From contig NZ_CP093301.1 in assembly GCF_024362785.1 (NCBI RefSeq), positions 1,364,001 through 1,428,000 on the forward strand: a DNA stretch of 64,000 bases, given 5' to 3'. The notes below the pieces were generated by a model, which made no database searches, had not been told where the DNA came from, and saw nothing but the letters and a program-made list of their open reading frames with translations. Shown here piece after piece: positions 1-64,000 of this stretch. Both the position numbers and the translations under genes were made by a program. The stretch comes from Evansella sp. LMS18. GTDB lineage: Bacteria; Bacillota; Bacilli; Bacillales; Salisediminibacteriaceae. The first letter of the stretch is position 1, and every line of letters begins with the position of its first letter.

Positions 1-14
1 TGCTTATCTTTCAC
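1..14 (-). CDS. possible start of a gene leaving the window on the left
   Basis: Only the first codons would be visible. On the minus strand a purine-rich GAGGAGG lies 7 bases before a GTG at 14-12, followed by codons for K-D-K. A perfect 15-bp palindrome at 90-104 lies just upstream, as an operator would. A larA homologue here would complete the neighbouring lar genes, but nothing in the visible bases shows that. The call rests on the ribosome binding site alone. Confidence 0.3.
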
Positions 15-686
15 CCTTATCCCTCCTCAGATCACTAAGTGTCTTGTTAACGCTTTCAAAGAATAAATTTATAGTAATTAAGTAAAAAATGGATACAGTA
101 TCCACTCTTAAACGCAATTAGCAGATATCTAACAAGACCATTAGAACGTCCTGTTACTAAAAATATTAAGCTCTTCTATGTTTACAATAACGTCATAATA
201 AGAATCCTGGGTTATTTTGGATATTGGATACAAAATCAAATAAGTAATGAGAGCGTTTTCATTCTTCTCAGTGAATAACCCCTCCTTCGACTTAGCACAA
301 GTTACTTTTAAGTTTTCCTCTGCAGATGCGGCAGTCTGAAGAATCCTGGCAGCCGGCCCCTTCCGCTATGAAAACATTCGTAATCAAAATTATCAGCCTG
401 TCAAACTTTTAAACATATAAAAAGCCATTACTAACTCCATAACAAGGAAGCTAGCACTGGCTTTTAAGTCAGAGTGTGCAAACCGGGAAAACGAGAATGC
501 AGTCAAACTTTAACAGTACTAATAGTTTAGAATTATTAGATTATTTTAAATACTAAAATATCTGTGGAAGTATGTCAACAGTTTTATTAAACTTTATTTA
601 TGAACCGGCGAAGCCTTGTATTTATATTGATGTGTTTATTAAGGTTAAATATCAATAACCGGAAATTGAAATCTGGAGGTAAACTT
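15..686. other. intergenic stretch without a recognised gene
   Basis: AT-rich DNA with many stop codons in all frames. I see the palindrome at 90-104 and a looser dyad at about 215-237 (ATTTTG and CAAAAT arms around GGATA half-sites), both of which could be regulator sites. No RNA gene or convincing coding sequence is visible. The 29 codons directly upstream of larC2 are open but have no ribosome binding site. Confidence 0.5.
90..104. promoter_or_regulatory. palindromic operator, GntR/FadR-like
   Basis: TGGATACAGTATCCA is a perfect 7-1-7 palindrome. Odd-centred sites of this size are typical of GntR-superfamily regulators, and three FadR-type regulators in this window are candidate binders. 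It lies about 75 bp upstream of the possible minus-strand gene starting at 14. Confidence 0.4.
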
Positions 687-1160
687 ATGAATTTTAACGC
701 TCACCGTGATGAACATATTGATAGCCAAATGATAAAAATCGAAGTGAATTTAGATGATATGCCTGGTGAAATGCTTGGATATCTGATGGACAAACTGCTT
801 CAGGCAGGAGCAAATGATGTTTTCTACACGCCAATTTACATGAAAAAGAACAGGCCGGCTGTACTGATGCAGCTACTGTGCGATGAAAGCCTGACAGACA
901 GCATGAAGGAAATTTTGTTTACTGAAACCACTACTTTAGGCATCCGTTATTATCCCCTGTCAGTTCACCGTCTGGAAAGGCGTTTTATAAAAACTTTAAC
1001 GCCCTGGGGGGAAGTCACCATTAAAGAGGGAAGGTTTCAGGGGAAATTAGTACAGCAGTCCCCGGAATATGAGGACTGCCGCAAGCTTGCAGAAGAGAAT
1101 CAGATTCCTTTAAAAAAAATATATCAATATATTAATAGAAGGATGGCGGATTTACCTTAA
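687..1160 (+). CDS. larC2: LarC C-terminal domain protein (LarC2), stand-alone
   Basis: A 157-residue protein matching the C-terminal half of LarC, the CTP-dependent nickel insertase that completes the nickel-pincer nucleotide cofactor of LarA-type racemases. The motifs NLDDMPGEMLGYLMDKLL and TPIYMKKNRP (about residues 18-57) are characteristic. The ATG at 687 follows GGAGG with normal spacing; an upstream in-frame ATG at 600 lacks a ribosome binding site. In Lactobacillus plantarum, larC1 and larC2 are consecutive and joined by a frameshift. Here larC2 is on the opposite strand to larC1 and the two converge 54 bp apart, so they must be made as separate chains. Confidence 0.85.
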   Translation: MNFNAHRDEHIDSQMIKIEVNLDDMPGEMLGYLMDKLLQAGANDVFYTPIYMKKNRPAVLMQLLCDESLTDSMKEILFTETTTLGIRYYPLSVHRLERRFIKTLTPWGEVTIKEGRFQGKLVQQSPEYEDCRKLAEENQIPLKKIYQYINRRMADLP

Positions 1161-1214
1161 AAAACATGGCTTCAGAGAATAATTATAAATGTGCACCGGA
1201 TAATATGCGGCCAG

Positions 1215-1940
1215 CTATTTCCCAAGCACCGCCCTCAGGACATTGGGGTGTGTGTCAAAATCATAGCTGCCAGCTCCGTAGCCTATTTTCTCAATTGTCA
1301 TAGAAGGAAGGGAAGAATATCCTGTAGCTAACCCTTTCAGTATCCCTGCCCCGGTCGGCGTAGTAAGCTCTTTTTCAACAGTGCTGTGCTTAATTGGAAT
1401 GCCTTTTAGTATTTCCAGCGTCGCTGGTGCGGGAACAGGGTACCTGCCGTGATCAATATGAATCGAGCCTGAGCCCACCACAACGGGTGAAGCATACACC
1501 TCTTCCACACCGAGCTGATCAATTGCAATCGCAGCCCCCACAATATCGACAATAGAATCTACGGCCCCCACTTCGTGAAAGTGTACTTTTTCGATTGAAG
1601 AATGGTGGATTTTCGCTTCTGCATGGGCAATAGGCTCAAAAATCGTAAAAGACAATTCTTTAGCTCTTGGAGTCAACGCGCTTTCCTCAATCATTTTTTT
1701 TATTTCAGAATAATGTCTATGGTGAACCGGGGGAGTGTCAGGATCCTGGATTACGTGTAATTTTTTACTGTAAATTCCTTTTTTAATAACCCCTTCAACT
1801 TCTAAACAAAAAGGTTCAATTGGAAACTCCTGCAGACGGGCCTCTATCTCATTCAGATCCGCTCCAAGATCTATTAAAGCCCCTAAAGTCATATCCCCGC
1901 TTATACCGGAAATACTGCTGTCTAAATATAAAATCGTCAT
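1215..1940 (-). CDS. larC1: LarC N-terminal domain protein (LarC1)
   Basis: A 241-residue protein (DUF111 N-terminal part) that would act with LarC2 in nickel insertion into the pyridinium-bisthiocarboxylate precursor. Visible signatures are SGISGDMTLGALIDLGAD near the N-terminus, the histidine-rich PVHHRHYSEIKKMI (about 71-84) and VHFHEVGAVDSIVDI (119-133), and TTPTGAGILKGLA near the C-terminus. The length equals a LarC1 half and the frame ends at a normal stop. It is the last gene of larE-larB-larC1, 3 bp after larB. No terminator is obvious between it and convergent larC2. Confidence 0.88.
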   Translation of the reverse strand: MTILYLDSSISGISGDMTLGALIDLGADLNEIEARLQEFPIEPFCLEVEGVIKKGIYSKKLHVIQDPDTPPVHHRHYSEIKKMIEESALTPRAKELSFTIFEPIAHAEAKIHHSSIEKVHFHEVGAVDSIVDIVGAAIAIDQLGVEEVYASPVVVGSGSIHIDHGRYPVPAPATLEILKGIPIKHSTVEKELTTPTGAGILKGLATGYSSLPSMTIEKIGYGAGSYDFDTHPNVLRAVLGK

Positions 1941-1943
1941 CGC

Positions 1944-2705
1944 TTATTCCTCTGCCTTTCTGTAATTAAGCTGGTTTATTAATGAAGCGGAGTAAGCAGC
2001 ACCAAACCCATTGTTAATGTTTACGACCGATACACCTGATGCGCAGGAGGTCAGCATTGCCAGTAATGGCGTAATACCTTCCAGGTTAGCTCCGTACCCA
2101 ACACTTGTTGGGACAGCGATAACCGGCTGGTGCACAAGGCCTCCTACGACACTCGGAAGCGCTCCCTCCATGCCTGCGATAACAATAAGGACTTTACATG
2201 ACTCAATTTCTTCAAGGTGATGAAACAGCCTGTGGATCCCGGCTACTCCAATATCATAAAACCGCTTTACTTCATTTCCCATTGCCATAGCGGTCACCGC
2301 CGCCTCTTCAGCTACCGGCAGGTCGGAAGTTCCGGCACATAATATTCCAATAGCAGGGTGCAGAGCAGGAACTTCTCCCCTCCTGTTATAAAGGAGTGTC
2401 CGGGAGGTTTCATCGTATGCCACATCAGGCAGCGCCTTTACAACCTCTGATGCTTTTTCAGCGCTTACTCTCGTTGCAAGTATTCTGCTATGGTGATCCA
2501 TAAGGTTTTCCATGATGTTTATAATCTGGCCGGAGGTCTTCCCTTCACCAAAAATCACCTCAGGAAACCCTTTACGTTTAACCCTCTGATGATCAAGCTT
2601 GGCATACCCAATATCTTCGAAGCCCTTCAGCTTGTCGTAAGCATCAGCTGCTGTGAGTTTACCTGATGCAACAAGCTCTAATGTTGCCTGAAGTGAATCA
2701 GCCAT
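1944..2705 (-). CDS. larB: LarB, pyridinium-3,5-dicarboxylate mononucleotide synthase
   Basis: A 253-residue member of the LarB/PurE-like family, which carboxylates and hydrolyses nicotinic acid adenine dinucleotide to start nickel-pincer cofactor synthesis. The AIR-carboxylase-like core shows AGTSDLPVAEEAAVTA, MEGALPSVVGGLV and PTSVGYGANLEGITPLL in the usual order, with the leader ELVASGKLTAADAYDKLKGF typical of LarB. Its start overlaps the end of larE by 8 bp, indicating translational coupling. Confidence 0.92.
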   Translation of the reverse strand: MADSLQATLELVASGKLTAADAYDKLKGFEDIGYAKLDHQRVKRKGFPEVIFGEGKTSGQIINIMENLMDHHSRILATRVSAEKASEVVKALPDVAYDETSRTLLYNRRGEVPALHPAIGILCAGTSDLPVAEEAAVTAMAMGNEVKRFYDIGVAGIHRLFHHLEEIESCKVLIVIAGMEGALPSVVGGLVHQPVIAVPTSVGYGANLEGITPLLAMLTSCASGVSVVNINNGFGAAYSASLINQLNYRKAEE

Positions 2706-3519
2706 TTCCTATCCCTGCTTCCTTTAGTACTTCGTTCATGCTGCCTGTACGGTAACCGTTTAAATCAAGGGTCACATACTGAAACCCTATCTCTTTGAAT
2801 CGTTCGAAAATCTCTTCCTGGTGCTCTAATATTTTTGGAAACTCTTCTTTTAAAACTTCAATTCTTGCAATGTTATCGTGATGCCGTACACGTACTTGGT
2901 AGAAACCTAAACTAAACAAATAATTCTCTGCTATATCCAGCTGGTCTATGGCCTTCTTTGTAATTCTTGTCCCGTAAGGAATTCTGGAAGACAAGCATGC
3001 AAATGACGGCTTATTCCATGTTTTAAGCCCCATATTTTTCGAAAGTATCCTTATATCGTCTTTTGTAAGCCCTGCCTCAAGCAGAGGGCTCCGCACCCCT
3101 TTTTCACGAGTTGCTTTCATACCAGGCCTGTAATCACCTGTATCACTTGCATTTGTCCCATCGACAATGTAGGGGTATCCCTTTTCAACAGCAATCGCTG
3201 ACAGGCGGTGGTACAGTCCATCCCTGCAATGGTAGCAGCGATCCGGATTATTAGCTACAAAGTTTTCATTTTCGAACTCTTTAATATCTATTGTAAAATG
3301 CGGCGCTCCAATCACGCCTGCAAGAGCAACCGCTTCTTCAAACTCCCGTGTCGGAAATGTTTCAGAGGCTGCAGTTACTGCGAGAACCTTATCCCCCACC
3401 TCTTCATAAATCCGCGCGAGGAGGAAGGTGCTGTCCACCCCGCCTGAGAAAGCAACGAGAATACTGTCCATGCTCTGAATTATTTCACTGAGCTTTTGAT
3501 TTTTTTCTTTAAGGTTCAT
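2698..3519 (-). CDS. larE: LarE, sulfur transferase of nickel-pincer cofactor synthesis
   Basis: A 273-residue PP-loop ATPase that adenylates and thiolates the pincer precursor. SGGVDS, the PP-loop, lies at about 25-30. Cys175 in SFACLSSRIPYG is at the place of the sacrificial Cys176 of L. plantarum LarE. A further CYHC motif (Cys95, Cys98) gives three cysteines, the arrangement reported for the [4Fe-4S]-binding Thermotoga maritima enzyme, so this one may be catalytic rather than sacrificial (inference). The ATG at 3519 is preferred over the GTG at 3531 because AAAGGA abuts the GTG. First gene of larEBC1; no larA is in the window. Confidence 0.9.
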   Translation of the reverse strand: MNLKEKNQKLSEIIQSMDSILVAFSGGVDSTFLLARIYEEVGDKVLAVTAASETFPTREFEEAVALAGVIGAPHFTIDIKEFENENFVANNPDRCYHCRDGLYHRLSAIAVEKGYPYIVDGTNASDTGDYRPGMKATREKGVRSPLLEAGLTKDDIRILSKNMGLKTWNKPSFACLSSRIPYGTRITKKAIDQLDIAENYLFSLGFYQVRVRHHDNIARIEVLKEEFPKILEHQEEIFERFKEIGFQYVTLDLNGYRTGSMNEVLKEAGIGNG

Positions 3520-3692
3520 GTCTTCTGCCACTCCTTTATGTATGTTTTACGTCTGATAATAAGACAGACCAGTCTCCCCAGCTATTAAATATTTTCGGAA
3601 TTTTCCGGTTTATATTATAATTTTAACTATAACATAATTAAAATCTGTTGACTTTCCGTTTTAATTACACCCTACCGGACAGGAGGACTCTT

Positions 3693-4682
3693 GTGAAAAG
3701 AAAAATATTAATCAATAAGAATATTGCTGAAGACGCTGTGCAGTTATTAAAAAAAGAATATAATGTCGTCCAGGTGGAGAGCCTGAACCCTCAGGATCCC
3801 AAACTAGTTCAGGAACTGAAAGATACATATGGTATCATCGGCTCTGATATAAAAATCACTGAAGAACTTCTAAACGTCGCCCCCCTTCTGAAAGCAGTCA
3901 GTACTGTGTCTGTCGGCTTCGACAGTTTAAATGTACCGGAGCTGACTAAAAGGGGAATTTTGGCAACAAACACCCCGGATGTATTAACGGAGACTACTGC
4001 AGATGCTGTTTTCGGCCTGCTTCTTGCTGCAGCAAGAAGGATAAGCGAATTAGACAGGTACGTTAAGGAAGGGCACTGGACAAACAGAATCCCGGAATCC
4101 CTGTTCGGGGTGAATGTCCACGGAAAAACTCTCGGCATTACCGGAATGGGCCGTATCGGAAAGGCTATTGCAAAAAGGGCCAATAAAGGCTTCGGTATGA
4201 AAATAATTTATCATAACCGTTCAAGGGATCCTGAAGCTGAGGCAGCTTACGATGCTGAGTATTCAAGCCTTGACGGACTATTAAAAAAGTCTGACTTTGT
4301 ATGCGCCATGACGCCCCTTACGCCCGAAACATACAGGATGTTCGGGAAAGAGGAATTCAGAGCAATGAAACGCTCCGCTGTTTTTGTTAATGGCTCCCGT
4401 GGCAGCGTAGTAAATGAACATGCTCTTTACGAGGCCCTTAAGAATAAGGAAATCCATGCTGCTGGGCTTGATGTATTTGAAAAAGAGCCGGTGGATCATG
4501 ACAGCCCGATGCTCCAACTGGATAATGTGATAACCCTTCCTCATATTGGATCAGCAACTTTGGAAACGAGAAGAGCAATGGCTATGCTTGCAGCAGAGAA
4601 TATTTTAAAGTCGCTTGCGGAAGAAGCTCCTCCAAACCTTCTTAACCCTGAAGCCGTGGGAAAGGCATTTGGCCATCCATAA
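3693..4682 (+). CDS. D-isomer-specific 2-hydroxyacid dehydrogenase (glyoxylate/hydroxypyruvate reductase-like)
   Basis: A 329-residue NAD(P)-dependent reductase of 2-keto acids, closest by eye to the glyoxylate/hydroxypyruvate reductase branch. The dinucleotide motif is GITGMGRIGKAIAKR, and the catalytic Arg (NGSRGSVV), Glu and His (LPHIGSAT) are present. The GTG at 3693 is chosen because AGGAGG lies 6 bases upstream; an in-frame ATG at 3648 has no such site. It diverges from larE, sharing a 173-bp intergenic region, which fits joint use in hydroxy-acid metabolism. Glyoxylate, hydroxypyruvate and 2-ketogluconate are all possible substrates. Confidence 0.88.
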   Translation: MKRKILINKNIAEDAVQLLKKEYNVVQVESLNPQDPKLVQELKDTYGIIGSDIKITEELLNVAPLLKAVSTVSVGFDSLNVPELTKRGILATNTPDVLTETTADAVFGLLLAAARRISELDRYVKEGHWTNRIPESLFGVNVHGKTLGITGMGRIGKAIAKRANKGFGMKIIYHNRSRDPEAEAAYDAEYSSLDGLLKKSDFVCAMTPLTPETYRMFGKEEFRAMKRSAVFVNGSRGSVVNEHALYEALKNKEIHAAGLDVFEKEPVDHDSPMLQLDNVITLPHIGSATLETRRAMAMLAAENILKSLAEEAPPNLLNPEAVGKAFGHP

Positions 4683-4705
4683 ATAATTCCCGGCTTAATC
4701 ATTAA

Positions 4706-5095
4706 CTACTGTCGGTTCGGCTGAACAAGCTGAAGCAGCTCATGATCCGGACCGTTAAAGAAAATCGTTTTCGCTCCATCTATTGCCGTGTTCGGCTGTT
4801 CCGAGTTAAAGGTAATTCCCTTATCACGATAATAACTTATTGCTTCGTGTATATTATCTACAGTAAAGGCAAGATGGTTTACAATCCCTTTCTCGGAATA
4901 GCTGCCTAAAGGCACAAGATCCTTAATGAGTTCAATTTCAAAACCCGGCTGGTTTTTATGCTTTAAAAATACCATTTCCCTTTTAGGGCTCGCCCCTCTT
5001 GCTCTTACTTCAAAGTCAAACATAGCTGAATAATATTCGATAGAACGATCCATATCAGTGACAATCAACGCTACATGTTCTGTTTTTTTGATCAT
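4706..5095 (-). CDS. VOC (glyoxalase/bleomycin-resistance fold) protein
   Basis: A 129-residue single-domain vicinal oxygen chelate protein with the opening EHVALIVTDMDRSIEYYSAMF and a C-terminal FFNGPDHELLQLVQ. Candidate metal ligands are His8, a Glu in FEIELI, the His in NHLAFTVD and Glu119 in the last strand. The family covers lactoylglutathione lyases, epimerases and dioxygenases; the substrate cannot be told here. It follows the FadR-type gene by 24 bp on the same strand, so the two form a small operon. Confidence 0.75.
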   Translation of the reverse strand: MIKKTEHVALIVTDMDRSIEYYSAMFDFEVRARGASPKREMVFLKHKNQPGFEIELIKDLVPLGSYSEKGIVNHLAFTVDNIHEAISYYRDKGITFNSEQPNTAIDGAKTIFFNGPDHELLQLVQPNRQ

Positions 5096-5119
5096 ATATA
5101 AGTCTCCTTTTTTGTTTTG

Positions 5120-5815
5120 CTAATATTTGCCCCAGATTTTTTCTTCGTTTCGTATCAGATGTCTGCGCATCACAGCAGAAGCCTTTTCAGGATTCCTGTC
5201 ATACAGAGCTTCCAGAATCTGTTCGTGTTCCTGATTTCCCATAATAAACAGTTCCGGATTTCTGGCTGACTGCATTTTACTTATACGCAGTCCTTCTTCA
5301 AACTGGTTTGAAACCTTTTCGAAGACTTCCGTATAAATAGAATTTTGCGCTGCTAAAATAATTGAGTAATGAAACTCATAATCCTCTTTTACACCGATTG
5401 TCTTTGCTTCATTTGCTTCAATTAAAGCCAGATGCGCTTTTTTTACTGCATCAAGCTGCTTTTCGGTTGCTCTCACAGCAGCCAGGGCTACCGCCTCGAT
5501 TTCAATACCCCGCCTGAATTCGAGTATTTCACGAAGTTTATCTTTATCCATTAAATTACGTGTTACTCTCTCTCCAATAGTATCTCCCTGAATATCCCTT
5601 AAATAGGTTCCTGAGCCAGACCTTGTTTCAGTGATATTATTGGCCTGAAGAACACTAAGTGCCTCCCTTATCGCTGTTTTACTGACTTTAAAAATCGCGG
5701 CAAGCTCATTTTCAGAAGGGAGCTTTTCTCCCGGCTTTATGTTGTTCTCTGCAATATAATCTTCTATTGCTAAAATAACCTCTTCGAACAAGCGTCTTTT
5801 TTTGATTGGTTTCAT
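5120..5815 (-). CDS. FadR/GntR-family transcriptional regulator
   Basis: A 231-residue regulator with an N-terminal winged helix (KLPSENELAAIFKVSKTAIR) and a C-terminal all-helical FCD domain with FRRGIEIEAVALAAVRATE and the metal-site style RHL near the end. Such proteins respond to small organic acids. The ATG at 5815 (MKPIKK) is preferred; a GTG at 5830 overlaps the GGGAGG ribosome binding site. It is cotranscribed with the VOC gene. Target genes are not shown by the sequence; the divergent hydroxy-acid genes are the natural guess. Confidence 0.85.
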   Translation of the reverse strand: MKPIKKRRLFEEVILAIEDYIAENNIKPGEKLPSENELAAIFKVSKTAIREALSVLQANNITETRSGSGTYLRDIQGDTIGERVTRNLMDKDKLREILEFRRGIEIEAVALAAVRATEKQLDAVKKAHLALIEANEAKTIGVKEDYEFHYSIILAAQNSIYTEVFEKVSNQFEEGLRISKMQSARNPELFIMGNQEHEQILEALYDRNPEKASAVMRRHLIRNEEKIWGKY

Positions 5816-5988
5816 TATCAGGGAAATCACCTCCCGAGTTCCTTTAGATTAACAAAAATCCTTTAACCAGCCGCTGCATTATTCCTTCTGGATTAAATGC
5901 CGCAGGGAAATAAAGCTGCTTTCCTTTATCAGCTTTCCTGGACTTATATACTGCCAGTAAAATAGCCACAATGTTCTTAAATTTTTGC

Positions 5989-5998
5989 AAACATGTTT
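5989..5998. promoter_or_regulatory. small palindrome, possible operator
   Basis: AAACATGTTT is a perfect 10-bp palindrome in the AT-rich region between the divergent regulators, about 75 bp upstream of the gene at 6071. Its position suits an autoregulatory site, but palindromes this short arise by chance. Confidence 0.2.
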
Positions 5999-6070
5999 AA
6001 ATCAGCAATGCAGCAAAACAACTATTTCTGATAAAATAAAAATAACCCTGCACTGCCGGAGGAGAACTGA

Positions 6071-6700
6071 ATGAAAAAGAAATCTGTTTCTGTACCAAGA
6101 ATGTTTGAACAAATCACCAGTCAGATTGTTCATTATATACATATTAATAAACTGGAAGCCGGCACAAAACTGCCTACTGAAAGAGAGCTGTCCGCCCTCC
6201 TCGGTGTCAGCCGTTCTTCACTGAGAGAAGCTTTACGGGTTTTAGAGCTGCTCCAGTTCGTATATTCCAGACAGGGGGAAGGGACCTTCGTCTCCTCCCC
6301 TCCGCCAATTCTTCTTCCGTATCATATATTAAATAAGGACCTGGAACACGATTATCTGGAGAATTATTTTGATCTTGCACTGCTCCATGCTGAAAAAATT
6401 CTTACTGACACTGCCGGGACACCCCGCGTTTCAGAACTGGTGGCTTCTTTTCCTGGCTGCGGAAATTTCTGGACGGAATTTAACAGCCTCCTGCTCCAGT
6501 TAGGGGAGACATTGGATAATCCTTATTATGCCTCAGTCTGGCGCCAGTTTTATGAATTTCTGGACAGCCATCAGTTTTTTAACAAAAATATGGATTCTTC
6601 CATATTTGCTGAACTAATCCAGGCTCTGCAAAGTCACGAGGTTAAAAAAATCAGGTCGGTGATTTCCCGGATTAAAGCAAGGCAGCTGGAAAATCCGTAG
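6071..6700 (+). CDS. FadR/GntR-family regulator with a reduced C-terminal domain
   Basis: A 209-residue protein with a clear GntR winged helix in the first 75 residues (KLPTERELSALLGVSRSSLREALRVLELL, then GEGTFVSS wing). The remaining ~130 residues are helical but lack the usual FCD spacing of Arg/His metal ligands, and the protein is some 25 residues shorter than its relatives here. It may be a degenerate-effector regulator. The ATG follows GGAGGAG. It stands alone, convergent with the eight-gene operon, and is a candidate local regulator of it. Confidence 0.8.
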   Translation: MKKKSVSVPRMFEQITSQIVHYIHINKLEAGTKLPTERELSALLGVSRSSLREALRVLELLQFVYSRQGEGTFVSSPPPILLPYHILNKDLEHDYLENYFDLALLHAEKILTDTAGTPRVSELVASFPGCGNFWTEFNSLLLQLGETLDNPYYASVWRQFYEFLDSHQFFNKNMDSSIFAELIQALQSHEVKKIRSVISRIKARQLENP

Positions 6701-6828
6701 ACCATGCTCCAGGTAAATATAATCGTGCTAAAAACAACGCTGAAACAGCAGACCTGCCTTTGATAATTGCAAGGCTTACCTGCGGTTACGAAAGCTTTAC
6801 CGATGCTAGGCTCTGTGAAACAATAAAA

Positions 6829-8040
6829 TTACTGCGTACTCACCTGTCCTGCTTTTTCCTCTTCCGTACGTTCCTGCATCCCTGTCAGCAGCAGTGCGGC
6901 AATTACTGTCAATACGGCGACGGCAATCCAGCTGTAAGTAAAGGAAACATAATTAAGGCTGAGACCGAATAGGGAAGGACCGATTAAAATGCCGGAATAG
7001 GTCAGCATCATGCCAAAACCGGTTACCTTTCCTACATATTCCGTTTCAACAGTGCTGACGAGGAGAGTTAAGTAAAGCCCCGGCCATCCACTGATACAGA
7101 ACCCCAGCATAAAAATGAGCACGCCAAGCAGGAATCCTGAGGTAAACTGGCTGAGAAAAACAAAGCCGAGTAAAAACAATGCTGAACAGAGAGTAACGAT
7201 AATCATCAGATACTTTCTGTTTTTTAATATATAGTCACTTGACCATCCCCATACAAATCGTCCGGTTATTCCGGCAAACTGGTATAATGCCAGGTACTTG
7301 CTCGCCTCAATAAACCCTAACCCTCTTTCAGATTGAAGGAAAAGCACTAAGTAAGTTATGGAGACGAACTGGGCTAATGCAAGCAGCAGGCCTGCACTGC
7401 TAATAAATAATACATTCTTGTCCCGAAGAATCGAGCGGTACGAAACAGCTTCCATATTTTTTGATTTCTTTCTTTGATCTGGCTTTTTTTCATCCTGTGT
7501 TAAAAGTATATAAACTACAAAAGCCAGTATCAAACCGGCTCCTGTATATACCGCAGACTGCCAGCCAAAATATACGGAAAGGAAGGGCAAAAGAGAAGCA
7601 GCAACCATTCCCCCTGCAGAGAGGCCCATTTGTTTAAGGCTCATCACAGTCGCTCTTATTCTGTCAGGAAAATCTACAACTACCATTTTATTGATTGCAG
7701 GATTAACAAGTGAATATCCAACCCCCGCTAAAGCGATAAAAACTAGTTTCCCGCCATACCATGGCGGGAAACTAGCGAGAAATACATTAGTTCCGATAAT
7801 TATTAAGCCGGCAGTGAGACAACGAGTAGTCCCGTACCTGTCTGTAAGGCTGCCCGATATCATTGATGTTAAGGTGGCTCCGATGTAAAAGGCTGACATG
7901 AGCCAGCCTATCTGTGCCGGAGTCCATTCATAAATTTCGGTAAAAAGGGGTCCAAGAGTAGGATAAGTAAACATTCCAAATGTGGCCAACGTTAAAGCCG
8001 CCATTACAAAAAAAACTTTGCTGAAATCCCTCCTGCTCAT
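6829..8040 (-). CDS. MFS transporter (organic/sugar acid uptake)
   Basis: A 403-residue major facilitator protein with about twelve hydrophobic segments and the loop 2-3 motif GSLTDRYGTTR of the superfamily. The arrangement resembles anion:cation symporter or NNP-type carriers of carboxylates. The ATG at 8040 (MSRRDF) has better spacing from AGGA than the GTG at 8049. It is the last gene of the operon that starts at 14366, which implies import of that pathway's substrate. Direction and substrate are inferred only from context. Confidence 0.82.
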   Translation of the reverse strand: MSRRDFSKVFFVMAALTLATFGMFTYPTLGPLFTEIYEWTPAQIGWLMSAFYIGATLTSMISGSLTDRYGTTRCLTAGLIIIGTNVFLASFPPWYGGKLVFIALAGVGYSLVNPAINKMVVVDFPDRIRATVMSLKQMGLSAGGMVAASLLPFLSVYFGWQSAVYTGAGLILAFVVYILLTQDEKKPDQRKKSKNMEAVSYRSILRDKNVLFISSAGLLLALAQFVSITYLVLFLQSERGLGFIEASKYLALYQFAGITGRFVWGWSSDYILKNRKYLMIIVTLCSALFLLGFVFLSQFTSGFLLGVLIFMLGFCISGWPGLYLTLLVSTVETEYVGKVTGFGMMLTYSGILIGPSLFGLSLNYVSFTYSWIAVAVLTVIAALLLTGMQERTEEEKAGQVSTQ

Positions 8041-8070
8041 TCTGAACACTTCCTAATTTTTTTGGCTTTT

Positions 8071-8862
8071 TTAAAGCGCTTTTACAAGTCCGCCATCAAC
8101 AAGCATCGCCTGCCCGGTAATATAGGTGTTTGCCCCGGAGCAAAGGAATACTACCAGCTTTGCGAATTCCTCCGGCTTCCCGTAACGGCCCATAGGAATT
8201 GACTTTTCTGTGCTTTCCTTAATTTCCTCATATGTCACACCAAGCTTATCCGCCCTGATAGCATCAAGCTGAGCTACTCTGTCTGTACCAATTCTTCCAG
8301 GACCTACTGTATTAATCATGATATTATCTTTTGACAGCTCCTGGGATAAACTCTTAGCGAGTCCGATAATACCCGCTCTGTATGTGTTAGACAGGATGAG
8401 ATTATCCAGTGTCTGCTTAATGGAAGATGAGGCGAAATTAGCAATATGCCCGCCGCCGTTATTTCTCATATGTGGCAGAACTTCACGAATAAGACGCGTA
8501 ATGCTGAGCAGGTTAAGTTCGAAAGCCTTCTGCCACTGTTCATCGGTCAGATTATCAAAAGTGCCTGCAGGAGGGCCGCCCGAGTTATTAATCAGCACGT
8601 CAACCGTATCGTTTAATTCCACTGTTTTTTCCACGAGGTTTTTAATAGAATCATAATCTGTAATATCGCAGGCAACATAATTAATATTATCATTACCGCT
8701 CTCCTGCTTAATTTCCTCCACGGTCTTTTGCAGTTCTTCTTCGTTTCTGCTGGAGATAACCACTTTCGCACCCTCTTTAGCGAATTCCAGTGCAGTTGCT
8801 TTTCCTAACCCTTTGCTGGCTGCGGTTACAAGTACGGATTTTCCTGTTAAATTTGTATCCAT
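8071..8862 (-). CDS. short-chain dehydrogenase/reductase (SDR)
   Basis: A 263-residue classical SDR. The nucleotide motif is TAASKGLGKATALEFAKEGA, with NNSGG after the fourth strand, and the C-terminal TGQAMLVDGGL is standard. The usual catalytic YxxxK is present as YRAGIIGLAKS, where the Lys position is replaced (Y-R-A-G-I), and the Ser is in FASSSIKQ, so the active site departs from the textbook motif. Operon position beside two FAH-fold hydrolases suggests oxidation of a 2-keto-3-deoxy sugar acid to a 2,4-diketo acid (inference from Watanabe-type non-phosphorylative pathways). Confidence 0.8.
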   Translation of the reverse strand: MDTNLTGKSVLVTAASKGLGKATALEFAKEGAKVVISSRNEEELQKTVEEIKQESGNDNINYVACDITDYDSIKNLVEKTVELNDTVDVLINNSGGPPAGTFDNLTDEQWQKAFELNLLSITRLIREVLPHMRNNGGGHIANFASSSIKQTLDNLILSNTYRAGIIGLAKSLSQELSKDNIMINTVGPGRIGTDRVAQLDAIRADKLGVTYEEIKESTEKSIPMGRYGKPEEFAKLVVFLCSGANTYITGQAMLVDGGLVKAL

Positions 8863-8890
8863 GTTTATTTCCTCCTGTATTAAAGATAGA

Positions 8891-9766
8891 TTATTGGTTC
8901 TCTTTTGAGTCTTTTACTTTGTTTACAAGTGTTGCGAATCCATCAATCTGGCATTCGACAACGTCGCCATTACGAATAACTACCGCTCCCGGAGTTCCTG
9001 TTGAAATAATATCCCCTGGTAAGAGCTTCATTACTTTAGAATGGAAGGAAACAAGATATCGAGGGCTGAATGTCATATTTGAAACAACATTCTTCCGGTG
9101 AAGCCCGCCGTTAATTACTGTAGAAACATTCAGGTTATCCACTTCCTCCACTTCATCCGTTGTAACCAGCTGAGGGCCAAAGCTGAAGAACGTATCAAAG
9201 CTCTTTGAACGGGTGAGATAGCGCGGGTTTTTCTGCAGGATATCTTCCGCTGTCATATCAATAATTGTTGTATAGCCTGCGACTACATCAAGAGCGTTTT
9301 CCTCGGATACATCCTTGCATTCTTTGCCGATAATAATACCCAGTTCTGATTCAGCTGTCGTTCTGTCAGACTGGTGCGGGATTTCAATTGTATCTTCCGG
9401 CCCGATAATTGTTGTATCAGGTTTCATAAAGCTGGCCGGTTCTGTGTTAGGCGCATTTTCACTTAAGTCTGAAGCATGCTCCACATAGTTTAGTCCGATG
9501 CCCCAGATCTTTCTTGGATGGCGGTATAACGGCCCGTATGTAACTTCTTCTCCTGATAGGCAATCCAGCTCCTCTACCTTTGCTTTCCCTTCTTCATCAA
9601 ACCAGTCTCTCATCTCTTCAAGCCTGCCGCTTTGAATAATTTCAAAAACATTTACCGGCCAGTCTGTCCCGAGTTCAGCGTTAACTTTTTCTACTGTAAC
9701 TACCCATTTATCTGTTACGATTGCTCCTGTTTCCTGGTTGTTCTGCAAAATTGTTCCTAAGCGCAT
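8891..9766 (-). CDS. fumarylacetoacetate hydrolase (FAH) family protein, copy 1
   Basis: A 291-residue FAH-fold enzyme; the family hydrolyses or decarboxylates C-C bonds of diketo acids with a divalent metal. Recognisable are KIWGIGLNYVEHA, FMKPDTTIIGPEDTI, the metal-ligand ESELGIIIGKE and the C-terminal GDIISTGTPGAVVIRNGD. The second ATG (9766) has better spacing to AAGGAG than the first at 9772. It shares its operon with a second, clearly different FAH protein 21 bp upstream, so the two may act on successive or alternative substrates. Confidence 0.82.
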   Translation of the reverse strand: MRLGTILQNNQETGAIVTDKWVVTVEKVNAELGTDWPVNVFEIIQSGRLEEMRDWFDEEGKAKVEELDCLSGEEVTYGPLYRHPRKIWGIGLNYVEHASDLSENAPNTEPASFMKPDTTIIGPEDTIEIPHQSDRTTAESELGIIIGKECKDVSEENALDVVAGYTTIIDMTAEDILQKNPRYLTRSKSFDTFFSFGPQLVTTDEVEEVDNLNVSTVINGGLHRKNVVSNMTFSPRYLVSFHSKVMKLLPGDIISTGTPGAVVIRNGDVVECQIDGFATLVNKVKDSKENQ

Positions 9767-9787
9767 TTTCATCTCTCCTTATATTTT

Positions 9788-10693
9788 TTAATTTTGTACC
9801 GTATTACGGAGACATCCTAATCCTTCGACAGTAATTTCAATCCGGTCGCCAGGCTGAAGAAAACGAGGCGGCTTGAAGCCATTGCCTACACCCGCAGGGG
9901 TGCCTGTTGCGATAATATCTCCCGGTTCTAACGTAGTGCCTGCTGAAATAACGGAAATAATTTCAGGAATATCAAAAATGAATTTTTCCGTATTTGAAGA
10001 CTGCCTTACCTCGCCGTTGACCTTCGTTTCAATCGCCAGTGAGTGAGGGTCTGGCACCGCGCTGCTATGGGTGATATAAGGCCCCATTGGGCAGGAAGTG
10101 TCCAGGCTTTTCCCAAGCAAGTATTGCTTATGCCTTTTTTGCCTGTCCCTTGCAGTGACATCATTGAGAATCGTGTAGCCAAAGACATAATTTAAAGCCT
10201 CATCTCTCGAAATGTCCTTGCCTTCTTTTCCGATAATTAAAGCAAGTTCCCCTTCATAGTCAAGGCAGGAGGTTACATGCTGATGATTTAATATCGTTTT
10301 TTCAGGTCCGGTAACAGTCGTAGGGAGTTTCGAAAACAGCATTGGATGCTCGGGAATATCTGCTGCGCTTCCCATCTCGATTGCATGTTCCCTGTAATTT
10401 TTCCCTACACATAAAATGTTTTTTCGCGGTCTTGGTATAGGAGCATGCAGTTTTACCTCGCTGAGTGGATAGGAAAAATCCTGATTGTTTCCTTCCTGTA
10501 CTGCCTTCATAACTTCTTTTACATCTTCTGTAAAGTTTTCATTTTCCTTAATGCAGGCAATCATGTCTGCAGGCATCGTGTCTTTTGACAATAGTGTCTG
10601 CTGAGCTTCTTTCAGGTCTGTGACCCGTTGTTCTCCCTCATCAAAAAAGCCAACTTTTTCCTGGTCATTTACTGTAAAAGTTACAAATTTCAT
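9788..10693 (-). CDS. fumarylacetoacetate hydrolase (FAH) family protein, copy 2
   Basis: A 301-residue FAH-fold protein with the canonical ILCVGKNYREHAIEMG, MLFSKLPTTVTGPE, metal-binding DYEGELALIIGKEGKD and GDIIATGTPAGVG motifs. This is the acylpyruvase / 2,4-diketo-3-deoxy-acid hydrolase-like branch, giving pyruvate as one product in characterised members. Its start overlaps the end of the preceding dehydrogenase gene by 4 bp (ATGA). The exact reaction is inferred. Confidence 0.85.
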   Translation of the reverse strand: MKFVTFTVNDQEKVGFFDEGEQRVTDLKEAQQTLLSKDTMPADMIACIKENENFTEDVKEVMKAVQEGNNQDFSYPLSEVKLHAPIPRPRKNILCVGKNYREHAIEMGSAADIPEHPMLFSKLPTTVTGPEKTILNHQHVTSCLDYEGELALIIGKEGKDISRDEALNYVFGYTILNDVTARDRQKRHKQYLLGKSLDTSCPMGPYITHSSAVPDPHSLAIETKVNGEVRQSSNTEKFIFDIPEIISVISAGTTLEPGDIIATGTPAGVGNGFKPPRFLQPGDRIEITVEGLGCLRNTVQN

Positions 10694-11685
10694 ATTAGTT
10701 TCCCCTGCCTTAACTGTTTGATTGAATTAACTACGAAGTCAGGATTTTCTCCCCGTTCTGCTTTAGCGATATTATCGAATGCTATCTTCAGCACACGGCT
10801 CAGTGTATCTCTCGTCCCTGCGCCGATATGAGGAGTCGCAATGACATTTTCTAATTTCAGCAGCGGGTTATCAGGACTAGGGGGTTCGTTTTCCCAAACA
10901 TCTATTCCCGCTCCGGCAATCTGGCCGTTTTTTAATGCTTCCGCAAGGTCCCCTTCATGAACGACTCCCCCTCTTGAAACATTGATCAGCACAGCACTTT
11001 TCTTCATTAATTTAAGCTCCCGCTCACTGATCAGACCCTTTGTCGCAGGAATTAAAGGAAGATGAAGGCTGAGGATATCTGCTTCACGGAGCAGTTGGTC
11101 CAGCTCGAGATACCTGGCCCCCAGCTCTTCTTCAGCTTCTGAAGCCAGCCGGTTCACATCATAATAAACGATGTTTGTTCCGAAGGCCTGCGACCGCCTG
11201 GCAGTTTCCTGGCCGATGTTTCCAAATCCGATAAAACCATGGGTTTTACCTCCCATCTCAAAGGATTGGCTGCGATATTTCCACATTGGCCAGCTTCCTG
11301 CTTTTGTCTCCTGATTAATCAAAGGAAGCTTTCTGTAAAGAGACAAAATAAACATAATAGAAAGCTCAGCAACACCGGATGCGTTTCCACCTGGTGTATT
11401 GCTGACTGGAAGTTCCAGCTTATCTGCCGCGCCCAGGTCAATATTATCCACACCTATTCCGGTCTTTTGAATAAATCTGGCATTCTCAGCCCTCTGCAGC
11501 AGGCTTTCAGGGATGTCCTTTGTCGCCACCATTAAATACTCGGCTTCCGGAAGTACGGCTTCCCTTCCATCTTCACTTAATTCATCCCAGAACACGACTT
11601 CAGAAGATGCCGGGGCATTTCTGTAAAAAATGTCTTTAAACTCATCAAAAACACTATCAAAATAAACTATTTTACTTTTGCTCAT
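10690..11685 (-). CDS. D-2-hydroxyacid dehydrogenase (SlcC/GhrB-like)
   Basis: A 331-residue NAD-dependent dehydrogenase: nucleotide motif GFIGFGNIGQETARR, catalytic Arg in INVSRGGVV, Glu in DVWENEPP and His in ATPHIGAGT. The family includes (S)-sulfolactate dehydrogenase SlcC and glyoxylate/2-ketoacid reductases. With the Ldh-type enzyme directly upstream, the two dehydrogenases could invert a hydroxy-acid centre through the keto acid, as SlcC and ComC do for sulfolactate. It is coupled to the FAH gene. Confidence 0.85.
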   Translation of the reverse strand: MSKSKIVYFDSVFDEFKDIFYRNAPASSEVVFWDELSEDGREAVLPEAEYLMVATKDIPESLLQRAENARFIQKTGIGVDNIDLGAADKLELPVSNTPGGNASGVAELSIMFILSLYRKLPLINQETKAGSWPMWKYRSQSFEMGGKTHGFIGFGNIGQETARRSQAFGTNIVYYDVNRLASEAEEELGARYLELDQLLREADILSLHLPLIPATKGLISERELKLMKKSAVLINVSRGGVVHEGDLAEALKNGQIAGAGIDVWENEPPSPDNPLLKLENVIATPHIGAGTRDTLSRVLKIAFDNIAKAERGENPDFVVNSIKQLRQGKLI

Positions 11686-11783
11686 ATTACTCTCTCCCTA
11701 TAGGATTTATGAGGAAAAGCTCTGCCCATCCAGTCTGGATAGGCTGCACCATATAACTGGTGATGGTACAGCCGATATCCAGA

Positions 11784-12866
11784 TTATCTGGCGAATCCTT
11801 CTGCCTCTGTTTTTTCAATTGGAGATGCAAGCCTCAGCTCTTCAGCAATGGAAGCCAGTTCCTCAGCGACAAATGCGGTTAACGGAATACCCTTTTCCTT
11901 TCTGGCATGGTACTTTTCTTCTTCAATTTCACCTGGCAGGTAAATTTTCTCCACACCCTCCATTAAAGGGACCTTTCTAATCTCCTGAATCATTTCGTCC
12001 GTTCTCTTTTTGAAATCAGCAAGATCCTGGAATAAGTCGGCTCTCATGACAAAAAAGAACTGGCCGGTATTTTGCTTATTGGAAAAATCCGTGAATAAAT
12101 CACCTATAAACGGGCCGTAAGCTGAGCCTGTAAATAAAGAAGAAAGTGTTTCGGCAAGGAAAGCTATTCCGTAACCTTTCGGACCTCCTACCGGCAGAAT
12201 CAATCCTTCTATCGCTTCCTTCGGGTCGGTAGTGGGCCTGCCTTCTTTTGAAATAGCCCATCCTAATGGAATCTTTTCATTGTTCATTTGTGCCAGTACA
12301 ATCTTTCCTTTTGCAACAGTGCTCGTCGCCATATCAAAAACAATATCATTTTCTTCCCCCGCGGGAATTCCATAGGAGATGGGATTAGTACCGAAGAACT
12401 TCCCTTTTCCTCCCCATGGCGCCATTACAGAAGGAGCATTTGTCATGGCCAGTGCGATACAGTTACTGCGAACCGCATACTGGATATAGTCGGCAAGCAT
12501 TCCGCAATGGTTGGAATTTTTTATCCCCACAATGCCTGCTCCGTATTGCTGAGCTTTCCTTACAGCCATCTCAATTCCTTTTGTTGCCGCCACGATTCCC
12601 GACCCATTATCCGCATTTAGAAGTGCGCTGATTGGAGACTCTTTTTCCACTGTAATTTCAGGTGTTTTGTTCACTATCCCTTCCTTAAGCCGTTTCACAT
12701 ATATCCCTACTTTTGAAACGCCGTGGGAATCCACCCCCCGGAGGTTTGCCAGCACTAAATGGCTGGCAACTTTCGCCGCATCCTCTTCCGGCATTCCTGA
12801 AGCGTGGAAGATCTCTCTCGTGAGCTTTTCTAATTTTTCATGATTGAGTTTAATTTCCGCAGTCAA
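11784..12866 (-). CDS. Ldh2-family (malate/L-sulfolactate-type) dehydrogenase
   Basis: A 360-residue member of the Ldh/YlbC/ComC/AllD family, which has its own NAD(P) fold and oxidises (S)-2-hydroxyacids such as malate, ureidoglycolate and sulfolactate. Typical motifs are NLRGVDSHGVSKVG, GIKNSNHCGMLADY, GTNPISYGIPAG and PVGGPKGYGIAFLAE. The start is a TTG at 12866 with AAAGGG 8 bases upstream. It lies between the lyase pair and the D-2-hydroxyacid dehydrogenase in the operon. Substrate is not determined. Confidence 0.85.
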   Translation of the reverse strand: MTAEIKLNHEKLEKLTREIFHASGMPEEDAAKVASHLVLANLRGVDSHGVSKVGIYVKRLKEGIVNKTPEITVEKESPISALLNADNGSGIVAATKGIEMAVRKAQQYGAGIVGIKNSNHCGMLADYIQYAVRSNCIALAMTNAPSVMAPWGGKGKFFGTNPISYGIPAGEENDIVFDMATSTVAKGKIVLAQMNNEKIPLGWAISKEGRPTTDPKEAIEGLILPVGGPKGYGIAFLAETLSSLFTGSAYGPFIGDLFTDFSNKQNTGQFFFVMRADLFQDLADFKKRTDEMIQEIRKVPLMEGVEKIYLPGEIEEEKYHARKEKGIPLTAFVAEELASIAEELRLASPIEKTEAEGFAR

Positions 12867-12898
12867 TTCAATCGCCCTTTCGTCTATGTCAGCCGTTT

Positions 12899-14068
12899 TT
12901 ACGGAACCCGGGTAATACAGAATTGTTCATCATGGCCGAGAATCTCTGCTTTTACGGTTTTACCGGAAGCAACCTCCAGTATTTCCTGGTATATTTCTTC
13001 TCCGGTCTGCTCCAGTGTTGATTCACCTGTTAATATTTTTCCGGCATTGATATCAATGTTTTCTTTCATTCTCAAGTAAGTCTTTGGATTACCTGTGACT
13101 TTAATAACCGGTACTCCCGGGAATCCAGTAGGAGTTCCCCTGCCTGTCGGGAACACAATTATCTGAGCCCCTGCGGCAACCTGCCCTGTAGTAACCTCGC
13201 CATCATGGCCAGGTGAATCGAGCAGATGGAGTCCTTTTGTTACCGGCTCTTCTCCGTACTTAATTACTCCGCTGAAAGGAGCATTGCCGGATTTTTTCAT
13301 GCTTCCAAGTGATTTCTCAACAACACTGGATAAACCGCCAGCATAATTCCCCGTTGAGATCAGGTGGTTTCGGCTGGAATTGCTTGATTCCTGTGTCTGG
13401 CGAAGGAGCCTTTGTTCCATCCGCTCGATTGTACCCATGATGTCCTGAGCTACAGACTCATTAACCGCTCTTCTCGCAAGAATGTGTTCTGTGCCAAGGA
13501 GTTCTGTAATTTCACTTAATATGGAACTTCCTCCCTGGGCAACGAGCTTATCAGAAGCAATCCCGAGAGCAGGGTTGGCGAATAATCCTGAAGTCATATC
13601 AGAACCGCCACAGTTAAGACCAATCATTAATTCACTTACATCGCATTCTTCCCGTTGCTGCCTGGAAGCGAGCTGCTGCATTTCCCTGGCGATTTTTGTT
13701 CCCCGCTGAATCGCTTCAAGGGAATCCCCCTCTTCCTGAATAACAACTGTTTCGAGCATTTTTTGCGACCCGGTAATTCCTTCAGCCATCTCATATGGAG
13801 AAAAGCGTTCACATCCGAGCCCGACTACAACCACCCCTGCAAAATTAGGGTTTTTCCCAATCTGAATCAAAGTTTTTGCAGTAATTTCCAAGTCTTCCCC
13901 TACTTGACTGCAGCCTACTGGATGCCTGAAATACACAGTTCCTGGTACCTGGTAGGCAATACGTTCAGCAACCTTTCCGGAACAAAATACAGAGGGAATA
14001 ACAGCAATCAGGTTTCGAACACCCACTTTCCCGTCTTTTCTGCGGTAACCCATGAATGTATCACCCAT
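12899..14068 (-). CDS. UxaA/SuyB-family lyase, large subunit
   Basis: A 389-residue protein equal in length to SuyB, the large subunit of (R)-sulfolactate sulfo-lyase, and to the C-terminal domain of altronate dehydratase UxaA. It has GYRRKDGKVGVRNLIAVIPS, RHPVGCSQVGED, LNCGGSDMTSGLFANPALG and FPTGRGTPTGFPGVPVIKV; conserved cysteines probably hold iron. Its start overlaps the small-subunit gene by 8 bp. Sulfite or water elimination cannot be told apart by eye; the FAH and SDR genes favour a sugar-acid dehydratase, the SlcC/ComC-like pair favours sulfolactate. Confidence 0.82.
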   Translation of the reverse strand: MGDTFMGYRRKDGKVGVRNLIAVIPSVFCSGKVAERIAYQVPGTVYFRHPVGCSQVGEDLEITAKTLIQIGKNPNFAGVVVVGLGCERFSPYEMAEGITGSQKMLETVVIQEEGDSLEAIQRGTKIAREMQQLASRQQREECDVSELMIGLNCGGSDMTSGLFANPALGIASDKLVAQGGSSILSEITELLGTEHILARRAVNESVAQDIMGTIERMEQRLLRQTQESSNSSRNHLISTGNYAGGLSSVVEKSLGSMKKSGNAPFSGVIKYGEEPVTKGLHLLDSPGHDGEVTTGQVAAGAQIIVFPTGRGTPTGFPGVPVIKVTGNPKTYLRMKENIDINAGKILTGESTLEQTGEEIYQEILEVASGKTVKAEILGHDEQFCITRVP

Positions 14069-14366
14069 TTTTTAACCCCCTGTCACAGTACATGTTATGT
14101 GTGTGGATCCAGGATCCAATTTCCGCCGCCTCTTTCATTTTTCCGATTTCTTCACCGTACTTATAAACGATTTCATTTTTCTCCAGTCGCTGCAGTGCTA
14201 TCTTATGGCCAAACGGGATACTTTCTTCAACTTGAACAGACGTGATAGTGTCGTTCGAGCGGACCTCACAATCGTCACCTTTCGTAAGGTCCGTCAACGC
14301 AACAGCAATATTATCTTTTTGATCAATCACGATTGCTGCTTTCTCCTTCGCCATTACTTCCTTCAT
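14061..14366 (-). CDS. UxaA/SuyA-family lyase, small (SAF domain) subunit
   Basis: A 101-residue SAF-domain protein corresponding to the N-terminal domain of UxaA/GarD or to SuyA. IPFGHKIALQRLEKNE and KYGEEIG followed by the histidine motif WIHTHNMYCDRG are diagnostic of the family. The ATG at 14366 has AAGGGAG 7 bases upstream. It is the first gene of the eight-gene operon, coupled to the large subunit, as in suyAB and split altronate dehydratases. Confidence 0.83.
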   Translation of the reverse strand: MKEVMAKEKAAIVIDQKDNIAVALTDLTKGDDCEVRSNDTITSVQVEESIPFGHKIALQRLEKNEIVYKYGEEIGKMKEAAEIGSWIHTHNMYCDRGLKNG

Positions 14367-14452
14367 CTTCTCGCTCCCTTCTCTCAGTCAGGCTCTGGAA
14401 ATCTTAGCTTTTTAGCAGAAGCCTTTAATGAAAACTATTCTTTTTTGTTATG

Positions 14453-14465
14453 ATGGTCTGACCAT
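14453..14465. promoter_or_regulatory. FadR-type operator in the leader of the lyase operon
   Basis: ATGGTCTGACCAT is a palindrome with central T, matching the TGGT-N3-ACCA pattern of FadR/LldR-type GntR regulators. It lies about 45 bp downstream of the predicted transcription start and 87 bp before the first start codon, so binding would act as a roadblock. One of the FadR-type proteins encoded nearby is the likely ligand sensor. Confidence 0.65.
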
Positions 14466-14492
14466 TGGAATTGTTAAGTGCTACCGTTTTTT

Positions 14493-14506
14493 TGAAAGTG
14501 CTTTCA
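14493..14506. promoter_or_regulatory. cre-like site (CcpA carbon catabolite control)
   Basis: TGAAAGTGCTTTCA differs at one central base from the Bacillus cre consensus TGWAANCGNTNWCA. It overlaps the predicted transcription start of the operon, a typical place for CcpA repression. Confidence 0.5.
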
Positions 14507-14515
14507 TACTTATCT

Positions 14516-14543
14516 ATTATACTACTAATTTTTTTCAATTCAA
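14516..14543 (-). promoter_or_regulatory. sigma-A promoter of the lyase operon
   Basis: On the minus strand TTGAAT (14543-14538) and a perfect TATAAT (14521-14516) are separated by 16 bp. The transcription start would be near 14509, leaving a leader of about 140 nt that carries the cre-like site and FadR-type operator. Confidence 0.6.
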
Positions 14544-14644
14544 TTATTTAACTGAAAATTTTTAATATTGATTCGAAACGATCTGGTGACATCGAAACCA
14601 TCTTCATTTATTAAAGAACGAATAATTTTCTTGAACAGGGAGTG

Positions 14645-14667
14645 AAAAGCCGGCAGTGCCGGCTTTC
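14645..14667 (-). terminator. terminator after lhgO
   Basis: Inverted arms AAAGCCGGC and GCCGGCTTT around a 3-nt loop form a compact GC-rich hairpin 18 bp after the lhgO stop, followed by a short T run on the minus strand. Confidence 0.7.
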
Positions 14668-14684
14668 AAGAGACGTTAAAGGTG

Positions 14685-15887
14685 TTATTTGACGACTGCT
14701 CCGGATAAAGCTGCTTTCTCAACAACATATTTTCCTATTTCAATAGAAGCTGTCGCTGCCGGGGAAGGGGCGTTGCAGACATGAATACTTCTTTTCCCCT
14801 GAATAATATGGAAGTCGTCTACAAGCCCGCCATCTGCTTTCAAGGCCTGTGCACGCACTCCCGCAGGCCCAGGAACCAGGTCGTCTTCCGTAATTTCAGG
14901 AATAAGATTTTGCAGGCTTTTCACAAACATTTTTTTGCTGACGGAACGGACCATTTCGTCCATTCCTTCTTTCATATATTTGCTTGCGAGCTTCCAGAAG
15001 CCTGGGTAGCGCATTACCTCCGTAAAATCCTGCATATTGAAATCTGATTTTTTATAGCCTTCCCTTTTAAAACTAAGGACGGCATTCGGCCCTGCATCCA
15101 CTTCTCCGCCTATCATCCTTGTAAAGTGAACACCAAGGAAAGGGAACTTAGGATTAGGCACAGGATAGATCAGATTTTTAACCAGACCGCGTTTTTCCGG
15201 CTTAAGCTTAAAGTATTCCCCGCGGAACGGGACGATGCTCATATCTGTGTGGTATCCTGTTAATCTGGCAATTCTGTCACTGTGCAGCCCCGCACAGTTG
15301 ATAAGCATTTTTGTACGGATAGTTCCATTATTAGTCTCAATTACTGCGCCGTCATCAGTTTCAGTAATATTTTCAACTTTTTCTCCAAGCTTTATTTCTC
15401 CGCCATTTTTCTGAATGATGTTCGCAAAGGCTTCGGATACTTGAGCGTAGTTTACAATCCCTGCCATGGGAACGTGAATTGCCCCAAGGCCATTTACATG
15501 AGGTTCTATCTCTTTTAACTCGCCCATGTCAATTTTTCTGATGGCAAGTCCATTCTGCAGGCCTCTTTCATAAAGATTGTCCATAAGCGGAAGTTCTTCC
15601 TGAGTTGTCGCAACAATTACTTTGCCGCATATATCGTGCTCGATATCGTGAGTCCTGCAAAATTCTGTCATAGACTGACTGCCTTTACGGGCGAACTTCG
15701 CTTTAAAGCTTCCAGGTTTATAATAAATCCCGGAATGAATCACTCCGCTGTTTCTCCCAGTCTGATGAGCCGCCAGCTGGTTCTCTTTTTCTATTACCGC
15801 CACCTTGGCGTCAGGAAAGCGTTCATAGAGAGCCATACCAACTGACAAGCCCACGATTCCCCCTCCTATTATTGTATAATCGTACAT
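14685..15887 (-). CDS. lhgO: L-2-hydroxyglutarate oxidase LhgO
   Basis: A 400-residue FAD enzyme of the DAO superfamily that oxidises L-2-hydroxyglutarate to 2-oxoglutarate, passing electrons to the quinone pool. The N-terminus has the dinucleotide motif TIIGGGIVGLSVGMAL, then HQTGRNSGVIHSGIYYKPGS, the LhgO hallmark, and C-terminal GPAGVRAQAL with NAPSPAATASIEIG. Last gene of FadR-glcD-glcF-lhgO, 24 bp after glcF. Grouping with glcDF suggests membrane-linked oxidation of several 2-hydroxyacids. Confidence 0.88.
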   Translation of the reverse strand: MYDYTIIGGGIVGLSVGMALYERFPDAKVAVIEKENQLAAHQTGRNSGVIHSGIYYKPGSFKAKFARKGSQSMTEFCRTHDIEHDICGKVIVATTQEELPLMDNLYERGLQNGLAIRKIDMGELKEIEPHVNGLGAIHVPMAGIVNYAQVSEAFANIIQKNGGEIKLGEKVENITETDDGAVIETNNGTIRTKMLINCAGLHSDRIARLTGYHTDMSIVPFRGEYFKLKPEKRGLVKNLIYPVPNPKFPFLGVHFTRMIGGEVDAGPNAVLSFKREGYKKSDFNMQDFTEVMRYPGFWKLASKYMKEGMDEMVRSVSKKMFVKSLQNLIPEITEDDLVPGPAGVRAQALKADGGLVDDFHIIQGKRSIHVCNAPSPAATASIEIGKYVVEKAALSGAVVK

Positions 15888-15911
15888 CTGTATCTCTCCT
15901 TAAACCTCAGA

Positions 15912-17207
15912 TTATTGCTCAATGCCACATGCTTCTGCCAGAATTTCCACAAGGTGGACAACTTCCGTTCCGCCGGACATACCCTCTCGTTCAACACCAT
16001 GTTTCATCTGTAAGTGGCATCCGGGGTTAGTCGTTATTATGACATCAGGCTTCACTTTTTTAACTTCACTCATTTTTTCATCAAGTATATTCATAGACTC
16101 TTCATAATGAACAATGTTATATATACCGGCCGATCCACAGCACATATTTTTATCCGGTAGTTCCATATATTCTGCTCCTGGCAGCGATTTAATTAACGAC
16201 AGGGGTTCGGTTACACGTTTTTGTACGTTTGTCATATGGCATGACGGCTGGTATGTAACCATTTTATTAATCTTCCGCCTGAACGGAAGAGTAAGCTCAG
16301 CAAGAATTACACTTATATCCGCGTTTCTTTGCGAGAATTCTTTCGCCCTCGCTGCCCATTCCGGATCGTCCTTAAGCAGATGATCGTACTCCACCAGAGC
16401 AGCTCCGCAGCCTCCGATACTGTTCACAACATAATCAAAATCGTACCTTTCAAAGGCTTCAATATTTTTCTTCGCGAGGCTTCTTGCTGTTTCCCCTTCC
16501 CCACTGTGATGCTGCAAGGCGCCGCAGCAAGTTTGTTCCTTAATTACCTCCACTTCGCAGCCAGCTTCCTGCAGCAGCCTTATGCTGAGATCGTTTATTT
16601 TTCCAAAAACCGTGTCCATAACACAGCCGGTGAAGAAGCCAATTCTGAACACTGGTTCTCCTTTCGGCTTAACATGAGTCAACCTCTTTCTGCCCGTCGT
16701 GTCCGGGGTAATCTTTTCAAATGCCGCTAACGAAGCTGGTAGTATCTTTTCTCCTATACCAGTTTTGTGATTCAGTTTCTGAAGCCCTGTTGCCTGGTAG
16801 AGGCTCATTCCGAAGCTGACAGTATTCATAGCGGCTTTGTTCGGAAATGCTTTTTCGAACAGTATTTTTCTGAGCAATTTGGTACTTTTATTTAATGTTT
16901 TGTTTTTTTCTTCCTGAATTGCTTCTTTAGCAGATTCAAGTATTGCCCCGTACTGGACATTAGTAGGACAGGCTGTCTCACATGCCCGGCAGCCCAGGCA
17001 GAGATCGATCGGCTCTTCCAGTTCGGAAAGGGAGATTTTTCCTTCGGCAGCCATTTTCACAAGATTGATTCTGCCTCTCGGTGAATGTGTTTCTTTTTCC
17101 ATCGTTTTATATGTGGGGCAGGAAGGAAGGCAGTAACCGCATTGTACACAGCTGAACGTTTCTTCATATGCCAGCTTTTGCTGGAACAGTACCTGTTTAC
17201 TCATCAT
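15912..17207 (-). CDS. glcF: glycolate/D-lactate oxidase iron-sulfur subunit GlcF
   Basis: A 431-residue (Fe-S)-binding subunit. Two N-terminal clusters are shown by CVQCGYCLPSCPTYK and CLGCRACETACPTN, and two C-terminal CCG motifs by QTCCGALQHHSGE and NMCCGSAGIYNI. It carries electrons from the FAD subunit GlcD to the respiratory chain at the membrane. The gene overlaps glcD by 11 bp. The pair may use glycolate or D-lactate; no GlcE-like third subunit is present, which is usual in Bacilli. Confidence 0.9.
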   Translation of the reverse strand: MMSKQVLFQQKLAYEETFSCVQCGYCLPSCPTYKTMEKETHSPRGRINLVKMAAEGKISLSELEEPIDLCLGCRACETACPTNVQYGAILESAKEAIQEEKNKTLNKSTKLLRKILFEKAFPNKAAMNTVSFGMSLYQATGLQKLNHKTGIGEKILPASLAAFEKITPDTTGRKRLTHVKPKGEPVFRIGFFTGCVMDTVFGKINDLSIRLLQEAGCEVEVIKEQTCCGALQHHSGEGETARSLAKKNIEAFERYDFDYVVNSIGGCGAALVEYDHLLKDDPEWAARAKEFSQRNADISVILAELTLPFRRKINKMVTYQPSCHMTNVQKRVTEPLSLIKSLPGAEYMELPDKNMCCGSAGIYNIVHYEESMNILDEKMSEVKKVKPDVIITTNPGCHLQMKHGVEREGMSGGTEVVHLVEILAEACGIEQ

Positions 17208-18621
17208 GCAGCACGAGCTTCTGTCCCGGCTCAGGGAAGATTTTTCCCGGATTCAGTATATTGTTAGGATCCCAGCTTTCCTTAATACGTTTCATCATAT
17301 CCAAGCCTTCCTTTCCCAGCTCCATCTCCATAAAGGGGGATTTCATCGTTCCTATGCCATGTTCACCTGATAAAGTTCCTCCAAGTTCTACTGCTGCCTC
17401 AAAAATTTCTCCAACTGCTTTTTCTACTCGCTTCATCTCTTCCTTATCCCGTTTATCCGCTATTATGTTCGGGTGAAGATTGCCGTCTCCTGCATGGCCG
17501 AACACAACAAGGTCCACGGAATACTTCTCTTTTATTTCCTTCAGACGCTGGAACATTTCCGGTATTTTACTCCTTGGGACGGTTGCATCCTCGGATATTT
17601 TAGTAGGTTTTATACGGACGATTGCAGGAGAAACAAGTTTCCTCGCTTTCCACAACTCCTGTGCTTCCTTTTCATCCCGTGCGACTTTAATGTCCCTTGC
17701 GCCAACCTCTCTGCAAACCTTTTCCACCTGTTCTCTCTCCTCGAGAATAGCCACCGGGTGCCCGTCAAGCTCAATAAGCAGAATAGCTTCAATATCTGTA
17801 GGCAGGCCGAGAGGCTCGTACTCTTCCACAGCAATAATAGAGGCCTGATCCATCAGCTCCATTTTTGCCGGTATAATCCCTGAACTAAGCACTTTGGATA
17901 TAGCTCTTCCCGAGTCCACAATCTCCTCAAACATTACCATCAAGGTGCTTGAAGCCCTCGGTTTCGGAATCAGCCTTAAGGTCGCCTCAGTGATTACTCC
18001 TAAGGTACCTTCTGATCCAACAATCAGTTTCGTTAAATCATATCCAGTCACATTCTTTACCGTTCTTCCTCCAGTACGGATAATCTCTCCTTCTGGAGTC
18101 ACTACTTCCAGGCCAATGACATAATCCTTTGTCACTCCGTACTTTAAGCCTCTTGGACCGCCTGCATTTTCAGCCATGTTTCCACCGATTGTAGAAACGC
18201 TGGAGCTGCTCGGGTCAGGTGCATACATCAGGCCCGCTTCATTAGCTGCTTTATTAATCTCAGCTGTTAAGACACCAGGGGAAACTATGGCGACCATATC
18301 TTCAGGATCAACCTCCAGCTTATCATTCCACTGGGAAAAATCGAGAAGTATTCCTCCTTTAACCGGCAGGGGGCCGCCGCTTAAACTTGTTCCCTGCCCT
18401 CTTGGACATACAGGTATAAGATACTTATTTGCGAGTTTCATAATTTCCGCCACTTCTTCGGCTGCCTTAGGCTGTACGACTACCTCCGGCATATGAACCC
18501 CGAACGATGCATCAAATGAGTAGCTGTACCTGTCAGCTTTTTCAACTAAAATACGGCTTTCATCAGGAATGACCTCTCTTACTTTTTCTATAATTGTCTC
18601 TGCCGAAGTTGTCTCTCCCAT
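17197..18621 (-). CDS. glcD: FAD-linked glycolate/D-lactate oxidase subunit GlcD
   Basis: A 474-residue PCMH-type FAD oxidase. The FAD-binding half contains CPRGQGTSLSGG and GNMAENAGGPRGLKYG with GGRTVKNVTGYDLTKL; the C-terminal half ends with GEHGIGTMKSPF and the WDPNNILNPGKIFP signature. The family oxidises glycolate or D-lactate. It lies 36 bp after its FadR-type regulator and is coupled to glcF. Glycolate would be the by-product expected if the upstream operon cleaves 2,4-diketo pentonates (inference). Confidence 0.9.
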   Translation of the reverse strand: MGETTSAETIIEKVREVIPDESRILVEKADRYSYSFDASFGVHMPEVVVQPKAAEEVAEIMKLANKYLIPVCPRGQGTSLSGGPLPVKGGILLDFSQWNDKLEVDPEDMVAIVSPGVLTAEINKAANEAGLMYAPDPSSSSVSTIGGNMAENAGGPRGLKYGVTKDYVIGLEVVTPEGEIIRTGGRTVKNVTGYDLTKLIVGSEGTLGVITEATLRLIPKPRASSTLMVMFEEIVDSGRAISKVLSSGIIPAKMELMDQASIIAVEEYEPLGLPTDIEAILLIELDGHPVAILEEREQVEKVCREVGARDIKVARDEKEAQELWKARKLVSPAIVRIKPTKISEDATVPRSKIPEMFQRLKEIKEKYSVDLVVFGHAGDGNLHPNIIADKRDKEEMKRVEKAVGEIFEAAVELGGTLSGEHGIGTMKSPFMEMELGKEGLDMMKRIKESWDPNNILNPGKIFPEPGQKLVLHDE

Positions 18622-18657
18622 AAAAACACTCTCCCTTTACCGAGCAGTATCCTTCGT

Positions 18658-19356
18658 TTAACTGTGCCTCTCTTTAATAGACTTTAAATGGTCTTTCATC
18701 GCATCACGGGCCAGGTCGGGCTTTCGCTGGACTATCGCTTCATATACCCGGCGATGTTCCTCCACGACTTCTTTGTTCATTTTAAAGTTAAGCATAGACT
18801 CTTTACGGTTCTTCGTTAAAACATCAATCATTTTACCGGAAATCACGTTCATTACATCTTTCATCAATGGGTTATTAGCCGCTTCAATAATAGCAAGATG
18901 AAACTTATAATCTTCTTCCACAGCTACCTCCCCATTTTTTTCTGCTTCTACAAGCTTTATAAAAAGAGAGTCAAGCTTCACTTTCTGCTGTTCTGTCATC
19001 CGGGTTGCGGCGTAAAAGGCCGCATCTGATTCAATAGCTTCCCGAAGCTCCAGCAGCTGTATAAGGTCTGAATCATAATCCTCAAAAACAGAGGAGAATT
19101 TATTCAGCAAGTCTTCACAATGATTTTCGGAGATAAACACGCCAACACCTGGACGGATGTTTACAATGCCGGAAGACTCCAGAACACTGATTGCTTCCTT
19201 AACAGATGTCCGGGATACATTCAGTGTCCCCGCAAGGTCTCTTTCTGACGGAAGCTTTTCTCCTGGAACTAACTCTCCATTTTCTATTGCCAACTTGATT
19301 CTTTCAATTATTTCCTGATATATCCTTTTCCTCTTTTTAATCGGTTGTAACTTCAT
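18658..19356 (-). CDS. FadR/GntR-family regulator of the glcDF-lhgO operon
   Basis: A 232-residue GntR winged-helix (KLPSERDLAGTLNVSRTSVKEAISVLESSG) plus FCD-domain regulator, LldR/GlcC-like in organisation. It is the first gene of the operon with glcD, glcF and lhgO, and a palindromic operator lies 30 bp upstream of its start, implying autoregulation in response to a hydroxy-acid. It resembles the regulators at 5120 and 19479 but is not identical to either. Confidence 0.87.
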   Translation of the reverse strand: MKLQPIKKRKRIYQEIIERIKLAIENGELVPGEKLPSERDLAGTLNVSRTSVKEAISVLESSGIVNIRPGVGVFISENHCEDLLNKFSSVFEDYDSDLIQLLELREAIESDAAFYAATRMTEQQKVKLDSLFIKLVEAEKNGEVAVEEDYKFHLAIIEAANNPLMKDVMNVISGKMIDVLTKNRKESMLNFKMNKEVVEEHRRVYEAIVQRKPDLARDAMKDHLKSIKERHS

Positions 19357-19385
19357 AATTTACCTCCATGCAGCTGAGAGAGCAG

Positions 19386-19398
19386 GTGGACAGTCCAC
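19386..19398. promoter_or_regulatory. FadR-type operator upstream of the glc operon
   Basis: GTGGACAGTCCAC is a perfect 6-1-6 palindrome about 30 bp before the regulator start codon, with the size and odd centre of FadR-type sites. Confidence 0.6.
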
Positions 19399-19414
19399 TT
19401 CCCTTAAAAGAAAA

Positions 19415-19432
19415 GGAGGGAAAATTCCCTCC
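19415..19432 (-). terminator. terminator of the TRAP operon
   Basis: GGAGGGAA and TTCCCTCC form an 8-bp stem with a 2-nt centre, followed on the minus strand by TTTTCTTTT. It separates the TRAP/regulator genes from the glc operon. Confidence 0.75.
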
Positions 19433-19478
19433 ATCACTTATCCGAAAGTATTATTAATCCAGAATGTGAGTGAGTGTT

Positions 19479-20222
19479 TTAAGACCTTTTTTGTCTGACT
19501 TCTTCCTCCGGGCTGAAAGTTACTCTTTTATCACCAAGCTTAATGCGGGCGGCAGTTAAATGATGCTTCATCTCTTCGTATGCCTTATCAGCATTTCTCT
19601 CTTTGATAGCCTGGAAGATTGCCTCATGTTCCTGAAAAACTTCTTCTCTTTTACGTGGAATTCCAAGATTCTTTTTCAAAGAGAATTTTAATGCCTTTTG
19701 ATGCAGGTCTGACAATTGGTCAATCGACTGAAGTAAAAAAGGATTATAAGAAGCCTTTACAATGGCGCGGTGAAAATCATAGTCGGCCCTATAGCCTACA
19801 CTGTCTTTGTCGTAAACCGTCTGGCGGAAAGCCTCCAGGGCCTCCTCCATCCGGATTACATCCTCATCCTTCCAGCGTGCTGCCGCAAGGGCTGCAGCTT
19901 CGGCTTCAATGATTGACCGCATTTCAAGCAAATTGTAAACGTCCTCAATTTCAATCATTTCAAAAGCTGCTTTTTCAACCATATTTACGAGATTAACTTC
20001 CTTCACCCAGCTGCCGCCCCCCTGCCTTGACTCAATTAAGCCGCTGGCAGCGAGGACACTTAAAGCTTCCCGGATTGGCGAACGGCTGACTCCGAACAGC
20101 TGCGCCAGCTCATTTTCAGAGGGCAGCTTGCTGTTTTGCTTTATTTCGCCATCCTTTATCATTCTGACCAGCTCATCGTAGACTTGACTGGAAACTTTTT
20201 TTCGTTCAATCGACGGCCTCAT
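19479..20222 (-). CDS. FadR/GntR-family regulator of the TRAP operon
   Basis: A 247-residue GntR regulator: winged helix KLPSENELAQLFGVSRSPIREALSVLAASG, wing RQGGGSWV, then an FCD domain with EMRSIIEAEAAALAAARW and HHLTAAR. It follows the TRAP permease gene by 31 bp and is followed by a terminator, so it belongs to the transporter operon and probably senses the transported acid. Confidence 0.86.
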   Translation of the reverse strand: MRPSIERKKVSSQVYDELVRMIKDGEIKQNSKLPSENELAQLFGVSRSPIREALSVLAASGLIESRQGGGSWVKEVNLVNMVEKAAFEMIEIEDVYNLLEMRSIIEAEAAALAAARWKDEDVIRMEEALEAFRQTVYDKDSVGYRADYDFHRAIVKASYNPFLLQSIDQLSDLHQKALKFSLKKNLGIPRKREEVFQEHEAIFQAIKERNADKAYEEMKHHLTAARIKLGDKRVTFSPEEEVRQKRS

Positions 20223-20253
20223 TGTTTTTCCCTCGTTTCCTTCTTTTTACATA

Positions 20254-22245
20254 TTACATTTCGTTGAGAGCAACATTATTTCCTGCTTCTCTGCTCTTTT
20301 TGACACGGAGCCTGTGAAGGATGAAGAATGCCCCGATTAAGAGCAGGCCTGGAATATCCGTCATCAAGCCCGGGTTAATCAACAGGAAGGAACCGATAAA
20401 GAATACCAGTCTCTCATAAATGGCAAGTTGGCCTGATAAATAGTTGTTAACTGCCACCGCTAACGCGAAGACACCTACCATACCAGTAATGAGTGTAGTA
20501 ATAACATTAATTACTGAAACAGGTTCTCCAGTCGTTGTCTGCATAACCATAATCGGGTTGTAGGCAATCATGAACGGGATGATAAATCCTGGAAGAGTTA
20601 GCTTCAACGCAGTCCAGGATGTCTTCATCGCATCTGCCCCAGCGATACCTGCTGCTGTATAGGACGCAAGAGCGACCGGCGGTGTTATATTTGATAAAGC
20701 GCCAAACCAGAATACAAAGAAATGGGCAGCTACCGGGTGAACCCCTGCTTCGACAAGCGCAGGTGCTGCTGTAACAGCTACTACAATATACAGAGCTGTT
20801 GATGGAAGACCCATACTAAGCACGATACAAGTAATCATGACTAATAACAGCACAACGAACAGGATTCCTCCCGATAATGCAAGTACGTTATAGGCAATGG
20901 CTGAACCAAGCCCTGTCATTGTAACAACCGCGATAATGATACCAATGGACGCACAGGCGATACCTACCTGAATAGTTCCTTTAGCACCATTAATCAATGC
21001 CTCCATAAATCTCGGGATAGTAATTCTGTTCTCTTTTTTCTTCGTGAGCCAGCTTGCAATTATAACTGCGATAATACCTGCAAAGCCCGCGAAAAGAGGT
21101 GTTCTTCCCATTAACAGGGAACCAATGACAATCATTATTGGCAGGAGCAGCATTCCTCTTTCCTTAAGAACCTCCCAAACCTGCGGGATAGAGTCCTTGC
21201 TCATACCTTTCAGTCCCTGCTTTTTCGCTTCCAGGTCAATGGCGATAATTAAGGAAGTGTAATAAAGCAATGTTGGAATAATTGCGGCAAGAATGACAAC
21301 TGTATAAGAAACACCTAAGAATCCAGCCATGATGAAGGCAGCGGCTCCCATTATCGGCGGCATTATCATCCCGCCTGTTGATGCTGCAGCTTCCACTGCA
21401 CCGGCAAAACGGGGTTTAAGGCCGATCCCTTTCATGAGAGGAATTGTAAAGCTTCCTGTTGTTGCTACGTTTGCAACTGCGCTCCCGTTGAGAGAGCCTG
21501 TTAATGAACTTGACAGAACCGCCACTTGTGCTGGTCCCCCTCGACGCTGCCCAGCTATAGCGATAGCCAGATCATTAAACAGCTTTGAAGCACCGCTCGC
21601 TCCTAAAAATGCTCCGAACAATATAAATAAAATAATGTAAGTGGATGCAATAGATAATGTAAGTCCGAAAACCCCTTCAGTAGTCATATACATGCGATAC
21701 AGCAGACGTTCAATGGAAAACCCTGCATGAGCAAACATACCAGGGAAGTATGGGCCGAACAGTGCGTAAATGATCGCAATTAATGACAGAAGCGGAATAA
21801 ACAGACCAATGGCACGACGGGCAGCCTCCAGGAGGATCAAAATCGTAATTATTGCAAAAATATAGTCTGTTGTTACAGCCTGTGACATCTGCTCTCCATG
21901 TATCACTGAGTACTTGAACAGCATGTAAACCGAGCCCGCAAGCCCTAAAACAACAAATCCAATATCAAGCAGGCCAGCCTTCTCTTTTTTTCCCTTTTTC
22001 ACAGCTGGATAAAGCAGGAAAACGAGTACAAACAGGAATGCAAGAAACGATACGTTGCGATAGATTTCCTGCATATTTGTGAATGCGTTTACGTAAAGAG
22101 AAAATAAAGACAGCCCTGCAGCCACAGCAGCGAGTATCATTCCCTGTTTGCCTTTCAACTCGCGCATACCTCCGCCGGCTTCTTTATCAATATCAGCATC
22201 TAACTGTTTTGCCTCTTGTTTTATTTGTTCTTTTTGATCAACCAT
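20254..22245 (-). CDS. TAXI-type TRAP transporter fused permease (DctQM)
   Basis: A 663-residue membrane protein in which the small (DctQ-like) and large (DctM-like) TRAP subunits are fused, as usual for TAXI systems. The first ~25 residues are charged and cytoplasmic, then about 4-5 helices of the Q part and a long multi-helix M part containing GSLNGSAVANVATTGSFTIP, STGGMIMPPIMGAAAF and MGLPSTALYIV. It would take up an organic acid with Na+ or H+. It follows the binding-protein gene and precedes a FadR regulator. Confidence 0.92.
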   Translation of the reverse strand: MVDQKEQIKQEAKQLDADIDKEAGGGMRELKGKQGMILAAVAAGLSLFSLYVNAFTNMQEIYRNVSFLAFLFVLVFLLYPAVKKGKKEKAGLLDIGFVVLGLAGSVYMLFKYSVIHGEQMSQAVTTDYIFAIITILILLEAARRAIGLFIPLLSLIAIIYALFGPYFPGMFAHAGFSIERLLYRMYMTTEGVFGLTLSIASTYIILFILFGAFLGASGASKLFNDLAIAIAGQRRGGPAQVAVLSSSLTGSLNGSAVANVATTGSFTIPLMKGIGLKPRFAGAVEAAASTGGMIMPPIMGAAAFIMAGFLGVSYTVVILAAIIPTLLYYTSLIIAIDLEAKKQGLKGMSKDSIPQVWEVLKERGMLLLPIMIVIGSLLMGRTPLFAGFAGIIAVIIASWLTKKKENRITIPRFMEALINGAKGTIQVGIACASIGIIIAVVTMTGLGSAIAYNVLALSGGILFVVLLLVMITCIVLSMGLPSTALYIVVAVTAAPALVEAGVHPVAAHFFVFWFGALSNITPPVALASYTAAGIAGADAMKTSWTALKLTLPGFIIPFMIAYNPIMVMQTTTGEPVSVINVITTLITGMVGVFALAVAVNNYLSGQLAIYERLVFFIGSFLLINPGLMTDIPGLLLIGAFFILHRLRVKKSREAGNNVALNEM

Positions 22246-22288
22246 TATGCTTTCCTCCCTTCAACTTAAAAAAACTGTTTTTAAGCAG

Positions 22289-22318
22289 CCGGAGATGGGA
22301 AATCATCGCCACCTCCGG
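22289..22318 (-). other. imperfect hairpin between binding protein and permease
   Basis: CCGGAG and CTCCGG arms flank a partly paired interior in the 91-bp gap. There is no clean T run, so it is more likely an mRNA-processing or attenuating stem that sets a higher level of the binding protein than a full terminator. Confidence 0.35.
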
Positions 22319-22336
22319 TTATTCAACTTAAATTAA

Positions 22337-23344
22337 TTATTCTGCTTCCGGTGGGATCAGATCTTCAGGAATATCCATCCCCTGCTCTTCAAAATATCTG
22401 TATGCTCCAATATGCAATGGTGCAGGCAGACCATCAAGCGCTGTCTCCAGCGTCATATCCCTTGCAGAGTTATGAGTTTCATACATGAAGTCAAGGTTTT
22501 CGTACAATGCTTTTGTTAAGTTATAAACGGTGTCTTCATCCATGTCTCCGGCAACTGCAAGTAGGTTAGGCTGTGCAATTGTTTCAATATCCTCGTCTAC
22601 ACGGGGGTAGGTGCCGCCAGGAATTACGAAGCGGTACCAAGTATTGTAAATGTCGTTTATTGCGTCAAGCTGTTCGTCAGTGACTTCTAAAACTGACGCA
22701 TTCACACCGCTTGCATACATGTCTGTAATGGCTGCAACCGGAGTTCCTGCAGGAAGCGAACCACCTTGAAGGCGTCCATCCCTCATTGCAGAAATGGTAT
22801 CGTCATAGCCAAGATATTCTGGATCAATATCGTCTTTTGTAAGGCCTAACGCTTCCATCATTACCAATGTTGACTGCTCTGTACCACTTGCCTGAGGCCC
22901 GACAGAGAAGCTCGCTCCTTCAATGTCTGCAATAGTTCCTGTTTCTATCTGGTTGTCCATCAAAACAAAGTGCTCTACATTCGGCCATAACATAGAGATG
23001 GAACGAAGGTCTTCATATGCATTACCTTCAAAATTCCCCTGGCCTGTGTATGCCTGTGCTCCAATTAAACCTTGTAAAATAGCAAGCTGTGCTTCTCCAT
23101 TCCTTAGCAGATCAATATTTTCAACAGAACCTGCAGATGACTGTCCTGTTGCTGAAACACCTTCCAAGCTTTCAGACCATAGATTTCCCATCCCTACACC
23201 GATAGGGTAATATGTACCTCCAGTTGATGCAGTGGCTATAGTAACAAATTCATTTCCCCCACCTTCTTCACCGCAGCCTGCCAGTACAGCAAGTGACAGC
23301 AGCCCAAAAAGCGCAGCTTTTATTCTTTTTTTCATAGGTTTCAT
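22337..23344 (-). CDS. TAXI-family TRAP solute-binding lipoprotein
   Basis: A 335-residue extracytoplasmic binding protein with a lipoprotein signal (hydrophobic stretch ending LAGC, Cys about 24) and the TAXI signature ATASTGGTYYPIGVGMGNLW, then ASGTEQSTLVMMEALGL. TAXI proteins bind dicarboxylates, glutamate or related acids. The start is supported by AAGGAGG 9 bases upstream. First gene of the TRAP operon, with cre-like and palindromic sites in its promoter region. Confidence 0.92.
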   Translation of the reverse strand: MKPMKKRIKAALFGLLSLAVLAGCGEEGGGNEFVTIATASTGGTYYPIGVGMGNLWSESLEGVSATGQSSAGSVENIDLLRNGEAQLAILQGLIGAQAYTGQGNFEGNAYEDLRSISMLWPNVEHFVLMDNQIETGTIADIEGASFSVGPQASGTEQSTLVMMEALGLTKDDIDPEYLGYDDTISAMRDGRLQGGSLPAGTPVAAITDMYASGVNASVLEVTDEQLDAINDIYNTWYRFVIPGGTYPRVDEDIETIAQPNLLAVAGDMDEDTVYNLTKALYENLDFMYETHNSARDMTLETALDGLPAPLHIGAYRYFEEQGMDIPEDLIPPEAE

Positions 23345-23379
23345 ATTATTATTCCTCCTTGATAAGTTTATAGAGTTAT

Positions 23380-23393
23380 TGTAAGCGCTTTAA
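23380..23393. promoter_or_regulatory. cre-like site upstream of the TRAP operon
   Basis: TGTAAGCGCTTTAA matches the cre consensus except at the penultimate base. It lies 36 bp upstream of the binding-protein start codon, so CcpA repression of uptake is likely. Confidence 0.5.
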
Positions 23394-23395
23394 AG

Positions 23396-23406
23396 TTGTA
23401 TTACAA
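23396..23406. promoter_or_regulatory. GntR-like operator upstream of the TRAP operon
   Basis: TTGTATTACAA is a perfect 5-1-5 palindrome next to the cre-like site, with further TTGTAT half-sites up to 23422. This clustering suits a FadR-family regulator, most simply the one encoded at 19479. Confidence 0.4.
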
Positions 23407-23465
23407 GTATACAATAATACAAGTTTTTTTCAAATAATAAATAATATTAATTTTCAGATTAGTAT

Positions 23466-23491
23466 TATTGTTTGTAGTAAAACAAACAATA
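23466..23491. repeat. AT-rich inverted repeat
   Basis: TATTGTTTGT and ACAAACAATA are perfect 10-bp arms around AGTAAA. It sits in the 450-bp gap between the TRAP operon and the divergent aldehyde dehydrogenase; no T run follows, so an operator is likelier than a terminator. The rest of the gap, to 23793, shows nothing else recognisable. Confidence 0.4.
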
Positions 23492-23793
23492 AACACTGCT
23501 AATAAGCTAATTTAATTATTCTTATTTTTAATAATTCTTTAAACTGTTCTTCGTTCTGAAGGGAATCACAATGATACTATGCTTACTTATTTTTAGAGTC
23601 GTCCTGAGTAGAATGGGCCCCCAGTAAATTCAGGGAGGTACTCTGGAAGTTATCTTGTCCTTCTATAAAAATCTTTGCTTATAGTACAGCCATAAATCTT
23701 TTTAACATTCTTAAAACAGGAAAAACGGCGTTTTAGTAGAAGTAATGTAAGTGACAGAATATTAAATTTTCCAGTAGAAAGGGGTTTTAAAGC

Positions 23794-25185
23794 ATGGCTG
23801 AAACAATCCAGGTAACAAATCCTGCAACCGGAGAAGTAATCAAAGAGATTCAGGCAGACAGTAAAGAGGAAATCAAACAGAAACTCGAAAACGGGCATAA
23901 GTTTTTTAAAGAGTGGTCCAATGTAAATGCCCACAAGCGGGCGCGCCTCCTGCAAAAATGGTCTCAAAAGGTCCGTCAGCATAAAGATGAGCTGGCGGAG
24001 CTTATTACGAAAGAAAACGGTAAGCCTTTGAAGGAAGCACAGGGAGAAGTGTTGTATTCCTGCGCTTACATCGACTGGTTCGCGGAAGAAGCGAAGCGGA
24101 TTTATGGACGGACGATTCCAACACATATGGAGTCAAAGCGCCTTATCGTAACTAAGGAGCCTGTTGGACTGGTGGCAGCAATCACTCCATGGAACTTCCC
24201 TGCCGCAATGATGGCGCGAAAAGCTGCTCCTGCGCTGGCAGCCGGCTGTACCTTTATCGTGAAACCTGCGTCTGAGACTCCGTTATCAGGTATGAGGTTC
24301 ATTGAACTGGCGCATGAAGCTGGTATACCTGAGGATGCTGTGCAATACGTGAACGGCAGAGGCAGCGTCGTTGGCGACCTCTTCACAAGCAGTGAATACG
24401 TTCGCAAAATTACTTTTACCGGAAGTACACCTGTTGGAAAATCTCTGATAAGAAACAGTGCGGAAACTGTTAAACACGTAACGATGGAACTGGGCGGGCA
24501 CGCACCTCTTATCGTGGCGGAAGATGCGGATATTGATCTCGCTGTGGAGCAGACGATCTCAACAAAGTTCAGAAATTCTGGGCAAACATGTGTCTGCGCC
24601 AACCGCATCATCGTTCATGAAAGCATTGCCGACGAGTTCGCGGACAAACTTGCGGAAGCAACGAATAAACTGAAAACCGGCAACGGCTTTGAAGAAGGAA
24701 CAGATATTGGTCCGATTATTAATGAACAAGGTTTTGAAAAAATTAAAGAGCATATTGAGGATGCGGTGGAAAAAGGGGCAGAAGTAGCCGCAGGCCAGGA
24801 ATATGACAGTGATAAAGAGAAAGGCTATTTCTTTGTAAAACCGACCGTGCTGAAAAATGTCACGCCAGAAATGACAATCATGCACGAGGAAACGTTCGGC
24901 CCTGTAGCACCGATTACGAGTTTCCAGTCCATTGAAGAAGCAGTGGAAATTGCCAACAGCACACCATATGGTCTTGCTGCCTATTTCTTTACAAATGATT
25001 ACCGTACAGGAACCTTCCTGCACGAAAACTTGAAATTTGGCATACTTGGCTGGAATGACGGAGGTCCTTCTGCGGCACATGCTCCATTCGGCGGGATGAA
25101 AGAAAGCGGCCTCGGACGTGAAGGAGGCCTGGAAGGAATCGAACCTTACCTGGAAACGAAGTACTTGTCGATTGGAGGGTATTAA
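23794..25185 (+). CDS. NAD(P)-dependent succinate-semialdehyde-type dehydrogenase
   Basis: A 463-residue aldehyde dehydrogenase. Key residues are in [13 protein letters not shown] (cofactor site), FTGSTPVGK, the general base ELGGHAPL and the catalytic Cys in [19 protein letters not shown] follows. It is strongly similar to the GabD homologue at 58539 but 11 residues shorter, so it is a second SSADH-like enzyme with perhaps another substrate (glutarate, glycolaldehyde or tartronate semialdehyde). Monocistronic, ending in a 21-bp-repeat array and a shared terminator. Confidence 0.85.
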
Positions 25186-25228
25186 TTCAGTTAAAAGGTG
25201 AGTTACGTCCAATTTTGACAGGGGTGGC

Positions 25229-25364
25229 CGTACAACTTTGGGTGCGGTTCGCACAACTTTGTGGGTTAATCGCACGACTTCCGTTGCGGTTCGGACAACT
25301 CCGTAGGTTGAACGCATGACTTCAGATGCGGTTCGCACATTTCCAGAGGACATTCGCACAACTT
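25229..25364. repeat. degenerate tandem array, 21-bp period (CGCACAACTT core)
   Basis: Seven units whose CGCACAACTT-like cores begin at 25229, 25250, 25271, 25292, 25313, 25334 and 25355, exactly 21 bp apart. Intervening bases are GC-rich and variable (often GGTGCGGTT). It lies between convergent genes, just before the shared terminator, and has no coding potential of its own. Confidence 0.85.
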
Positions 25365-25420
25365 AAAATAATTCTAATCCGCATGACAGGCCCTAACCGA
25401 CATTGGATTAAATTTAACAG

Positions 25421-25448
25421 CAAAACGGCCGCAACAGCGGCCGTTTTG
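25421..25448. terminator. bidirectional terminator between convergent units
   Basis: A perfect 12-bp stem, CAAAACGGCCGC with its complement, around an AACA loop. T runs exist on both strands, so it can end both the aldehyde dehydrogenase (+) and the amide operon (-). Confidence 0.88.
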
Positions 25449-25473
25449 CTTAACTTAAACTATTAATCCAAAG

Positions 25474-27063
25474 TTAACTTATCTCAGTAACCCCTTCTTC
25501 CACTTTTCTTACTAATGAACCTGCTGCTTTCACTCTTATCCGGGTAGCATTGCCCGGAAGATAAGCGAGCGGCACATCCTCCAGATCTACAATAGTAATG
25601 TCATCTGGATCAGCACCAGCATTTACCGCTTCTTCCTTAGCTATATTTTTCGCCAGTTCAAGGGTTTTTTCCCTTCCGAGTTCGTCAAGTGAGAATACAC
25701 GCTCAATTTGCCCGCTGACTTGTGCAATTGCAGAGCCAATCGCATTTGCAACCCCAAAGTTTTCAGGTTTTAACACGCTTGATGCTCCTTCCAGTTTATC
25801 AGGAAGAAGGATACTTCCCCCGCCAACTAAGATCACAGGTACAGGTTCTGCGCTTGTTTTCATTTTATCAATTGCAACTTCAACTGATTCCACAATTTTA
25901 GCATAAATCTTTTCCAGAACTTCCTGGTCGAGATGGGCAACCTTTTCTTTGTCGCCGATTTCAGCGATTCCTAACGCTACGACTACATCTGTAGTTGTTA
26001 ACGTGTCACCCCCAAATACAAGAGCTTTTTCCGGCAGTTTATACCCTACACTGTCAGGCCCAACAGTAAATTCTCCATCATCTTTAAGCCTAATGATAGT
26101 ACCACCGCCTAATCCGATCGAAACCAAGTCAGGCATTCTGAAGTTTGTTCGAGCACCGCCGATTTCTACTGCCAGAGAAGATTCTCTAGGGAAGGAATTA
26201 ATTAATACACCAATATCAGTAGTAGTCCCCCCCACATCTACTACAAGAGCATCTGTTTTTCCTGTCAGAAATGAAGCTCCACGAAGACTGTTAGTTGGCC
26301 CGCAGGCGATCGTTAAAATGGGATAGCGTTTAGCATACTCTACAGACATTAATGTGCCATCGTTTTGCCCAAAGAATACTTTCGCGTAGATTCCTTCTTC
26401 TTTTAAGGCATTAACGAAACCATCCGCCGTAGACTTTGCCACATTAACCACCGAGGCATTTAAAATAGTAGCATTTTCACGTTCCAGCAGCCCTACACTC
26501 CCAATCTCACTCGATAACGAGAGCGCTGTTTTTTCTCCTAAAACTTCATGGAAAATTTCCGCCGCTCGTTTTTCGTGCTTATCAGAAACCGGGGAGAAGA
26601 CCGAAGTGATTGCAATAGAATCCACTTTCCCCTTCACGGCATTTGCAATCTCATAAAGATGGGCTTCATCTAATTCTACTAATTGCCTTCCGTCAAATTC
26701 ATGACCTCCACGAACGATATATACATGCTTTCCAAGAACTTCTCTGAGGTCATCCGGAACACCAATCAGTGGTTTTACAGCCAGTGTTGCAGGGGCTCCA
26801 ATCCGTACTACTGCTACATTATTCAGGCGCTTTCTTTCAACGATAGCATTTGTACAATGTGTAGTACCCAGCATAGCATACTTAACATCGTTTCTGGAGA
26901 CACCTGAACGTTCAATAACTTCTCTCATTGCTCTGTATATCCCTACACTTACATCTTCCGTTGTCGGTGATTTTGTTTCTGAAATGACATTATAGTTGTC
27001 ATCCAGCAAAACTGCGTCAGTATTCGTGCCGCCAACATCAATACCAATTCTGTATATAGTCAT
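25474..27063 (-). CDS. hydantoinase/oxoprolinase-family ATPase, copy 1
   Basis: A 529-residue protein of the HyuA / 5-oxoprolinase N-terminal family (actin-like ATPase that activates a cyclic amide for hydrolysis). Phosphate-binding motifs are GIDVGGTNTDAVLLD at the N-terminus and VDVGGTTTDIGVL in the middle, with GTTHCTNAIVERKRL between and VILVGGGSILLPD near the end. It is the short form lacking the HyuB part. Last gene of the five-gene sigma-54 operon, 1 bp from its DUF917 partner; the true substrate is unknown. Confidence 0.87.
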   Translation of the reverse strand: MTIYRIGIDVGGTNTDAVLLDDNYNVISETKSPTTEDVSVGIYRAMREVIERSGVSRNDVKYAMLGTTHCTNAIVERKRLNNVAVVRIGAPATLAVKPLIGVPDDLREVLGKHVYIVRGGHEFDGRQLVELDEAHLYEIANAVKGKVDSIAITSVFSPVSDKHEKRAAEIFHEVLGEKTALSLSSEIGSVGLLERENATILNASVVNVAKSTADGFVNALKEEGIYAKVFFGQNDGTLMSVEYAKRYPILTIACGPTNSLRGASFLTGKTDALVVDVGGTTTDIGVLINSFPRESSLAVEIGGARTNFRMPDLVSIGLGGGTIIRLKDDGEFTVGPDSVGYKLPEKALVFGGDTLTTTDVVVALGIAEIGDKEKVAHLDQEVLEKIYAKIVESVEVAIDKMKTSAEPVPVILVGGGSILLPDKLEGASSVLKPENFGVANAIGSAIAQVSGQIERVFSLDELGREKTLELAKNIAKEEAVNAGADPDDITIVDLEDVPLAYLPGNATRIRVKAAGSLVRKVEEGVTEIS

Positions 27064-27064
27064 C

Positions 27065-28162
27065 TTATAATACTCCCTTCGCTTCAGCCACCAGCTGCTC
27101 TAATGGTGTATATTCCACATCGTACCCAAAGTATCCCGGCCCGCATGTCTCAATCCCTTTTGCTGTCCGCCATTTTGGATGGCACGGTATCCCAATCACA
27201 ACACAGCGTGCTCCGTATCTGAGCCCCTCCGTAGTAATAGGAAGTCCTGTCTCAGCATCAAGTACAGCGATTAAGTCAGGAGTGACGCATGCAACCTTCC
27301 CGTCCTTTACTGCTAACAAATGCTCATTTTGGAATTTCAATTCCATTGTTTCATTTTGATATTCCGCAAGCCCTTCAATTCTGGCAGCTCCTCTGGCAAA
27401 TCCAGTTTCTGTTTTTCTGTCAATATCCATGACTTTACCGTTAAATAATTCATAACCGCCCGTCAGTTCAAGTACTTTTTCGATCGGGTCGTGATTATTG
27501 TTTTTTGCAACACGTATGGAACGTCCAATCTCCTCTTCAAGCTGTAAAATATCACGAATTCCACTGTCTTTAAGGTTTTTTCCTGTCATGGGGTAGATCG
27601 CCATCATGACAGAACCGCCTTTTTGGATAGTAGCATTTCTTGCTATTCGCTCCGCCCAGTGATTATCAATGGTATTAAGCAACGAAGTATTGCCTTTTTC
27701 ATCTGCAATAACCATAGGAGTAGCTGATATTCCATCGAGGTAGAATGTTACCATTTGCAGCTCGGGAAAAGCCCTTCCCATCCCATCAACATCAACTACT
27801 GGAAGACCAAGGCGTGCAGCTAACGCCAGCGGCAACAGTGAATTAATTCCTCCTGCCTCAATAGGCATGGTGGCAAAGATTTCTTTACCCAAGTATTTCT
27901 CCAGGGACTTGAATGCACCAATTGCTTCTTCCCCATTAGGTGTTTTTTCTACCATAACAGTGGGTGCACCCATCATACCGGAAGGAACAACGAGAGCGTC
28001 ATCCTGAACTTCATCAACAGAAATTAATTTGATTGGACCAAACTCCTCGATTGCCTGCAGTGCCATTAACTTTCCAATATACGGGTCTCCTCCTCCTCCT
28101 GTTCCAAGAAGAGCCGCTCCTACAGATATGTCTTCAATCTCCTGTTTCCCTAGTAATCTCAT
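27065..28162 (-). CDS. DUF917-family protein, copy 1
   Basis: A 365-residue DUF917 protein. The glycine-rich GTGGGGDPYIGK near residue 20 and AGGINSLLPLALAARLGLPVVDVDGMGRAFPELQM are conserved in the family. DUF917 proteins are almost always encoded beside HyuA-like ATPases and probably form the second subunit of an ATP-dependent amide or lactam hydrolase. Partner of the gene at 25474. Confidence 0.85.
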   Translation of the reverse strand: MRLLGKQEIEDISVGAALLGTGGGGDPYIGKLMALQAIEEFGPIKLISVDEVQDDALVVPSGMMGAPTVMVEKTPNGEEAIGAFKSLEKYLGKEIFATMPIEAGGINSLLPLALAARLGLPVVDVDGMGRAFPELQMVTFYLDGISATPMVIADEKGNTSLLNTIDNHWAERIARNATIQKGGSVMMAIYPMTGKNLKDSGIRDILQLEEEIGRSIRVAKNNNHDPIEKVLELTGGYELFNGKVMDIDRKTETGFARGAARIEGLAEYQNETMELKFQNEHLLAVKDGKVACVTPDLIAVLDAETGLPITTEGLRYGARCVVIGIPCHPKWRTAKGIETCGPGYFGYDVEYTPLEQLVAEAKGVL

Positions 28163-28189
28163 AATTATAATCCTCCTGAGGTTAAGTAG

Positions 28190-29524
28190 TTAAATAGCTT
28201 GTTTTGTGTCAGTATCATGACTTTCATATGTTGATTTATCGAAAGCTTTTACAAGAATAATCTGTAAACCAAAAGCGACGATAAATGCATCCAGGCCAGG
28301 TGCGTTCGTAAAACTGAAGATGCCAAAACCGTTAGGTGCAGGCGTAGTCATAAAAGCAAATAAGGATGCTATTACCCATACAGACAAACCTATTGGATTT
28401 GCGTCTCTCATTTTATCTAAATTATTAAAATGATACTTGTTCTTTTTCAGAAGATAATCAGCAACATAAATACCGCCAATTGGTGGTATCAAGGCACTCA
28501 GGAAACTTAAAAATGGAATGAAGTTATCATATATTCCTGCAACCGCCATAACAGTCCCGACAATACCCGCAATAATTGTCAATTGATATTTAGGCAGCTT
28601 TTTAAAGATAACTGAAAACCCGAGAGCTGCTGAATATAAATTATTATCATTTGTTGTCCACTGGGCAAGAATGAGAATAAGCATGGCAAATGTCCCCCAG
28701 CCAACACCTAGCATTATAGAGACGATATCCACCTCACTCGTAGCCTTTGCCAGTATTGCAGCGATAACCAACACTGTACTAAAACCAATTAAAAAGCCGG
28801 AAAAGGAACCAATCACTGCATCTTTTGGCGTCTTTGCATAACGGGCAATATCAGGACCGATAACAGCTCCAATTGCAAGCGATCCTATAACTAATGAAAC
28901 TGCGATACCGAACGGAATAGCTTCCCCGAAAAGTTCATTATTAGGATTTATGTTCCAGTTGTTATCTGACAAAACCCTGTATAAGGAAGCCAGCAGCAAA
29001 AATACCATTAATGGTACGGCCGCTTTACTAAGTTTTTCAATGGCCTTATAACCAATTACAGCTGTTGAGGTCATTAATATACCTCCAACTATGATTAAAA
29101 TGGTAGGATGTACTTCCAGCCCGAATACATTGTTTAATACGTTGCTGAAGCTTGCGCCAAAAAGATCCAACTGCACTCCGAACCAACCAAACAATGCAAT
29201 AGCAACGATAGCGGATACTGCATACGAGCCATATCTGCCTAAAGCAAATTTGGAAATTAACCCAGTAGATAACCCCGTTTTTGCCCCAACTACGCAGCAA
29301 AAGGCACTTACAATGGCCAGCACTAATGAACCAAGGAAAGCAGCCAGCACAGCCTGAGGAAGTGTTAAACCGCCACCCAGTGTCCCCCCAAGGACAGTCG
29401 CCGACAAAGCAATGGCAATTCCAAGCCATACCGCGGTCAGATGGAGCCAGCCTTTTCTGTGTTCTGCCGGTACAGGTTCACGTTCAAAGTCATTTACCTT
29501 GGGTCGATTAAGCTTTTCATTCAT
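28190..29524 (-). CDS. NCS1-family permease (cytosine/purine/hydantoin type)
   Basis: A 444-residue integral membrane protein with about twelve helices, of the CodB-like NCS1 branch: the N-terminal EREPVPAEHRKGWLHL leader, GGLTLPQAVLAAFLGS, then GPDIARYAKTPKDA between helices, and WTTNDNNLYSAALGFS are typical. These Na+ or H+ symporters import nucleobases, allantoin or hydantoins. Sitting in the middle of two amide-hydrolase pairs, it most likely imports their cyclic-amide substrate. Confidence 0.88.
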   Translation of the reverse strand: MNEKLNRPKVNDFEREPVPAEHRKGWLHLTAVWLGIAIALSATVLGGTLGGGLTLPQAVLAAFLGSLVLAIVSAFCCVVGAKTGLSTGLISKFALGRYGSYAVSAIVAIALFGWFGVQLDLFGASFSNVLNNVFGLEVHPTILIIVGGILMTSTAVIGYKAIEKLSKAAVPLMVFLLLASLYRVLSDNNWNINPNNELFGEAIPFGIAVSLVIGSLAIGAVIGPDIARYAKTPKDAVIGSFSGFLIGFSTVLVIAAILAKATSEVDIVSIMLGVGWGTFAMLILILAQWTTNDNNLYSAALGFSVIFKKLPKYQLTIIAGIVGTVMAVAGIYDNFIPFLSFLSALIPPIGGIYVADYLLKKNKYHFNNLDKMRDANPIGLSVWVIASLFAFMTTPAPNGFGIFSFTNAPGLDAFIVAFGLQIILVKAFDKSTYESHDTDTKQAI

Positions 29525-29547
29525 AGATATCCCGCCCCTTAAATTTT

Positions 29548-31077
29548 TTAAAAGTACCCTACTGCCTTTACTCTTATCCTTATCACTTCCCCCTTTAAGT
29601 AAGCAAAAGGGAATTCCTCTACTGCTGTTACATGAACTGTATCTTTCCTTGCACCTTTTTTAATAACTTCTGTAATAACTCTGCCCTTTGTTTCTTCAAT
29701 TATCTCTTCTTTTGTTCGTTCATTTAAATGGTAAACTCTATCCTCCTGCATCTTAACAGGAGCATAGCAGGCACCTATAGCGTTACTTATTGCGTAATGA
29801 AATGGGTTTTCGACTATTCTGCTTTTTGTCAATAATCTGTTAATTATAAACGGACTTCCTCCTCCTACTACTACAATAGGAAGCATTTCTTTACCGAACT
29901 GCAATTGCTCAATTCTTTCATTCACTCCCTTGGCATATGCTTCCACTGCCTCTGTGCATTCTTTTTTTGGCAACTGTCTTACCAGGTCAAGGGTAGGATT
30001 TTGGTTGTTTCTAAAACTAAGTTCAGGTGTTATTCTCAAAAAGGAGTCTGTTAAGGTCCATGTACTTCCTCCCCAGGCAATTGCCTCTTTTTCCAGGCTT
30101 TCTACAGTCTTTTCAGTTAAAAGCCTTTTTCCCGGGGGTTCTATAACAGTTCCTCCGCCAAAACGTAAATTTAGTGATTTAGGAAGCGAAATATTAACCT
30201 TAATATTCCGAAAAACAGAATGTTCTGTCGTGACTTCAGGATGTCCTCCCGTTATGCGGCCAATTTCTGTATGCCCGGACCCTATATCTACTACAATACA
30301 ATCGGAGTAGCCAGCAAGTTTTGCTCCTCCTCTTAGGCTGTTAGCCACACCAGAGCCTATAGTAAATATGGGGAACCTAATAGCTTCATCAATTGTCATC
30401 AGAGATCCATCGTTTGTAGTTATCCAGTATTCACAGTTAATATTCATAGACTGAAGAAGCTTAGATAACCCTGACATGGCATCCTTTAATACTTTTGAGA
30501 GCATTGCATTAATTATTGCTGCGTTCTCTCTTTCGATGAAACCAATACTTCCCAGTTGGTGCGACATGGTTACAGAGAGGCCTGGAAGTTCCTTTTCCAG
30601 GATAGCTTTTAATCTGATTTCACTACCAGGGTCCATGGGTGAAAAAACACCTGCTATAGCAACCGCTTCTATATTTTCTTTTCTTAATGAACGAACCACA
30701 AAAGAAATGCTCGTTTTAAAATCTTTCTCGGAAAGGGTGCTGACAAATAATTTCATAGGGATATAAGCAGATAAGGCTTCAGGCCAGTGTAGTAAAGGCT
30801 TGATCTTTGACTCATATTCCCCAATCCTTATTATTGCCGTTTTTGCCAGTCCTTTCGAGTATTCCAGCGCATTCTTACAGTGAGTGGTACCAACAAAAAC
30901 ACCTTGAATTTCTTCTGGTTCAACTTTTGTTTTTAACAGTAATTTTCTTACAGAAGCTTTCATACCCGATAAAATATCTTCGCTAGTTTCCTCCTTGCCA
31001 GCTCCGATTACTCTGTTAAATCTGGATAAAAGAACTACATCTGTGCTTGCCCCTCCTACATCAACCCCTAGCCTCAT
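29548..31077 (-). CDS. hydantoinase/oxoprolinase-family ATPase, copy 2 (divergent)
   Basis: A 509-residue paralogue of the protein at 25474. The first motif is GVDVGGASTDVVLL and the CxN motif GTTHCKNALEYSKG is kept, but the second phosphate motif reads VDIGSGHTEIGRI instead of VDVGGTTTDIG, so nucleotide handling may differ. It overlaps its DUF917 partner by 4 bp. The divergence suggests that the second pair is not just redundant. Confidence 0.83.
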   Translation of the reverse strand: MRLGVDVGGASTDVVLLSRFNRVIGAGKEETSEDILSGMKASVRKLLLKTKVEPEEIQGVFVGTTHCKNALEYSKGLAKTAIIRIGEYESKIKPLLHWPEALSAYIPMKLFVSTLSEKDFKTSISFVVRSLRKENIEAVAIAGVFSPMDPGSEIRLKAILEKELPGLSVTMSHQLGSIGFIERENAAIINAMLSKVLKDAMSGLSKLLQSMNINCEYWITTNDGSLMTIDEAIRFPIFTIGSGVANSLRGGAKLAGYSDCIVVDIGSGHTEIGRITGGHPEVTTEHSVFRNIKVNISLPKSLNLRFGGGTVIEPPGKRLLTEKTVESLEKEAIAWGGSTWTLTDSFLRITPELSFRNNQNPTLDLVRQLPKKECTEAVEAYAKGVNERIEQLQFGKEMLPIVVVGGGSPFIINRLLTKSRIVENPFHYAISNAIGACYAPVKMQEDRVYHLNERTKEEIIEETKGRVITEVIKKGARKDTVHVTAVEEFPFAYLKGEVIRIRVKAVGYF

Positions 31078-32180
31078 AAAAGTTCATTCTCCTTCCACTT
31101 TGTTAAAGGCTGATAGTCTTCCTCCTGCCCGAAAGCTTTCGGGCCGACAAAATCAAGTATGCTTCTTGTTCTTAAAACATTTGGAGCGGTGATACTAAAA
31201 ATATTAATAGTCATCCCTTCCTGCACCTCATTAGTTGTTAAAGGGATTAGTGTCCTTGCGTCCATCAGGATAATCAAATCAGGAACCGATACTCTTGTCC
31301 TGCCTTGCTGCTTAACCAGGAGGTACTCGTTATGGAATACAATGTCAGCCTTTTTTCCCTTGAAAGCTTCGTTCCCCGTCACAGAAAGATTCCCGCGTAT
31401 CTGACCTTTCTCAAAATATCGGGATACTTCCTTAATTGTCCCTTCCATTATCAGAACAGGCTTGCTGTAAACAGAGTTATCCAGTACTTCTTCAAGTTCT
31501 TTGATTTTCAGGGAACGCTTTTTCTTCGAGTCTAGTACTTTTCCTATACTCCTGGCTAAACTTAGTGATCCGGGGATCATCGAATGTTTAACTTTACGGG
31601 CGACTGCTCCAAAACAGGAAATGTGGATGATGCCCCCTTCATTGTTTATTAGCTCCCTGGTTTTATCAATCGCCTCATTATTATCTTTGCAGGTAATAGT
31701 GTGAGCGTTCTGTTGCACATCAATAATACTAGCAGGCGAGAATGGGATATTAAAAAAATTAAAAGTAGTCATTGTAAATTCAGGAAATGCTCTTCCCATG
31801 CCATCTCCATCCACAACAGGAAGATTGGTTTGCAAAGCAGTAATAATTGGAGTTAATGCATTCATTCCTCCGATTTCAATAGACACTAAGGCGTCCACTT
31901 TAATGTCCGAAAGCCTTTCATAGTTCTCGATCACTCGTGTACCTTCATCTCCCCTGGGAAGTTGTTCACTATATAATACCGGCGAGCCGGCCATAGCAAG
32001 AGAGAGAATAAATTCTGTTGTCAGCTCTGTAAAACTAAGAACTCTTACTTTGTCATTTTCCTTCATAACTGATTCAAGAAGAAACTCTGATGTTACAGTA
32101 TCACCACCACCCCCGCATCCCAGAAATTTCGCCCCTATAGAAATAAAAGGAATATCTTTTTTTGTAATATACCAGGCCAT
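31074..32180 (-). CDS. DUF917-family protein, copy 2
   Basis: A 368-residue DUF917 protein, first gene of the sigma-54 operon. It has LGCGGGGDTVTSEFL, IGGMNALTPIITALQ and VVDGDGMGRAFPEFTM, aligned with the copy at 27065 but clearly diverged. Start ATG with AAAGGAG 8 bases upstream. Forms the upstream DUF917/ATPase pair with the gene at 29548. Confidence 0.83.
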   Translation of the reverse strand: MAWYITKKDIPFISIGAKFLGCGGGGDTVTSEFLLESVMKENDKVRVLSFTELTTEFILSLAMAGSPVLYSEQLPRGDEGTRVIENYERLSDIKVDALVSIEIGGMNALTPIITALQTNLPVVDGDGMGRAFPEFTMTTFNFFNIPFSPASIIDVQQNAHTITCKDNNEAIDKTRELINNEGGIIHISCFGAVARKVKHSMIPGSLSLARSIGKVLDSKKKRSLKIKELEEVLDNSVYSKPVLIMEGTIKEVSRYFEKGQIRGNLSVTGNEAFKGKKADIVFHNEYLLVKQQGRTRVSVPDLIILMDARTLIPLTTNEVQEGMTINIFSITAPNVLRTRSILDFVGPKAFGQEEDYQPLTKWKENELL

Positions 32181-32209
32181 ATATGTTACTCCTTTGTTAT
32201 ATATTTACT

Positions 32210-32226
32210 TGCAATAAACATGCCAA
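32210..32226 (-). promoter_or_regulatory. sigma-54 promoter of the DUF917/oxoprolinase operon
   Basis: On the minus strand TTGGCATGTTTATTGCA has the invariant GG and GC exactly 10 bases apart, matching the -24/-12 consensus. It lies 30 bp upstream of the first start codon and just after the terminator of the activator gene. Confidence 0.85.
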
Positions 32227-32237
32227 CTTTTTTATAA

Positions 32238-32277
32238 TAAAAAACTTCCTTCTCTCATCCTTTGGTGGAGAAGGAAG
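32238..32277 (-). terminator. terminator of the sigma-54 activator gene
   Basis: CTTCCTTCTC and GAGAAGGAAG form a 10-bp stem (32245-32277), followed on the minus strand by six T residues. It uncouples the activator transcript from the operon it controls. Confidence 0.82.
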
Positions 32278-32332
32278 CCTACTCTTTTAGCTGTACAAAA
32301 AAATACTAAATTACCTGAAATTATTATCGATT

Positions 32333-32432
32333 TTCTCACAAACTTTTGAGAATTTAAAAAACAAATTAAGCCTTTATAGACGAATAGTATGGTTTTTCTC
32401 TATTTTTCTCACTCTTTATCACCATTTCTCAC
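32333..32432. promoter_or_regulatory. candidate upstream activating sites (GTGAGAA repeats)
   Basis: On the minus strand GTGAGAA occurs three times (32339-32333, 32412-32406, 32432-32426); the first is also half of an inverted repeat whose other arm is at 32347-32352. They lie roughly 110-210 bp upstream of the sigma-54 promoter, the normal distance for enhancer-binding protein sites. Confidence 0.45.
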
Positions 32433-32448
32433 TTTTTAAATTTTTAAA

Positions 32449-34197
32449 CTATAAAATTTTGTATCTTTTTAATTTCCTGTAAAGAGTTGGTAAGCTTATC
32501 CCGAGCTTTTTAGCCACAATTTTTTTACCATCTGTATGCCTGCCATACGTATCAAGGAGACTCATAATTTGGTTTTTATAAGCATCCTTTTCCTTATAAA
32601 CCTTTGTGAGAATAGGCTGCTCTAACGGTAATTGATCAGCTTGTTTATCCACTGTTTTATTATATTCCCGCAAAGAGTCCGGGAGGCTGTGAAGTGTTAC
32701 AAGGTCCCCGATCTCCAGATGAGCAAAATGTTCCACCACATTGCGTAACTCTCTTATATTACCTGGCCACCTATAATTCAGAAGAGCATGCAGCGCTTCT
32801 TCGGTCAAGTGTTTCGGCTGTATGTTTTGTGAAGAAGAAATTGATTTCATAAACGAATCAACAAGAAGAGGAATATCCTCTTTCCGGTTTCTAAGCGGGG
32901 GAATTGTTAAAGGGATTACATTCAACCGGTAATATAAATCCTCTCTGAATTTATTATCCGCAACCATTTTTTCCAGGTTTCTGTGGGTAGCCGCGATTAT
33001 TCTCACATCAACACTAATGCTTTTTGTCCCCCCGACTCGTTCAAGTTTCCTCTCCTGCAATATACGTAGAAGCTTTGCTTGCAGCTGTAATGACATATCG
33101 CCAATCTCATCTAAAAAAAGCGTTCCTCCATTTGCCAACTCAAACCTTCCTGCCTTCCCTTTCTTCTGTGCTCCAGTGAATGCCCCACTTTCATAACCAA
33201 AAAGTTCGCTCTCCAGCAGTGACTCGGGAATAGCAGCACAATTTATTGCAATAAATTTTGCTTGTGACCGGTGACTAGCCCCGTGAATAGCCTGAGCAAA
33301 TACCTCCTTTCCGGTCCCACTCTCTCCTCTCAAAAGAATTGTCATATTTCCTTCTGAGATTCGCTTGGCAGTCTCTTTCACTGATCTGATAGATTCACTT
33401 ACCCCTTTAATATCATTAAACGAATACAACTGCTGTACCATTGTTACTTCTTTCTCTTCTCTTATACCTGTTATTTTAAGTAGATAGGACTGGATTTCCT
33501 TATTGTTATAGACAGGTCTCACTATTGCCTTCCATATAAGATTATTATAGTTCCTTACTTCTTCATTTAGCTCCAGAATCAACGTTGTCTCTTCTTGTGT
33601 TTTTTGAATAACCTCCCATGACCTTTTTGTTATAAAACTATTTACAGACCTACCGATTAGATGGGCATTTAAAGTACTGAACTGTTTAACAAGGTTTTGA
33701 GAGAAATCAGCAATTCTTCCGTCTTTATAGATAAGCAGCACAGAGTCAGTTGTAAGCTCCAGTAAACTGCTCATCTCTTTTTTTAAAGCATTGAGCTCAT
33801 CGCGAGACTCCTGTTTTTCCATTTGTGAAATAAGAGAAGTTTCTATATTATTTACCAGGACTTCTATCATACCCCGCCGGGATTCGAATTCCGTGAGGTT
33901 TTCTCTTTTCACAAACAATGAAACTATTTTTTCTATCTTGTTTCTGAAAGGGACTGGATAGAATAAAATCCTTCCTTTTTTACAGCCCTTATTCTCTGAA
34001 CAGAACTCACATGGATGATTGTTTTCTGTTATATCCACTGAACACATATAGCCGGTTTTAGCTGCCTCCTGAAAAAAAGAGCAATTGTATGGGTACCCCG
34101 GAGTTCCTTCGGCAGATTTTTCCGTATCATATACTGTAACCTTTGCCGGCAGCTCATCCTCTTCAAGGAATATAAGATCATCTGTTAAATCTCTCAT
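32449..34197 (-). CDS. sigma-54-dependent enhancer-binding regulator with Cys-rich N-terminus
   Basis: A 582-residue activator. Residues 1-100 hold cysteines at 39, 52, 63, 66 and 72 (HPCEFCSENKGC), a probable metal or Fe-S sensing module; a PAS-like domain covers about 145-245; the AAA+ domain has Walker A GESGTGKE (291-298), the sigma-54 loop GAFTGA (338-343) and Walker B TLFLDEIG (359-366); a Fis-type helix-turn-helix ends the protein. It should activate the operon starting at 32180, which has a matching promoter. Confidence 0.9.
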   Translation of the reverse strand: MRDLTDDLIFLEEDELPAKVTVYDTEKSAEGTPGYPYNCSFFQEAAKTGYMCSVDITENNHPCEFCSENKGCKKGRILFYPVPFRNKIEKIVSLFVKRENLTEFESRRGMIEVLVNNIETSLISQMEKQESRDELNALKKEMSSLLELTTDSVLLIYKDGRIADFSQNLVKQFSTLNAHLIGRSVNSFITKRSWEVIQKTQEETTLILELNEEVRNYNNLIWKAIVRPVYNNKEIQSYLLKITGIREEKEVTMVQQLYSFNDIKGVSESIRSVKETAKRISEGNMTILLRGESGTGKEVFAQAIHGASHRSQAKFIAINCAAIPESLLESELFGYESGAFTGAQKKGKAGRFELANGGTLFLDEIGDMSLQLQAKLLRILQERKLERVGGTKSISVDVRIIAATHRNLEKMVADNKFREDLYYRLNVIPLTIPPLRNRKEDIPLLVDSFMKSISSSQNIQPKHLTEEALHALLNYRWPGNIRELRNVVEHFAHLEIGDLVTLHSLPDSLREYNKTVDKQADQLPLEQPILTKVYKEKDAYKNQIMSLLDTYGRHTDGKKIVAKKLGISLPTLYRKLKRYKIL

Positions 34198-34332
34198 TGT
34201 AATCGCCTCAGTTATTTTATATTTAGGAATCAGGAAATAGTAGTATCTGAATGTTCAATATTTTATTAATACTTTACTATCAATTTGCCCTCCACTCAAC
34301 CTGCTTTAAATTAGAAGTTAATAATAAAACAT

Positions 34333-34367
34333 AAAAAAGACTGTTGAGAAGAATTTCTCAACAGTCT
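34333..34367 (-). terminator. terminator of rocA
   Basis: AGACTGTTGAGAA and TTCTCAACAGTCT form a 13-bp stem, followed on the minus strand by TTTTTTA. A second small hairpin (GACCGC/GCGGCC, 34370-34385) precedes it. Confidence 0.88.
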
Positions 34368-34410
34368 CTGACCGCACAATGCGGCCGTTTTCTATTTATC
34401 TGCAATTCTC

Positions 34411-35958
34411 TTAGAACATCTCTGAAACAGATTTAGCGTTCAGGAAGTTTACGAGATAATCCGGTCCGCCTGCTTTAGAGTCAGTTCCGGACATTTTGAA
34501 TCCGCCGAATGGGTGGTAGCCTACGATTGCCGCAGTACAGCCGCGGTTGAAGTACAGGTTACCAACATGGAATTCATGGCGGGCACGGTTCAGGTGTGCA
34601 CGGTTGTTAGAAATAACCGCTCCTGTCAGGCCGTACTCTGTGTTGTTGGCGATATCAAGAAGCTCGTCGAAGTCTTTCGCTTTCGTGAAAGCAACGACAG
34701 GCCCGAAGATTTCTTCCTGCATGATTCTTCCTTCAGGGTCCACATCTTTAAAGATAGTTGGGTGGACGAAGAAGCCTTTAGAATCGTCAGTTTCGCCTCC
34801 GTATGCAAGCTCGCCTTCTTTTTTGCCAATCTCAATATAATCTTTAATCTTATCAAACTGCTTCTGGTTAACAACAGCAGCCATATAAACATCTTCTTCC
34901 ACCGGGTTGCCGACAGAGAATTCTTTTGTATACTCAATTGTTTTTTCCAGCACTTCGTCATACACGTCCTCATGAACGATAGCACGGGAGCATGCGGAAC
35001 ATTTCTGGCCGGAGAATCCGAACGCAGAATGTGCGATGGAGTGTGCAGCAAGATCAAGGTCAGAGTCGTTATCAACGATAATTGTGTCCTTACCGCCCAT
35101 CTCAGCGATAACACGCTTAATGTGGTTCTGGCCTTTCTGCCTTACAGCCGCGCGTTCAAAAATACGCTGTCCTGTTGGTACAGAACCTGTAAAGTTGATC
35201 CAGTGTGTATCTTTGTGATCTACAAGATAGTCACCGATTTCCGCAGGATCCCCTGGGACGAAGTTAAGTACGCCTTTTGGCAGTCCTGCTTCTTCCAGTA
35301 CTTCCACCAGTTTATACGCGATTACAGGCGTGTTTTCGGATGGCTTAAGTAACACTGTGTTACCAGTGACGATTGGCGCTGCAACAGTACCGGCAACAAT
35401 TGCAAAAGCAAAGTTCCACGGCGGGATTGTAACACCAGGGCCTAACGGCTGGTAGAAATAAGAGTTGTTTTCGAACGGACGGTCAGCTAATGGCTTACCT
35501 TTGTCCAGCTCAAGAATCTGGCGGCCATAATACTCAAGGAAGTCAATTCCTTCTGCCGTATCGCCATCTGCCTGGCCCCATGGCTTACCTGCTTCATAAG
35601 ACAGCCATGCGGAAAACTCATGCTTGCGGCGGCGGATCAGGTTCGCTGCACGGAACATAATTTCCGCACGCGCCTGAGCGCTCCATGTTCTCCACTCCTT
35701 GAAAGCTTCAGTCGCAGCTTCCATTGCCTGGTCAACATGCTCTTTTGTAGCCATAGAAGAATGGCCGATTACTTCTTCTTTATTGGAAGGGTTATAGGAA
35801 GTGATTTTATTATCCGTATAAATCCTCTCGCCGTTAATTACAAGTGGGTAATCCTGCCCAAGCTGGCCCTTTACTTTTTCCAGGGCATCTTTATAATCCT
35901 GGCGGTTCTGGTCATCTTTGAAATTAGTAAATGGTTCATGTTTGAATGGTAATACCAA
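34411..35958 (-). CDS. rocA: 1-pyrroline-5-carboxylate (glutamate-gamma-semialdehyde) dehydrogenase
   Basis: A 515-residue enzyme, exactly the length of Bacillus RocA/PutC, oxidising glutamate-5-semialdehyde to glutamate in arginine/proline breakdown. It has [41 protein letters not shown], catalytic Cys in [14 protein letters not shown], and the C-terminal [29 protein letters not shown] typical of this branch. The start is a TTG at 35958 with AAAGGAGGG 7 bases upstream; upstream in-frame codons are implausible. Monocistronic; no sigma-54 promoter is seen, unlike B. subtilis roc genes. Confidence 0.93.
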
Positions 35959-36039
35959 AGCTAAGCCCTCCTTTAAAAATAAGAAATCTTTTAATTCACA
36001 AAAATTTTTCTTCCATAAGAAAACGTAACACAGACGTGC

Positions 36040-36053
36040 TGAAAGCGCAAACA
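36040..36053. promoter_or_regulatory. possible cre site upstream of rocA
   Basis: TGAAAGCGCAAACA matches the cre consensus with one mismatch, about 80 bp upstream of the rocA start. Confidence 0.35.
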
Positions 36054-36193
36054 ATATCATAGTTTTACCAGTGATTACCTGGGACTATTTAATCACAGCA
36101 ATCTGCAAAACTCAGAAAATGTTTTTCTGTAATCGTTCCCTATGTAAATCACTGAAAATTGTTCACAATCTGTATACTTTGCTATGGCGATTC

Positions 36194-36209
36194 TGTGAAT
36201 TAAATCACA
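36194..36209. promoter_or_regulatory. Fnr/Rex-type box upstream of the alcohol dehydrogenase
   Basis: TGTGAATTAAATCACA fits TGTGA-N6-TCACA, the Bacillus Fnr consensus, and also resembles Rex sites. It is about 110 bp before the adh start, with GATAAT/TATAAA-like -10 sequences at 36237-36247, suggesting control by oxygen or NADH. Confidence 0.6.
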
Positions 36210-36319
36210 CCCACCTGCTCCTCATTCCCTTTGCCTGATAATATAAAACTATGACAGCCGGACCGCTTCCAGGCTGTTCTTAATAAACAGGAAACCTAAC
36301 TAATGAGGGGGAAAATCTA

Positions 36320-37399
36320 ATGGGGAAAAAGTTGATGAAAGCAGCAGTTGTGCACGAGTTCAAACAGGATTTAAAAATAGAAGAAGTACCAGTTCCTGAG
36401 GTTGGCAGCGGACAGGTATTAGTCCAGATCAAAGCATGCGGAGTCTGCCATACAGACCTTCATGCCGCTCACGGAGACTGGCCGGTGAAGCCTAACCTTC
36501 CGCTCATTCCAGGCCATGAAGGTGTAGGGGAAGTGGTTGAAATCGGGGAAAATGTAAACCACCTTCAAATTGGGGACCGTGTGGGAATCCCATGGCTTTA
36601 TTCCGCCTGTGGCCACTGCGAGTACTGTTTAACAGGAAGAGAAACACTTTGCCACGGCCAGCAGAACGCCGGTTACTCTGTAGACGGAAGCTATGCAGAC
36701 TTTTGCCTGGCAGAAGCGAATTATGTAGTTAAGCTCCCTGATAACCTCGAGTACGTTGATGCTGCTCCTATTTTCTGCGCTGGGGTTACAACTTATAAAG
36801 CGCTCAAAGTTGGCGAGGCAAAACCAGGAGACTGGGTAGCCATTTACGGTATTGGCGGACTCGGCCATGTTGCCGTCCAGTATGCGAAAGCAATGGGCTA
36901 CAACGTTGTCGCCGTAGATACCTTTGACGAAAAGCTCCAGCTTGCCACGGTACTTGGAGCTGATAAAGTGATTAACCCATTGACGGAAGATAGCGCAGAA
37001 TTCATCCAGCGGGAAGTTTGCGGAGTCCAGGCTTCCATTTGCACCGCTGTTTCCAAGCCTGCATTCTCAGAAGCATACCGTGCTGTTAAGAGAGGCGGGA
37101 AATGCGTGGCGGTAGGACTGCCTCCGGAAATGATGGAAGTACCTATTTTTGACACTGTGCTCAACGGGGTAAGTATCGTCGGCTCCATCGTAGGAACCCG
37201 TAAAGACCTTCAGGAATCCCTCCAGTTTGCAGCCGAGGGCAAAGTGAAAACAATTGTGGGCACTGCACCGCTGAGCGACATTAATAAGGTGTTCGAAGAC
37301 CTGGAGGCAGGCAAAATCAACGGAAGAATTGTTCTTGTCAACGACCTCCCGTCCGATACGCCAAAAGCTGAGAAGGCCAGCACCAGTACATTGGCGTAA
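36320..37399 (+). CDS. adhP: zinc-dependent alcohol dehydrogenase (AdhP/AdhT type)
   Basis: A 359-residue medium-chain dehydrogenase interconverting ethanol and acetaldehyde with NAD. Catalytic zinc ligands are in [16 protein letters not shown] and [12 protein letters not shown]; the structural zinc is bound by [15 protein letters not shown]; the NAD motif is [13 protein letters not shown]. About 18 residues of low-complexity tail ([16 protein letters not shown]) extend past the usual AdhP end. ATG preceded by GAGGGGGA. Monocistronic, with an Fnr/Rex box upstream. Confidence 0.92.
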
Positions 37400-37441
37400 A
37401 TTAAAGCTTCCCTCCCGGAAATAAAACTGTTTTGCAAATAA

Positions 37442-37482
37442 GCGAAAATCCCCGTCTGGGATGACGGGGATTCGCTTTTATT
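37442..37482 (+). terminator. terminator of the alcohol dehydrogenase
   Basis: ATCCCCGTC and GACGGGGAT form a 9-bp stem extended by GCGAA/TTCGC, then CTTTTATT. The downstream half is repeated once more, GGGGATTCGCTTTTATTA, up to about 37503, a small duplication. Confidence 0.8.
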
Positions 37483-37498
37483 AGGGGATTCGCTTTTA

Positions 37499-37699
37499 TT
37501 AGGGGATTCTTTTTTCATATTCACCCAGAGAATCTGCACCGGAGTCAGGGACTTCATTGTGCCGAATAAAATCGCCTGTGTGTGGGTATGTTTTTTGTTC
37601 ATGGGCGAGGAGGAGTTCGTCCTGCACGGCTTTTTTGTGGTCTTTTTCTCTTCTTTTGGAAAGGCAGCCTGAATTTTTAGGTTTAAAATGGTACTTCAT
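37499..37699 (-). CDS. small hydrophilic hypothetical protein
   Basis: A 66-residue reading frame, MKYHFKPKNSGCLSKRR at the start and GADSLGEYEKRIP at the end, highly charged and without membrane segments. Its composition is protein-like rather than random, but the ribosome binding site is weak and its end runs into the duplicated terminator sequence. Not recognised. Confidence 0.4.
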   Translation of the reverse strand: MKYHFKPKNSGCLSKRREKDHKKAVQDELLLAHEQKTYPHTGDFIRHNEVPDSGADSLGEYEKRIP

Positions 37700-37776
37700 T
37701 ATGGCAAAAAACTCAATTTTGTATGGTTTTATGGTGAGCAAGGGTAATATTATTGCGGTTAATAGAGCGGGGGTGG

Positions 37777-37893
37777 TTTATTGGCTTAGCTGGTTAGGTT
37801 TATTGGCGAAATTTTAATTTTATTGGCGAAATCGGATGGTTTATTGGCGAAATTATATTTTTATTGGCGAAATCGGGTAGTTTATCGGCGAAC
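37777..37893. repeat. degenerate tandem array, ~21-bp period (TTTATTGGCGAAAT core)
   Basis: Six cores of TTTATTGGCGAAAT, with the first G at 37783, 37805, 37825, 37846, 37866 and 37887, i.e. spacings of 20-22 bp. Located in the gap between the alcohol dehydrogenase and YciI genes. The core differs from those of the arrays at 25229 and 52698. Confidence 0.75.
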
Positions 37894-37920
37894 GCAGAAA
37901 AATCAGTCACGGCCATACAT

Positions 37921-37956
37921 AAAAAAACTTGCCAGGCGGTGCGACCGCCGGCAAGT
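37921..37956 (-). terminator. terminator of the YciI gene
   Basis: ACTTGCC-GGCGGT and ACCGCC-GGCAAGT arms, with one mismatch, surround GCG; seven T residues follow on the minus strand. Confidence 0.88.
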
Positions 37957-37965
37957 AAACTCTGA

Positions 37966-38241
37966 TTAGTAAGATTTAATAGGAGTTGCTAGCTCCCATT
38001 CATGTATTTCATAGTTTCTTGCACCGTGTAAAACGTACGGATCCTCTTTCACCCAGGTTTCCACTTCGTCCTGGTCCTCCGCCTGATAGATCACCAGTCC
38101 CCCGGTACCATCTGCAAATCTTCCATACAAAACCACTTTCTTTTCTTCGTGCATTTTTTCCAAAAACTCCAAATGTGCCGGTCTGTACTTTTTCGTCAGT
38201 TCCTCATCTTTCATTGGCAGTAAAACAGCGAACGTTTTCAT
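37966..38241 (-). CDS. YciI family protein
   Basis: A 91-residue ferredoxin-like-fold protein of the YciI/muconolactone-isomerase-like family. It opens MKTFAVLLPMKDEELTKKYRP and has the conserved HLEFLEKMHEEKKVVLYGRFADGTGG with the His/Asp pair thought to be catalytic. Function within the family is poorly known. Single gene with its own terminator. Confidence 0.8.
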   Translation of the reverse strand: MKTFAVLLPMKDEELTKKYRPAHLEFLEKMHEEKKVVLYGRFADGTGGLVIYQAEDQDEVETWVKEDPYVLHGARNYEIHEWELATPIKSY

Positions 38242-38392
38242 TTATGGATGTGCCCCCTTTTACGTTTTATCCTATTTAGGTCCAGCCAGGGTACCTCCGT
38301 GCTGGTTGCGTTACCTCTCACTCTATTTTTTCCCGCATGCGGGTATGCGAGACGCTATCCAATTCGTTTCAGCAGCTTTTTTTATAAAACAA

Positions 38393-39454
38393 TCAACCAA
38401 GCTTTCGCACACGGCTGATGATTTCGTCCGATACTTCTTTCGTCGTATGGCTGCCGCCCACATCAGGTGTGAGGAAGCCGTCCCGGGTCACATTCTCAAT
38501 AATCTCCAGGAGCTCACGCCCAAGTTCTTCCTCGCCAAAATGGTCAAGCATCATCTTGCCTGTCCAAATCTGCCCCACCGGATTTGCGATACCTTTTCCG
38601 ATGATATCGGGGGCCGACCCGTGCACCGGCTCGAACATGGACGGATATTTCCCATTCACATTTATATTTGCCGCCGGGGCTATACCGATGCTTCCCATAA
38701 TTGCAGCTCCAACATCCGTAAGTATGTCTCCAAATAAATTGCTTGCAACAATTACATCAAATTTTTCCGGGCGTGTTACAAAAAACGCGGCAAGAGCATC
38801 GATATGCTGGGAGTCTGTTTCAAAGCCAGGATAATCTCTCGCCACTTCTTCAAAAACCTTATCCCAGAAAGGCATAGAATAGACAATTCCATTGGACTTT
38901 GTTGCGCTTGTAACATGCTTTTTCCGCCTGGAGGCCAGTTCAAATGCATACCTGATTGCCCGTTCTGTGCCTTTCCTTGAAAAAACAGCATTCTGTATAG
39001 CAATTTCATCTTCGCCCTGGTGGATTGTTCCTCCAATCGAGCTGTACTCTCCTTCGCTGTTTTCTCTGACAACAATAAGGTCAAAATCCTTCGGGTTAGC
39101 CAGCGGGGACTGAATACCTTCAAACCTTTTAGCCGGTCGGACATTAATCACCTGCTCAAACTCACGGCGAATTTTTATCAACAATCCCCAGAGAGAAATG
39201 TGATCCGGGACAAGCTCTTTATTTCCAACTGCGCCGAGGAAAACAGCGTCAAAATTCCTGAGCCTGTCCAACCCATCTTCCGGCATCATTGTTCCATGTT
39301 CAAGATAGTACTCGCAGCTCCATGGAAAATTTTCAAACTCAAACCGTATTCCTCCGTGAACTTCTGCCAGCGCATTCAAAACTTCAGAAGCTGCCGGTAC
39401 TACTTCTTTTCCAACACCATCTCCTGGGATATTAGCTATCTTTAAAACTTTCAA
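38393..39454 (-). CDS. tartrate dehydrogenase / D-malate dehydrogenase (TtuC/DmlA/YcsA type)
   Basis: A 353-residue NAD-dependent decarboxylating dehydrogenase of the isopropylmalate family. It has IPGDGVGKEVVPAASEVL, SLWGLLIKIRREFEQ (the tartrate-branch replacement of the leucine loop), VVRENSEGEY, SNLFGDILTDVGAA and EPVHGSAPDI. Substrates in the family are D-malate, tartrate and related acids. The start is a TTG at 39454 with AGGAG 7 bases upstream. Its upstream region is the palindrome array, which begins 55 bp before the start codon, so promoter and array must overlap or lie very close. Confidence 0.88.
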   Translation of the reverse strand: MKVLKIANIPGDGVGKEVVPAASEVLNALAEVHGGIRFEFENFPWSCEYYLEHGTMMPEDGLDRLRNFDAVFLGAVGNKELVPDHISLWGLLIKIRREFEQVINVRPAKRFEGIQSPLANPKDFDLIVVRENSEGEYSSIGGTIHQGEDEIAIQNAVFSRKGTERAIRYAFELASRRKKHVTSATKSNGIVYSMPFWDKVFEEVARDYPGFETDSQHIDALAAFFVTRPEKFDVIVASNLFGDILTDVGAAIMGSIGIAPAANINVNGKYPSMFEPVHGSAPDIIGKGIANPVGQIWTGKMMLDHFGEEELGRELLEIIENVTRDGFLTPDVGGSHTTKEVSDEIISRVRKLG

Positions 39455-39509
39455 TATAATTCTCCTCTCTTTGTTTCACACAAAACTCTCTTTTGCTTTA
39501 CTTCCTTTT

Positions 39510-40699
39510 GCAGTCTATAGACTGCATTTTTCCCCTACCCATTTAACCGGCTATAGCCGGTATTTTTTCCTCCGGCCCTTTTGCTGTCTATAGACTGCAT
39601 TTTGCCCGGCTCCTTTTCACCGGCTATTTTTGCAGTCTATAGACTGCATTTTTCCTCGGGTCCTTTTTCACCGGCTATAGACGGTATTTTCCTCCGGCCC
39701 TTTTTTGCAGTCTATAGACTGCATTTTTCCCCCGCCCTTTTTCCACCGGCTATAGACGGTATTTTTTCCCCTGGTCCATTTCGCAGTCTATAGACTGCAT
39801 TTTCCCGGCTCCTTTTTCACCGGCTGTAGACGGTATTTTTTCCTCAGGCTCTTTTTGCAGTCTATAGACTGCATTTTTCCACGTTCCTTTTTCACCGGCT
39901 ATAGACGGTATTTTTTCCTCCGGTCCTTTTGCAGTCTATAGACTTCATTTTACTCCCGGTTCCTTTTTCACCGGCTATAGACGGTATTTTTTCCTCAGGC
40001 CCTTTTTGCAGTCTATAGACTTCATTTTTCCCTCGCCCTTTTTTCACCGGCTATAGCCGGTATTTTTTCCCCTGGTCCATTTTGCAGTCTATAGACTGCA
40101 TTTTCCCGGCTCCTTTTTCACCGGCTGTAGCCGGTATTTTTTCCTCAGGCTCTTTTTGCAGTCTATAGACTGCATTTTTCCCTCTGACTCTTTTGGCTGT
40201 CTATAGACTGCATTTTTTCCTCAGGCCCTTTTGCAGTCTATAGACTGCATTTTCCACGTTCCTTTTTCACCGGCTATAGACGGTTTTTTTTCCTCAGGCC
40301 CTTTTTGCAGTCTATAGACTTCATTTTGCTCCCGGTTCATTTTTCACCGGCTATAGCGGGTATTTTTCCTCCGGCTCTTTTTGCAGTCTATAGACTGCAT
40401 TTTTTCCCTTGCCCTTTTTCACCGTCTATAGACGGTATTTTTTCCTCTGGCCCTTTTTGCAGTCTATAGACTGCATTTTACTCCCGGTTCCTTTTTCACC
40501 GGCTATAGCCGGTATTTTTTCCTCTGGCCCTTTTTGCAGTCTATAGACTGCATTTTTCCCTTGCCCTTTTCACCGGCTATAGCCGGTATTTTTTTCCTCT
40601 GACCCTTTTGCAGTCTATAGACTGCATTTTCTCCTCGCCCTTTTTTCACCGGCTATAGCCGGTATTTTTCCCCCGCCCTTTTAGCAGTCTATAGACTGC
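39510..40699. repeat. array of 33 alternating short palindromes of two types
   Basis: Type A is TGCAGTCTATAGACTGCA (18 copies, 13 with the perfect 16-bp core); type B is ACCGGCTATAGCCGGT (15 copies, 5 perfect). They alternate A-B-A-B at about 37 bp, except A-A-A near 40161-40249. Imperfect B copies mostly read GACGGT in the right arm; one copy (40421) has both arms changed, restoring symmetry. One B is halved (39620). Each is preceded by C/T-rich CCCTTTTT and followed by ATTTTT on the plus strand, so all have one orientation. Spacers are similar, not unique, so this is not CRISPR. It fills the gap between the divergent dehydrogenase and nirK genes. Confidence 0.95.
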
Positions 40700-40889
40700 A
40701 TTTTTCCCATGCTCGTTTTCTATGTCCAGGATACCAGGCGGCTGGATATGTATTACAGTTATTTGGCTTACGCTTTCTCCTTCCTATTCCCCCTAAACTT
40801 ATTCTGTATATTTACTATTTTCCCCTTCAATATAGAGTTAAGAATTTTCTGTGAATAACCCTTGAACGACATGTGAACGTGTTAACAAA

Positions 40890-40905
40890 GGTGATTCAAA
40901 TCACC
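40890..40905. promoter_or_regulatory. Fnr/Dnr-type box of nirK
   Basis: GGTGATTCAAATCACC is a 16-bp palindrome matching the GTGAT-N4-ATCAC class. A TATATT at 40927-40932 is a good -10, predicting a start near 40939 and placing the box at -41.5, the classic class II activator position. A second near-match, TGTGAACGTGTTAACA, is at 40872-40887. Confidence 0.65.
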
Positions 40906-40938
40906 AAGAATACTACCCCGCCCCTATATATTAAAGGT

Positions 40939-41108
40939 AAGGAAAGCGTTCCTTAAATAAAGGCTTTGTTAAAAAACAGGATGTTTTTCAGCCTTCACTT
41001 AAAACTGAGCGCAGCGGAATCCAGTTGAAAATTGGATTAAGGGAGCTCAAGCATATAAGCTACATTCCACTTTAACAGAGCCTAATAAAATGGTAGGAGT
41101 GATCGAGT
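40939..41108 (+). other. long nirK leader
   Basis: About 170 nt separate the predicted start from the nirK ATG. A dyad AAGGAA/TTCCTT lies at 40939-40954. No coding sequence is seen; the leader could take part in mRNA stability. Confidence 0.35.
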
Positions 41109-42218
41109 ATGTCATATGCTAAATGGTTTAAGATTTTACTTGCCGGAATTATATTGATGATGCTCTCTGTCGCCTGTAGTAATGCTGAAGAAACCAGTAA
41201 ATCCGATGACACTGTTTATGCCGCTGAGGAAAACAACGAGAACGGAAATGAAAATGGCAACGAGAATGACGCTGAAGCTGCTGAAGAAAATCATGAAGCC
41301 GATGGTGAATACACACGAAACGGCATGCCGGTATTCGCGGCACATGATGGACTACACCAGGAACCAGTACCAGTTATCGTGGAACGTACCGGAGAAAATG
41401 AAGTATATGTGGAAATGACATCTCAGATTACAGATATCGAAATAGACAAGGGACTTCTTTACAAAGCTTGGACGTTTAACGGCGAAGCCCCTGGTCCCCT
41501 CGTAGTGGTTAACGAAGGAGATACAATCACTTTTAACTTAAAGAACCATGACCCTGCTATCCCTCACTCCATGGATTTCCATGCAGTGCACGCAAGCCCG
41601 AAACGTGACTTTGCCGATGTAATGCCTAATGAAGAAGGCACCTTCACTTACACAGCGAACTATCCGGGAGTCTTCATGTACCACTGTGGAACACCTTCCG
41701 TACTGGCACACATTGCTAACGGAATGCACGGGGTAATCATTGTAATGCCGAAGGACGGCTATCCAACAGATGACGAAGTGGACCGCGAGTTCGTACTCAT
41801 TCAAAACGAATGGTACCAGTATAACGACTTAGATGACATGACAAACGGCGTTCCGAGCCAGGTGGTATTCTCCGCAAAAGCACTGGAAGAAGGAGATATT
41901 AACACAAACGGCACAACATACGACCTGAAAGAAGCACCGCTGCAGGCTAAAGTTGGCGAGAAGATACGTATGTATATCAACAACGTAGGCCCGAATGAAA
42001 TCAGCTCCTTTCACGTAGTAGGAACAGTAATGGACGATGTATATGTGGACGGCAACCCGGAAAACCATATGAAAGGGCTCCAGACGGTGATTCTTCCTGC
42101 CAGCGGCGGAGCGGTTGTTGAATTCACGGTAAAAGAGCCTGGAACTTACCCAATCGTAACTCACCAGTTCAACCATGTTGAAAAAGGTGCTGCAGCTCTG
42201 CTTGAAGTAACAGAGTAA
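41109..42218 (+). CDS. nirK: copper-containing nitrite reductase NirK (lipoprotein)
   Basis: A 369-residue two-cupredoxin enzyme reducing nitrite to NO. A lipoprotein signal ends at VACS (Cys about 23) and is followed by an acidic, Asn/Glu-rich linker of ~45 residues, so the enzyme is anchored outside the membrane as in other Gram-positives. Copper ligands: HSMDFH (type 1 and type 2 His with the catalytic Asp), YHCGTPSVLAHIANGMHG (type 2 His, type 1 Cys, His, Met), and a C-terminal His in THQFNH. SSFHVVGTVMDDVY marks the class typical of Bacilli. No nor or nos genes are adjacent. Confidence 0.92.
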   Translation: MSYAKWFKILLAGIILMMLSVACSNAEETSKSDDTVYAAEENNENGNENGNENDAEAAEENHEADGEYTRNGMPVFAAHDGLHQEPVPVIVERTGENEVYVEMTSQITDIEIDKGLLYKAWTFNGEAPGPLVVVNEGDTITFNLKNHDPAIPHSMDFHAVHASPKRDFADVMPNEEGTFTYTANYPGVFMYHCGTPSVLAHIANGMHGVIIVMPKDGYPTDDEVDREFVLIQNEWYQYNDLDDMTNGVPSQVVFSAKALEEGDINTNGTTYDLKEAPLQAKVGEKIRMYINNVGPNEISSFHVVGTVMDDVYVDGNPENHMKGLQTVILPASGGAVVEFTVKEPGTYPIVTHQFNHVEKGAAALLEVTE

Positions 42219-42246
42219 ATAAATATAATACTGCCACCCCCCTTTT

Positions 42247-42296
42247 GAAAAACCCGTCCTCCCGCTTATCCCCCCAAGCGGACAGGGCGGGTTTTT
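42247..42296. terminator. bidirectional terminator between nirK and glycerate kinase
   Basis: AAACCCG...CGGGTTT with inner CCGCTT/AAGCGG arms forms a long hairpin with T runs on both strands. Confidence 0.85.
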
Positions 42297-42349
42297 GTAT
42301 GCTGAAAAAGTTGGTTTCCTTCAATGTGAATGTACAGCAGCAAGACTGA

Positions 42350-43519
42350 TTACTCCCCCTTAATAAAACCGCCTAATCTGTAAGCTCCAGTATAAAGTGT
42401 CTTCAGTGTTTGCCGGCATGCCAGCTCAAGGAGTTTTTCCCCTTGACTCATTGCTTGCTGCAGCGGGATAATTTCATGGGTAAGAGGCACCGGAATCAGA
42501 TTTTCTTCATGATATGTTCCTTTTATAAATGACTCAGACACAGAACCGCCGAACAATAGCACAATTTTATTTTTTTCTAAGGCCGTCCTTGCGACTCCCA
42601 TTGGCCCTTTCCCATAAAATGTTTGTTCGTCCAGCTTGCCTTCCCCGCTTATAACCAGGTCCGCCCATTCAATTTTCTCTTCCAGGCTGGTCAGTTCAGC
42701 TATCAATTCGAACCCATTTTTCATCTCCCCGTTCAGATAGGACATAAGGGAAAAACCGAATCCCCCGGCAGCCCCAGCTCCAGGAGCATCTCTGTAATCT
42801 TTGCCTGTTGCTTTAACAGTTAAATCAGCAAACTGCTTCATGCCATTTTCGTAAAATGGGATTTCTTCTTTCAGGACACCTTTCTGCGGCCCGAAAACTG
42901 CAATTGCTCCCTTTTCCCCAAGAAGGGGATTTTTAACATCAGACGCTATAACCAGCTTTACTTTTTTAACCCTGCCATCCAGATTTCCAGTATGTATACG
43001 GTGTATTTCTTCCAGCCTTCCTGAAACCCTCTGAATCAGTTGTCCCTTTTCGTCAAGAAACTCACAGCCAAGCGCTTGAAGGAAACCTGCACCTCCATCT
43101 GCAGTGGCGCTTCCGCCAATGCCAAGGACGATTTCTTCCGCCCCTTTATCAAGAGCTGCTTTCATGATGATTCCTGTTCCATGAGTAGTAGCCACTGAAG
43201 GATTCAGTTCCGTTCCTGAAAGAAGAGTAATTCCTGAAGCGGCTGCAGTTTCAATTACCGCTAGTTTCCTGTCTCCGTTCCAGGCAAAGAAACCTTCTGT
43301 TTTTCTCCCTATTGGGTCCACTGTCTTTACCGTCACCTTTTCCGCCTGAAGAGGGGCTAACAGAGCATCGACTGTTCCTTCACCACCATCGGCCATTGGG
43401 ACCATCTCAACTTTTGCTCCGGTAAACGGGCTGTTCCTTATTCCACTGTGGATTGCTTCAGCAGCCTCTGCACTTGTCATAGACCCTTTAAAAGAATCCG
43501 GTGCCACCAGAATATTCAT
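42350..43519 (-). CDS. glxK: glycerate kinase (GarK/GlxK family)
   Basis: A 389-residue kinase phosphorylating D-glycerate. It begins MNILVAPDSFKGSMTSAEAA and has PMADGGEGTVDAL, GIGGSATADGGAGFLQALG, PGAGAAGGFGF and SGEGKLDEQTFYGKGP, all standard. It links glycerate, formed by hydroxypyruvate or tartronate-semialdehyde reduction, to glycolysis, matching the hydroxy-acid theme of the window. The final ~15 residues (TGAYRLGGFIKGE) exceed the usual end slightly. Confidence 0.92.
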   Translation of the reverse strand: MNILVAPDSFKGSMTSAEAAEAIHSGIRNSPFTGAKVEMVPMADGGEGTVDALLAPLQAEKVTVKTVDPIGRKTEGFFAWNGDRKLAVIETAAASGITLLSGTELNPSVATTHGTGIIMKAALDKGAEEIVLGIGGSATADGGAGFLQALGCEFLDEKGQLIQRVSGRLEEIHRIHTGNLDGRVKKVKLVIASDVKNPLLGEKGAIAVFGPQKGVLKEEIPFYENGMKQFADLTVKATGKDYRDAPGAGAAGGFGFSLMSYLNGEMKNGFELIAELTSLEEKIEWADLVISGEGKLDEQTFYGKGPMGVARTALEKNKIVLLFGGSVSESFIKGTYHEENLIPVPLTHEIIPLQQAMSQGEKLLELACRQTLKTLYTGAYRLGGFIKGE

Positions 43520-43618
43520 TCAATACCAACTCCAGTTAGAGATAATAATGGAGCCAGCTCTGCCGCTTTATGCCGAACAGGAGTCAGAGCCGGCTCTGCA
43601 GACATTTTACCAAAAGTG

Positions 43619-43765
43619 TTAATCTTCCTGCTGTCCAGGGAGATTTAACTTTCCCCCAAGCCTTTCTTTTATAAATTTAACCATGTCATTGGCGCATGCG
43701 CCTGGGTCCTCTTCTCCCCGCCGTTTTACATCATTCATCAGTCTTATCAGCTCATCCAGCCCCAA
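43619..43765 (-). CDS. small hypothetical protein (48 aa)
   Basis: A TTG-started frame at 43765 with AAGGAGG 7 bases upstream encodes 48 residues, beginning MGLDELIRLMNDVKRRGEED, followed by a single Cys in GACANDMVKF and ending PGQQED. It is amphipathic and charged, and its ribosome binding site is good. Lies upstream of glycerate kinase on the same strand (99 bp). Not recognised. Confidence 0.5.
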   Translation of the reverse strand: MGLDELIRLMNDVKRRGEEDPGACANDMVKFIKERLGGKLNLPGQQED

Positions 43766-43908
43766 CTACGCTCCTCCTTAAAGAAAACATGGCAAGCCAA
43801 GCTATACAAGGCGAAGGGTTGCCTTAGTTGCACTTATAACTATATCCCTAAAAATTTTATCTGCCCGAGACTGCTCCGCTGCCAAAATTTTATCCTTTTC
43901 TATAGTGT

Positions 43909-43944
43909 AAAAAAACAAGCAAATGATCACCTGACCATCTGCTT
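43909..43944 (-). terminator. terminator downstream of ugd
   Basis: On the minus strand AAGCAGATGGTCA pairs with TGATCATTTGCTT (two G-U pairs) around GG, followed by GTTTTTTTAC. Confidence 0.78.
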
Positions 43945-43997
43945 AGTTAATTAATATAGTATAATACGGAAGCGATTTTTGGTAAGGGCTCATCCCC

Positions 43998-44068
43998 TAT
44001 AAAGTGAACCTTTAATCAGTGGGTGTATTTATCCCCCACTGATTGTTAATTGAACCAATCGGGATAAA
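43998..44068 (-). repeat. dispersed ~70-bp hairpin element, copy 1
   Basis: Contains the inverted repeat AATCAGTGGG / CCCACTGATT (44014-44044) flanked by TATAAAGTGAACC on one side and TTGAACCAATCGGGATAAA on the other. Almost the same sequence occurs at 53187-53254 in the opposite orientation. This copy lies 10 bp beyond the ugd stop codon. Confidence 0.85.
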
Positions 44069-44078
44069 AAAGCGAAAT

Positions 44079-45245
44079 TTAATCCCGCTGGTACAGATCT
44101 CTTGTGTACACTTTTTCTTTTACGTCTTCAAGTTCGCCCGACATACGGTTGCTTACGATAACATCGGCTGTTTTTTTGAACTCTTCGAAATCATTCACGA
44201 CACGGAAGCCTTCAAAGTTCTCTGTGTCTAATACCGGCTCATAGATAACAACTTCCACGCCTTCACCTCGGAGACGCTTCATAATTCCCTGTACAGCAGA
44301 CGCCCGGAAGTTATCAGAGTCCGTTTTCATTGTCAGTCTGTAAATCCCCACTGTTTGAGGCTTTCTCTTCATAATCTGGGAAGCAATAAAATCCTTCCTT
44401 GTAGAGTTGGCATCAACAATGGCGCCGATGATTTCATGAGGAACGTCAGCATAATTGGCTCTAAGCTGCTTTGTATCCTTCGGCAGGCAGTAACCGCCGT
44501 AACCAAACGAAGGATTATTGTAATGGTCGCCGATACGTGGATCGAGACCAACTCCCTCAATGATCTGTTTCGTATTCAATCCTTTAATTTCCGCATACGT
44601 ATCAAGTTCGTTAAAGTACGCAACTCTGAGAGCAAGATACGTGTTGGAAAACAACTTTACCGCTTCTGCTTCGGTAGATTCCGTAAATAAAACAGGGATA
44701 TCTTCTTTTACAGCCCCTTCAGCAAGAAGATCCGCAAACTTCTTCGCACGCTCAGACTGTTCACCAACAATAATTCTGGATGGGTAAAGGTTATCGTAGA
44801 GCGCCTTTCCTTCCCGGAGAAACTCCGGGGAAAAGATAATATTATCTGTCCCGTATTTTTCCTTAATTTCTTTTGTGTAGCCTACAGGAATCGTGGATTT
44901 AATGACCATGACCGCGTCCGGGTTTACTTTCATCACACTTTCAATCACGCTTTCCACAGACTTCGTATTAAAGTAATTCTGCACCGGATCGTAATCTGTT
45001 GGTGTGGCAATAATCACAAACTCCGCATCCTTGAACGCTTTCTTTTTATCAGTAGTAGCTGAAAGGTTCAGCTCTTTATTTTTCAGGAAATCTTCAATCT
45101 CGTTATCTGCAATCGGAGATTCTTTACTGTTGATCTTGTCTACCTTTTCCTGGACAATATCAAGCGCCACCACTTCATTGTGCTGGGCAAGCAACACTGC
45201 ATTCGACAATCCCACATACCCCGTGCCTGCAACTGCTATCTTCAT
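44079..45245 (-). CDS. ugd: UDP-glucose 6-dehydrogenase
   Basis: A 388-residue NAD-dependent dehydrogenase making UDP-glucuronate for capsule or teichuronic-type polymers. It is of the short E. coli Ugd type: [63 protein letters not shown] and the catalytic Cys motif [14 protein letters not shown]. The ATG at 45245 aligns with the E. coli start; a GTG nine bases upstream overlaps the ribosome binding site. No polysaccharide genes adjoin it, so it looks like an isolated or transferred gene. Confidence 0.93.
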
Positions 45246-45515
45246 ACTTAACACATCTCCATTACTTTTAAAATTAATCCCTCAAATTAACTCTTAAATT
45301 ATAACATATTTCAACAAAAGCAAACTCGAAACATCATCCTTTTGAATTTACTTACAGAATATACTATGCACATTCCAGGGGACTGGCACCAGGTTATAAG
45401 ATTAAGCTGGCAGGAAGAAGAGACAGTTAACGCCTGTGCGACGCTACATTCATATTTTAGGCCACAAATTTTGCGAAGCCTTATTTATACGATACATCCC
45501 GGAACGCAGCTGCAG
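45246..45515. other. intergenic gap between ugd and the 5'-nucleotidase gene
   Basis: The first 60 bp should carry the ugd promoter (AT-rich). The rest shows no reading frame with a ribosome binding site and no repeat. Confidence 0.4.
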
Positions 45516-45548
45516 TAAAAGAGGAGCCGGCTTTCTGCCGGCCCCTCT
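45516..45548 (-). terminator. terminator of the 5'-nucleotidase gene
   Basis: GAGGAGCCGGC and GCCGGCCCCTC arms (one mismatch) around TTTCT, followed by TTTTACT on the minus strand, 8 bp after the stop. Confidence 0.82.
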
Positions 45549-45555
45549 CCTATCA

Positions 45556-47628
45556 TTATCTGTTACTGTTACCCTTCCCTCTGTTGTTTCCGCTTCCAGG
45601 GTCAGGATTGCCGTTGCCTCGGTTAATATGCTTCGCTGGCGGGAAATCTTTATCCGGACTGTCGATCAGCCCCGCTTTATATAAAGCAACAAGTGCATTC
45701 TTCCCTTTCAGCGACGGATCGAAATCCACAAAATCCATCTCTTCTGTATGGTATTCGTACACACCCCAGCCATTAGCATCAATTTCTGCGAAAGAGATCC
45801 TTTCTACTCCGGCACGGTTAATATAGTCCGCCCCTTCAGGAGAGCTTTGGAAAAGAATACGCCCTTCTGCTTCAAATGGGACAATAGACCAATTGTTTGT
45901 CACTTCTACTTCTATCGTGCCTTGTTCACGAATGTAATCAATCAGCACTTCACGGTTTTCTTCCGTACCTGAATATACTATTTCCGCGCTTTCAGCGTCT
46001 GCGATGTGGCCGCCTCCGCCGCTTGCACGGTAGTTGTTCGTCACAACGAGGTATTCCGCATCATCTTCTACAGGCTCACCATTATATGTGAGGCTGACGA
46101 TACGTTCCCCTTCAGGACGGGTAACATCAATTAAATACTCTGCGCCTTCAATGGTGTCAAAGTTGTACCCGCGGAAATCCATGTCGGTTAAATACTGGTC
46201 TTCTTCAGCCTCCGGGTCAATCTGGAAAAACGCCCGTGCAGACTCTTCCAGCCAGCCGCGAAGATCATTTCCGTCAACCTTCACGACATGAATTGTATTT
46301 GGGTAAATGTAGAGATCTGCCACATCCTTTATCGCAATGTCTCCGCGAACATCAGTAAAGTAACCTGGCCCGCCGCGTCCGGCACGGAATGGTGCGGCAG
46401 CTGACAATAAAGGCATACCTTCGTATTCTGTTCCTTCAAAACGGCTTTCTGCAAAATCAAGCTGGGCATCATTGACAAGCTGAACTACTTCGTTATCCAT
46501 CACACGGGAGAAGAATGTATTCAGCTCATTCACTGTCTCGCCGACAGGGCTGTTCACATATTCAACTGTTTCCAGATGGCGTTCCATTATGATCTGTTCC
46601 ACAGCCTCATGAGAATCATAGTCTGCTGTTTCAATAGCATTGGCGAATCCGTCAACAACCGACCATTCTCCATCGTCAAACTCAAGCTCAAGTTCTATCA
46701 GCCCAAGGTGGCTTCCCCATGCTCCAGGCATAACTGTCGGAGTGCCGTTTAAAGTTCCTTTTTCAACATCAGCACCTTCCATATCCCCGTAACGGTGTGT
46801 ATCGTTAGGGAAAGTGTAATGCTGGTGCCCGGTGATTAAAGCATCGACTCCATCAAGCTGGCTAAGCTGGTATGAAGCATTTTCACTGGCATTTTCTGAA
46901 AGGTCAAAACCGGAATGTGCAGCAACAACAATAACATCCGCACCTTCTGCCTTCATCTGCGGAATAAGCTCTTCCGCTGTTTCAACAATCTCGTTTACAT
47001 AAACATTGCCCTCAAGATGAACCCTGTCCCAGATCATGATCTGAGGCGGCACAAAACCAAGAACACCTACTGTCAGTTCTTCCCCATCAATCTCCTGATC
47101 TATCAAAACATAAGGATCATAACGGTGTTCATCTGTTCCCTCGTTATAAATATTTCCGCCGAGCCATGTGAATTCAGACTGATCTACAAACCGGTCCAGC
47201 AAATCAAGGCCGAAATTGAACTCATGGTTCCCCAATGCCGCGGCATCGTATTCCATAAAATTCATTACATCGATAATAGTGCTCCCGCCGTCTTCCCTCG
47301 GGTTTACTGTGGCTTCAATATCCCCCAGAATGCTGCCCTGAATAATATCCCCGTTATCAATTAACAGGCTATGATCATATTGTTCACGAATTTCTTCTAC
47401 TACGCTGTAAACCTTTGATAATCCAATTGTTTCATCCTCCAAATCTTCCATATAATCATATGGCATGATGTGAGCGTGAATATCGGTAGTTCCCATGATT
47501 GCCAGTTTATGAGTTTCGCTGTTTTCTGCGTTCTCTGCGGCAGCCCCAGGTAAAAACATAGAAAACACGACTAGAACAGACAACATACTAATCAGTACGC
47601 GTCGGGCGTTATCTTTAAAGTTTTCCAT
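45556..47628 (-). CDS. secreted 5'-nucleotidase / 2',3'-cyclic phosphodiesterase
   Basis: A 690-residue exported metallophosphoesterase that frees phosphate and nucleosides from extracellular nucleotides. A signal peptide covers about 1-31 (cleavage after AAA). The catalytic domain shows GTTDIHAHIMPYDY, NGDIIQGS, LGNHEFNFGLD and GHQHYTF; the C-terminal 5_nucleotid_C domain has AAPFRAGRGGPG and YRASGGGGH. It is acidic, as expected for a salt-exposed enzyme, and ends in a Gly/Asn/Arg tail without an LPXTG anchor, so it is probably released. Confidence 0.9.
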   Translation of the reverse strand: MENFKDNARRVLISMLSVLVVFSMFLPGAAAENAENSETHKLAIMGTTDIHAHIMPYDYMEDLEDETIGLSKVYSVVEEIREQYDHSLLIDNGDIIQGSILGDIEATVNPREDGGSTIIDVMNFMEYDAAALGNHEFNFGLDLLDRFVDQSEFTWLGGNIYNEGTDEHRYDPYVLIDQEIDGEELTVGVLGFVPPQIMIWDRVHLEGNVYVNEIVETAEELIPQMKAEGADVIVVAAHSGFDLSENASENASYQLSQLDGVDALITGHQHYTFPNDTHRYGDMEGADVEKGTLNGTPTVMPGAWGSHLGLIELELEFDDGEWSVVDGFANAIETADYDSHEAVEQIIMERHLETVEYVNSPVGETVNELNTFFSRVMDNEVVQLVNDAQLDFAESRFEGTEYEGMPLLSAAAPFRAGRGGPGYFTDVRGDIAIKDVADLYIYPNTIHVVKVDGNDLRGWLEESARAFFQIDPEAEEDQYLTDMDFRGYNFDTIEGAEYLIDVTRPEGERIVSLTYNGEPVEDDAEYLVVTNNYRASGGGGHIADAESAEIVYSGTEENREVLIDYIREQGTIEVEVTNNWSIVPFEAEGRILFQSSPEGADYINRAGVERISFAEIDANGWGVYEYHTEEMDFVDFDPSLKGKNALVALYKAGLIDSPDKDFPPAKHINRGNGNPDPGSGNNRGKGNSNR

Positions 47629-47780
47629 AAAGTATTCCTCCCTAGAATTTTTGTCTCCTCTACTTTATGTAAATAAATATGTTGGACAAAAAGTAAGAGC
47701 TCAGACATGATGGCGTTTTCATTGAACAGGTTACCATAGTATACAGTTAAAAAATACAGGGAAAAAGGAGTATTCCTGCA

Positions 47781-47891
47781 ATGTGTAAAAGGGCTATAAA
47801 ATTACAATATTTTTACTCCGGGGCAGTTTATTGTGGACTGTCTGAAGCTCAGACCCGTGAAGAGCAATGCCGATCAATCGATGTTTTGTAA
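47781..47891 (+). CDS. possible 36-aa peptide
   Basis: An ATG with AAGGAG 10 bases upstream opens a 36-codon frame (MCKRAIKLQYFYSG at the start, ending CRSIDVL). Three cysteines, no recognised domain. The rest of the 360-bp gap is otherwise featureless apart from the terminator at 47941. Could be chance. Confidence 0.2.
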   Translation: MCKRAIKLQYFYSGAVYCGLSEAQTREEQCRSIDVL

Positions 47892-47940
47892 GGCTCCTGG
47901 GTCTTTGAGGCGGGAGTTTTACGACGGTTATCTCGGGATA

Positions 47941-47976
47941 AAAATTGGTCCCTTGCCTGAAACAGGAAAGGGACCA
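47941..47976 (-). terminator. terminator of the xylanase gene
   Basis: TGGTCCCTT-CCTG and CAGG-AAGGGACCA arms with one mismatch, loop AAA, then ATTTTTATC on the minus strand. Confidence 0.85.
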
Positions 47977-47993
47977 GTCACTCTTCATCGGTT

Positions 47994-49160
47994 TTATTGT
48001 TTTTGCGCAGCTTCAACAAGTGCCCAGTAAGCAGGCTTCACATTGAAATTCACATCGAATACGAATGGTGCGTCTTTACCAGGGCCACCTGGAGAATCCA
48101 CGAGGCTGTCATCGAGCCATGTGTGGTCGTCAGCGATCCCCCAGAAGGTGACGTTGCTGATATCCTCATCTTTTTCAACGAAAAGCTCAAACAGGTCTCG
48201 GTATCTGTCAGCCTGCAGGTTCAGAACTTCCTGTGGGATTTCCTCATAGGACTTATATTCGCCGCTTGGAGGCCATGGATAAACACTCATATCAAGCTCT
48301 GTCACCTGGTTATCCAGCCCCAGGTCAGTGAACATGTCGAATGTTTCACTAATTTCATCGATTTCCGGCCAGCTCACGTTAATATGTGTCTGATGTCCAA
48401 CACCGTCAATCGGCACTCCCTTATCCAGCATGTCAGTTACAAGGTCATAAAGGTACTCTCTCTTCGGGGATTCGTTTGTATTATAGTCGTTAATATAAAG
48501 CATAGCGTCCTTGCCGGCAAATCTTCTCGCCGTCACGAAAGCAGTTTCAATATAATCCGTACCGGTAATCTGGTACCATTTTGACTCACGCAGCCCTTCA
48601 TCATTCGAAGCCCATGGATCGATTACTTCGTTCACTACATCCCATGCATCTACATCATCTCTGTAACGTTTTACTACTTCCTTAATATGCTTTTCAAGAC
48701 GCTTTAAAACTATTCTTTTATTCTTTTCCCGTTTCTTCGGATTTGTTTCATCTACCATTTCATTTCCATCTTTATCAAGGAAGAACCAGTCAGGTACCTG
48801 GTTGTGCCAAAGCAATGTATGGAAACGAAGCTCCATGTCGTTTTCCTTTGCGAATTCTACAATTCTGTCTGCATCATCCCAGTAGAAAACTCCCTCTTCC
48901 GGCTGAATATACAGAGGCTTCATGACGTTTTCCGCAACGATGCTGTTATAGTGCTTCTTAAGCATTTCTCCGTGAGTACCTTCCAATTGATAAAGCTCAA
49001 CGGCTGCTCCGATAGAAAATGAATCTTCATAAAGATCCTTTATAGGAGTTACATCCAGCCCGCTTATCGTTTCCTGAGCGGATATACTTGTCATTCCGGC
49101 TGGCAAAAGCATTGTAAGAGCTAAACCTGCAGCAGCATACTTCCTGGCATTTTTAATCAT
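47994..49160 (-). CDS. secreted endo-1,4-beta-xylanase, GH10
   Basis: A 388-residue exported xylanase. A signal peptide spans about 1-28 (ends SAQ). The GH10 barrel shows the acid/base Glu178 in DAWDVVNEVIDP, the nucleophile Glu288 in QVTELDMSVYPW, and RFHTLLWHNQVPDWF. It matches the alkali-active single-domain xylanases of alkaliphilic Bacillus, with no binding module. A XylR-like palindrome lies 300 bp upstream. Monocistronic with a strong terminator. Confidence 0.93.
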   Translation of the reverse strand: MIKNARKYAAAGLALTMLLPAGMTSISAQETISGLDVTPIKDLYEDSFSIGAAVELYQLEGTHGEMLKKHYNSIVAENVMKPLYIQPEEGVFYWDDADRIVEFAKENDMELRFHTLLWHNQVPDWFFLDKDGNEMVDETNPKKREKNKRIVLKRLEKHIKEVVKRYRDDVDAWDVVNEVIDPWASNDEGLRESKWYQITGTDYIETAFVTARRFAGKDAMLYINDYNTNESPKREYLYDLVTDMLDKGVPIDGVGHQTHINVSWPEIDEISETFDMFTDLGLDNQVTELDMSVYPWPPSGEYKSYEEIPQEVLNLQADRYRDLFELFVEKDEDISNVTFWGIADDHTWLDDSLVDSPGGPGKDAPFVFDVNFNVKPAYWALVEAAQKQ

Positions 49161-49679
49161 AGTCAGTTCTCCTTTTATAGAAATGTATAATTAATTCAAT
49201 TCCGGCTTTGTTAATAGAATCGGTGTTACTTTACTGAAAAGCGTCCCTCTGATTTCAATAAATTTGTCGTCTCCCGTTAAAATCAGCTGATAAAATAACA
49301 CATTCTGTTGATTCAATAAAAGAATACTTATCATCCCCCTTGTTAATTATGAATGTCCAGTGCAACGTAAAAAGTTTAAGAAAGGGCTTTCATAAAATAT
49401 GAAAAGCTCGTCTTCTCTTTTTACAAACGCATCTTTCAAACTGATTATAGACGGCTGAAGTTAGTTTATCTAGTGAACTAACAAAGTTTTCTGAATACTA
49501 TGGATTATGCCTATCTTACTGAGTTAAAATCCACTACCATTGGAATAAAAGGATTTTTAAAAATAAGGAAATGTTCCTAAACGACAGTTTAAGGCGGTAA
49601 TACAGTACTGCGAATTATTTTGGAAAGCACTCTGGAATATGGTTAACTTAGCCTGAACGGATGGATATCGTCTGGGAAA
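49161..49679. other. long gap upstream of the xylanase gene
   Basis: About 520 bp, AT-rich. It holds the XylR-like palindrome at 49460 and a weak cre-like TGAAAGCCCTTTCT near 49380-49394 on the minus strand. No gene is supported. Confidence 0.4.
49460..49482. promoter_or_regulatory. XylR-like operator
   Basis: GTTAGTT and AACTAAC are perfect outer arms of a 23-bp dyad, resembling the Bacillus xyl operator (TTAGTTTG...CAAACTAA) though shorter inside. Placement upstream of a xylanase supports the call. Confidence 0.4.
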
Positions 49680-50058
49680 GGGCATGCTGGGCACTCCCGC
49701 ATGCCCGAACTGCCTAAAATTCACCGCGAAAGGGAACGCTGGAATCTCCCGCATGCCCGAACTTCTGAAAAATCACCTCGAAAGGGAACGCTGGAACCTC
49801 CAGCATGCCCGAACTACCAAAAAATCACCTCGAAAGGGAACGTTGGAACCTCCAGCATGCCCGAATTGCCAAAAAATCACCTCGAAAGGGAACGCTGGAA
49901 TCTCCCGCATGCCCGAACTTCTGAAAAATCACCTCGAAAGGGAACGCTGGAACCTCCCGCATGCCCGAACTGCCTAAAATTCACCGCGAAAGGGAACGCT
50001 AGAACCTCCCGCATGCCCGAACTGCCAAAAAATCATCGAGAAAGGGAACGCTGGCGCC
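49680..50058. repeat. tandem array, 52-bp unit
   Basis: Seven units starting at 49680, 49732, 49784, 49836, 49888, 49940 and 49992 and a partial one at 50044, at exactly 52-bp steps. Units begin GGGAACGCTGGAACCTCC, contain GCATGCCCGAACTGCC and end in ATCACCTCGAAA. Two slightly different unit types recur, as from duplication of blocks. 52 is not a multiple of 3, so open frames through it are by-products. The last partial unit forms a GGGAACG/CGTTCCC hairpin to 50075. Confidence 0.92.
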
Positions 50059-50215
50059 ACAAGCGCTCCGTTCCCCTCTCTAAAAAACTAAATAAACAGC
50101 CTGACCCAGGTTTTCGCCCCGGATCAGACTGCTATTTAAATTACAAAGCTTTTCTTTTACTTATTCCTAGCCTCTGGAATTCCTAACTTAAGTGTGGAAG
50201 CTCCTGGATTCACTT

Positions 50216-50359
50216 TTAATATGGCCTTACGATTACTGCCCCGATTATTACGAGCAGAACAAACACTACCACAACAAAAGCAAAGCCCGCTCCGGCCCCT
50301 GCCGCAGGTGCTCCTTCTGCTGGCGGGCAAACTTCCGGTCCTTTACCTGGATGAGACAT
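50216..50359 (-). CDS. yjcZ: YjcZ-family sporulation membrane peptide
   Basis: A 47-residue peptide: a Pro/Ala/Gly-rich N-terminus with GAGAGFAF and a single C-terminal transmembrane helix (FVVVVFVLLVIIGAVIV), the signature of the tiny YjcZ-type proteins found across spore-forming Bacillaceae. ATG at 50359 with AAAAGGAGCTG upstream. The main sign that the host forms endospores. It carries one Cys before the helix, unlike most relatives. Role in the spore membrane is unknown. Confidence 0.82.
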   Translation of the reverse strand: MSHPGKGPEVCPPAEGAPAAGAGAGFAFVVVVFVLLVIIGAVIVRPY

Positions 50360-50494
50360 GATTTCAGCTCCTTTTAATATGGCTTCAACCATAGCATATG
50401 TAACTGCATGCCCATCGGTTGGACGTTTATAACGCTTCTTCCTAATCGGGCTTTCACCCAGGAAGCCAGCACCTCCATGGAACCTGCCGCTCCA

Positions 50495-51232
50495 TCATCC
50501 AAACAGCATAAGGTTGATCGCAGCAAGTGCCACTACTGCTCCTGCAAACTTTCTTATATTTTTCTGTGAAAGCTTCGCAAATAATAGTACGCCAAGCCGG
50601 GAACCAAGGAGAACACTAACAATTCCGATTAAAAAGTATCCGAGAAACTCTGTTGTGAAGTCTCCACTCACCCCGTGGAGCACCACTGTCACCACCGCAG
50701 TTACAACAAAAGTGATCTGCAGGTTTGCGCTGTATGTATATTTATTATTATGGAACAGCATCAGAAAATAAAAAACGAAAAACGGCCCGCCGACCGCGAA
50801 AACTCCTCCAACAAAACCGCCGCTGAAACCGAGAATTGCTGGAAGCCACGTATGGTTAACTTCCTTGCCAGGTTCAGGGCCTATATCCGCAAATAAATAA
50901 ATGACGACGCCGATCAGAAAAACAGCTAAGATTACCTTTAATATATCCATCTCCCCAAAATTATGGAGTACGAGAAACCCGCCGAACCGGCCAAGGACCG
51001 CCGCGGTTAAAATAACTCCAAGGGAAGGCCAGTGAATATGCTTAAACAGCTGTATTGCGATGCTGACCGCCAGTACGAGCGCCAATGACACGACGAGCAG
51101 CGTGCTCTCTTTGACCGTAAAAATTAGAGGCAGAAAGCTCATGGCTATAAGGCCGAAGCCAAAACCGCTGACCCCCTGGACAAAGCTTCCGAAAAACAAT
51201 ATTAAAAAAATAATTGCTAATTCCAATACCAT
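50495..51232 (-). CDS. TauE/SafE-family sulfite/anion exporter
   Basis: A 245-residue membrane protein with about eight hydrophobic segments and the two internally repeated TauE motifs: GSFVQGVSGFGFGLIAMSFLPLI and GFSGGFVGGVFAVGGPFFV. The family exports sulfite, sulfoacetate or similar anions. It follows the sigma-54 activator gene by 25 bp and is probably cotranscribed with it, so its link may be to the activator's pathway rather than to sulfur. Confidence 0.85.
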   Translation of the reverse strand: MVLELAIIFLILFFGSFVQGVSGFGFGLIAMSFLPLIFTVKESTLLVVSLALVLAVSIAIQLFKHIHWPSLGVILTAAVLGRFGGFLVLHNFGEMDILKVILAVFLIGVVIYLFADIGPEPGKEVNHTWLPAILGFSGGFVGGVFAVGGPFFVFYFLMLFHNNKYTYSANLQITFVVTAVVTVVLHGVSGDFTTEFLGYFLIGIVSVLLGSRLGVLLFAKLSQKNIRKFAGAVVALAAINLMLFG

Positions 51233-51257
51233 GCAAAGCGAACCTTTCGTTGTTAAA

Positions 51258-52652
51258 TTACTGCTGATGAAGTTTTATGCCGTATTTCTTTATCCTTCTC
51301 ATAACGCCCGATTGGGACATGCCGAGCGCATCAGCAGCTTTCCTTGTCGTTTTATGCTTCCGGTATATTTCACTGATGATACTCTTTTCAATTCTCTCCA
51401 TCGCTTCATTTAAACTTTCCTCTTCTTTTAAAATGTAGCTTGCAGCGTCAGAACTGACGGACTGTATTTTCTCAGGGAGGTCTTCAGGTGCAATCTTACT
51501 GTTCCTGGACGTTACAACAAGGCGTTCCACAAGGTTTTCCAGCTCCCTTATATTCCCCGACCATTCATAGTTTTGCAGAATATCGATGACCTGGCTGGAA
51601 AAATACTTCTTCTCCCCATGGAGATGGTTAAAGTATTTTAAATTCGACTGGAGAAGCGGAAAAATATCTTCCGGCCGTTCTCTTAATGAAGGAACATAAA
51701 CAGGAACGATATTTAGCCGGTAATACAGGTCCTCCCGGAAGCTCCCTTTCTCCATCATTTCATATAGATCTTTATTTGTCGCTGCGATAATTCGTATATC
51801 TGCTTCCTGCGTTGACGTTTCTCCTACGGGAAGGTAAGTTTTATTCTGCAGAAGCTGCAGGAGCTTCGGCTGCAGATGAAGGGGAATTTCACTTATCTCA
51901 TCAAGAAATAATGTGCCCCCTTCCGCCATTTTTACAAGTCCCGCTTTACCGGAAGTGTTAGCGCCAGTGAAAGCCCCTTTTTTGTACCCGAATAATTCTG
52001 ATTCAAAAAGAGATTCCGGGATAGCCCCGCAATTAATATGTACAAAGGATTTGTTATGCCGGTCACTTAACTCATGGATCTGCTCCGCCACGGCATTTTT
52101 CCCCACCCCGGTCTCACCGGTGATCAAAATAGTGGTGTTCACCCCGGCGGCCTTTTCCACCAGGTCGTTTAGCTGCCTGAAATTCTTACCGCTTCCAATG
52201 AATTTTTGTTTTGGGGGCAGCGGACGATCTTTCATCTGTTTAATCTCCCGGCTGTAATTCCGGATAAGCCTCTCCGTCTCTTCAAGCTTGTCTGAAGTGG
52301 CAACCGCATTAGTGATATCCCGGGAATGAACGACTACCAGGTCCTCCTCTTCCAGACGTAGCAAATGCCCTGTAACGATATATTTCCGTTCCCCGTATGA
52401 AGACTGAAGGGTCGTTATCGTGTTTCTCGATTCCAGCACAAGCCTTGTGACAGAAGGATTCATTATATTTTCCGCTTCCAGCTCCGCCACATTCTTCCCA
52501 ATCAGCTGGTTTTTCGGCGTATTTAAAATTTTCTCACTCGCATCATTAACCCATAAAGTCTTTCCGGTGCCGTCTGAAAAAAATAAGCCGTCACTTATCA
52601 CATTGAGCACTTCTTTAAATTCCGTGTGACTGAATAAATCTGCCGCCTTCAC
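51258..52652 (-). CDS. sigma-54-dependent PAS-domain activator
   Basis: A 464-residue enhancer-binding protein: PAS domain in about the first 115 residues (ISDGLFFSDGTGKTLWVNDA), short linker, AAA+ domain with Walker A TGETGVGKN, GAFTGA loop, FLDEISEIPL, and a C-terminal helix-turn-helix (KAADALGMSQSGVMRRIKKY). The GTG at 52652 is preferred because the one at 52661 overlaps AGAGG. It is divergent from the symporter/peptidase operon, which has a sigma-54 promoter, so it is most likely its activator. Confidence 0.9.
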   Translation of the reverse strand: MKAADLFSHTEFKEVLNVISDGLFFSDGTGKTLWVNDASEKILNTPKNQLIGKNVAELEAENIMNPSVTRLVLESRNTITTLQSSYGERKYIVTGHLLRLEEEDLVVVHSRDITNAVATSDKLEETERLIRNYSREIKQMKDRPLPPKQKFIGSGKNFRQLNDLVEKAAGVNTTILITGETGVGKNAVAEQIHELSDRHNKSFVHINCGAIPESLFESELFGYKKGAFTGANTSGKAGLVKMAEGGTLFLDEISEIPLHLQPKLLQLLQNKTYLPVGETSTQEADIRIIAATNKDLYEMMEKGSFREDLYYRLNIVPVYVPSLRERPEDIFPLLQSNLKYFNHLHGEKKYFSSQVIDILQNYEWSGNIRELENLVERLVVTSRNSKIAPEDLPEKIQSVSSDAASYILKEEESLNEAMERIEKSIISEIYRKHKTTRKAADALGMSQSGVMRRIKKYGIKLHQQ

Positions 52653-52697
52653 TTGTATCACCTCTTTTTATGGGAGTTTTTGATTTCACAAACTGCG

Positions 52698-52899
52698 TTT
52701 CGAGAATAGAGGGCCTGGTTTCGAGAATTAGACTCTGGTTCGAGAATTGGCCACCTGATTTCGAGAATGGACCTCCTCATATCGAGAATAAGCCGGTCAA
52801 TTTCGCGAATTCGAACCGCCGTTTCGCGAATAGACTAACAGGTTGCGCAAATAGACAGCCTCATTTCGCATACAGACCACTTGATTTAGCACACAGACC
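52698..52899. repeat. degenerate tandem array, 21-bp period (TTTCGAGAAT core)
   Basis: Ten units with cores at 52701, 52722, 52741, 52762, 52783, 52804, 52825, 52846, 52867 and 52888; all steps are 21 bp but one (19). Cores drift steadily from TTTCGAGAAT through TTTCGCGAAT to TTTCGCATAC along the array. It lies directly upstream of the activator gene and 240 bp before the divergent sigma-54 promoter. Confidence 0.85.
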
Positions 52900-52999
52900 C
52901 CAATTTTTATCCTTATGCAGCACTTTTTTCATGATTTTTTCTCGAAAAAACGTTTTCATTGATAAATCAATTTAAAATAATCAGAAAAATGAATTGATA

Positions 53000-53014
53000 T
53001 CGGTTCGCAACCGA
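53000..53014. promoter_or_regulatory. candidate activator site for the symporter operon
   Basis: TCGGTT-CGC-AACCGA is a perfect 6-3-6 dyad about 130 bp upstream of the sigma-54 promoter, the usual distance for an enhancer site. Confidence 0.5.
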
Positions 53015-53136
53015 CTCTTAGGTCTTGTTTCAGATTCGTTATCAGTTCATCAGAATCATTTTCGATTCACAACTTCACCATAACCTTAATTATAGGCTAA
53101 TAAAATGACATATTCCAGACACATTTACATATTTTC

Positions 53137-53153
53137 TTGGCATGATTCTTGCT
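53137..53153 (+). promoter_or_regulatory. sigma-54 promoter of the symporter/peptidase operon
   Basis: TTGGCATGATTCTTGCT has GG and GC 10 bases apart, fitting the -24/-12 consensus. Predicted start near 53163, giving a leader of about 105 nt that contains the hairpin element copy 2. Confidence 0.85.
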
Positions 53154-53186
53154 ACCTATTAAAAGTGACAAAACAAAAGCTTCATA

Positions 53187-53254
53187 TTTATCCCGATTTG
53201 TTCAACTAACAATCAGTGGGGGAATCCCCCCACTGATTGAAGGCTCACTTTATA
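53187..53254 (+). repeat. dispersed ~70-bp hairpin element, copy 2 (mRNA leader)
   Basis: A 13-bp perfect stem, CAATCAGTGGGGG (53210-53222) with its complement (53227-53239), loop AATC. Flanks TTTATCCCGATTTGTTCAA and GGCTCACTTTATA match copy 1 read on the minus strand. The element ends where the AAGGAGG ribosome binding site of the next gene begins. No T run follows, so it is not a simple terminator. Confidence 0.85.
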
Positions 53255-53267
53255 AGGAGGTGAATAA

Positions 53268-53420
53268 ATGAATACCCATGTATTTATCCTGTTTTTCAAC
53301 GCCTTCCTTACTACGCTCCTTTCATCTGGAATAGTTATCTGGATATTACGGAAGCAGTATTTGCCTGTTATCAGGAAACTGGAAAAGGAAGAAGAAGAAA
53401 AGCAGAAGAATATCAACTAA
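53268..53420 (+). CDS. small membrane protein accompanying the symporter
   Basis: A 50-residue protein with one N-terminal transmembrane helix (FILFFNAFLTTLLSSGIVIW) and a highly charged cytoplasmic tail (RKLEKEEEEKQKN). Start supported by AAGGAGG 7 bases before the ATG. It lies 36 bp before the symporter gene. Tiny accessory proteins of this kind precede other SSS-family carriers in Bacilli; a role in assembly or stability is inferred. Confidence 0.8.
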   Translation: MNTHVFILFFNAFLTTLLSSGIVIWILRKQYLPVIRKLEKEEEEKQKNIN

Positions 53421-53456
53421 TCACAGAATCAAGACAGATTCTTCAGGAGGAAAATT

Positions 53457-55055
53457 ATGACTCAGGTTATCTTTTTTATCGTACTGGCAATCTATGTTTT
53501 TGCCGGGGCCATCGTTGCCCGTTTCGTTAAAACGAAAGACGATTTCTATGTAATGGGAGAAAGAGGCTCTACCGTATTAATAGTCGGAACTTTAGCTGCT
53601 ACATATTTAAGTGCAGTAACTTTAATGGGGATCGCCGGCCAGTCATATGCAGAAGGCCCGCTTGTTATAGCTGCTCTCGGCTCTTTTGGTGCCTGGCTTG
53701 GGACACTCATTGCCGTCATTTACATAGGCAGAAAGATGAAAGCTTTAGACTGTAAGACAATGCCGGACTTTTTCGAAAAACGATTTAAAAACAATACAGT
53801 AAGTATTATTGCCTTAATTATCATGATTATCGGCCTTCTTGGTTACGGTGTAATTCAGCTGATCGGGGCGGGCCTTGTACTAAGCTCTGTTACGGGGATT
53901 TCTTTCGAATGGATGATCATATTATTCACTGTGGCCCTCCTTGTGTTTTGTGCACTTGGCGGAATGTACGGCGTGGTCATCACCGATACGATTATGTTCT
54001 TTACGATGCTTGCCATCTCTATCATTATAGCACCAATGATTATGGGGCAGGCCACCTTCGGGGAAATGAAGGCCCTCGCAGACACCATTCCTTTCTACTG
54101 GACAATAGGCGGGGCTGAACAACGTCCACTTGGATGGTCTATTTCCCAGTTCTTAGTCTGGATTCTGTTCTTTGCATGTACACCAGCTCTAGTATCCAGG
54201 GTGTTCCCGGCTAAAAATGATTTTGTCATTCTTAAAGCTGCGGTTATCGGCGTTTTCCTTGCTCCATTCATGCAGGTAACAGTTTTCCTTGCAGCTGGAG
54301 GAATGCAGGTACTTCAGCCAGGAATCCAGGACCTTGATAACGTCATGGTTATCGGCTTCCTTGAACATGTACCAGCAGGTCTCGGAGGAATCGGTCTTGC
54401 CGGTCTGATGGCATCCATTATGTCCACCGCTTCTACTTTATTTGTATTAACAGGCTTCGCATTGGCTCGGGACCTTTATGAACATCTATTTGGAAAAGGA
54501 AAAGAAATCAGCGAAAAAAGAAGCCTTATGCTTGGAAGATACGCCCAGGTTTTCATAGCAGTGGTTGTCTGTCTCATCGCAATCTCACGGCCTTCTGCTA
54601 TTTACTGGATATCCATTTATGCTGGTTCTATCTTCGCAGTAGGCTGGCTTCCGACGATTGTTGGCGGTCTTGAATGGAAACGCATGAATAGTAAAGCGGC
54701 AACAGGAAGTATGCTTATCGCAACAAGCACCTTCGTTATCGTTGACGAGCTTGTAAGGCGGGAAATCATTACACTCCCTGTCCATATCGATTCACTGATG
54801 ATTTCCTTCGCTGTTGGTGTGCTTTCACTGATTGTCATTGCCCTCGTAACGAAGCCTACGGATTACGAGCTGGATTACTATCATAAGATGAAAAAGACAA
54901 GCTTGTCTCACAGCACGATTAAATCGATCCTGGCGGAAGAAAAAGGGCTCGTTAAGCTTAAAAAAGAGTACCGCCAGACAATGATTATTTCCGTCGCATT
55001 TATTGGCATAGCAGCAATCGTCTGGGGTTATTTCTTCATCATGCTTGGTCTTTAA
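53457..55055 (+). CDS. sodium:solute symporter (SSS family)
   Basis: A 532-residue membrane protein with about thirteen helices. Family marks include TLAATYLSAVTLMGIAG near helix 2, GLLGYGVIQLIGAG, and GIGLAGLMASIMSTASTLFVLTG, which holds the Na2-site Ser/Thr residues. It is in the PanF/proline-permease branch and would import an amino acid, peptide-like or carbamoyl compound with Na+, fitting the two amidohydrolases that follow and a sodium-using alkaliphile. Confidence 0.9.
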   Translation: MTQVIFFIVLAIYVFAGAIVARFVKTKDDFYVMGERGSTVLIVGTLAATYLSAVTLMGIAGQSYAEGPLVIAALGSFGAWLGTLIAVIYIGRKMKALDCKTMPDFFEKRFKNNTVSIIALIIMIIGLLGYGVIQLIGAGLVLSSVTGISFEWMIILFTVALLVFCALGGMYGVVITDTIMFFTMLAISIIIAPMIMGQATFGEMKALADTIPFYWTIGGAEQRPLGWSISQFLVWILFFACTPALVSRVFPAKNDFVILKAAVIGVFLAPFMQVTVFLAAGGMQVLQPGIQDLDNVMVIGFLEHVPAGLGGIGLAGLMASIMSTASTLFVLTGFALARDLYEHLFGKGKEISEKRSLMLGRYAQVFIAVVVCLIAISRPSAIYWISIYAGSIFAVGWLPTIVGGLEWKRMNSKAATGSMLIATSTFVIVDELVRREIITLPVHIDSLMISFAVGVLSLIVIALVTKPTDYELDYYHKMKKTSLSHSTIKSILAEEKGLVKLKKEYRQTMIISVAFIGIAAIVWGYFFIMLGL

Positions 55056-55126
55056 AAAGTTTTTACAGAAACAGGGCCGTGCACAGTCTGCCCCTGACTT
55101 CCTGACCAAAGAAAGGAGCATCATTT

Positions 55127-56407
55127 ATGTCCATCGAAAAACAACAGCAGCTCGTTTTTGAAGAGATCGACAAGTCCTGGGAGGAGGAACTGGCCTTCCT
55201 TCAGAAAATCGGCCGCTTCAAAAGTACTTTAGGAAATGAAACAGCATTACAAAACTATTTAGCAGACTATTTTAAAGAAGAGCTCGAGCTGGAAGTTGAT
55301 AAGTTTGTCCCTGATATGAAAGAGCTCTCAAGCCACCCTGCCTTTTCTTCTCCGGAATGGTCTTATGACGGCCGCCCGGTAGTTGTTGGAAAAGCCGAAG
55401 CAGAAGGCCCTAAAAAGGGAAAAAGCTTAATCCTCCAGGGGCATATTGACGTTGTCAGCGCCGAGCCGGAAAAAGAATGGGATTACGACCCCTGGGGCAG
55501 CACGATAGAAGGAAATAAAATGTACGGCCGGGGCATCCAGGATATGAAATCAGGCGTAGCCGCATTTATTTTTGCCTATAAAGCTATAAAAGAAGCAGGA
55601 ATCAAGCTAGATGGGGATGTCCTCCTTCAAAGCGTTATTGAAGAGGAATGCACAGGCAACGGGGCCCTCGCTGCCCTGGAAAGAGGCTACACCGCTGATG
55701 CAGCCCTGATTCCTGAACCGTTCGGGCAGAAGGTTGTCCAGTCCCAGGTAGGAGTAATCTGGGTGCGTGTCAAAGTGAAAGGGTTAGGCGCTCATACAGA
55801 AAGGGCGAGCGAGGCTGTTAATCCAATCGAAAAAGCATATGTGATTGTAGACGCTTTAAAGTCATACAGAGAGCATATTAATTCCCGGGAAAAACATGAA
55901 GACTTTAAACACCACCCTCACCCGCTGAACGTTAACATCGGGAAGTTCCATTCAGGAGACTGGCCTTCCAGCGTTCCTTCCGAGTGTATTTTAGAAGCAC
56001 GGGTCGGCTTTTATCCAGGACAGGATCCCGCGGACATCAAAAAGGAAGTGAAGGACTGGCTATTGGAAGCTGCGGAAAAAGACAGCTGGTTAAAAGAAGT
56101 GCAGCCGGAAATCACTTTCTATGGCTTCCATGCTGACGGGGTTTCTCTCGATGATACGACTCCCCTGTTCCAGACTCTCGATCAGTCTTTTGAAAACGTA
56201 GTAAAGAATCCTCTGGAGCGGACAGTTATCACCTGTACGACAGATATTAAGTATTACAACCTGTACTACGATATCCCGGCGACCTGCTACGGACCTGTCG
56301 GCGGCAATATGCATGGACTGAACGAATGGGTGGATCTTGATAATTTAAAAGAAGTTACTAAAGTATACGCAGACTTCATTTTGCGCTGGTGCGGCACGAA
56401 AAAATAG
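55127..56407 (+). CDS. M20-family peptidase/deacylase (ArgE/DapE-like)
   Basis: A 426-residue zinc hydrolase. Metal ligands are in LQGHIDVVSAEPEKEW (His, then Asp), GRGIQDMKSGVAAF (bridging Asp), the catalytic VIEEECTGNGAL and a C-terminal His in GGNMHGLNEW. The lid domain follows GLGAHTERASEAVNPI. Members remove acyl groups from N-acyl amino acids or split dipeptides. Part of the sigma-54 operon; the N-acyl-type substrate may be imported by the symporter. Confidence 0.88.
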   Translation: MSIEKQQQLVFEEIDKSWEEELAFLQKIGRFKSTLGNETALQNYLADYFKEELELEVDKFVPDMKELSSHPAFSSPEWSYDGRPVVVGKAEAEGPKKGKSLILQGHIDVVSAEPEKEWDYDPWGSTIEGNKMYGRGIQDMKSGVAAFIFAYKAIKEAGIKLDGDVLLQSVIEEECTGNGALAALERGYTADAALIPEPFGQKVVQSQVGVIWVRVKVKGLGAHTERASEAVNPIEKAYVIVDALKSYREHINSREKHEDFKHHPHPLNVNIGKFHSGDWPSSVPSECILEARVGFYPGQDPADIKKEVKDWLLEAAEKDSWLKEVQPEITFYGFHADGVSLDDTTPLFQTLDQSFENVVKNPLERTVITCTTDIKYYNLYYDIPATCYGPVGGNMHGLNEWVDLDNLKEVTKVYADFILRWCGTKK

Positions 56408-56427
56408 ACAGAGGAGACTTAAGCTAT

Positions 56428-57666
56428 ATGGCAGTGAATTCGGAGAGATTAAAAGATAGATTTGACAGACTGGCGGAAATCGGGAAAACAGCAGGCGGCG
56501 GAGTCAGCCGCCTGGCGTTAAGCGACGAGGACAAAGAAGCTAGGGATTTATTCGTTTCCTGGCTGAAGGATTTGGGATTGGAAGTAAAAGTTGATGATCT
56601 CGGCAATATATACGGAATTTTAGCGGGGAAAAATCCGGATGCTGCCCCCCTTGTCATGGGCTCCCACCTCGATTCCGTCCCAAAGGGCGGCAGATATGAC
56701 GGCACGATTGGTGTTTTAGCCGGCCTGGAAGCCGTTGAAAGTTTAATAGAGGATGGGATTGAACCTCAGCAGCCTGTTATCGTGGTGAACTTCACTAACG
56801 AAGAAGGAGCCCGTTTTCCTAAGCCGATGATATCGAGCGGGGTCCTGTCCGGCAAGTTTGCAACAGAGGATATGTATAACCTTGAAGATGACAATGGAAT
56901 TTCGATTGAAGAGGAATTGAACCGGATCGGTTATCTTGGCGACAGGGAAAACAGACTGCAGGAAGCGGATAAATTCTTCGAAGTGCATATTGAACAAGGT
57001 CCTGTTTTGATAGAGAAAGGCGTAAATTTAGGGATTGTGGAAGGCATCCAGGGACTTTCCTGGCATCAGATTACTTATACCGGTGAAACGGACCATGCCG
57101 GCCCTTCACCGATGGAATACCGCCGGGACGCCGGTGTTGGCGCGGTTACAGCGATGAGCCGCCTGTATGAGTGGGTAAAAGACTTGAATGATGAAACATT
57201 GATTACTTTTGGAAAAATAAAGGCCTCGCCCGGGGCAGTAAATGTGATTCCAGGTGAAGTCACCTTTTCCATCGATATCCGCCACCCTGATAAAGGGGTG
57301 CTTGAAGAAAGAATTGAGCAGATGAAACAGACCTTACTTGATACAGCTCTTGAAATGAAGCTCGACAGCCAAATTGAAGATTTAGCTTACATGCCTCCAG
57401 TGGCGTTTTCAGAAGGGCTGACTAATGCGCTCGAGGATATTTGTAAAAACAAAGGTATCTCCTATCACCGGATGTTCAGCGGCGCCGGCCATGATGCCAT
57501 GTATATGAATAAGCTTGCTGAAACAGTCATGATTTTCGTCCCAAGCATCGGCGGAAAAAGCCACAACGAAGCCGAAGAATCCCGCTGGGAGGATGTAGCT
57601 GAAAGTACGAGTTTGTTGTACGAACTTGTGAAGCAGCAGGTTTCAGCTGGCAGCAGGGTGAAGTGA
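56428..57666 (+). CDS. M20-family N-carbamoyl-L-amino-acid hydrolase/allantoate amidohydrolase type
   Basis: A 412-residue M20 enzyme of the HyuC/AllC/UAXA branch. It has MGSHLDSVPKGGRYDGTIGV, VVNFTNEEGARFPKPMISS, FFEVHIEQGPVLIEKG, DHAGPSPMEYRRDAG and SGAGHDAMYM, with the ligands of a two-metal site. It hydrolyses N-carbamoyl or related amide groups, releasing ammonia and CO2. The ATG at 56428 follows GAGGAG; 21 bp after the M20 gene, so cotranscribed. Last gene of the sigma-54 operon. Confidence 0.88.
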   Translation: MAVNSERLKDRFDRLAEIGKTAGGGVSRLALSDEDKEARDLFVSWLKDLGLEVKVDDLGNIYGILAGKNPDAAPLVMGSHLDSVPKGGRYDGTIGVLAGLEAVESLIEDGIEPQQPVIVVNFTNEEGARFPKPMISSGVLSGKFATEDMYNLEDDNGISIEEELNRIGYLGDRENRLQEADKFFEVHIEQGPVLIEKGVNLGIVEGIQGLSWHQITYTGETDHAGPSPMEYRRDAGVGAVTAMSRLYEWVKDLNDETLITFGKIKASPGAVNVIPGEVTFSIDIRHPDKGVLEERIEQMKQTLLDTALEMKLDSQIEDLAYMPPVAFSEGLTNALEDICKNKGISYHRMFSGAGHDAMYMNKLAETVMIFVPSIGGKSHNEAEESRWEDVAESTSLLYELVKQQVSAGSRVK

Positions 57667-57750
57667 AAGTGAATACATTGTTTGGTTGATTCTTTGTTAA
57701 ACAAGGTGTTGAGCAGAGCAGAGGGAAAATGCTTGTTTTGTTTTGATTGA

Positions 57751-57868
57751 CTGAGGGTTTTGGTTAACGGAGATCTTTTTAATTAAGATTTTTAAATTAT
57801 GTTTTTGTTAACTAAGGTTTTTGGTTAACTGAGATTTTGGTTTAATTAAGGTTTTGGATTTACTTAGC
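57751..57868. repeat. degenerate AT-rich direct repeats
   Basis: Six or seven imperfect copies of a motif like AAGGTTTTTGGTTAACTGAG at 16-20-bp spacing between the hyuC-like gene and the 101-bp array. Borders are vague. Confidence 0.5.
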
Positions 57869-57939
57869 AGGCTCGTGTTATCGGCATGGGCCTGTTTTTT
57901 CTTTATGTAGGCTGGGGTGATGGTGGGTTAATACTTCAA

Positions 57940-58472
57940 ACTCGCTTATTCTCACGTATGCTCACTCGTTCATCCTGGCACCTGGGGACCGGGTTCGCTT
58001 GTACCAGGTTCATCGGTGCCACGTTGAGTAGCTTCCTCATTCTTGCTTATTCTCGCGTATGCTCCCTTATTTATCCTGGCACTTTAGTTCCAGGAACGAT
58101 GGTTCCAGGAACCTGGGTGCCATGTTGACGAGCTCCCCCTTCCTCCCTTATCCTCACGCATGCTCGCTTATTCATCCTGGCACTTCGGTTCCAGGAACGA
58201 TGGTTCCAGGAACCTGGGTGCCATGTTGACGAGCTCCCCCTTCCTCCCTTATCCTCACGCATGCTCGCTCATTCATCCTGGCACTTTGGTTCCAGGAACG
58301 TACTCCCTTTTTCTCACGTATACTCCCTCATTCATACTGGCACCTCGGTTCCAGGAACCAGGGGGACACGTTGATCAACTCCCCCATACTCCCTTTTTCT
58401 CACGTATACTCCCTCATTCCTCCTGGCACCTCGGTTCCAGGAACGATGGTTCCAGGAACCTGGGGGACACGT
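57940..58472. repeat. tandem array, ~101-bp unit carrying a long hairpin
   Basis: Six units; CATCCTGGCAC-like cores begin at about 57971, 58072, 58173, 58274, 58333 and 58420, so the first four steps are 101 bp and later units are shortened. Full units hold GTTCCAGGAAC twice, separated by GATG, flanked by TGGCAC and GTGCCA, which together fold into a ~45-nt stem-loop. A second element of the unit is CTTATCCTCACGCATGCTC. It lies between convergent hyuC-like and gabD genes. Confidence 0.88.
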
Positions 58473-58496
58473 CCACACGAAAACAACCAAATTAAC

Positions 58497-58525
58497 AAAA
58501 GAACCAGCCCCAAAAGGCTGGTTCT
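58497..58525 (-). terminator. terminator of gabD
   Basis: GAACCAGCC and GGCTGGTTC form a 9-bp stem with a 6-nt loop, followed by TTTTGTTAATTT on the minus strand. Confidence 0.85.
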
Positions 58526-58538
58526 CCCATTCACTCAC

Positions 58539-59963
58539 TTAAAACCCTACTGAAATATATTTAGTTTCCAGATACTCTTCAATGCCGAAGTGGCCTCCTT
58601 CACGGCCGAGGCCGCTTTCTTTGAAACCGCCGAATGGAGCCTGGGCTACAGACGGAAGGCCGTCATTCAGGCCGACGATTCCGTACTCCAATCCTTCGGA
58701 AATTTCAATTGCTTCACTGATGTCTTTGCTGAATACATACGCTGCAAGACCGTACGGACTGTTGTTTGCACGCTCAATAACTTCTTCCGTGTCCTTAAAA
58801 GTAGCAATCGGTGCAAGTGGTCCGAACGTTTCCTCATTCATGCAAAGCATATCGTCCGTTACCCCTGTGATAACAGTAGGCTCAATGAAGAAACCTTCCT
58901 GCCCCTCAAGCTCACGTCCCCCAAGAACAATCTGTGCACCCTTCTCTTTAGCATCCTTAAGCTGGTTCGCAACTTTGGCGACAGCACGATCGTCGATTAA
59001 CGGGCCGATTTCCACCCCTTCTTCAAGACCGTTACCAACTTTCAACTCAGCAACAGCCTTTGTGAAGGCGTCAACAAAGCTGTCCACTACGGATTCATGG
59101 ACAAAAACACGGTTGGCACATACGCAGGTTTGCCCTGCGTTACGGTATTTTGAGCCGATTAATCCTTGTACAGCTTTTTCAACATCTGCGTTCGCGGTTA
59201 CTATAAATGGTGCATGGCCGCCCAATTCCAGGGAAAGCTTTTTCACTGTATCCGCTGCATTGCGCATGAGCAGTTTCCCAACCTCGGTTGAGCCGGTAAA
59301 CGAAAGTTTTCTCACTCGGCCGTCTTTCATCCACGCATCACCGATTGCTTTCGCGTCACCGGTTACGAGATTGATAACTCCTTTTGGAATGCCGGCTTCC
59401 TCAGCTAGCTCAACTAGTCTGATTGCCGTGAGGGGAGTCAGCTCCGCCGGTTTGATAACTGCTGTACATCCTGCCGCTAGTGCCGGTCCAACTTTTCTCG
59501 TGATCATCGCTGCCGGGAAGTTCCACGGAGTAATTGCAGCAATTACACCAACAGGCTGTTTCTGGACAAGGATGCGCTTACGAGGGTCAGAAGCAGGAAT
59601 CGTCTGCCCGTAAACACGTTTTCCTTCTTCCGCGTACCAGGAAATAAAGCTGTTCGCGTAGTTCACTTCACCGATTGCTTCTTTCAGGGGCTTTCCTTGC
59701 TCCTTCGTCATGAGCTCGCCGATTTCTTCTTTTGCGTCATCAATTAACTGAAACCACTTCATTAAATATGCGCTTCGTTCAGCTGCTGTCTTTTTGGACC
59801 ATGTTTTAAATGCTTCGTGAGCCGCATCCACCGCCTGCTCTGCCTCATCGGCACCCACGGAAGCAACAGATGCGAATACTTCATTTGTTGCCGGGTTTAA
59901 TACTTCGATTTTTTCCTGAGTGTCAATCCACTCTCCGTTAATATAGTTCTTCCAGTGCTTCAT
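58539..59963 (-). CDS. gabD: succinate-semialdehyde dehydrogenase GabD
   Basis: A 474-residue NAD(P)-dependent enzyme oxidising succinate semialdehyde to succinate, the last step of GABA breakdown. Visible are [40 protein letters not shown], catalytic Cys in GQTCVCANR, and [15 protein letters not shown] near the end. Third gene of gabT-gabR-gabD; the 130-bp gap from gabR contains no sigma-54 site. Similar to the enzyme at 23794. Confidence 0.93.
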   Translation of the reverse strand: MKHWKNYINGEWIDTQEKIEVLNPATNEVFASVASVGADEAEQAVDAAHEAFKTWSKKTAAERSAYLMKWFQLIDDAKEEIGELMTKEQGKPLKEAIGEVNYANSFISWYAEEGKRVYGQTIPASDPRKRILVQKQPVGVIAAITPWNFPAAMITRKVGPALAAGCTAVIKPAELTPLTAIRLVELAEEAGIPKGVINLVTGDAKAIGDAWMKDGRVRKLSFTGSTEVGKLLMRNAADTVKKLSLELGGHAPFIVTANADVEKAVQGLIGSKYRNAGQTCVCANRVFVHESVVDSFVDAFTKAVAELKVGNGLEEGVEIGPLIDDRAVAKVANQLKDAKEKGAQIVLGGRELEGQEGFFIEPTVITGVTDDMLCMNEETFGPLAPIATFKDTEEVIERANNSPYGLAAYVFSKDISEAIEISEGLEYGIVGLNDGLPSVAQAPFGGFKESGLGREGGHFGIEEYLETKYISVGF

Positions 59964-60093
59964 TTATGTAAGCCCCCTTTTCATTTCTGCAAAAAAATCA
60001 TTAATTAGTGCAGGCTGTAATTCACGCGCTTAGTTAAAAACCAGAGTCCATCTTCCATGAACTCAAGTTCTACTTTTTCAGAAACATACCTAT

Positions 60094-61449
60094 CTACAGA
60101 TCCGTCACATACTTTTTAACTCTTCTCGCAGCGGAGGACTGGCTGATGCCCAGTGCCTTGGCTACTTTATAAGTAGATTTGTGTTCACTGTATGCCTGCT
60201 GGATCATTGCCCTTTCTACTTCCTCCAGTGTTTCAGGTAGAGTCCGGCCAGCCCCCGATGCCTTATTCTGTGTAAAACTAACAGGTAGATCTCTCACGCC
60301 GACTGTCCCTTCATTCGTCACAACGAGACGCTCCACCATGTTTTCCAGTTCCCGGACGTTCCCTTTCCACTCGTGATCAATAAACGCCTGGAGCACTTTC
60401 GGCGAAAAACGAACCTGCCTGTCATACATGCCGTTAAAATGCTCAAGAAAGTGATCCACAAGGGGGAGGATATCCTCCTTCCTCTCTCGTAACGGGGGAA
60501 TATGGAGGGGTACGACATTCAGCCGGTAGTAGAGATCCCGCCGGAATGTTCCTTGTTCGACCATCTCAGCTAAATCTTTATTTGTAGCTGCAATGATTCT
60601 CAACGAGAGGGAGACTGGCTGCTTCCCTCCTACAGGACGGATTTGTTTTTCCTGGAGCACATGCAGGAGCTTGCTCTGAGCCTGCAGCGACATCTCTCCA
60701 ATTTCGTCGAGGAAGAGGGTTCCATTGTTGGAAAGCTCAATGAGGCCTTTTTTCCCTTCCCGGAAAGCTCCTGTAAAAGCCCCGCCCTCATAGCCGAACA
60801 GCTCCGATTCAATAAGCTGGTCCGGCAGAGCAGCACAGTTAATTTCGTTCAGAACTTCGTCTTTTCTCTGGCTGAGCTGATGGATGGCCCTGACTACCCT
60901 GCTCTTGCCAACCCCTGTTTCTCCGGAGAGCAGCACAGTGGTATCCACTTTAGCAACCTTCCTTACAACAGAAAGAAGCTGCTCCATTTTTCCGCTCTTG
61001 GAAATAAGGCCTTTCACTTCGAGGGGCTCGCTCGCCTCTTTTTTATAAGTGACGAGCTGGTCCTCCATCTCCTCAATCTTATTCCGTAAATGCATGAGCT
61101 CCGTTAAGTCCCTGGAATAGCTGATCACACTTTTCAGCCTGCCATCCGCATCGAACACGGGACGGGTTCGGACATGGAGATAACGGCCAGATTTCGTAAC
61201 CTGGAACAGCTCCATCGGCGTTCTCTTTTCGATGACTTTCAGCGTAGCGGAAGGGTAAAAAATGCCCATCTCTTCTAATTCCTTCACGTGCCGGCCTGTC
61301 AGTTCGTCCGACGACAGGTCGTAATTATTTTCACAGGCCGAATTCACGAGCAGGACGATCCCTTCCGCATCCGTGAGAATGATTTCATCAAACGACGACT
61401 CGAATATATCGATAAGTTCCTCGGTAACGGTGCCTAATGATTTATGCAT
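60094..61449 (-). CDS. gabR: sigma-54-dependent activator of GABA catabolism (GabR, enhancer-binding type)
   Basis: A 451-residue activator: PAS domain in about 10-120 (FDEIILTDAEGIVLLVNSACE), AAA+ domain with LSGETGVGKS, GAFTGA and TLFLDEIGEMSL, and a C-terminal helix-turn-helix (KVAKALGISQSSAARRVKKY). Its place between gabT and gabD and the sigma-54 promoter before gabT match the SigL/GabR gab cluster described in Bacillus thuringiensis. It is unrelated to the MocR-type GabR of B. subtilis. The PAS domain probably senses GABA or its semialdehyde. Confidence 0.9.
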   Translation of the reverse strand: MHKSLGTVTEELIDIFESSFDEIILTDAEGIVLLVNSACENNYDLSSDELTGRHVKELEEMGIFYPSATLKVIEKRTPMELFQVTKSGRYLHVRTRPVFDADGRLKSVISYSRDLTELMHLRNKIEEMEDQLVTYKKEASEPLEVKGLISKSGKMEQLLSVVRKVAKVDTTVLLSGETGVGKSRVVRAIHQLSQRKDEVLNEINCAALPDQLIESELFGYEGGAFTGAFREGKKGLIELSNNGTLFLDEIGEMSLQAQSKLLHVLQEKQIRPVGGKQPVSLSLRIIAATNKDLAEMVEQGTFRRDLYYRLNVVPLHIPPLRERKEDILPLVDHFLEHFNGMYDRQVRFSPKVLQAFIDHEWKGNVRELENMVERLVVTNEGTVGVRDLPVSFTQNKASGAGRTLPETLEEVERAMIQQAYSEHKSTYKVAKALGISQSSAARRVKKYVTDL

Positions 61450-61547
61450 CCTAACCCCCTCCCTGCGAAAAATAGAGCCTTTCTCTTTTGATCAAAATTA
61501 AAGTGTGGCGAAGAAGGAATAGGACCGCTACCTGCCCATCAATTCCG

Positions 61548-62906
61548 TTACATTTTTACGGTAGAATCAGCCATCGCTGCGTTAACTGCCTCATCGATGA
61601 TATTCAGTCCTTCTTCAAGCTGTTCGTCTGTAATAACAAGCGGCATTAATATACGGAGCACATTGCCGTACGCCCCTGCTCCCATAACCAGCAGCCCACG
61701 CTTATTCGCTTCACTGATGATTTTTCCAGTAAGCTCTTTCGCCGGCTCCTTCGTCTTCTTGTCTTTGACAATTTCCATGGCGCACATGGCTCCAAGGCCT
61801 CTCGCTTCACCGATCACATCGTACTTTTCCTGTAGCTTGCCGAAAAAGTCCATGACTTTTTCTCCAAGTTTTTCGCCACGTTCGTTTAATTTCTCTTCTT
61901 CAATGATATCAAGCACCGCAAGCGCAGCTGCGCAACCAAGAGGACTTCCGGCATACGTTCCGCCAAGTTCACCTGGGGAGGACTGATCCATTACCTCACT
62001 TCTCCCGATGACACCGCTGATTGGCACCCCTGCGCCCATTGATTTGGAAACCGTAATAAGATCAGGTACGACATCAAAGTGCTCGATACCGAAGTAGCGT
62101 CCCGTACGGCTGAAGCCTGCCTGAATCTCGTCTGAAATAAACATGATACCGTGCTTCTGGCACTCCTCATAAACGGCCTGGACAAAACGCTTCGAAGGAA
62201 CGATGAATCCACCTTCGCCCTGGATCGGCTCCATCACCACAGCAGCAACTGTTTCAGGTGCCACATCGTTAATAAACACATCACGGAACTGCTGGATGAC
62301 CATCGTTTCATAATCTTCCTCCGTCATATTTTCCGGACGGCGGTACGGATATGGATACGGCGCCTTATACACTTCCGGAGCAAACGGGCCAAACTCGAAT
62401 TTGTATGGCTTCACTTTGCTTGTCATGCTCATCGTCATTAACGTTCGCCCATGGAAACCTCTCGTAAAAGAAATGATCCCCTGGCGTCTCGTATATTTCC
62501 TTGCGATCTTAACAGCATTTTCTACCGCTTCCGCTCCGCTGTTCAAAAACATAACTTTCTTGTCATGTGTTCCAGGAGCAAGTGCCGCAAGCTTTTCAGC
62601 CAGCTCAATATACGGCTCATACATCACTACGTTGAAACCGGTATGGATATATTTATCCACCTGCGCATAAAGGGCTTCCTTTACCTTTGGATGGCTGTGA
62701 CCCACATTGACCGTACCGATCGCGCCGACAAAATCGATGAATGTATTCCCGTCCACATCACGCACAAGGGCACCTTCTGCAGTGTCTGCGAAAACAGGCG
62801 CCCCGTAGGCAACACCTCTAGGGACAATATTATTTCTTCTCTCAAGCAGCTCCGCTGATTTTTCTCCAGGCAGGTTTGTATTTATGTTCGCGAACTTTTC
62901 CGTCAT
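61548..62906 (-). CDS. gabT: 4-aminobutyrate aminotransferase GabT
   Basis: A 452-residue class III PLP aminotransferase converting GABA and 2-oxoglutarate to succinate semialdehyde and glutamate. It has FLNSGAEAVENAVKIAR, GFHGRTLMTMSMTSK, VVMEPIQGEGGF, the Asp of ISDEIQAGFSRTG and the PLP lysine in TVSKSMGAGVP. First gene of the gab operon, with a sigma-54 promoter 48 bp upstream of its ATG. Length and motifs are standard. Confidence 0.94.
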   Translation of the reverse strand: MTEKFANINTNLPGEKSAELLERRNNIVPRGVAYGAPVFADTAEGALVRDVDGNTFIDFVGAIGTVNVGHSHPKVKEALYAQVDKYIHTGFNVVMYEPYIELAEKLAALAPGTHDKKVMFLNSGAEAVENAVKIARKYTRRQGIISFTRGFHGRTLMTMSMTSKVKPYKFEFGPFAPEVYKAPYPYPYRRPENMTEEDYETMVIQQFRDVFINDVAPETVAAVVMEPIQGEGGFIVPSKRFVQAVYEECQKHGIMFISDEIQAGFSRTGRYFGIEHFDVVPDLITVSKSMGAGVPISGVIGRSEVMDQSSPGELGGTYAGSPLGCAAALAVLDIIEEEKLNERGEKLGEKVMDFFGKLQEKYDVIGEARGLGAMCAMEIVKDKKTKEPAKELTGKIISEANKRGLLVMGAGAYGNVLRILMPLVITDEQLEEGLNIIDEAVNAAMADSTVKM

Positions 62907-62954
62907 CTCATAATCATCCTCTCTGAGAATTTAATTAATTCAATCTTTATTAGT

Positions 62955-62971
62955 TGCAAGATTCATGCCAA
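62955..62971 (-). promoter_or_regulatory. sigma-54 promoter of the gab operon
   Basis: On the minus strand TTGGCATGAATCTTGCA has GG and GC spaced by 10 bases. The first eight bases are identical to the other two sigma-54 promoters in this window. Confidence 0.87.
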
Positions 62972-63021
62972 CACCTAACCCTTGATATAATAAGGTTTTA
63001 AGTCCTGCAGAACATTAAGGT

Positions 63022-63058
63022 GAGTCAAAATTGAATTACATTAATTCGATTTTGACTC
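63022..63058. promoter_or_regulatory. large inverted repeat, candidate GabR enhancer site
   Basis: GAGTCAAAATTGAATT and AATTCGATTTTGACTC are 16-bp arms with one mismatch around ACATT, about 55-90 bp upstream of the -24 element. It could also end transcription of the gene at 63125, but no T run follows. Confidence 0.6.
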
Positions 63059-63124
63059 AAATTCAACTCAGGATGTAAACGAAAGCTCTGATTTAATTAA
63101 CTCGTCATCCGGGGGCCTTTCAAC

Positions 63125-64000
63125 CTAGTCAGTCACCAAAAAATCCACCTTTTTCTCAACGAGCACATTATGAATCGACTCTTTATGAAGCAAATATTTG
63201 TTCAGCGCCTTCTCGTCAATGTCATATCCAATGCCCGGTCCCTGAGGCACTTCCACCATTCCCGGCCTGGACATGACAATCTCCTTCATTACAATATCCT
63301 GCTCCCAGTATCTGTCCGACGGAGAGGTATCTCCCGGGATGACGAAATTGCTAAGTGACGCAATCGCCAGGTTGTAAGCCCGGCCCACCCCTGACTCAAG
63401 CATGCCGCCGCACCATACCGGCACATTATTCGCCTCGCAAAAATCGTGAATCCTCTTACTTTCCGTGAGACCCCCTACCCGGCCAATTTTAATATTAATA
63501 ATCTTGCAGCTTCCCAGTTCGATAGCCTTCCGGGCATCCTCCACACTATGGATACTTTCATCAAGGCAGACCGGCGTCTCCAGTTCCCTCTGCAGCTTCG
63601 CATGGTCAATAATGTCATCATGAGCAAGCGGCTGTTCAATCATCATCAGCTTATATTGATCAAGCTCTTTCAATATATCAATCTGATCCAGCGTGTAGGC
63701 GGAATTCGCGTCCGCCATCAACGGCACCTCATAGCCAAACCGCTCCCGGACCGCCCTGATCCGGTCCACATCTTTTCCAGGCTTAATTTTCACCTTAATT
63801 TTTTTATAGCCCGCCTTTATACTGTCCTCCACCCTTTCAAGCAGCGCCTCGACAGTAGGCTCGATCCCTAAGCTGACACCAACCTCAACCTCTTTTTTCA
63901 CACCTCCCAGTGCAGCTGCCAGGCTGATATTTTCCTTCCTGCAATACAAGTCCCAGATGGCATTTTCAAGGGCCGCCTTTGCCATGTAATTCCGCCTCAC
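63125..64000 (-). CDS. enolase-superfamily o-succinylbenzoate synthase / N-acylamino-acid racemase (5'-truncated by window edge)
   Basis: The last 291 residues or so of a ~370-residue enzyme; the N-terminal capping domain lies beyond 64000. The barrel has the KxK base in GYKKIKVKIKPG, metal ligands in MADANSAYT, MIEQPL and VCLDESI, and the second catalytic lysine in IINIKIGRVGG. Near a carbamoyl-amino-acid hydrolase and M20 deacylase, an N-succinyl-amino-acid racemase role is attractive; menaquinone synthesis is the alternative, though no men genes are seen. Confidence 0.85.
   Translation of the reverse strand: MRRNYMAKAALENAIWDLYCRKENISLAAALGGVKKEVEVGVSLGIEPTVEALLERVEDSIKAGYKKIKVKIKPGKDVDRIRAVRERFGYEVPLMADANSAYTLDQIDILKELDQYKLMMIEQPLAHDDIIDHAKLQRELETPVCLDESIHSVEDARKAIELGSCKIINIKIGRVGGLTESKRIHDFCEANNVPVWCGGMLESGVGRAYNLAIASLSNFVIPGDTSPSDRYWEQDIVMKEIVMSRPGMVEVPQGPGIGYDIDEKALNKYLLHKESIHNVLVEKKVDFLVTD

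What the first reader, a model, noticed from the sequence alone, without database searches (positions are those of the whole stretch)
39510..40699. 33-copy array of two alternating palindromes, BIME-like, between two divergent genes
Seen directly: 18 copies of a GCAGTCTATAGACTGC palindrome alternate with 15 copies of ACCGGCTATAGCCGGT over 1.2 kb, all with the same pyrimidine-rich flanks and a T run on the plus strand. Both share a central CTATAG. Most defective B copies carry the same right-arm change, and one copy has the matching left-arm change, so symmetry may be under selection or copies may convert one another. Alternation of two palindrome types is the logic of enterobacterial BIMEs (REP units), which I do not know in this form from Bacillaceae. 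As RNA each unit is a 6-7 bp stem, UAUA loop and U run, i.e. a minimal terminator; as DNA each is a dimer binding site. Possibilities: protein-loading or anchoring array, serial terminator/insulator, or a mobile palindrome family with a helper enzyme elsewhere.
Basis: partly seen in the sequence, partly recalled or inferred. Interest (0 to 1): 0.88.

Follow-up and report, generated by a model that had tools for sequence, protein, structure and literature searches.

The report
One-locus palindrome minisatellite in Evansella
A stretch of about 1.2 kb between two divergent genes is a tandem array of 33 short palindromes of two matching kinds; in the genomes searched it was found at this place only, and the sister species has a single degenerate copy there, so it looks like a locally grown repeat array rather than a mobile or dispersed element.

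Summary
In detail: 33 palindromes (18 A, 15 B, one B truncated) in 39510-40699, 30 of 32 neighbours alternating. The BIME/REP reading fails: both palindromes occur only in this array in the 4.90-Mb genome, in none of the other genomes searched, and all copies point the same way. The sister species Evansella clarkii has the same gene pair with one diverged, non-folding monomer at that spot. Block duplications show local tandem duplication of an A-B dimer. Best reading: a species-private palindromic minisatellite in a genus where tandem arrays are common. The unusual part: A and B differ by exactly three compensated base pairs, and near-identical duplicated blocks differ repeatedly at the same arm positions, which make or break symmetry. 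I infer arm-to-arm (quasipalindrome) template switching, a mutational way to keep symmetry without selection; direction of these changes is not polarised, and short gene conversion is not excluded. Protein-binding or terminator roles remain possible. Whether the array was gained here or lost in E. clarkii lacks an outgroup.

The parts
39510..40699 (+). array of 33 palindromic units, A (GCAGTCTATAGACTGC) and B (ACCGGCTATAGCCGGT); 15 A-B dimers of 73-77 bp (one truncated to 49 bp) plus three further A units
39619..39627 (+). truncated B unit (right half missing; the next A unit starts at 39632)
39707..40007 (+). units 7-14, a four-dimer block: units 7-10 are near-duplicated in 15-18, units 11-14 in 21-24 (301-bp higher-order period)
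40158..40248 (+). A-A-A run, the one place where two neighbours are of the same type
40421..40436 (+). symmetric intermediate ACCGTCTATAGACGGT (pair 5/12 as in A, the other pairs as in B)
38393..39454 (-). left neighbour, tartrate dehydrogenase; its TTG start is 55 bp from the array
   Evidence: NCBIfam NF006048, 682 bits, cut-off 501
41109..42218 (+). right neighbour, copper nitrite-reductase-like
   Evidence: TIGR02376, 197.7 bits, below its cut-off of 296.3

Best explanation
It is a locus-private palindromic minisatellite. Shown: one monomer sits at the same place between the same two genes in Evansella clarkii; the window's genome has 33 units there, arranged as A-B dimers with larger block duplications. 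Inferred: in the lineage of the window a monomer was duplicated, one copy became B through paired changes in both arms, and the A-B dimer then multiplied by replication slippage or unequal exchange. Inferred: hairpins formed by the arms let the polymerase copy one arm from the other (quasipalindrome template switching), so that asymmetric units are driven to symmetry and whole pairs switch together. Inferred: the effect on the cell is passive (length and shape of the divergent control region), with no dedicated protein or enzyme.
For: A with up to 1 mismatch: 18 places in the own genome, all in the array; B with up to 2 mismatches: 14 places, all in the array. Exact A in 0 of 34 other family genomes; A plus flank, up to 2 mismatches, in 0 of 396 other genomes drawn from the order. 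A degenerate A-unit pattern over the GTDB species collection gave one stretch, in E. clarkii. That is the orthologous spot: neighbours 96% and 99% identical as proteins, one monomer between colinear flanks, no N in the stretch. Dimer identity peaks at a lag of four, single pairs reach 93-99%. A and B differ at three pairs, all compensated: 2.6e-4 for six random substitutions; covariation score 0.375 against 0.167 shuffled, 0 of 500. In three near-duplicate comparisons 4 of 7 palindrome differences are A/C at B position 12 and 2 are G/T at A position 15. Units 9-10 and 17-18 are identical over 74 bp except for B position 12, both with the rare CTGTAG centre, so that change was very local. Tandem arrays: 10, 13 and 12 per 400 kb sampled in three species; some differ between the sister species. 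Template switching that makes and mends stems: PMC8794818 (abstract and opening text).
Against: Over the whole array palindromes vary less than linkers (mean pairwise difference 0.023-0.068 against 0.195-0.245; 32/448 against 78/599 substitutions and 3 against 59 gap columns at lag 122), which a purely neutral array would not predict. Two measures are not raised: pairs with a change on both sides (3, 370 of 500 shuffles reach it) and further pair types (3 against 4.7 shuffled, all 500 reach it); its shuffles do not correct for shared descent. The changes are not polarised: some may break symmetry rather than restore it, and in unit 24 a neighbouring change breaks pair 4/13. Short conversion from other B copies can explain them too. 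Gain against loss is open. No strain-level copy-number data.
Confidence: 0.64

Rival explanations
1. Multimerised operator: A and B are 16-bp dimer sites of one or two regulators, amplified next to the tartrate dehydrogenase start, where they titrate or cooperatively load the protein.
For: Twofold symmetry and near-constant core; palindromes less variable than linkers over the whole array; the array begins 55 bp from the start codon.
Against: The sites were found nowhere else in the genome; the E. clarkii monomer has three broken pairs and does not fold; in near-duplicates palindromes differ about as much as linkers (7/160 against 11/216).
Confidence: 0.15
2. Serial intrinsic terminator or transcription insulator: a unit is a 6-7 bp stem, a 4-nt loop and a U run in plus-strand RNA.
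For: 17 of 19 terminator-like sites in 38300-42400 are array units; 3.7 expected in the region. Three plus-strand units folded at -10, -10.3 and -8.2 kcal/mol.
Against: Only rightward transcripts would be stopped, and both neighbours are read away from the array; promoter-like sites are at chance level (8 against 5.8, sd 2.3); the E. clarkii monomer does not fold (-1.8 kcal/mol).
Confidence: 0.12
3. The array is ancestral and was lost in E. clarkii by contraction to one decayed unit, rather than gained in the window's lineage.
For: The linkers are diverse, so the array is not very young; no outgroup fixes the direction.
Against: 0 of 8 other genus genomes match GTCTATAGACNNNATTTT, but this is weak: the E. 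clarkii monomer also fails that pattern, and apart from G004 no genome shows close relatives of both genes on one contig.
Confidence: 0.15
4. BIME/REP-like mobile palindromes spread by a Y1 (RAYT) transposase.
For: Two palindrome types alternate at regular spacing; four Y1_Tnp matches in the genome.
Against: One locus only; one orientation; nearest Y1_Tnp about 86 kb away; one of the two Y1 loci read has a different, dispersed hairpin near it.
Confidence: 0.02

Closest known systems
Bacterial minisatellites / VNTR loci (kind recalled)
   Same: Head-to-tail units at one locus, copy-number difference between sister species, block duplications
   Different: Units are perfect or near-perfect palindromes, and two compensated palindrome types alternate as a higher-order dimer
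REP/BIME (PMC2817692, PMC3733652: abstracts, and passages of the second)
   Same: Short extragenic palindromes, regular spacing, two types in alternation
   Different: Single locus, one orientation, no Y1 transposase nearby, monomer at the same locus in the sister species
Quasipalindrome / template-switch mutation (PMC8794818 abstract and opening text; PMC7202029 search listing only)
   Same: Compensated changes and recurrent differences at positions that make or break arm symmetry
   Different: Here inferred from units of one tandem array; not measured
Intrinsic terminators
   Same: Short stem, 4-nt loop, U run
   Different: Dozens in series between divergent genes; may be incidental

Membership tests
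REP/BIME | many dispersed copies (usually more than 100 per genome) | tested here: not met
   all A and B matches lie in one array; criterion from the abstract of PMC2817692
REP/BIME | regular spacing | tested here: met
   36-39 bp between unit starts, with one exception of 13 bp
REP/BIME | alternating orientation of units | tested here: not met
   the palindromes are symmetric, but the T run that follows them is on the plus strand throughout
REP/BIME | GTAG or CGTC tag at one end of the hairpin | tested here: not met
   by inspection: T-rich before, ATTTT (once TTTTT) after the palindrome; criterion from the abstract of PMC3733652
REP/BIME | rayt gene flanked by the repeats | tested here: not met
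   four Y1_Tnp matches, nearest at 1490811, about 86 kb from the array, and A and B occur nowhere else
Minisatellite / VNTR | tandem head-to-tail units of about 10-100 bp at one locus | tested here: met
Minisatellite / VNTR | copy number differs between relatives | tested here: met
   33 units against one monomer in the sister species
Minisatellite / VNTR | copy number differs between strains of one species | not testable with these tools
   one genome per species is held
CRISPR array | unique spacers between repeats | tested here: not met
   linkers recur (after units 9 and 17, 13 and 27, 10 and 18, 26 and 28)
CRISPR array | cas genes | not tested
   not searched
Intrinsic terminator | stem-loop plus U tract | tested here: met
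   17 array sites
Intrinsic terminator | ends a transcript in vivo | not testable with these tools
   no RNA data
Template-switch (quasipalindrome) mutation | changes copy one arm onto the other | tested here: inconclusive
   pattern fits, but direction is not polarised and short gene conversion is not excluded

The most novel reading that the evidence does not exclude
The array is a natural recorder of arm-to-arm template switching: palindromes in a non-coding tandem array evolve by compensated pair changes and repeated symmetry repair through mutation alone, so that covariation, usually read as proof of a selected RNA or protein-site structure, arises without function. If instead selection keeps the symmetry, A and B would be a pair of co-evolved sites for lineage-specific DNA-binding proteins.
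Probability: 0.33. Interest if true: 0.65.

Novelty: new variant of a known kind. Interest (0 to 1): 0.42.

Why it matters
It offers a monomer and an array at one locus in sister species, and duplicated blocks in which arm changes can be compared. That makes a question testable: does covariation in hairpins need selection, or can replication produce it? It also warns against reading alternating palindromes as BIMEs from anatomy alone.

Tried and rejected
BIME/REP: rejected on distribution, orientation, tags and transposase position. Known RNA family: no match in the window at gathering thresholds. tRNA or tmRNA: none in the window. Assembly artefact: judged unlikely (one-contig genome, distinct linkers), not tested on reads. 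Hairpin units as the general cause of the genus's arrays: not supported as a rule; 7 of the 38 other arrays had a best z at or below -3.9, the 5th percentile of 60 random stretches, and the number of offsets tried differed between arrays and background. Whether the sampled arrays lie between genes was not checked, and at least one looks protein-coding by its 15-bp period. A genus-wide BLAST of the array end gave, outside the array, only weak short matches (best E 0.0265 in the own genome, 0.0297 in G004).

Literature: 41 papers, 20 listed; 12 of 12 listed; Evansella and repeat: 8 of 8 listed; none; 34 papers, 10 listed; 5 of 5 listed. No listed title deals with this array or with tandem palindromes in Evansella. 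The library lacks most subscription papers, so absence from print is not claimed.

One of the six folds (L060:2680-2720) was aimed at the wrong place and is not used; the E. clarkii monomer was folded. The palindrome count for G004 was inflated by runs of N and is not used. Helical phasing of the spacing was not tested.

Full report
Observation. One search finds 33 units from 39510 to 40699: 18 A and 15 B, one B truncated at 39619. 13 A and 5 B units are exact. Neighbours differ in type in 30 of 32 cases, which 1 of 200,000 shuffles reached. The 31 linkers counted are 20-23 nt long and 85% pyrimidine on the plus strand. TRF reports, among others, periods of 37-38, 74-76 and 301 bp, that is unit, dimer and four-dimer block.

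Surroundings. The left neighbour, read leftwards, is a tartrate dehydrogenase (38393-39454, NF006048 above its cut-off); the right neighbour, read rightwards, is NirK-like (41109-42218, TIGR02376 at 197.7 bits, below the curated cut-off of 296.3). Neither is read into the array. The stretch upstream of the NirK-like gene holds GGTGATTCAAATCACC (40890-40905), identical in E. clarkii and with its GTGAT-N4-ATCAC frame kept in G006; it is the more likely operator there.

Where else it occurs. In the own genome (one contig, 4,903,744 bases) A with one mismatch gives 18 places and B with two gives 14, all in the array. A core-plus-flank pattern is in 0 of 8 other genus genomes, exact A in 0 of 34 other family genomes, A plus flank with two mismatches in 0 of 396 other genomes drawn from the order. 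A degenerate A-unit pattern scanned over the collection of one genome per GTDB species gave one stretch, in Evansella clarkii DSM 8720 (the tool says that the window's own genome may be left out there). BLAST of the end of the array across the genus gave only weak short matches outside the array, best E 0.0265.

The sister locus. That genome (G004) has both neighbours, 96% and 99% identical as proteins, about 490 bp apart instead of about 1655. The flanks align on both sides and meet over one monomer, GCATTCCATAGACAGC, framed by TTTT and ATTTT. It shares 13 of 16 bases with A, each difference breaking one pair, and does not fold (-1.8 kcal/mol, z -0.31); three array units folded on the plus strand gave -10, -10.3 and -8.2 kcal/mol. 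The stretch holds no N, though the draft has N runs elsewhere; arrays of up to 15 copies are resolved in it, so a collapsed array is unlikely. Gain here or loss there is not settled: in G006, the next closest by these genes, they lie on different contigs.

How it grew. Dimers resemble each other best at a lag of four (mean identity 0.872; other lags from one to eight 0.825-0.855), with single pairs at 93-99%. Units 7-10 against 15-18, 11-14 against 21-24, and 13-14 against 27-28 are near-duplicates. This is the mark of local tandem duplication.

The symmetry. A and B differ at positions 1, 3, 5, 12, 14 and 16: three complete pairs, all compensated. Six random substitutions leave a perfect palindrome with a probability of 2.6e-4 (uniform substitutions assumed, test chosen after seeing the sequences). 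On the 32 intact units (15 distinct rows) the stem has 14 cells changed on both sides against 5.9 in shuffles, and a covariation score of 0.375 against 0.167, none of 500 shuffles reaching either; but the number of pairs changed on both sides (3; 370 of 500 reach it) and of further pair types (3 against 4.7; all 500 reach it) is not raised, and the control does not remove shared descent. In the three near-duplicate comparisons palindromes carry 7 differences in 160 sites: four are A/C at B position 12, two G/T at A position 15, one C/G at B position 13. Two of these comparisons share units 13 and 14. The differences are not polarised; at position 12 the C state pairs and the A state does not, and unit 24 has lost pair 4/13 beside it. 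Units 9-10 and 17-18 are identical over 74 bp except for B position 12, with the rare CTGTAG centre in both, so that change was very local. I take arm-to-arm template switching as the likeliest cause (PMC8794818, abstract and opening text seen; PMC7202029, search listing only). Short conversion from another B unit is the main alternative.

Evidence pulling both ways. Over the whole array palindromes vary less than linkers (0.023-0.068 against 0.195-0.245; 32/448 against 78/599 substitutions and 3 against 59 gap columns at lag 122; alignment is uncertain in T and C runs). That would fit selection. In the near-duplicates the contrast vanishes (7/160 against 11/216). I do not claim that selection is absent.

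Context. Tandem arrays of 2.5 or more copies are common in the three species sampled: 10, 13 and 12 per 400 kb (position relative to genes not checked). Periods of 52, 82, 101, 104, 156, 42 and 20-21 bp occur. Some differ between the sister species: the 52-bp array at 49676-50054 has no counterpart found at the sister locus, while the 101-bp array at 57941 is there with 6.4 instead of 3.6 copies. The A/B array is the longest and has the lowest folding z-scores (-7.9 and -6.5; next -5.7).

What it is not. The REP/BIME criteria of PMC2817692 (abstract) and PMC3733652 (abstract and passages) are not met apart from regular spacing. The genome has four Y1_Tnp matches, the nearest about 86 kb away. 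Of the two Y1 loci read, one has a hairpin repeat about 0.23 kb beyond the match, with 17 matches in the 400-kb sample of the own genome and none in those of G004 and G003. That may be a REP-like family of this genome; a second, inverted copy flanking the gene was not seen. It is unrelated to A and B.

Verdict. A species-private palindromic minisatellite of unusual symmetry: a new variant of a known kind. Its best use is as a test of whether hairpin covariation can arise by mutation alone.

Noticed in passing
window 53181-53265 and 43995-44068: Dispersed hairpin element of about 75 bp (folds at -31.5 kcal/mol); 27 BLAST pieces, three of them in the window, over the window and 800 kb of stretches of the own genome and E. 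clarkii. No Rfam match at gathering threshold in the window.
   Followed up: partly
L143 2051-2125 (own genome, near the Y1_Tnp match at 1490811-1491134): REP-like hairpin GGGTGGTGACAGGCACCACCC near a Y1_Tnp match; 17 matches in 400 kb of the own genome, none in the 400-kb samples of G004 and G003. No second flanking copy seen in L143.
   Followed up: partly
window 49676-50054; L076, L081, L083, L087, L092, L104, L125: Tandem arrays with a period of 52 bp (also 104 and 156) recur at several loci and in three species of the genus; the preferred length is unexplained.
   Followed up: no
window 25232-25339, 37797-37892, 52698-52789; L073, L080, L081: Short arrays with 20-21 or 41-42 bp periods and a conserved half (ATCGGCGAAA, TTCGCACAAC or TTCGAGAA), close to two helical turns.
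   Followed up: no
window 40890-40905: GGTGATTCAAATCACC upstream of the NirK-like gene, frame conserved in three species; resembles a CRP/FNR-type operator (label recalled, not tested).
   Followed up: partly
window 37483-37681 against G004: E. clarkii carries about 3.8 kb where the window has about 0.2 kb.
   Followed up: no
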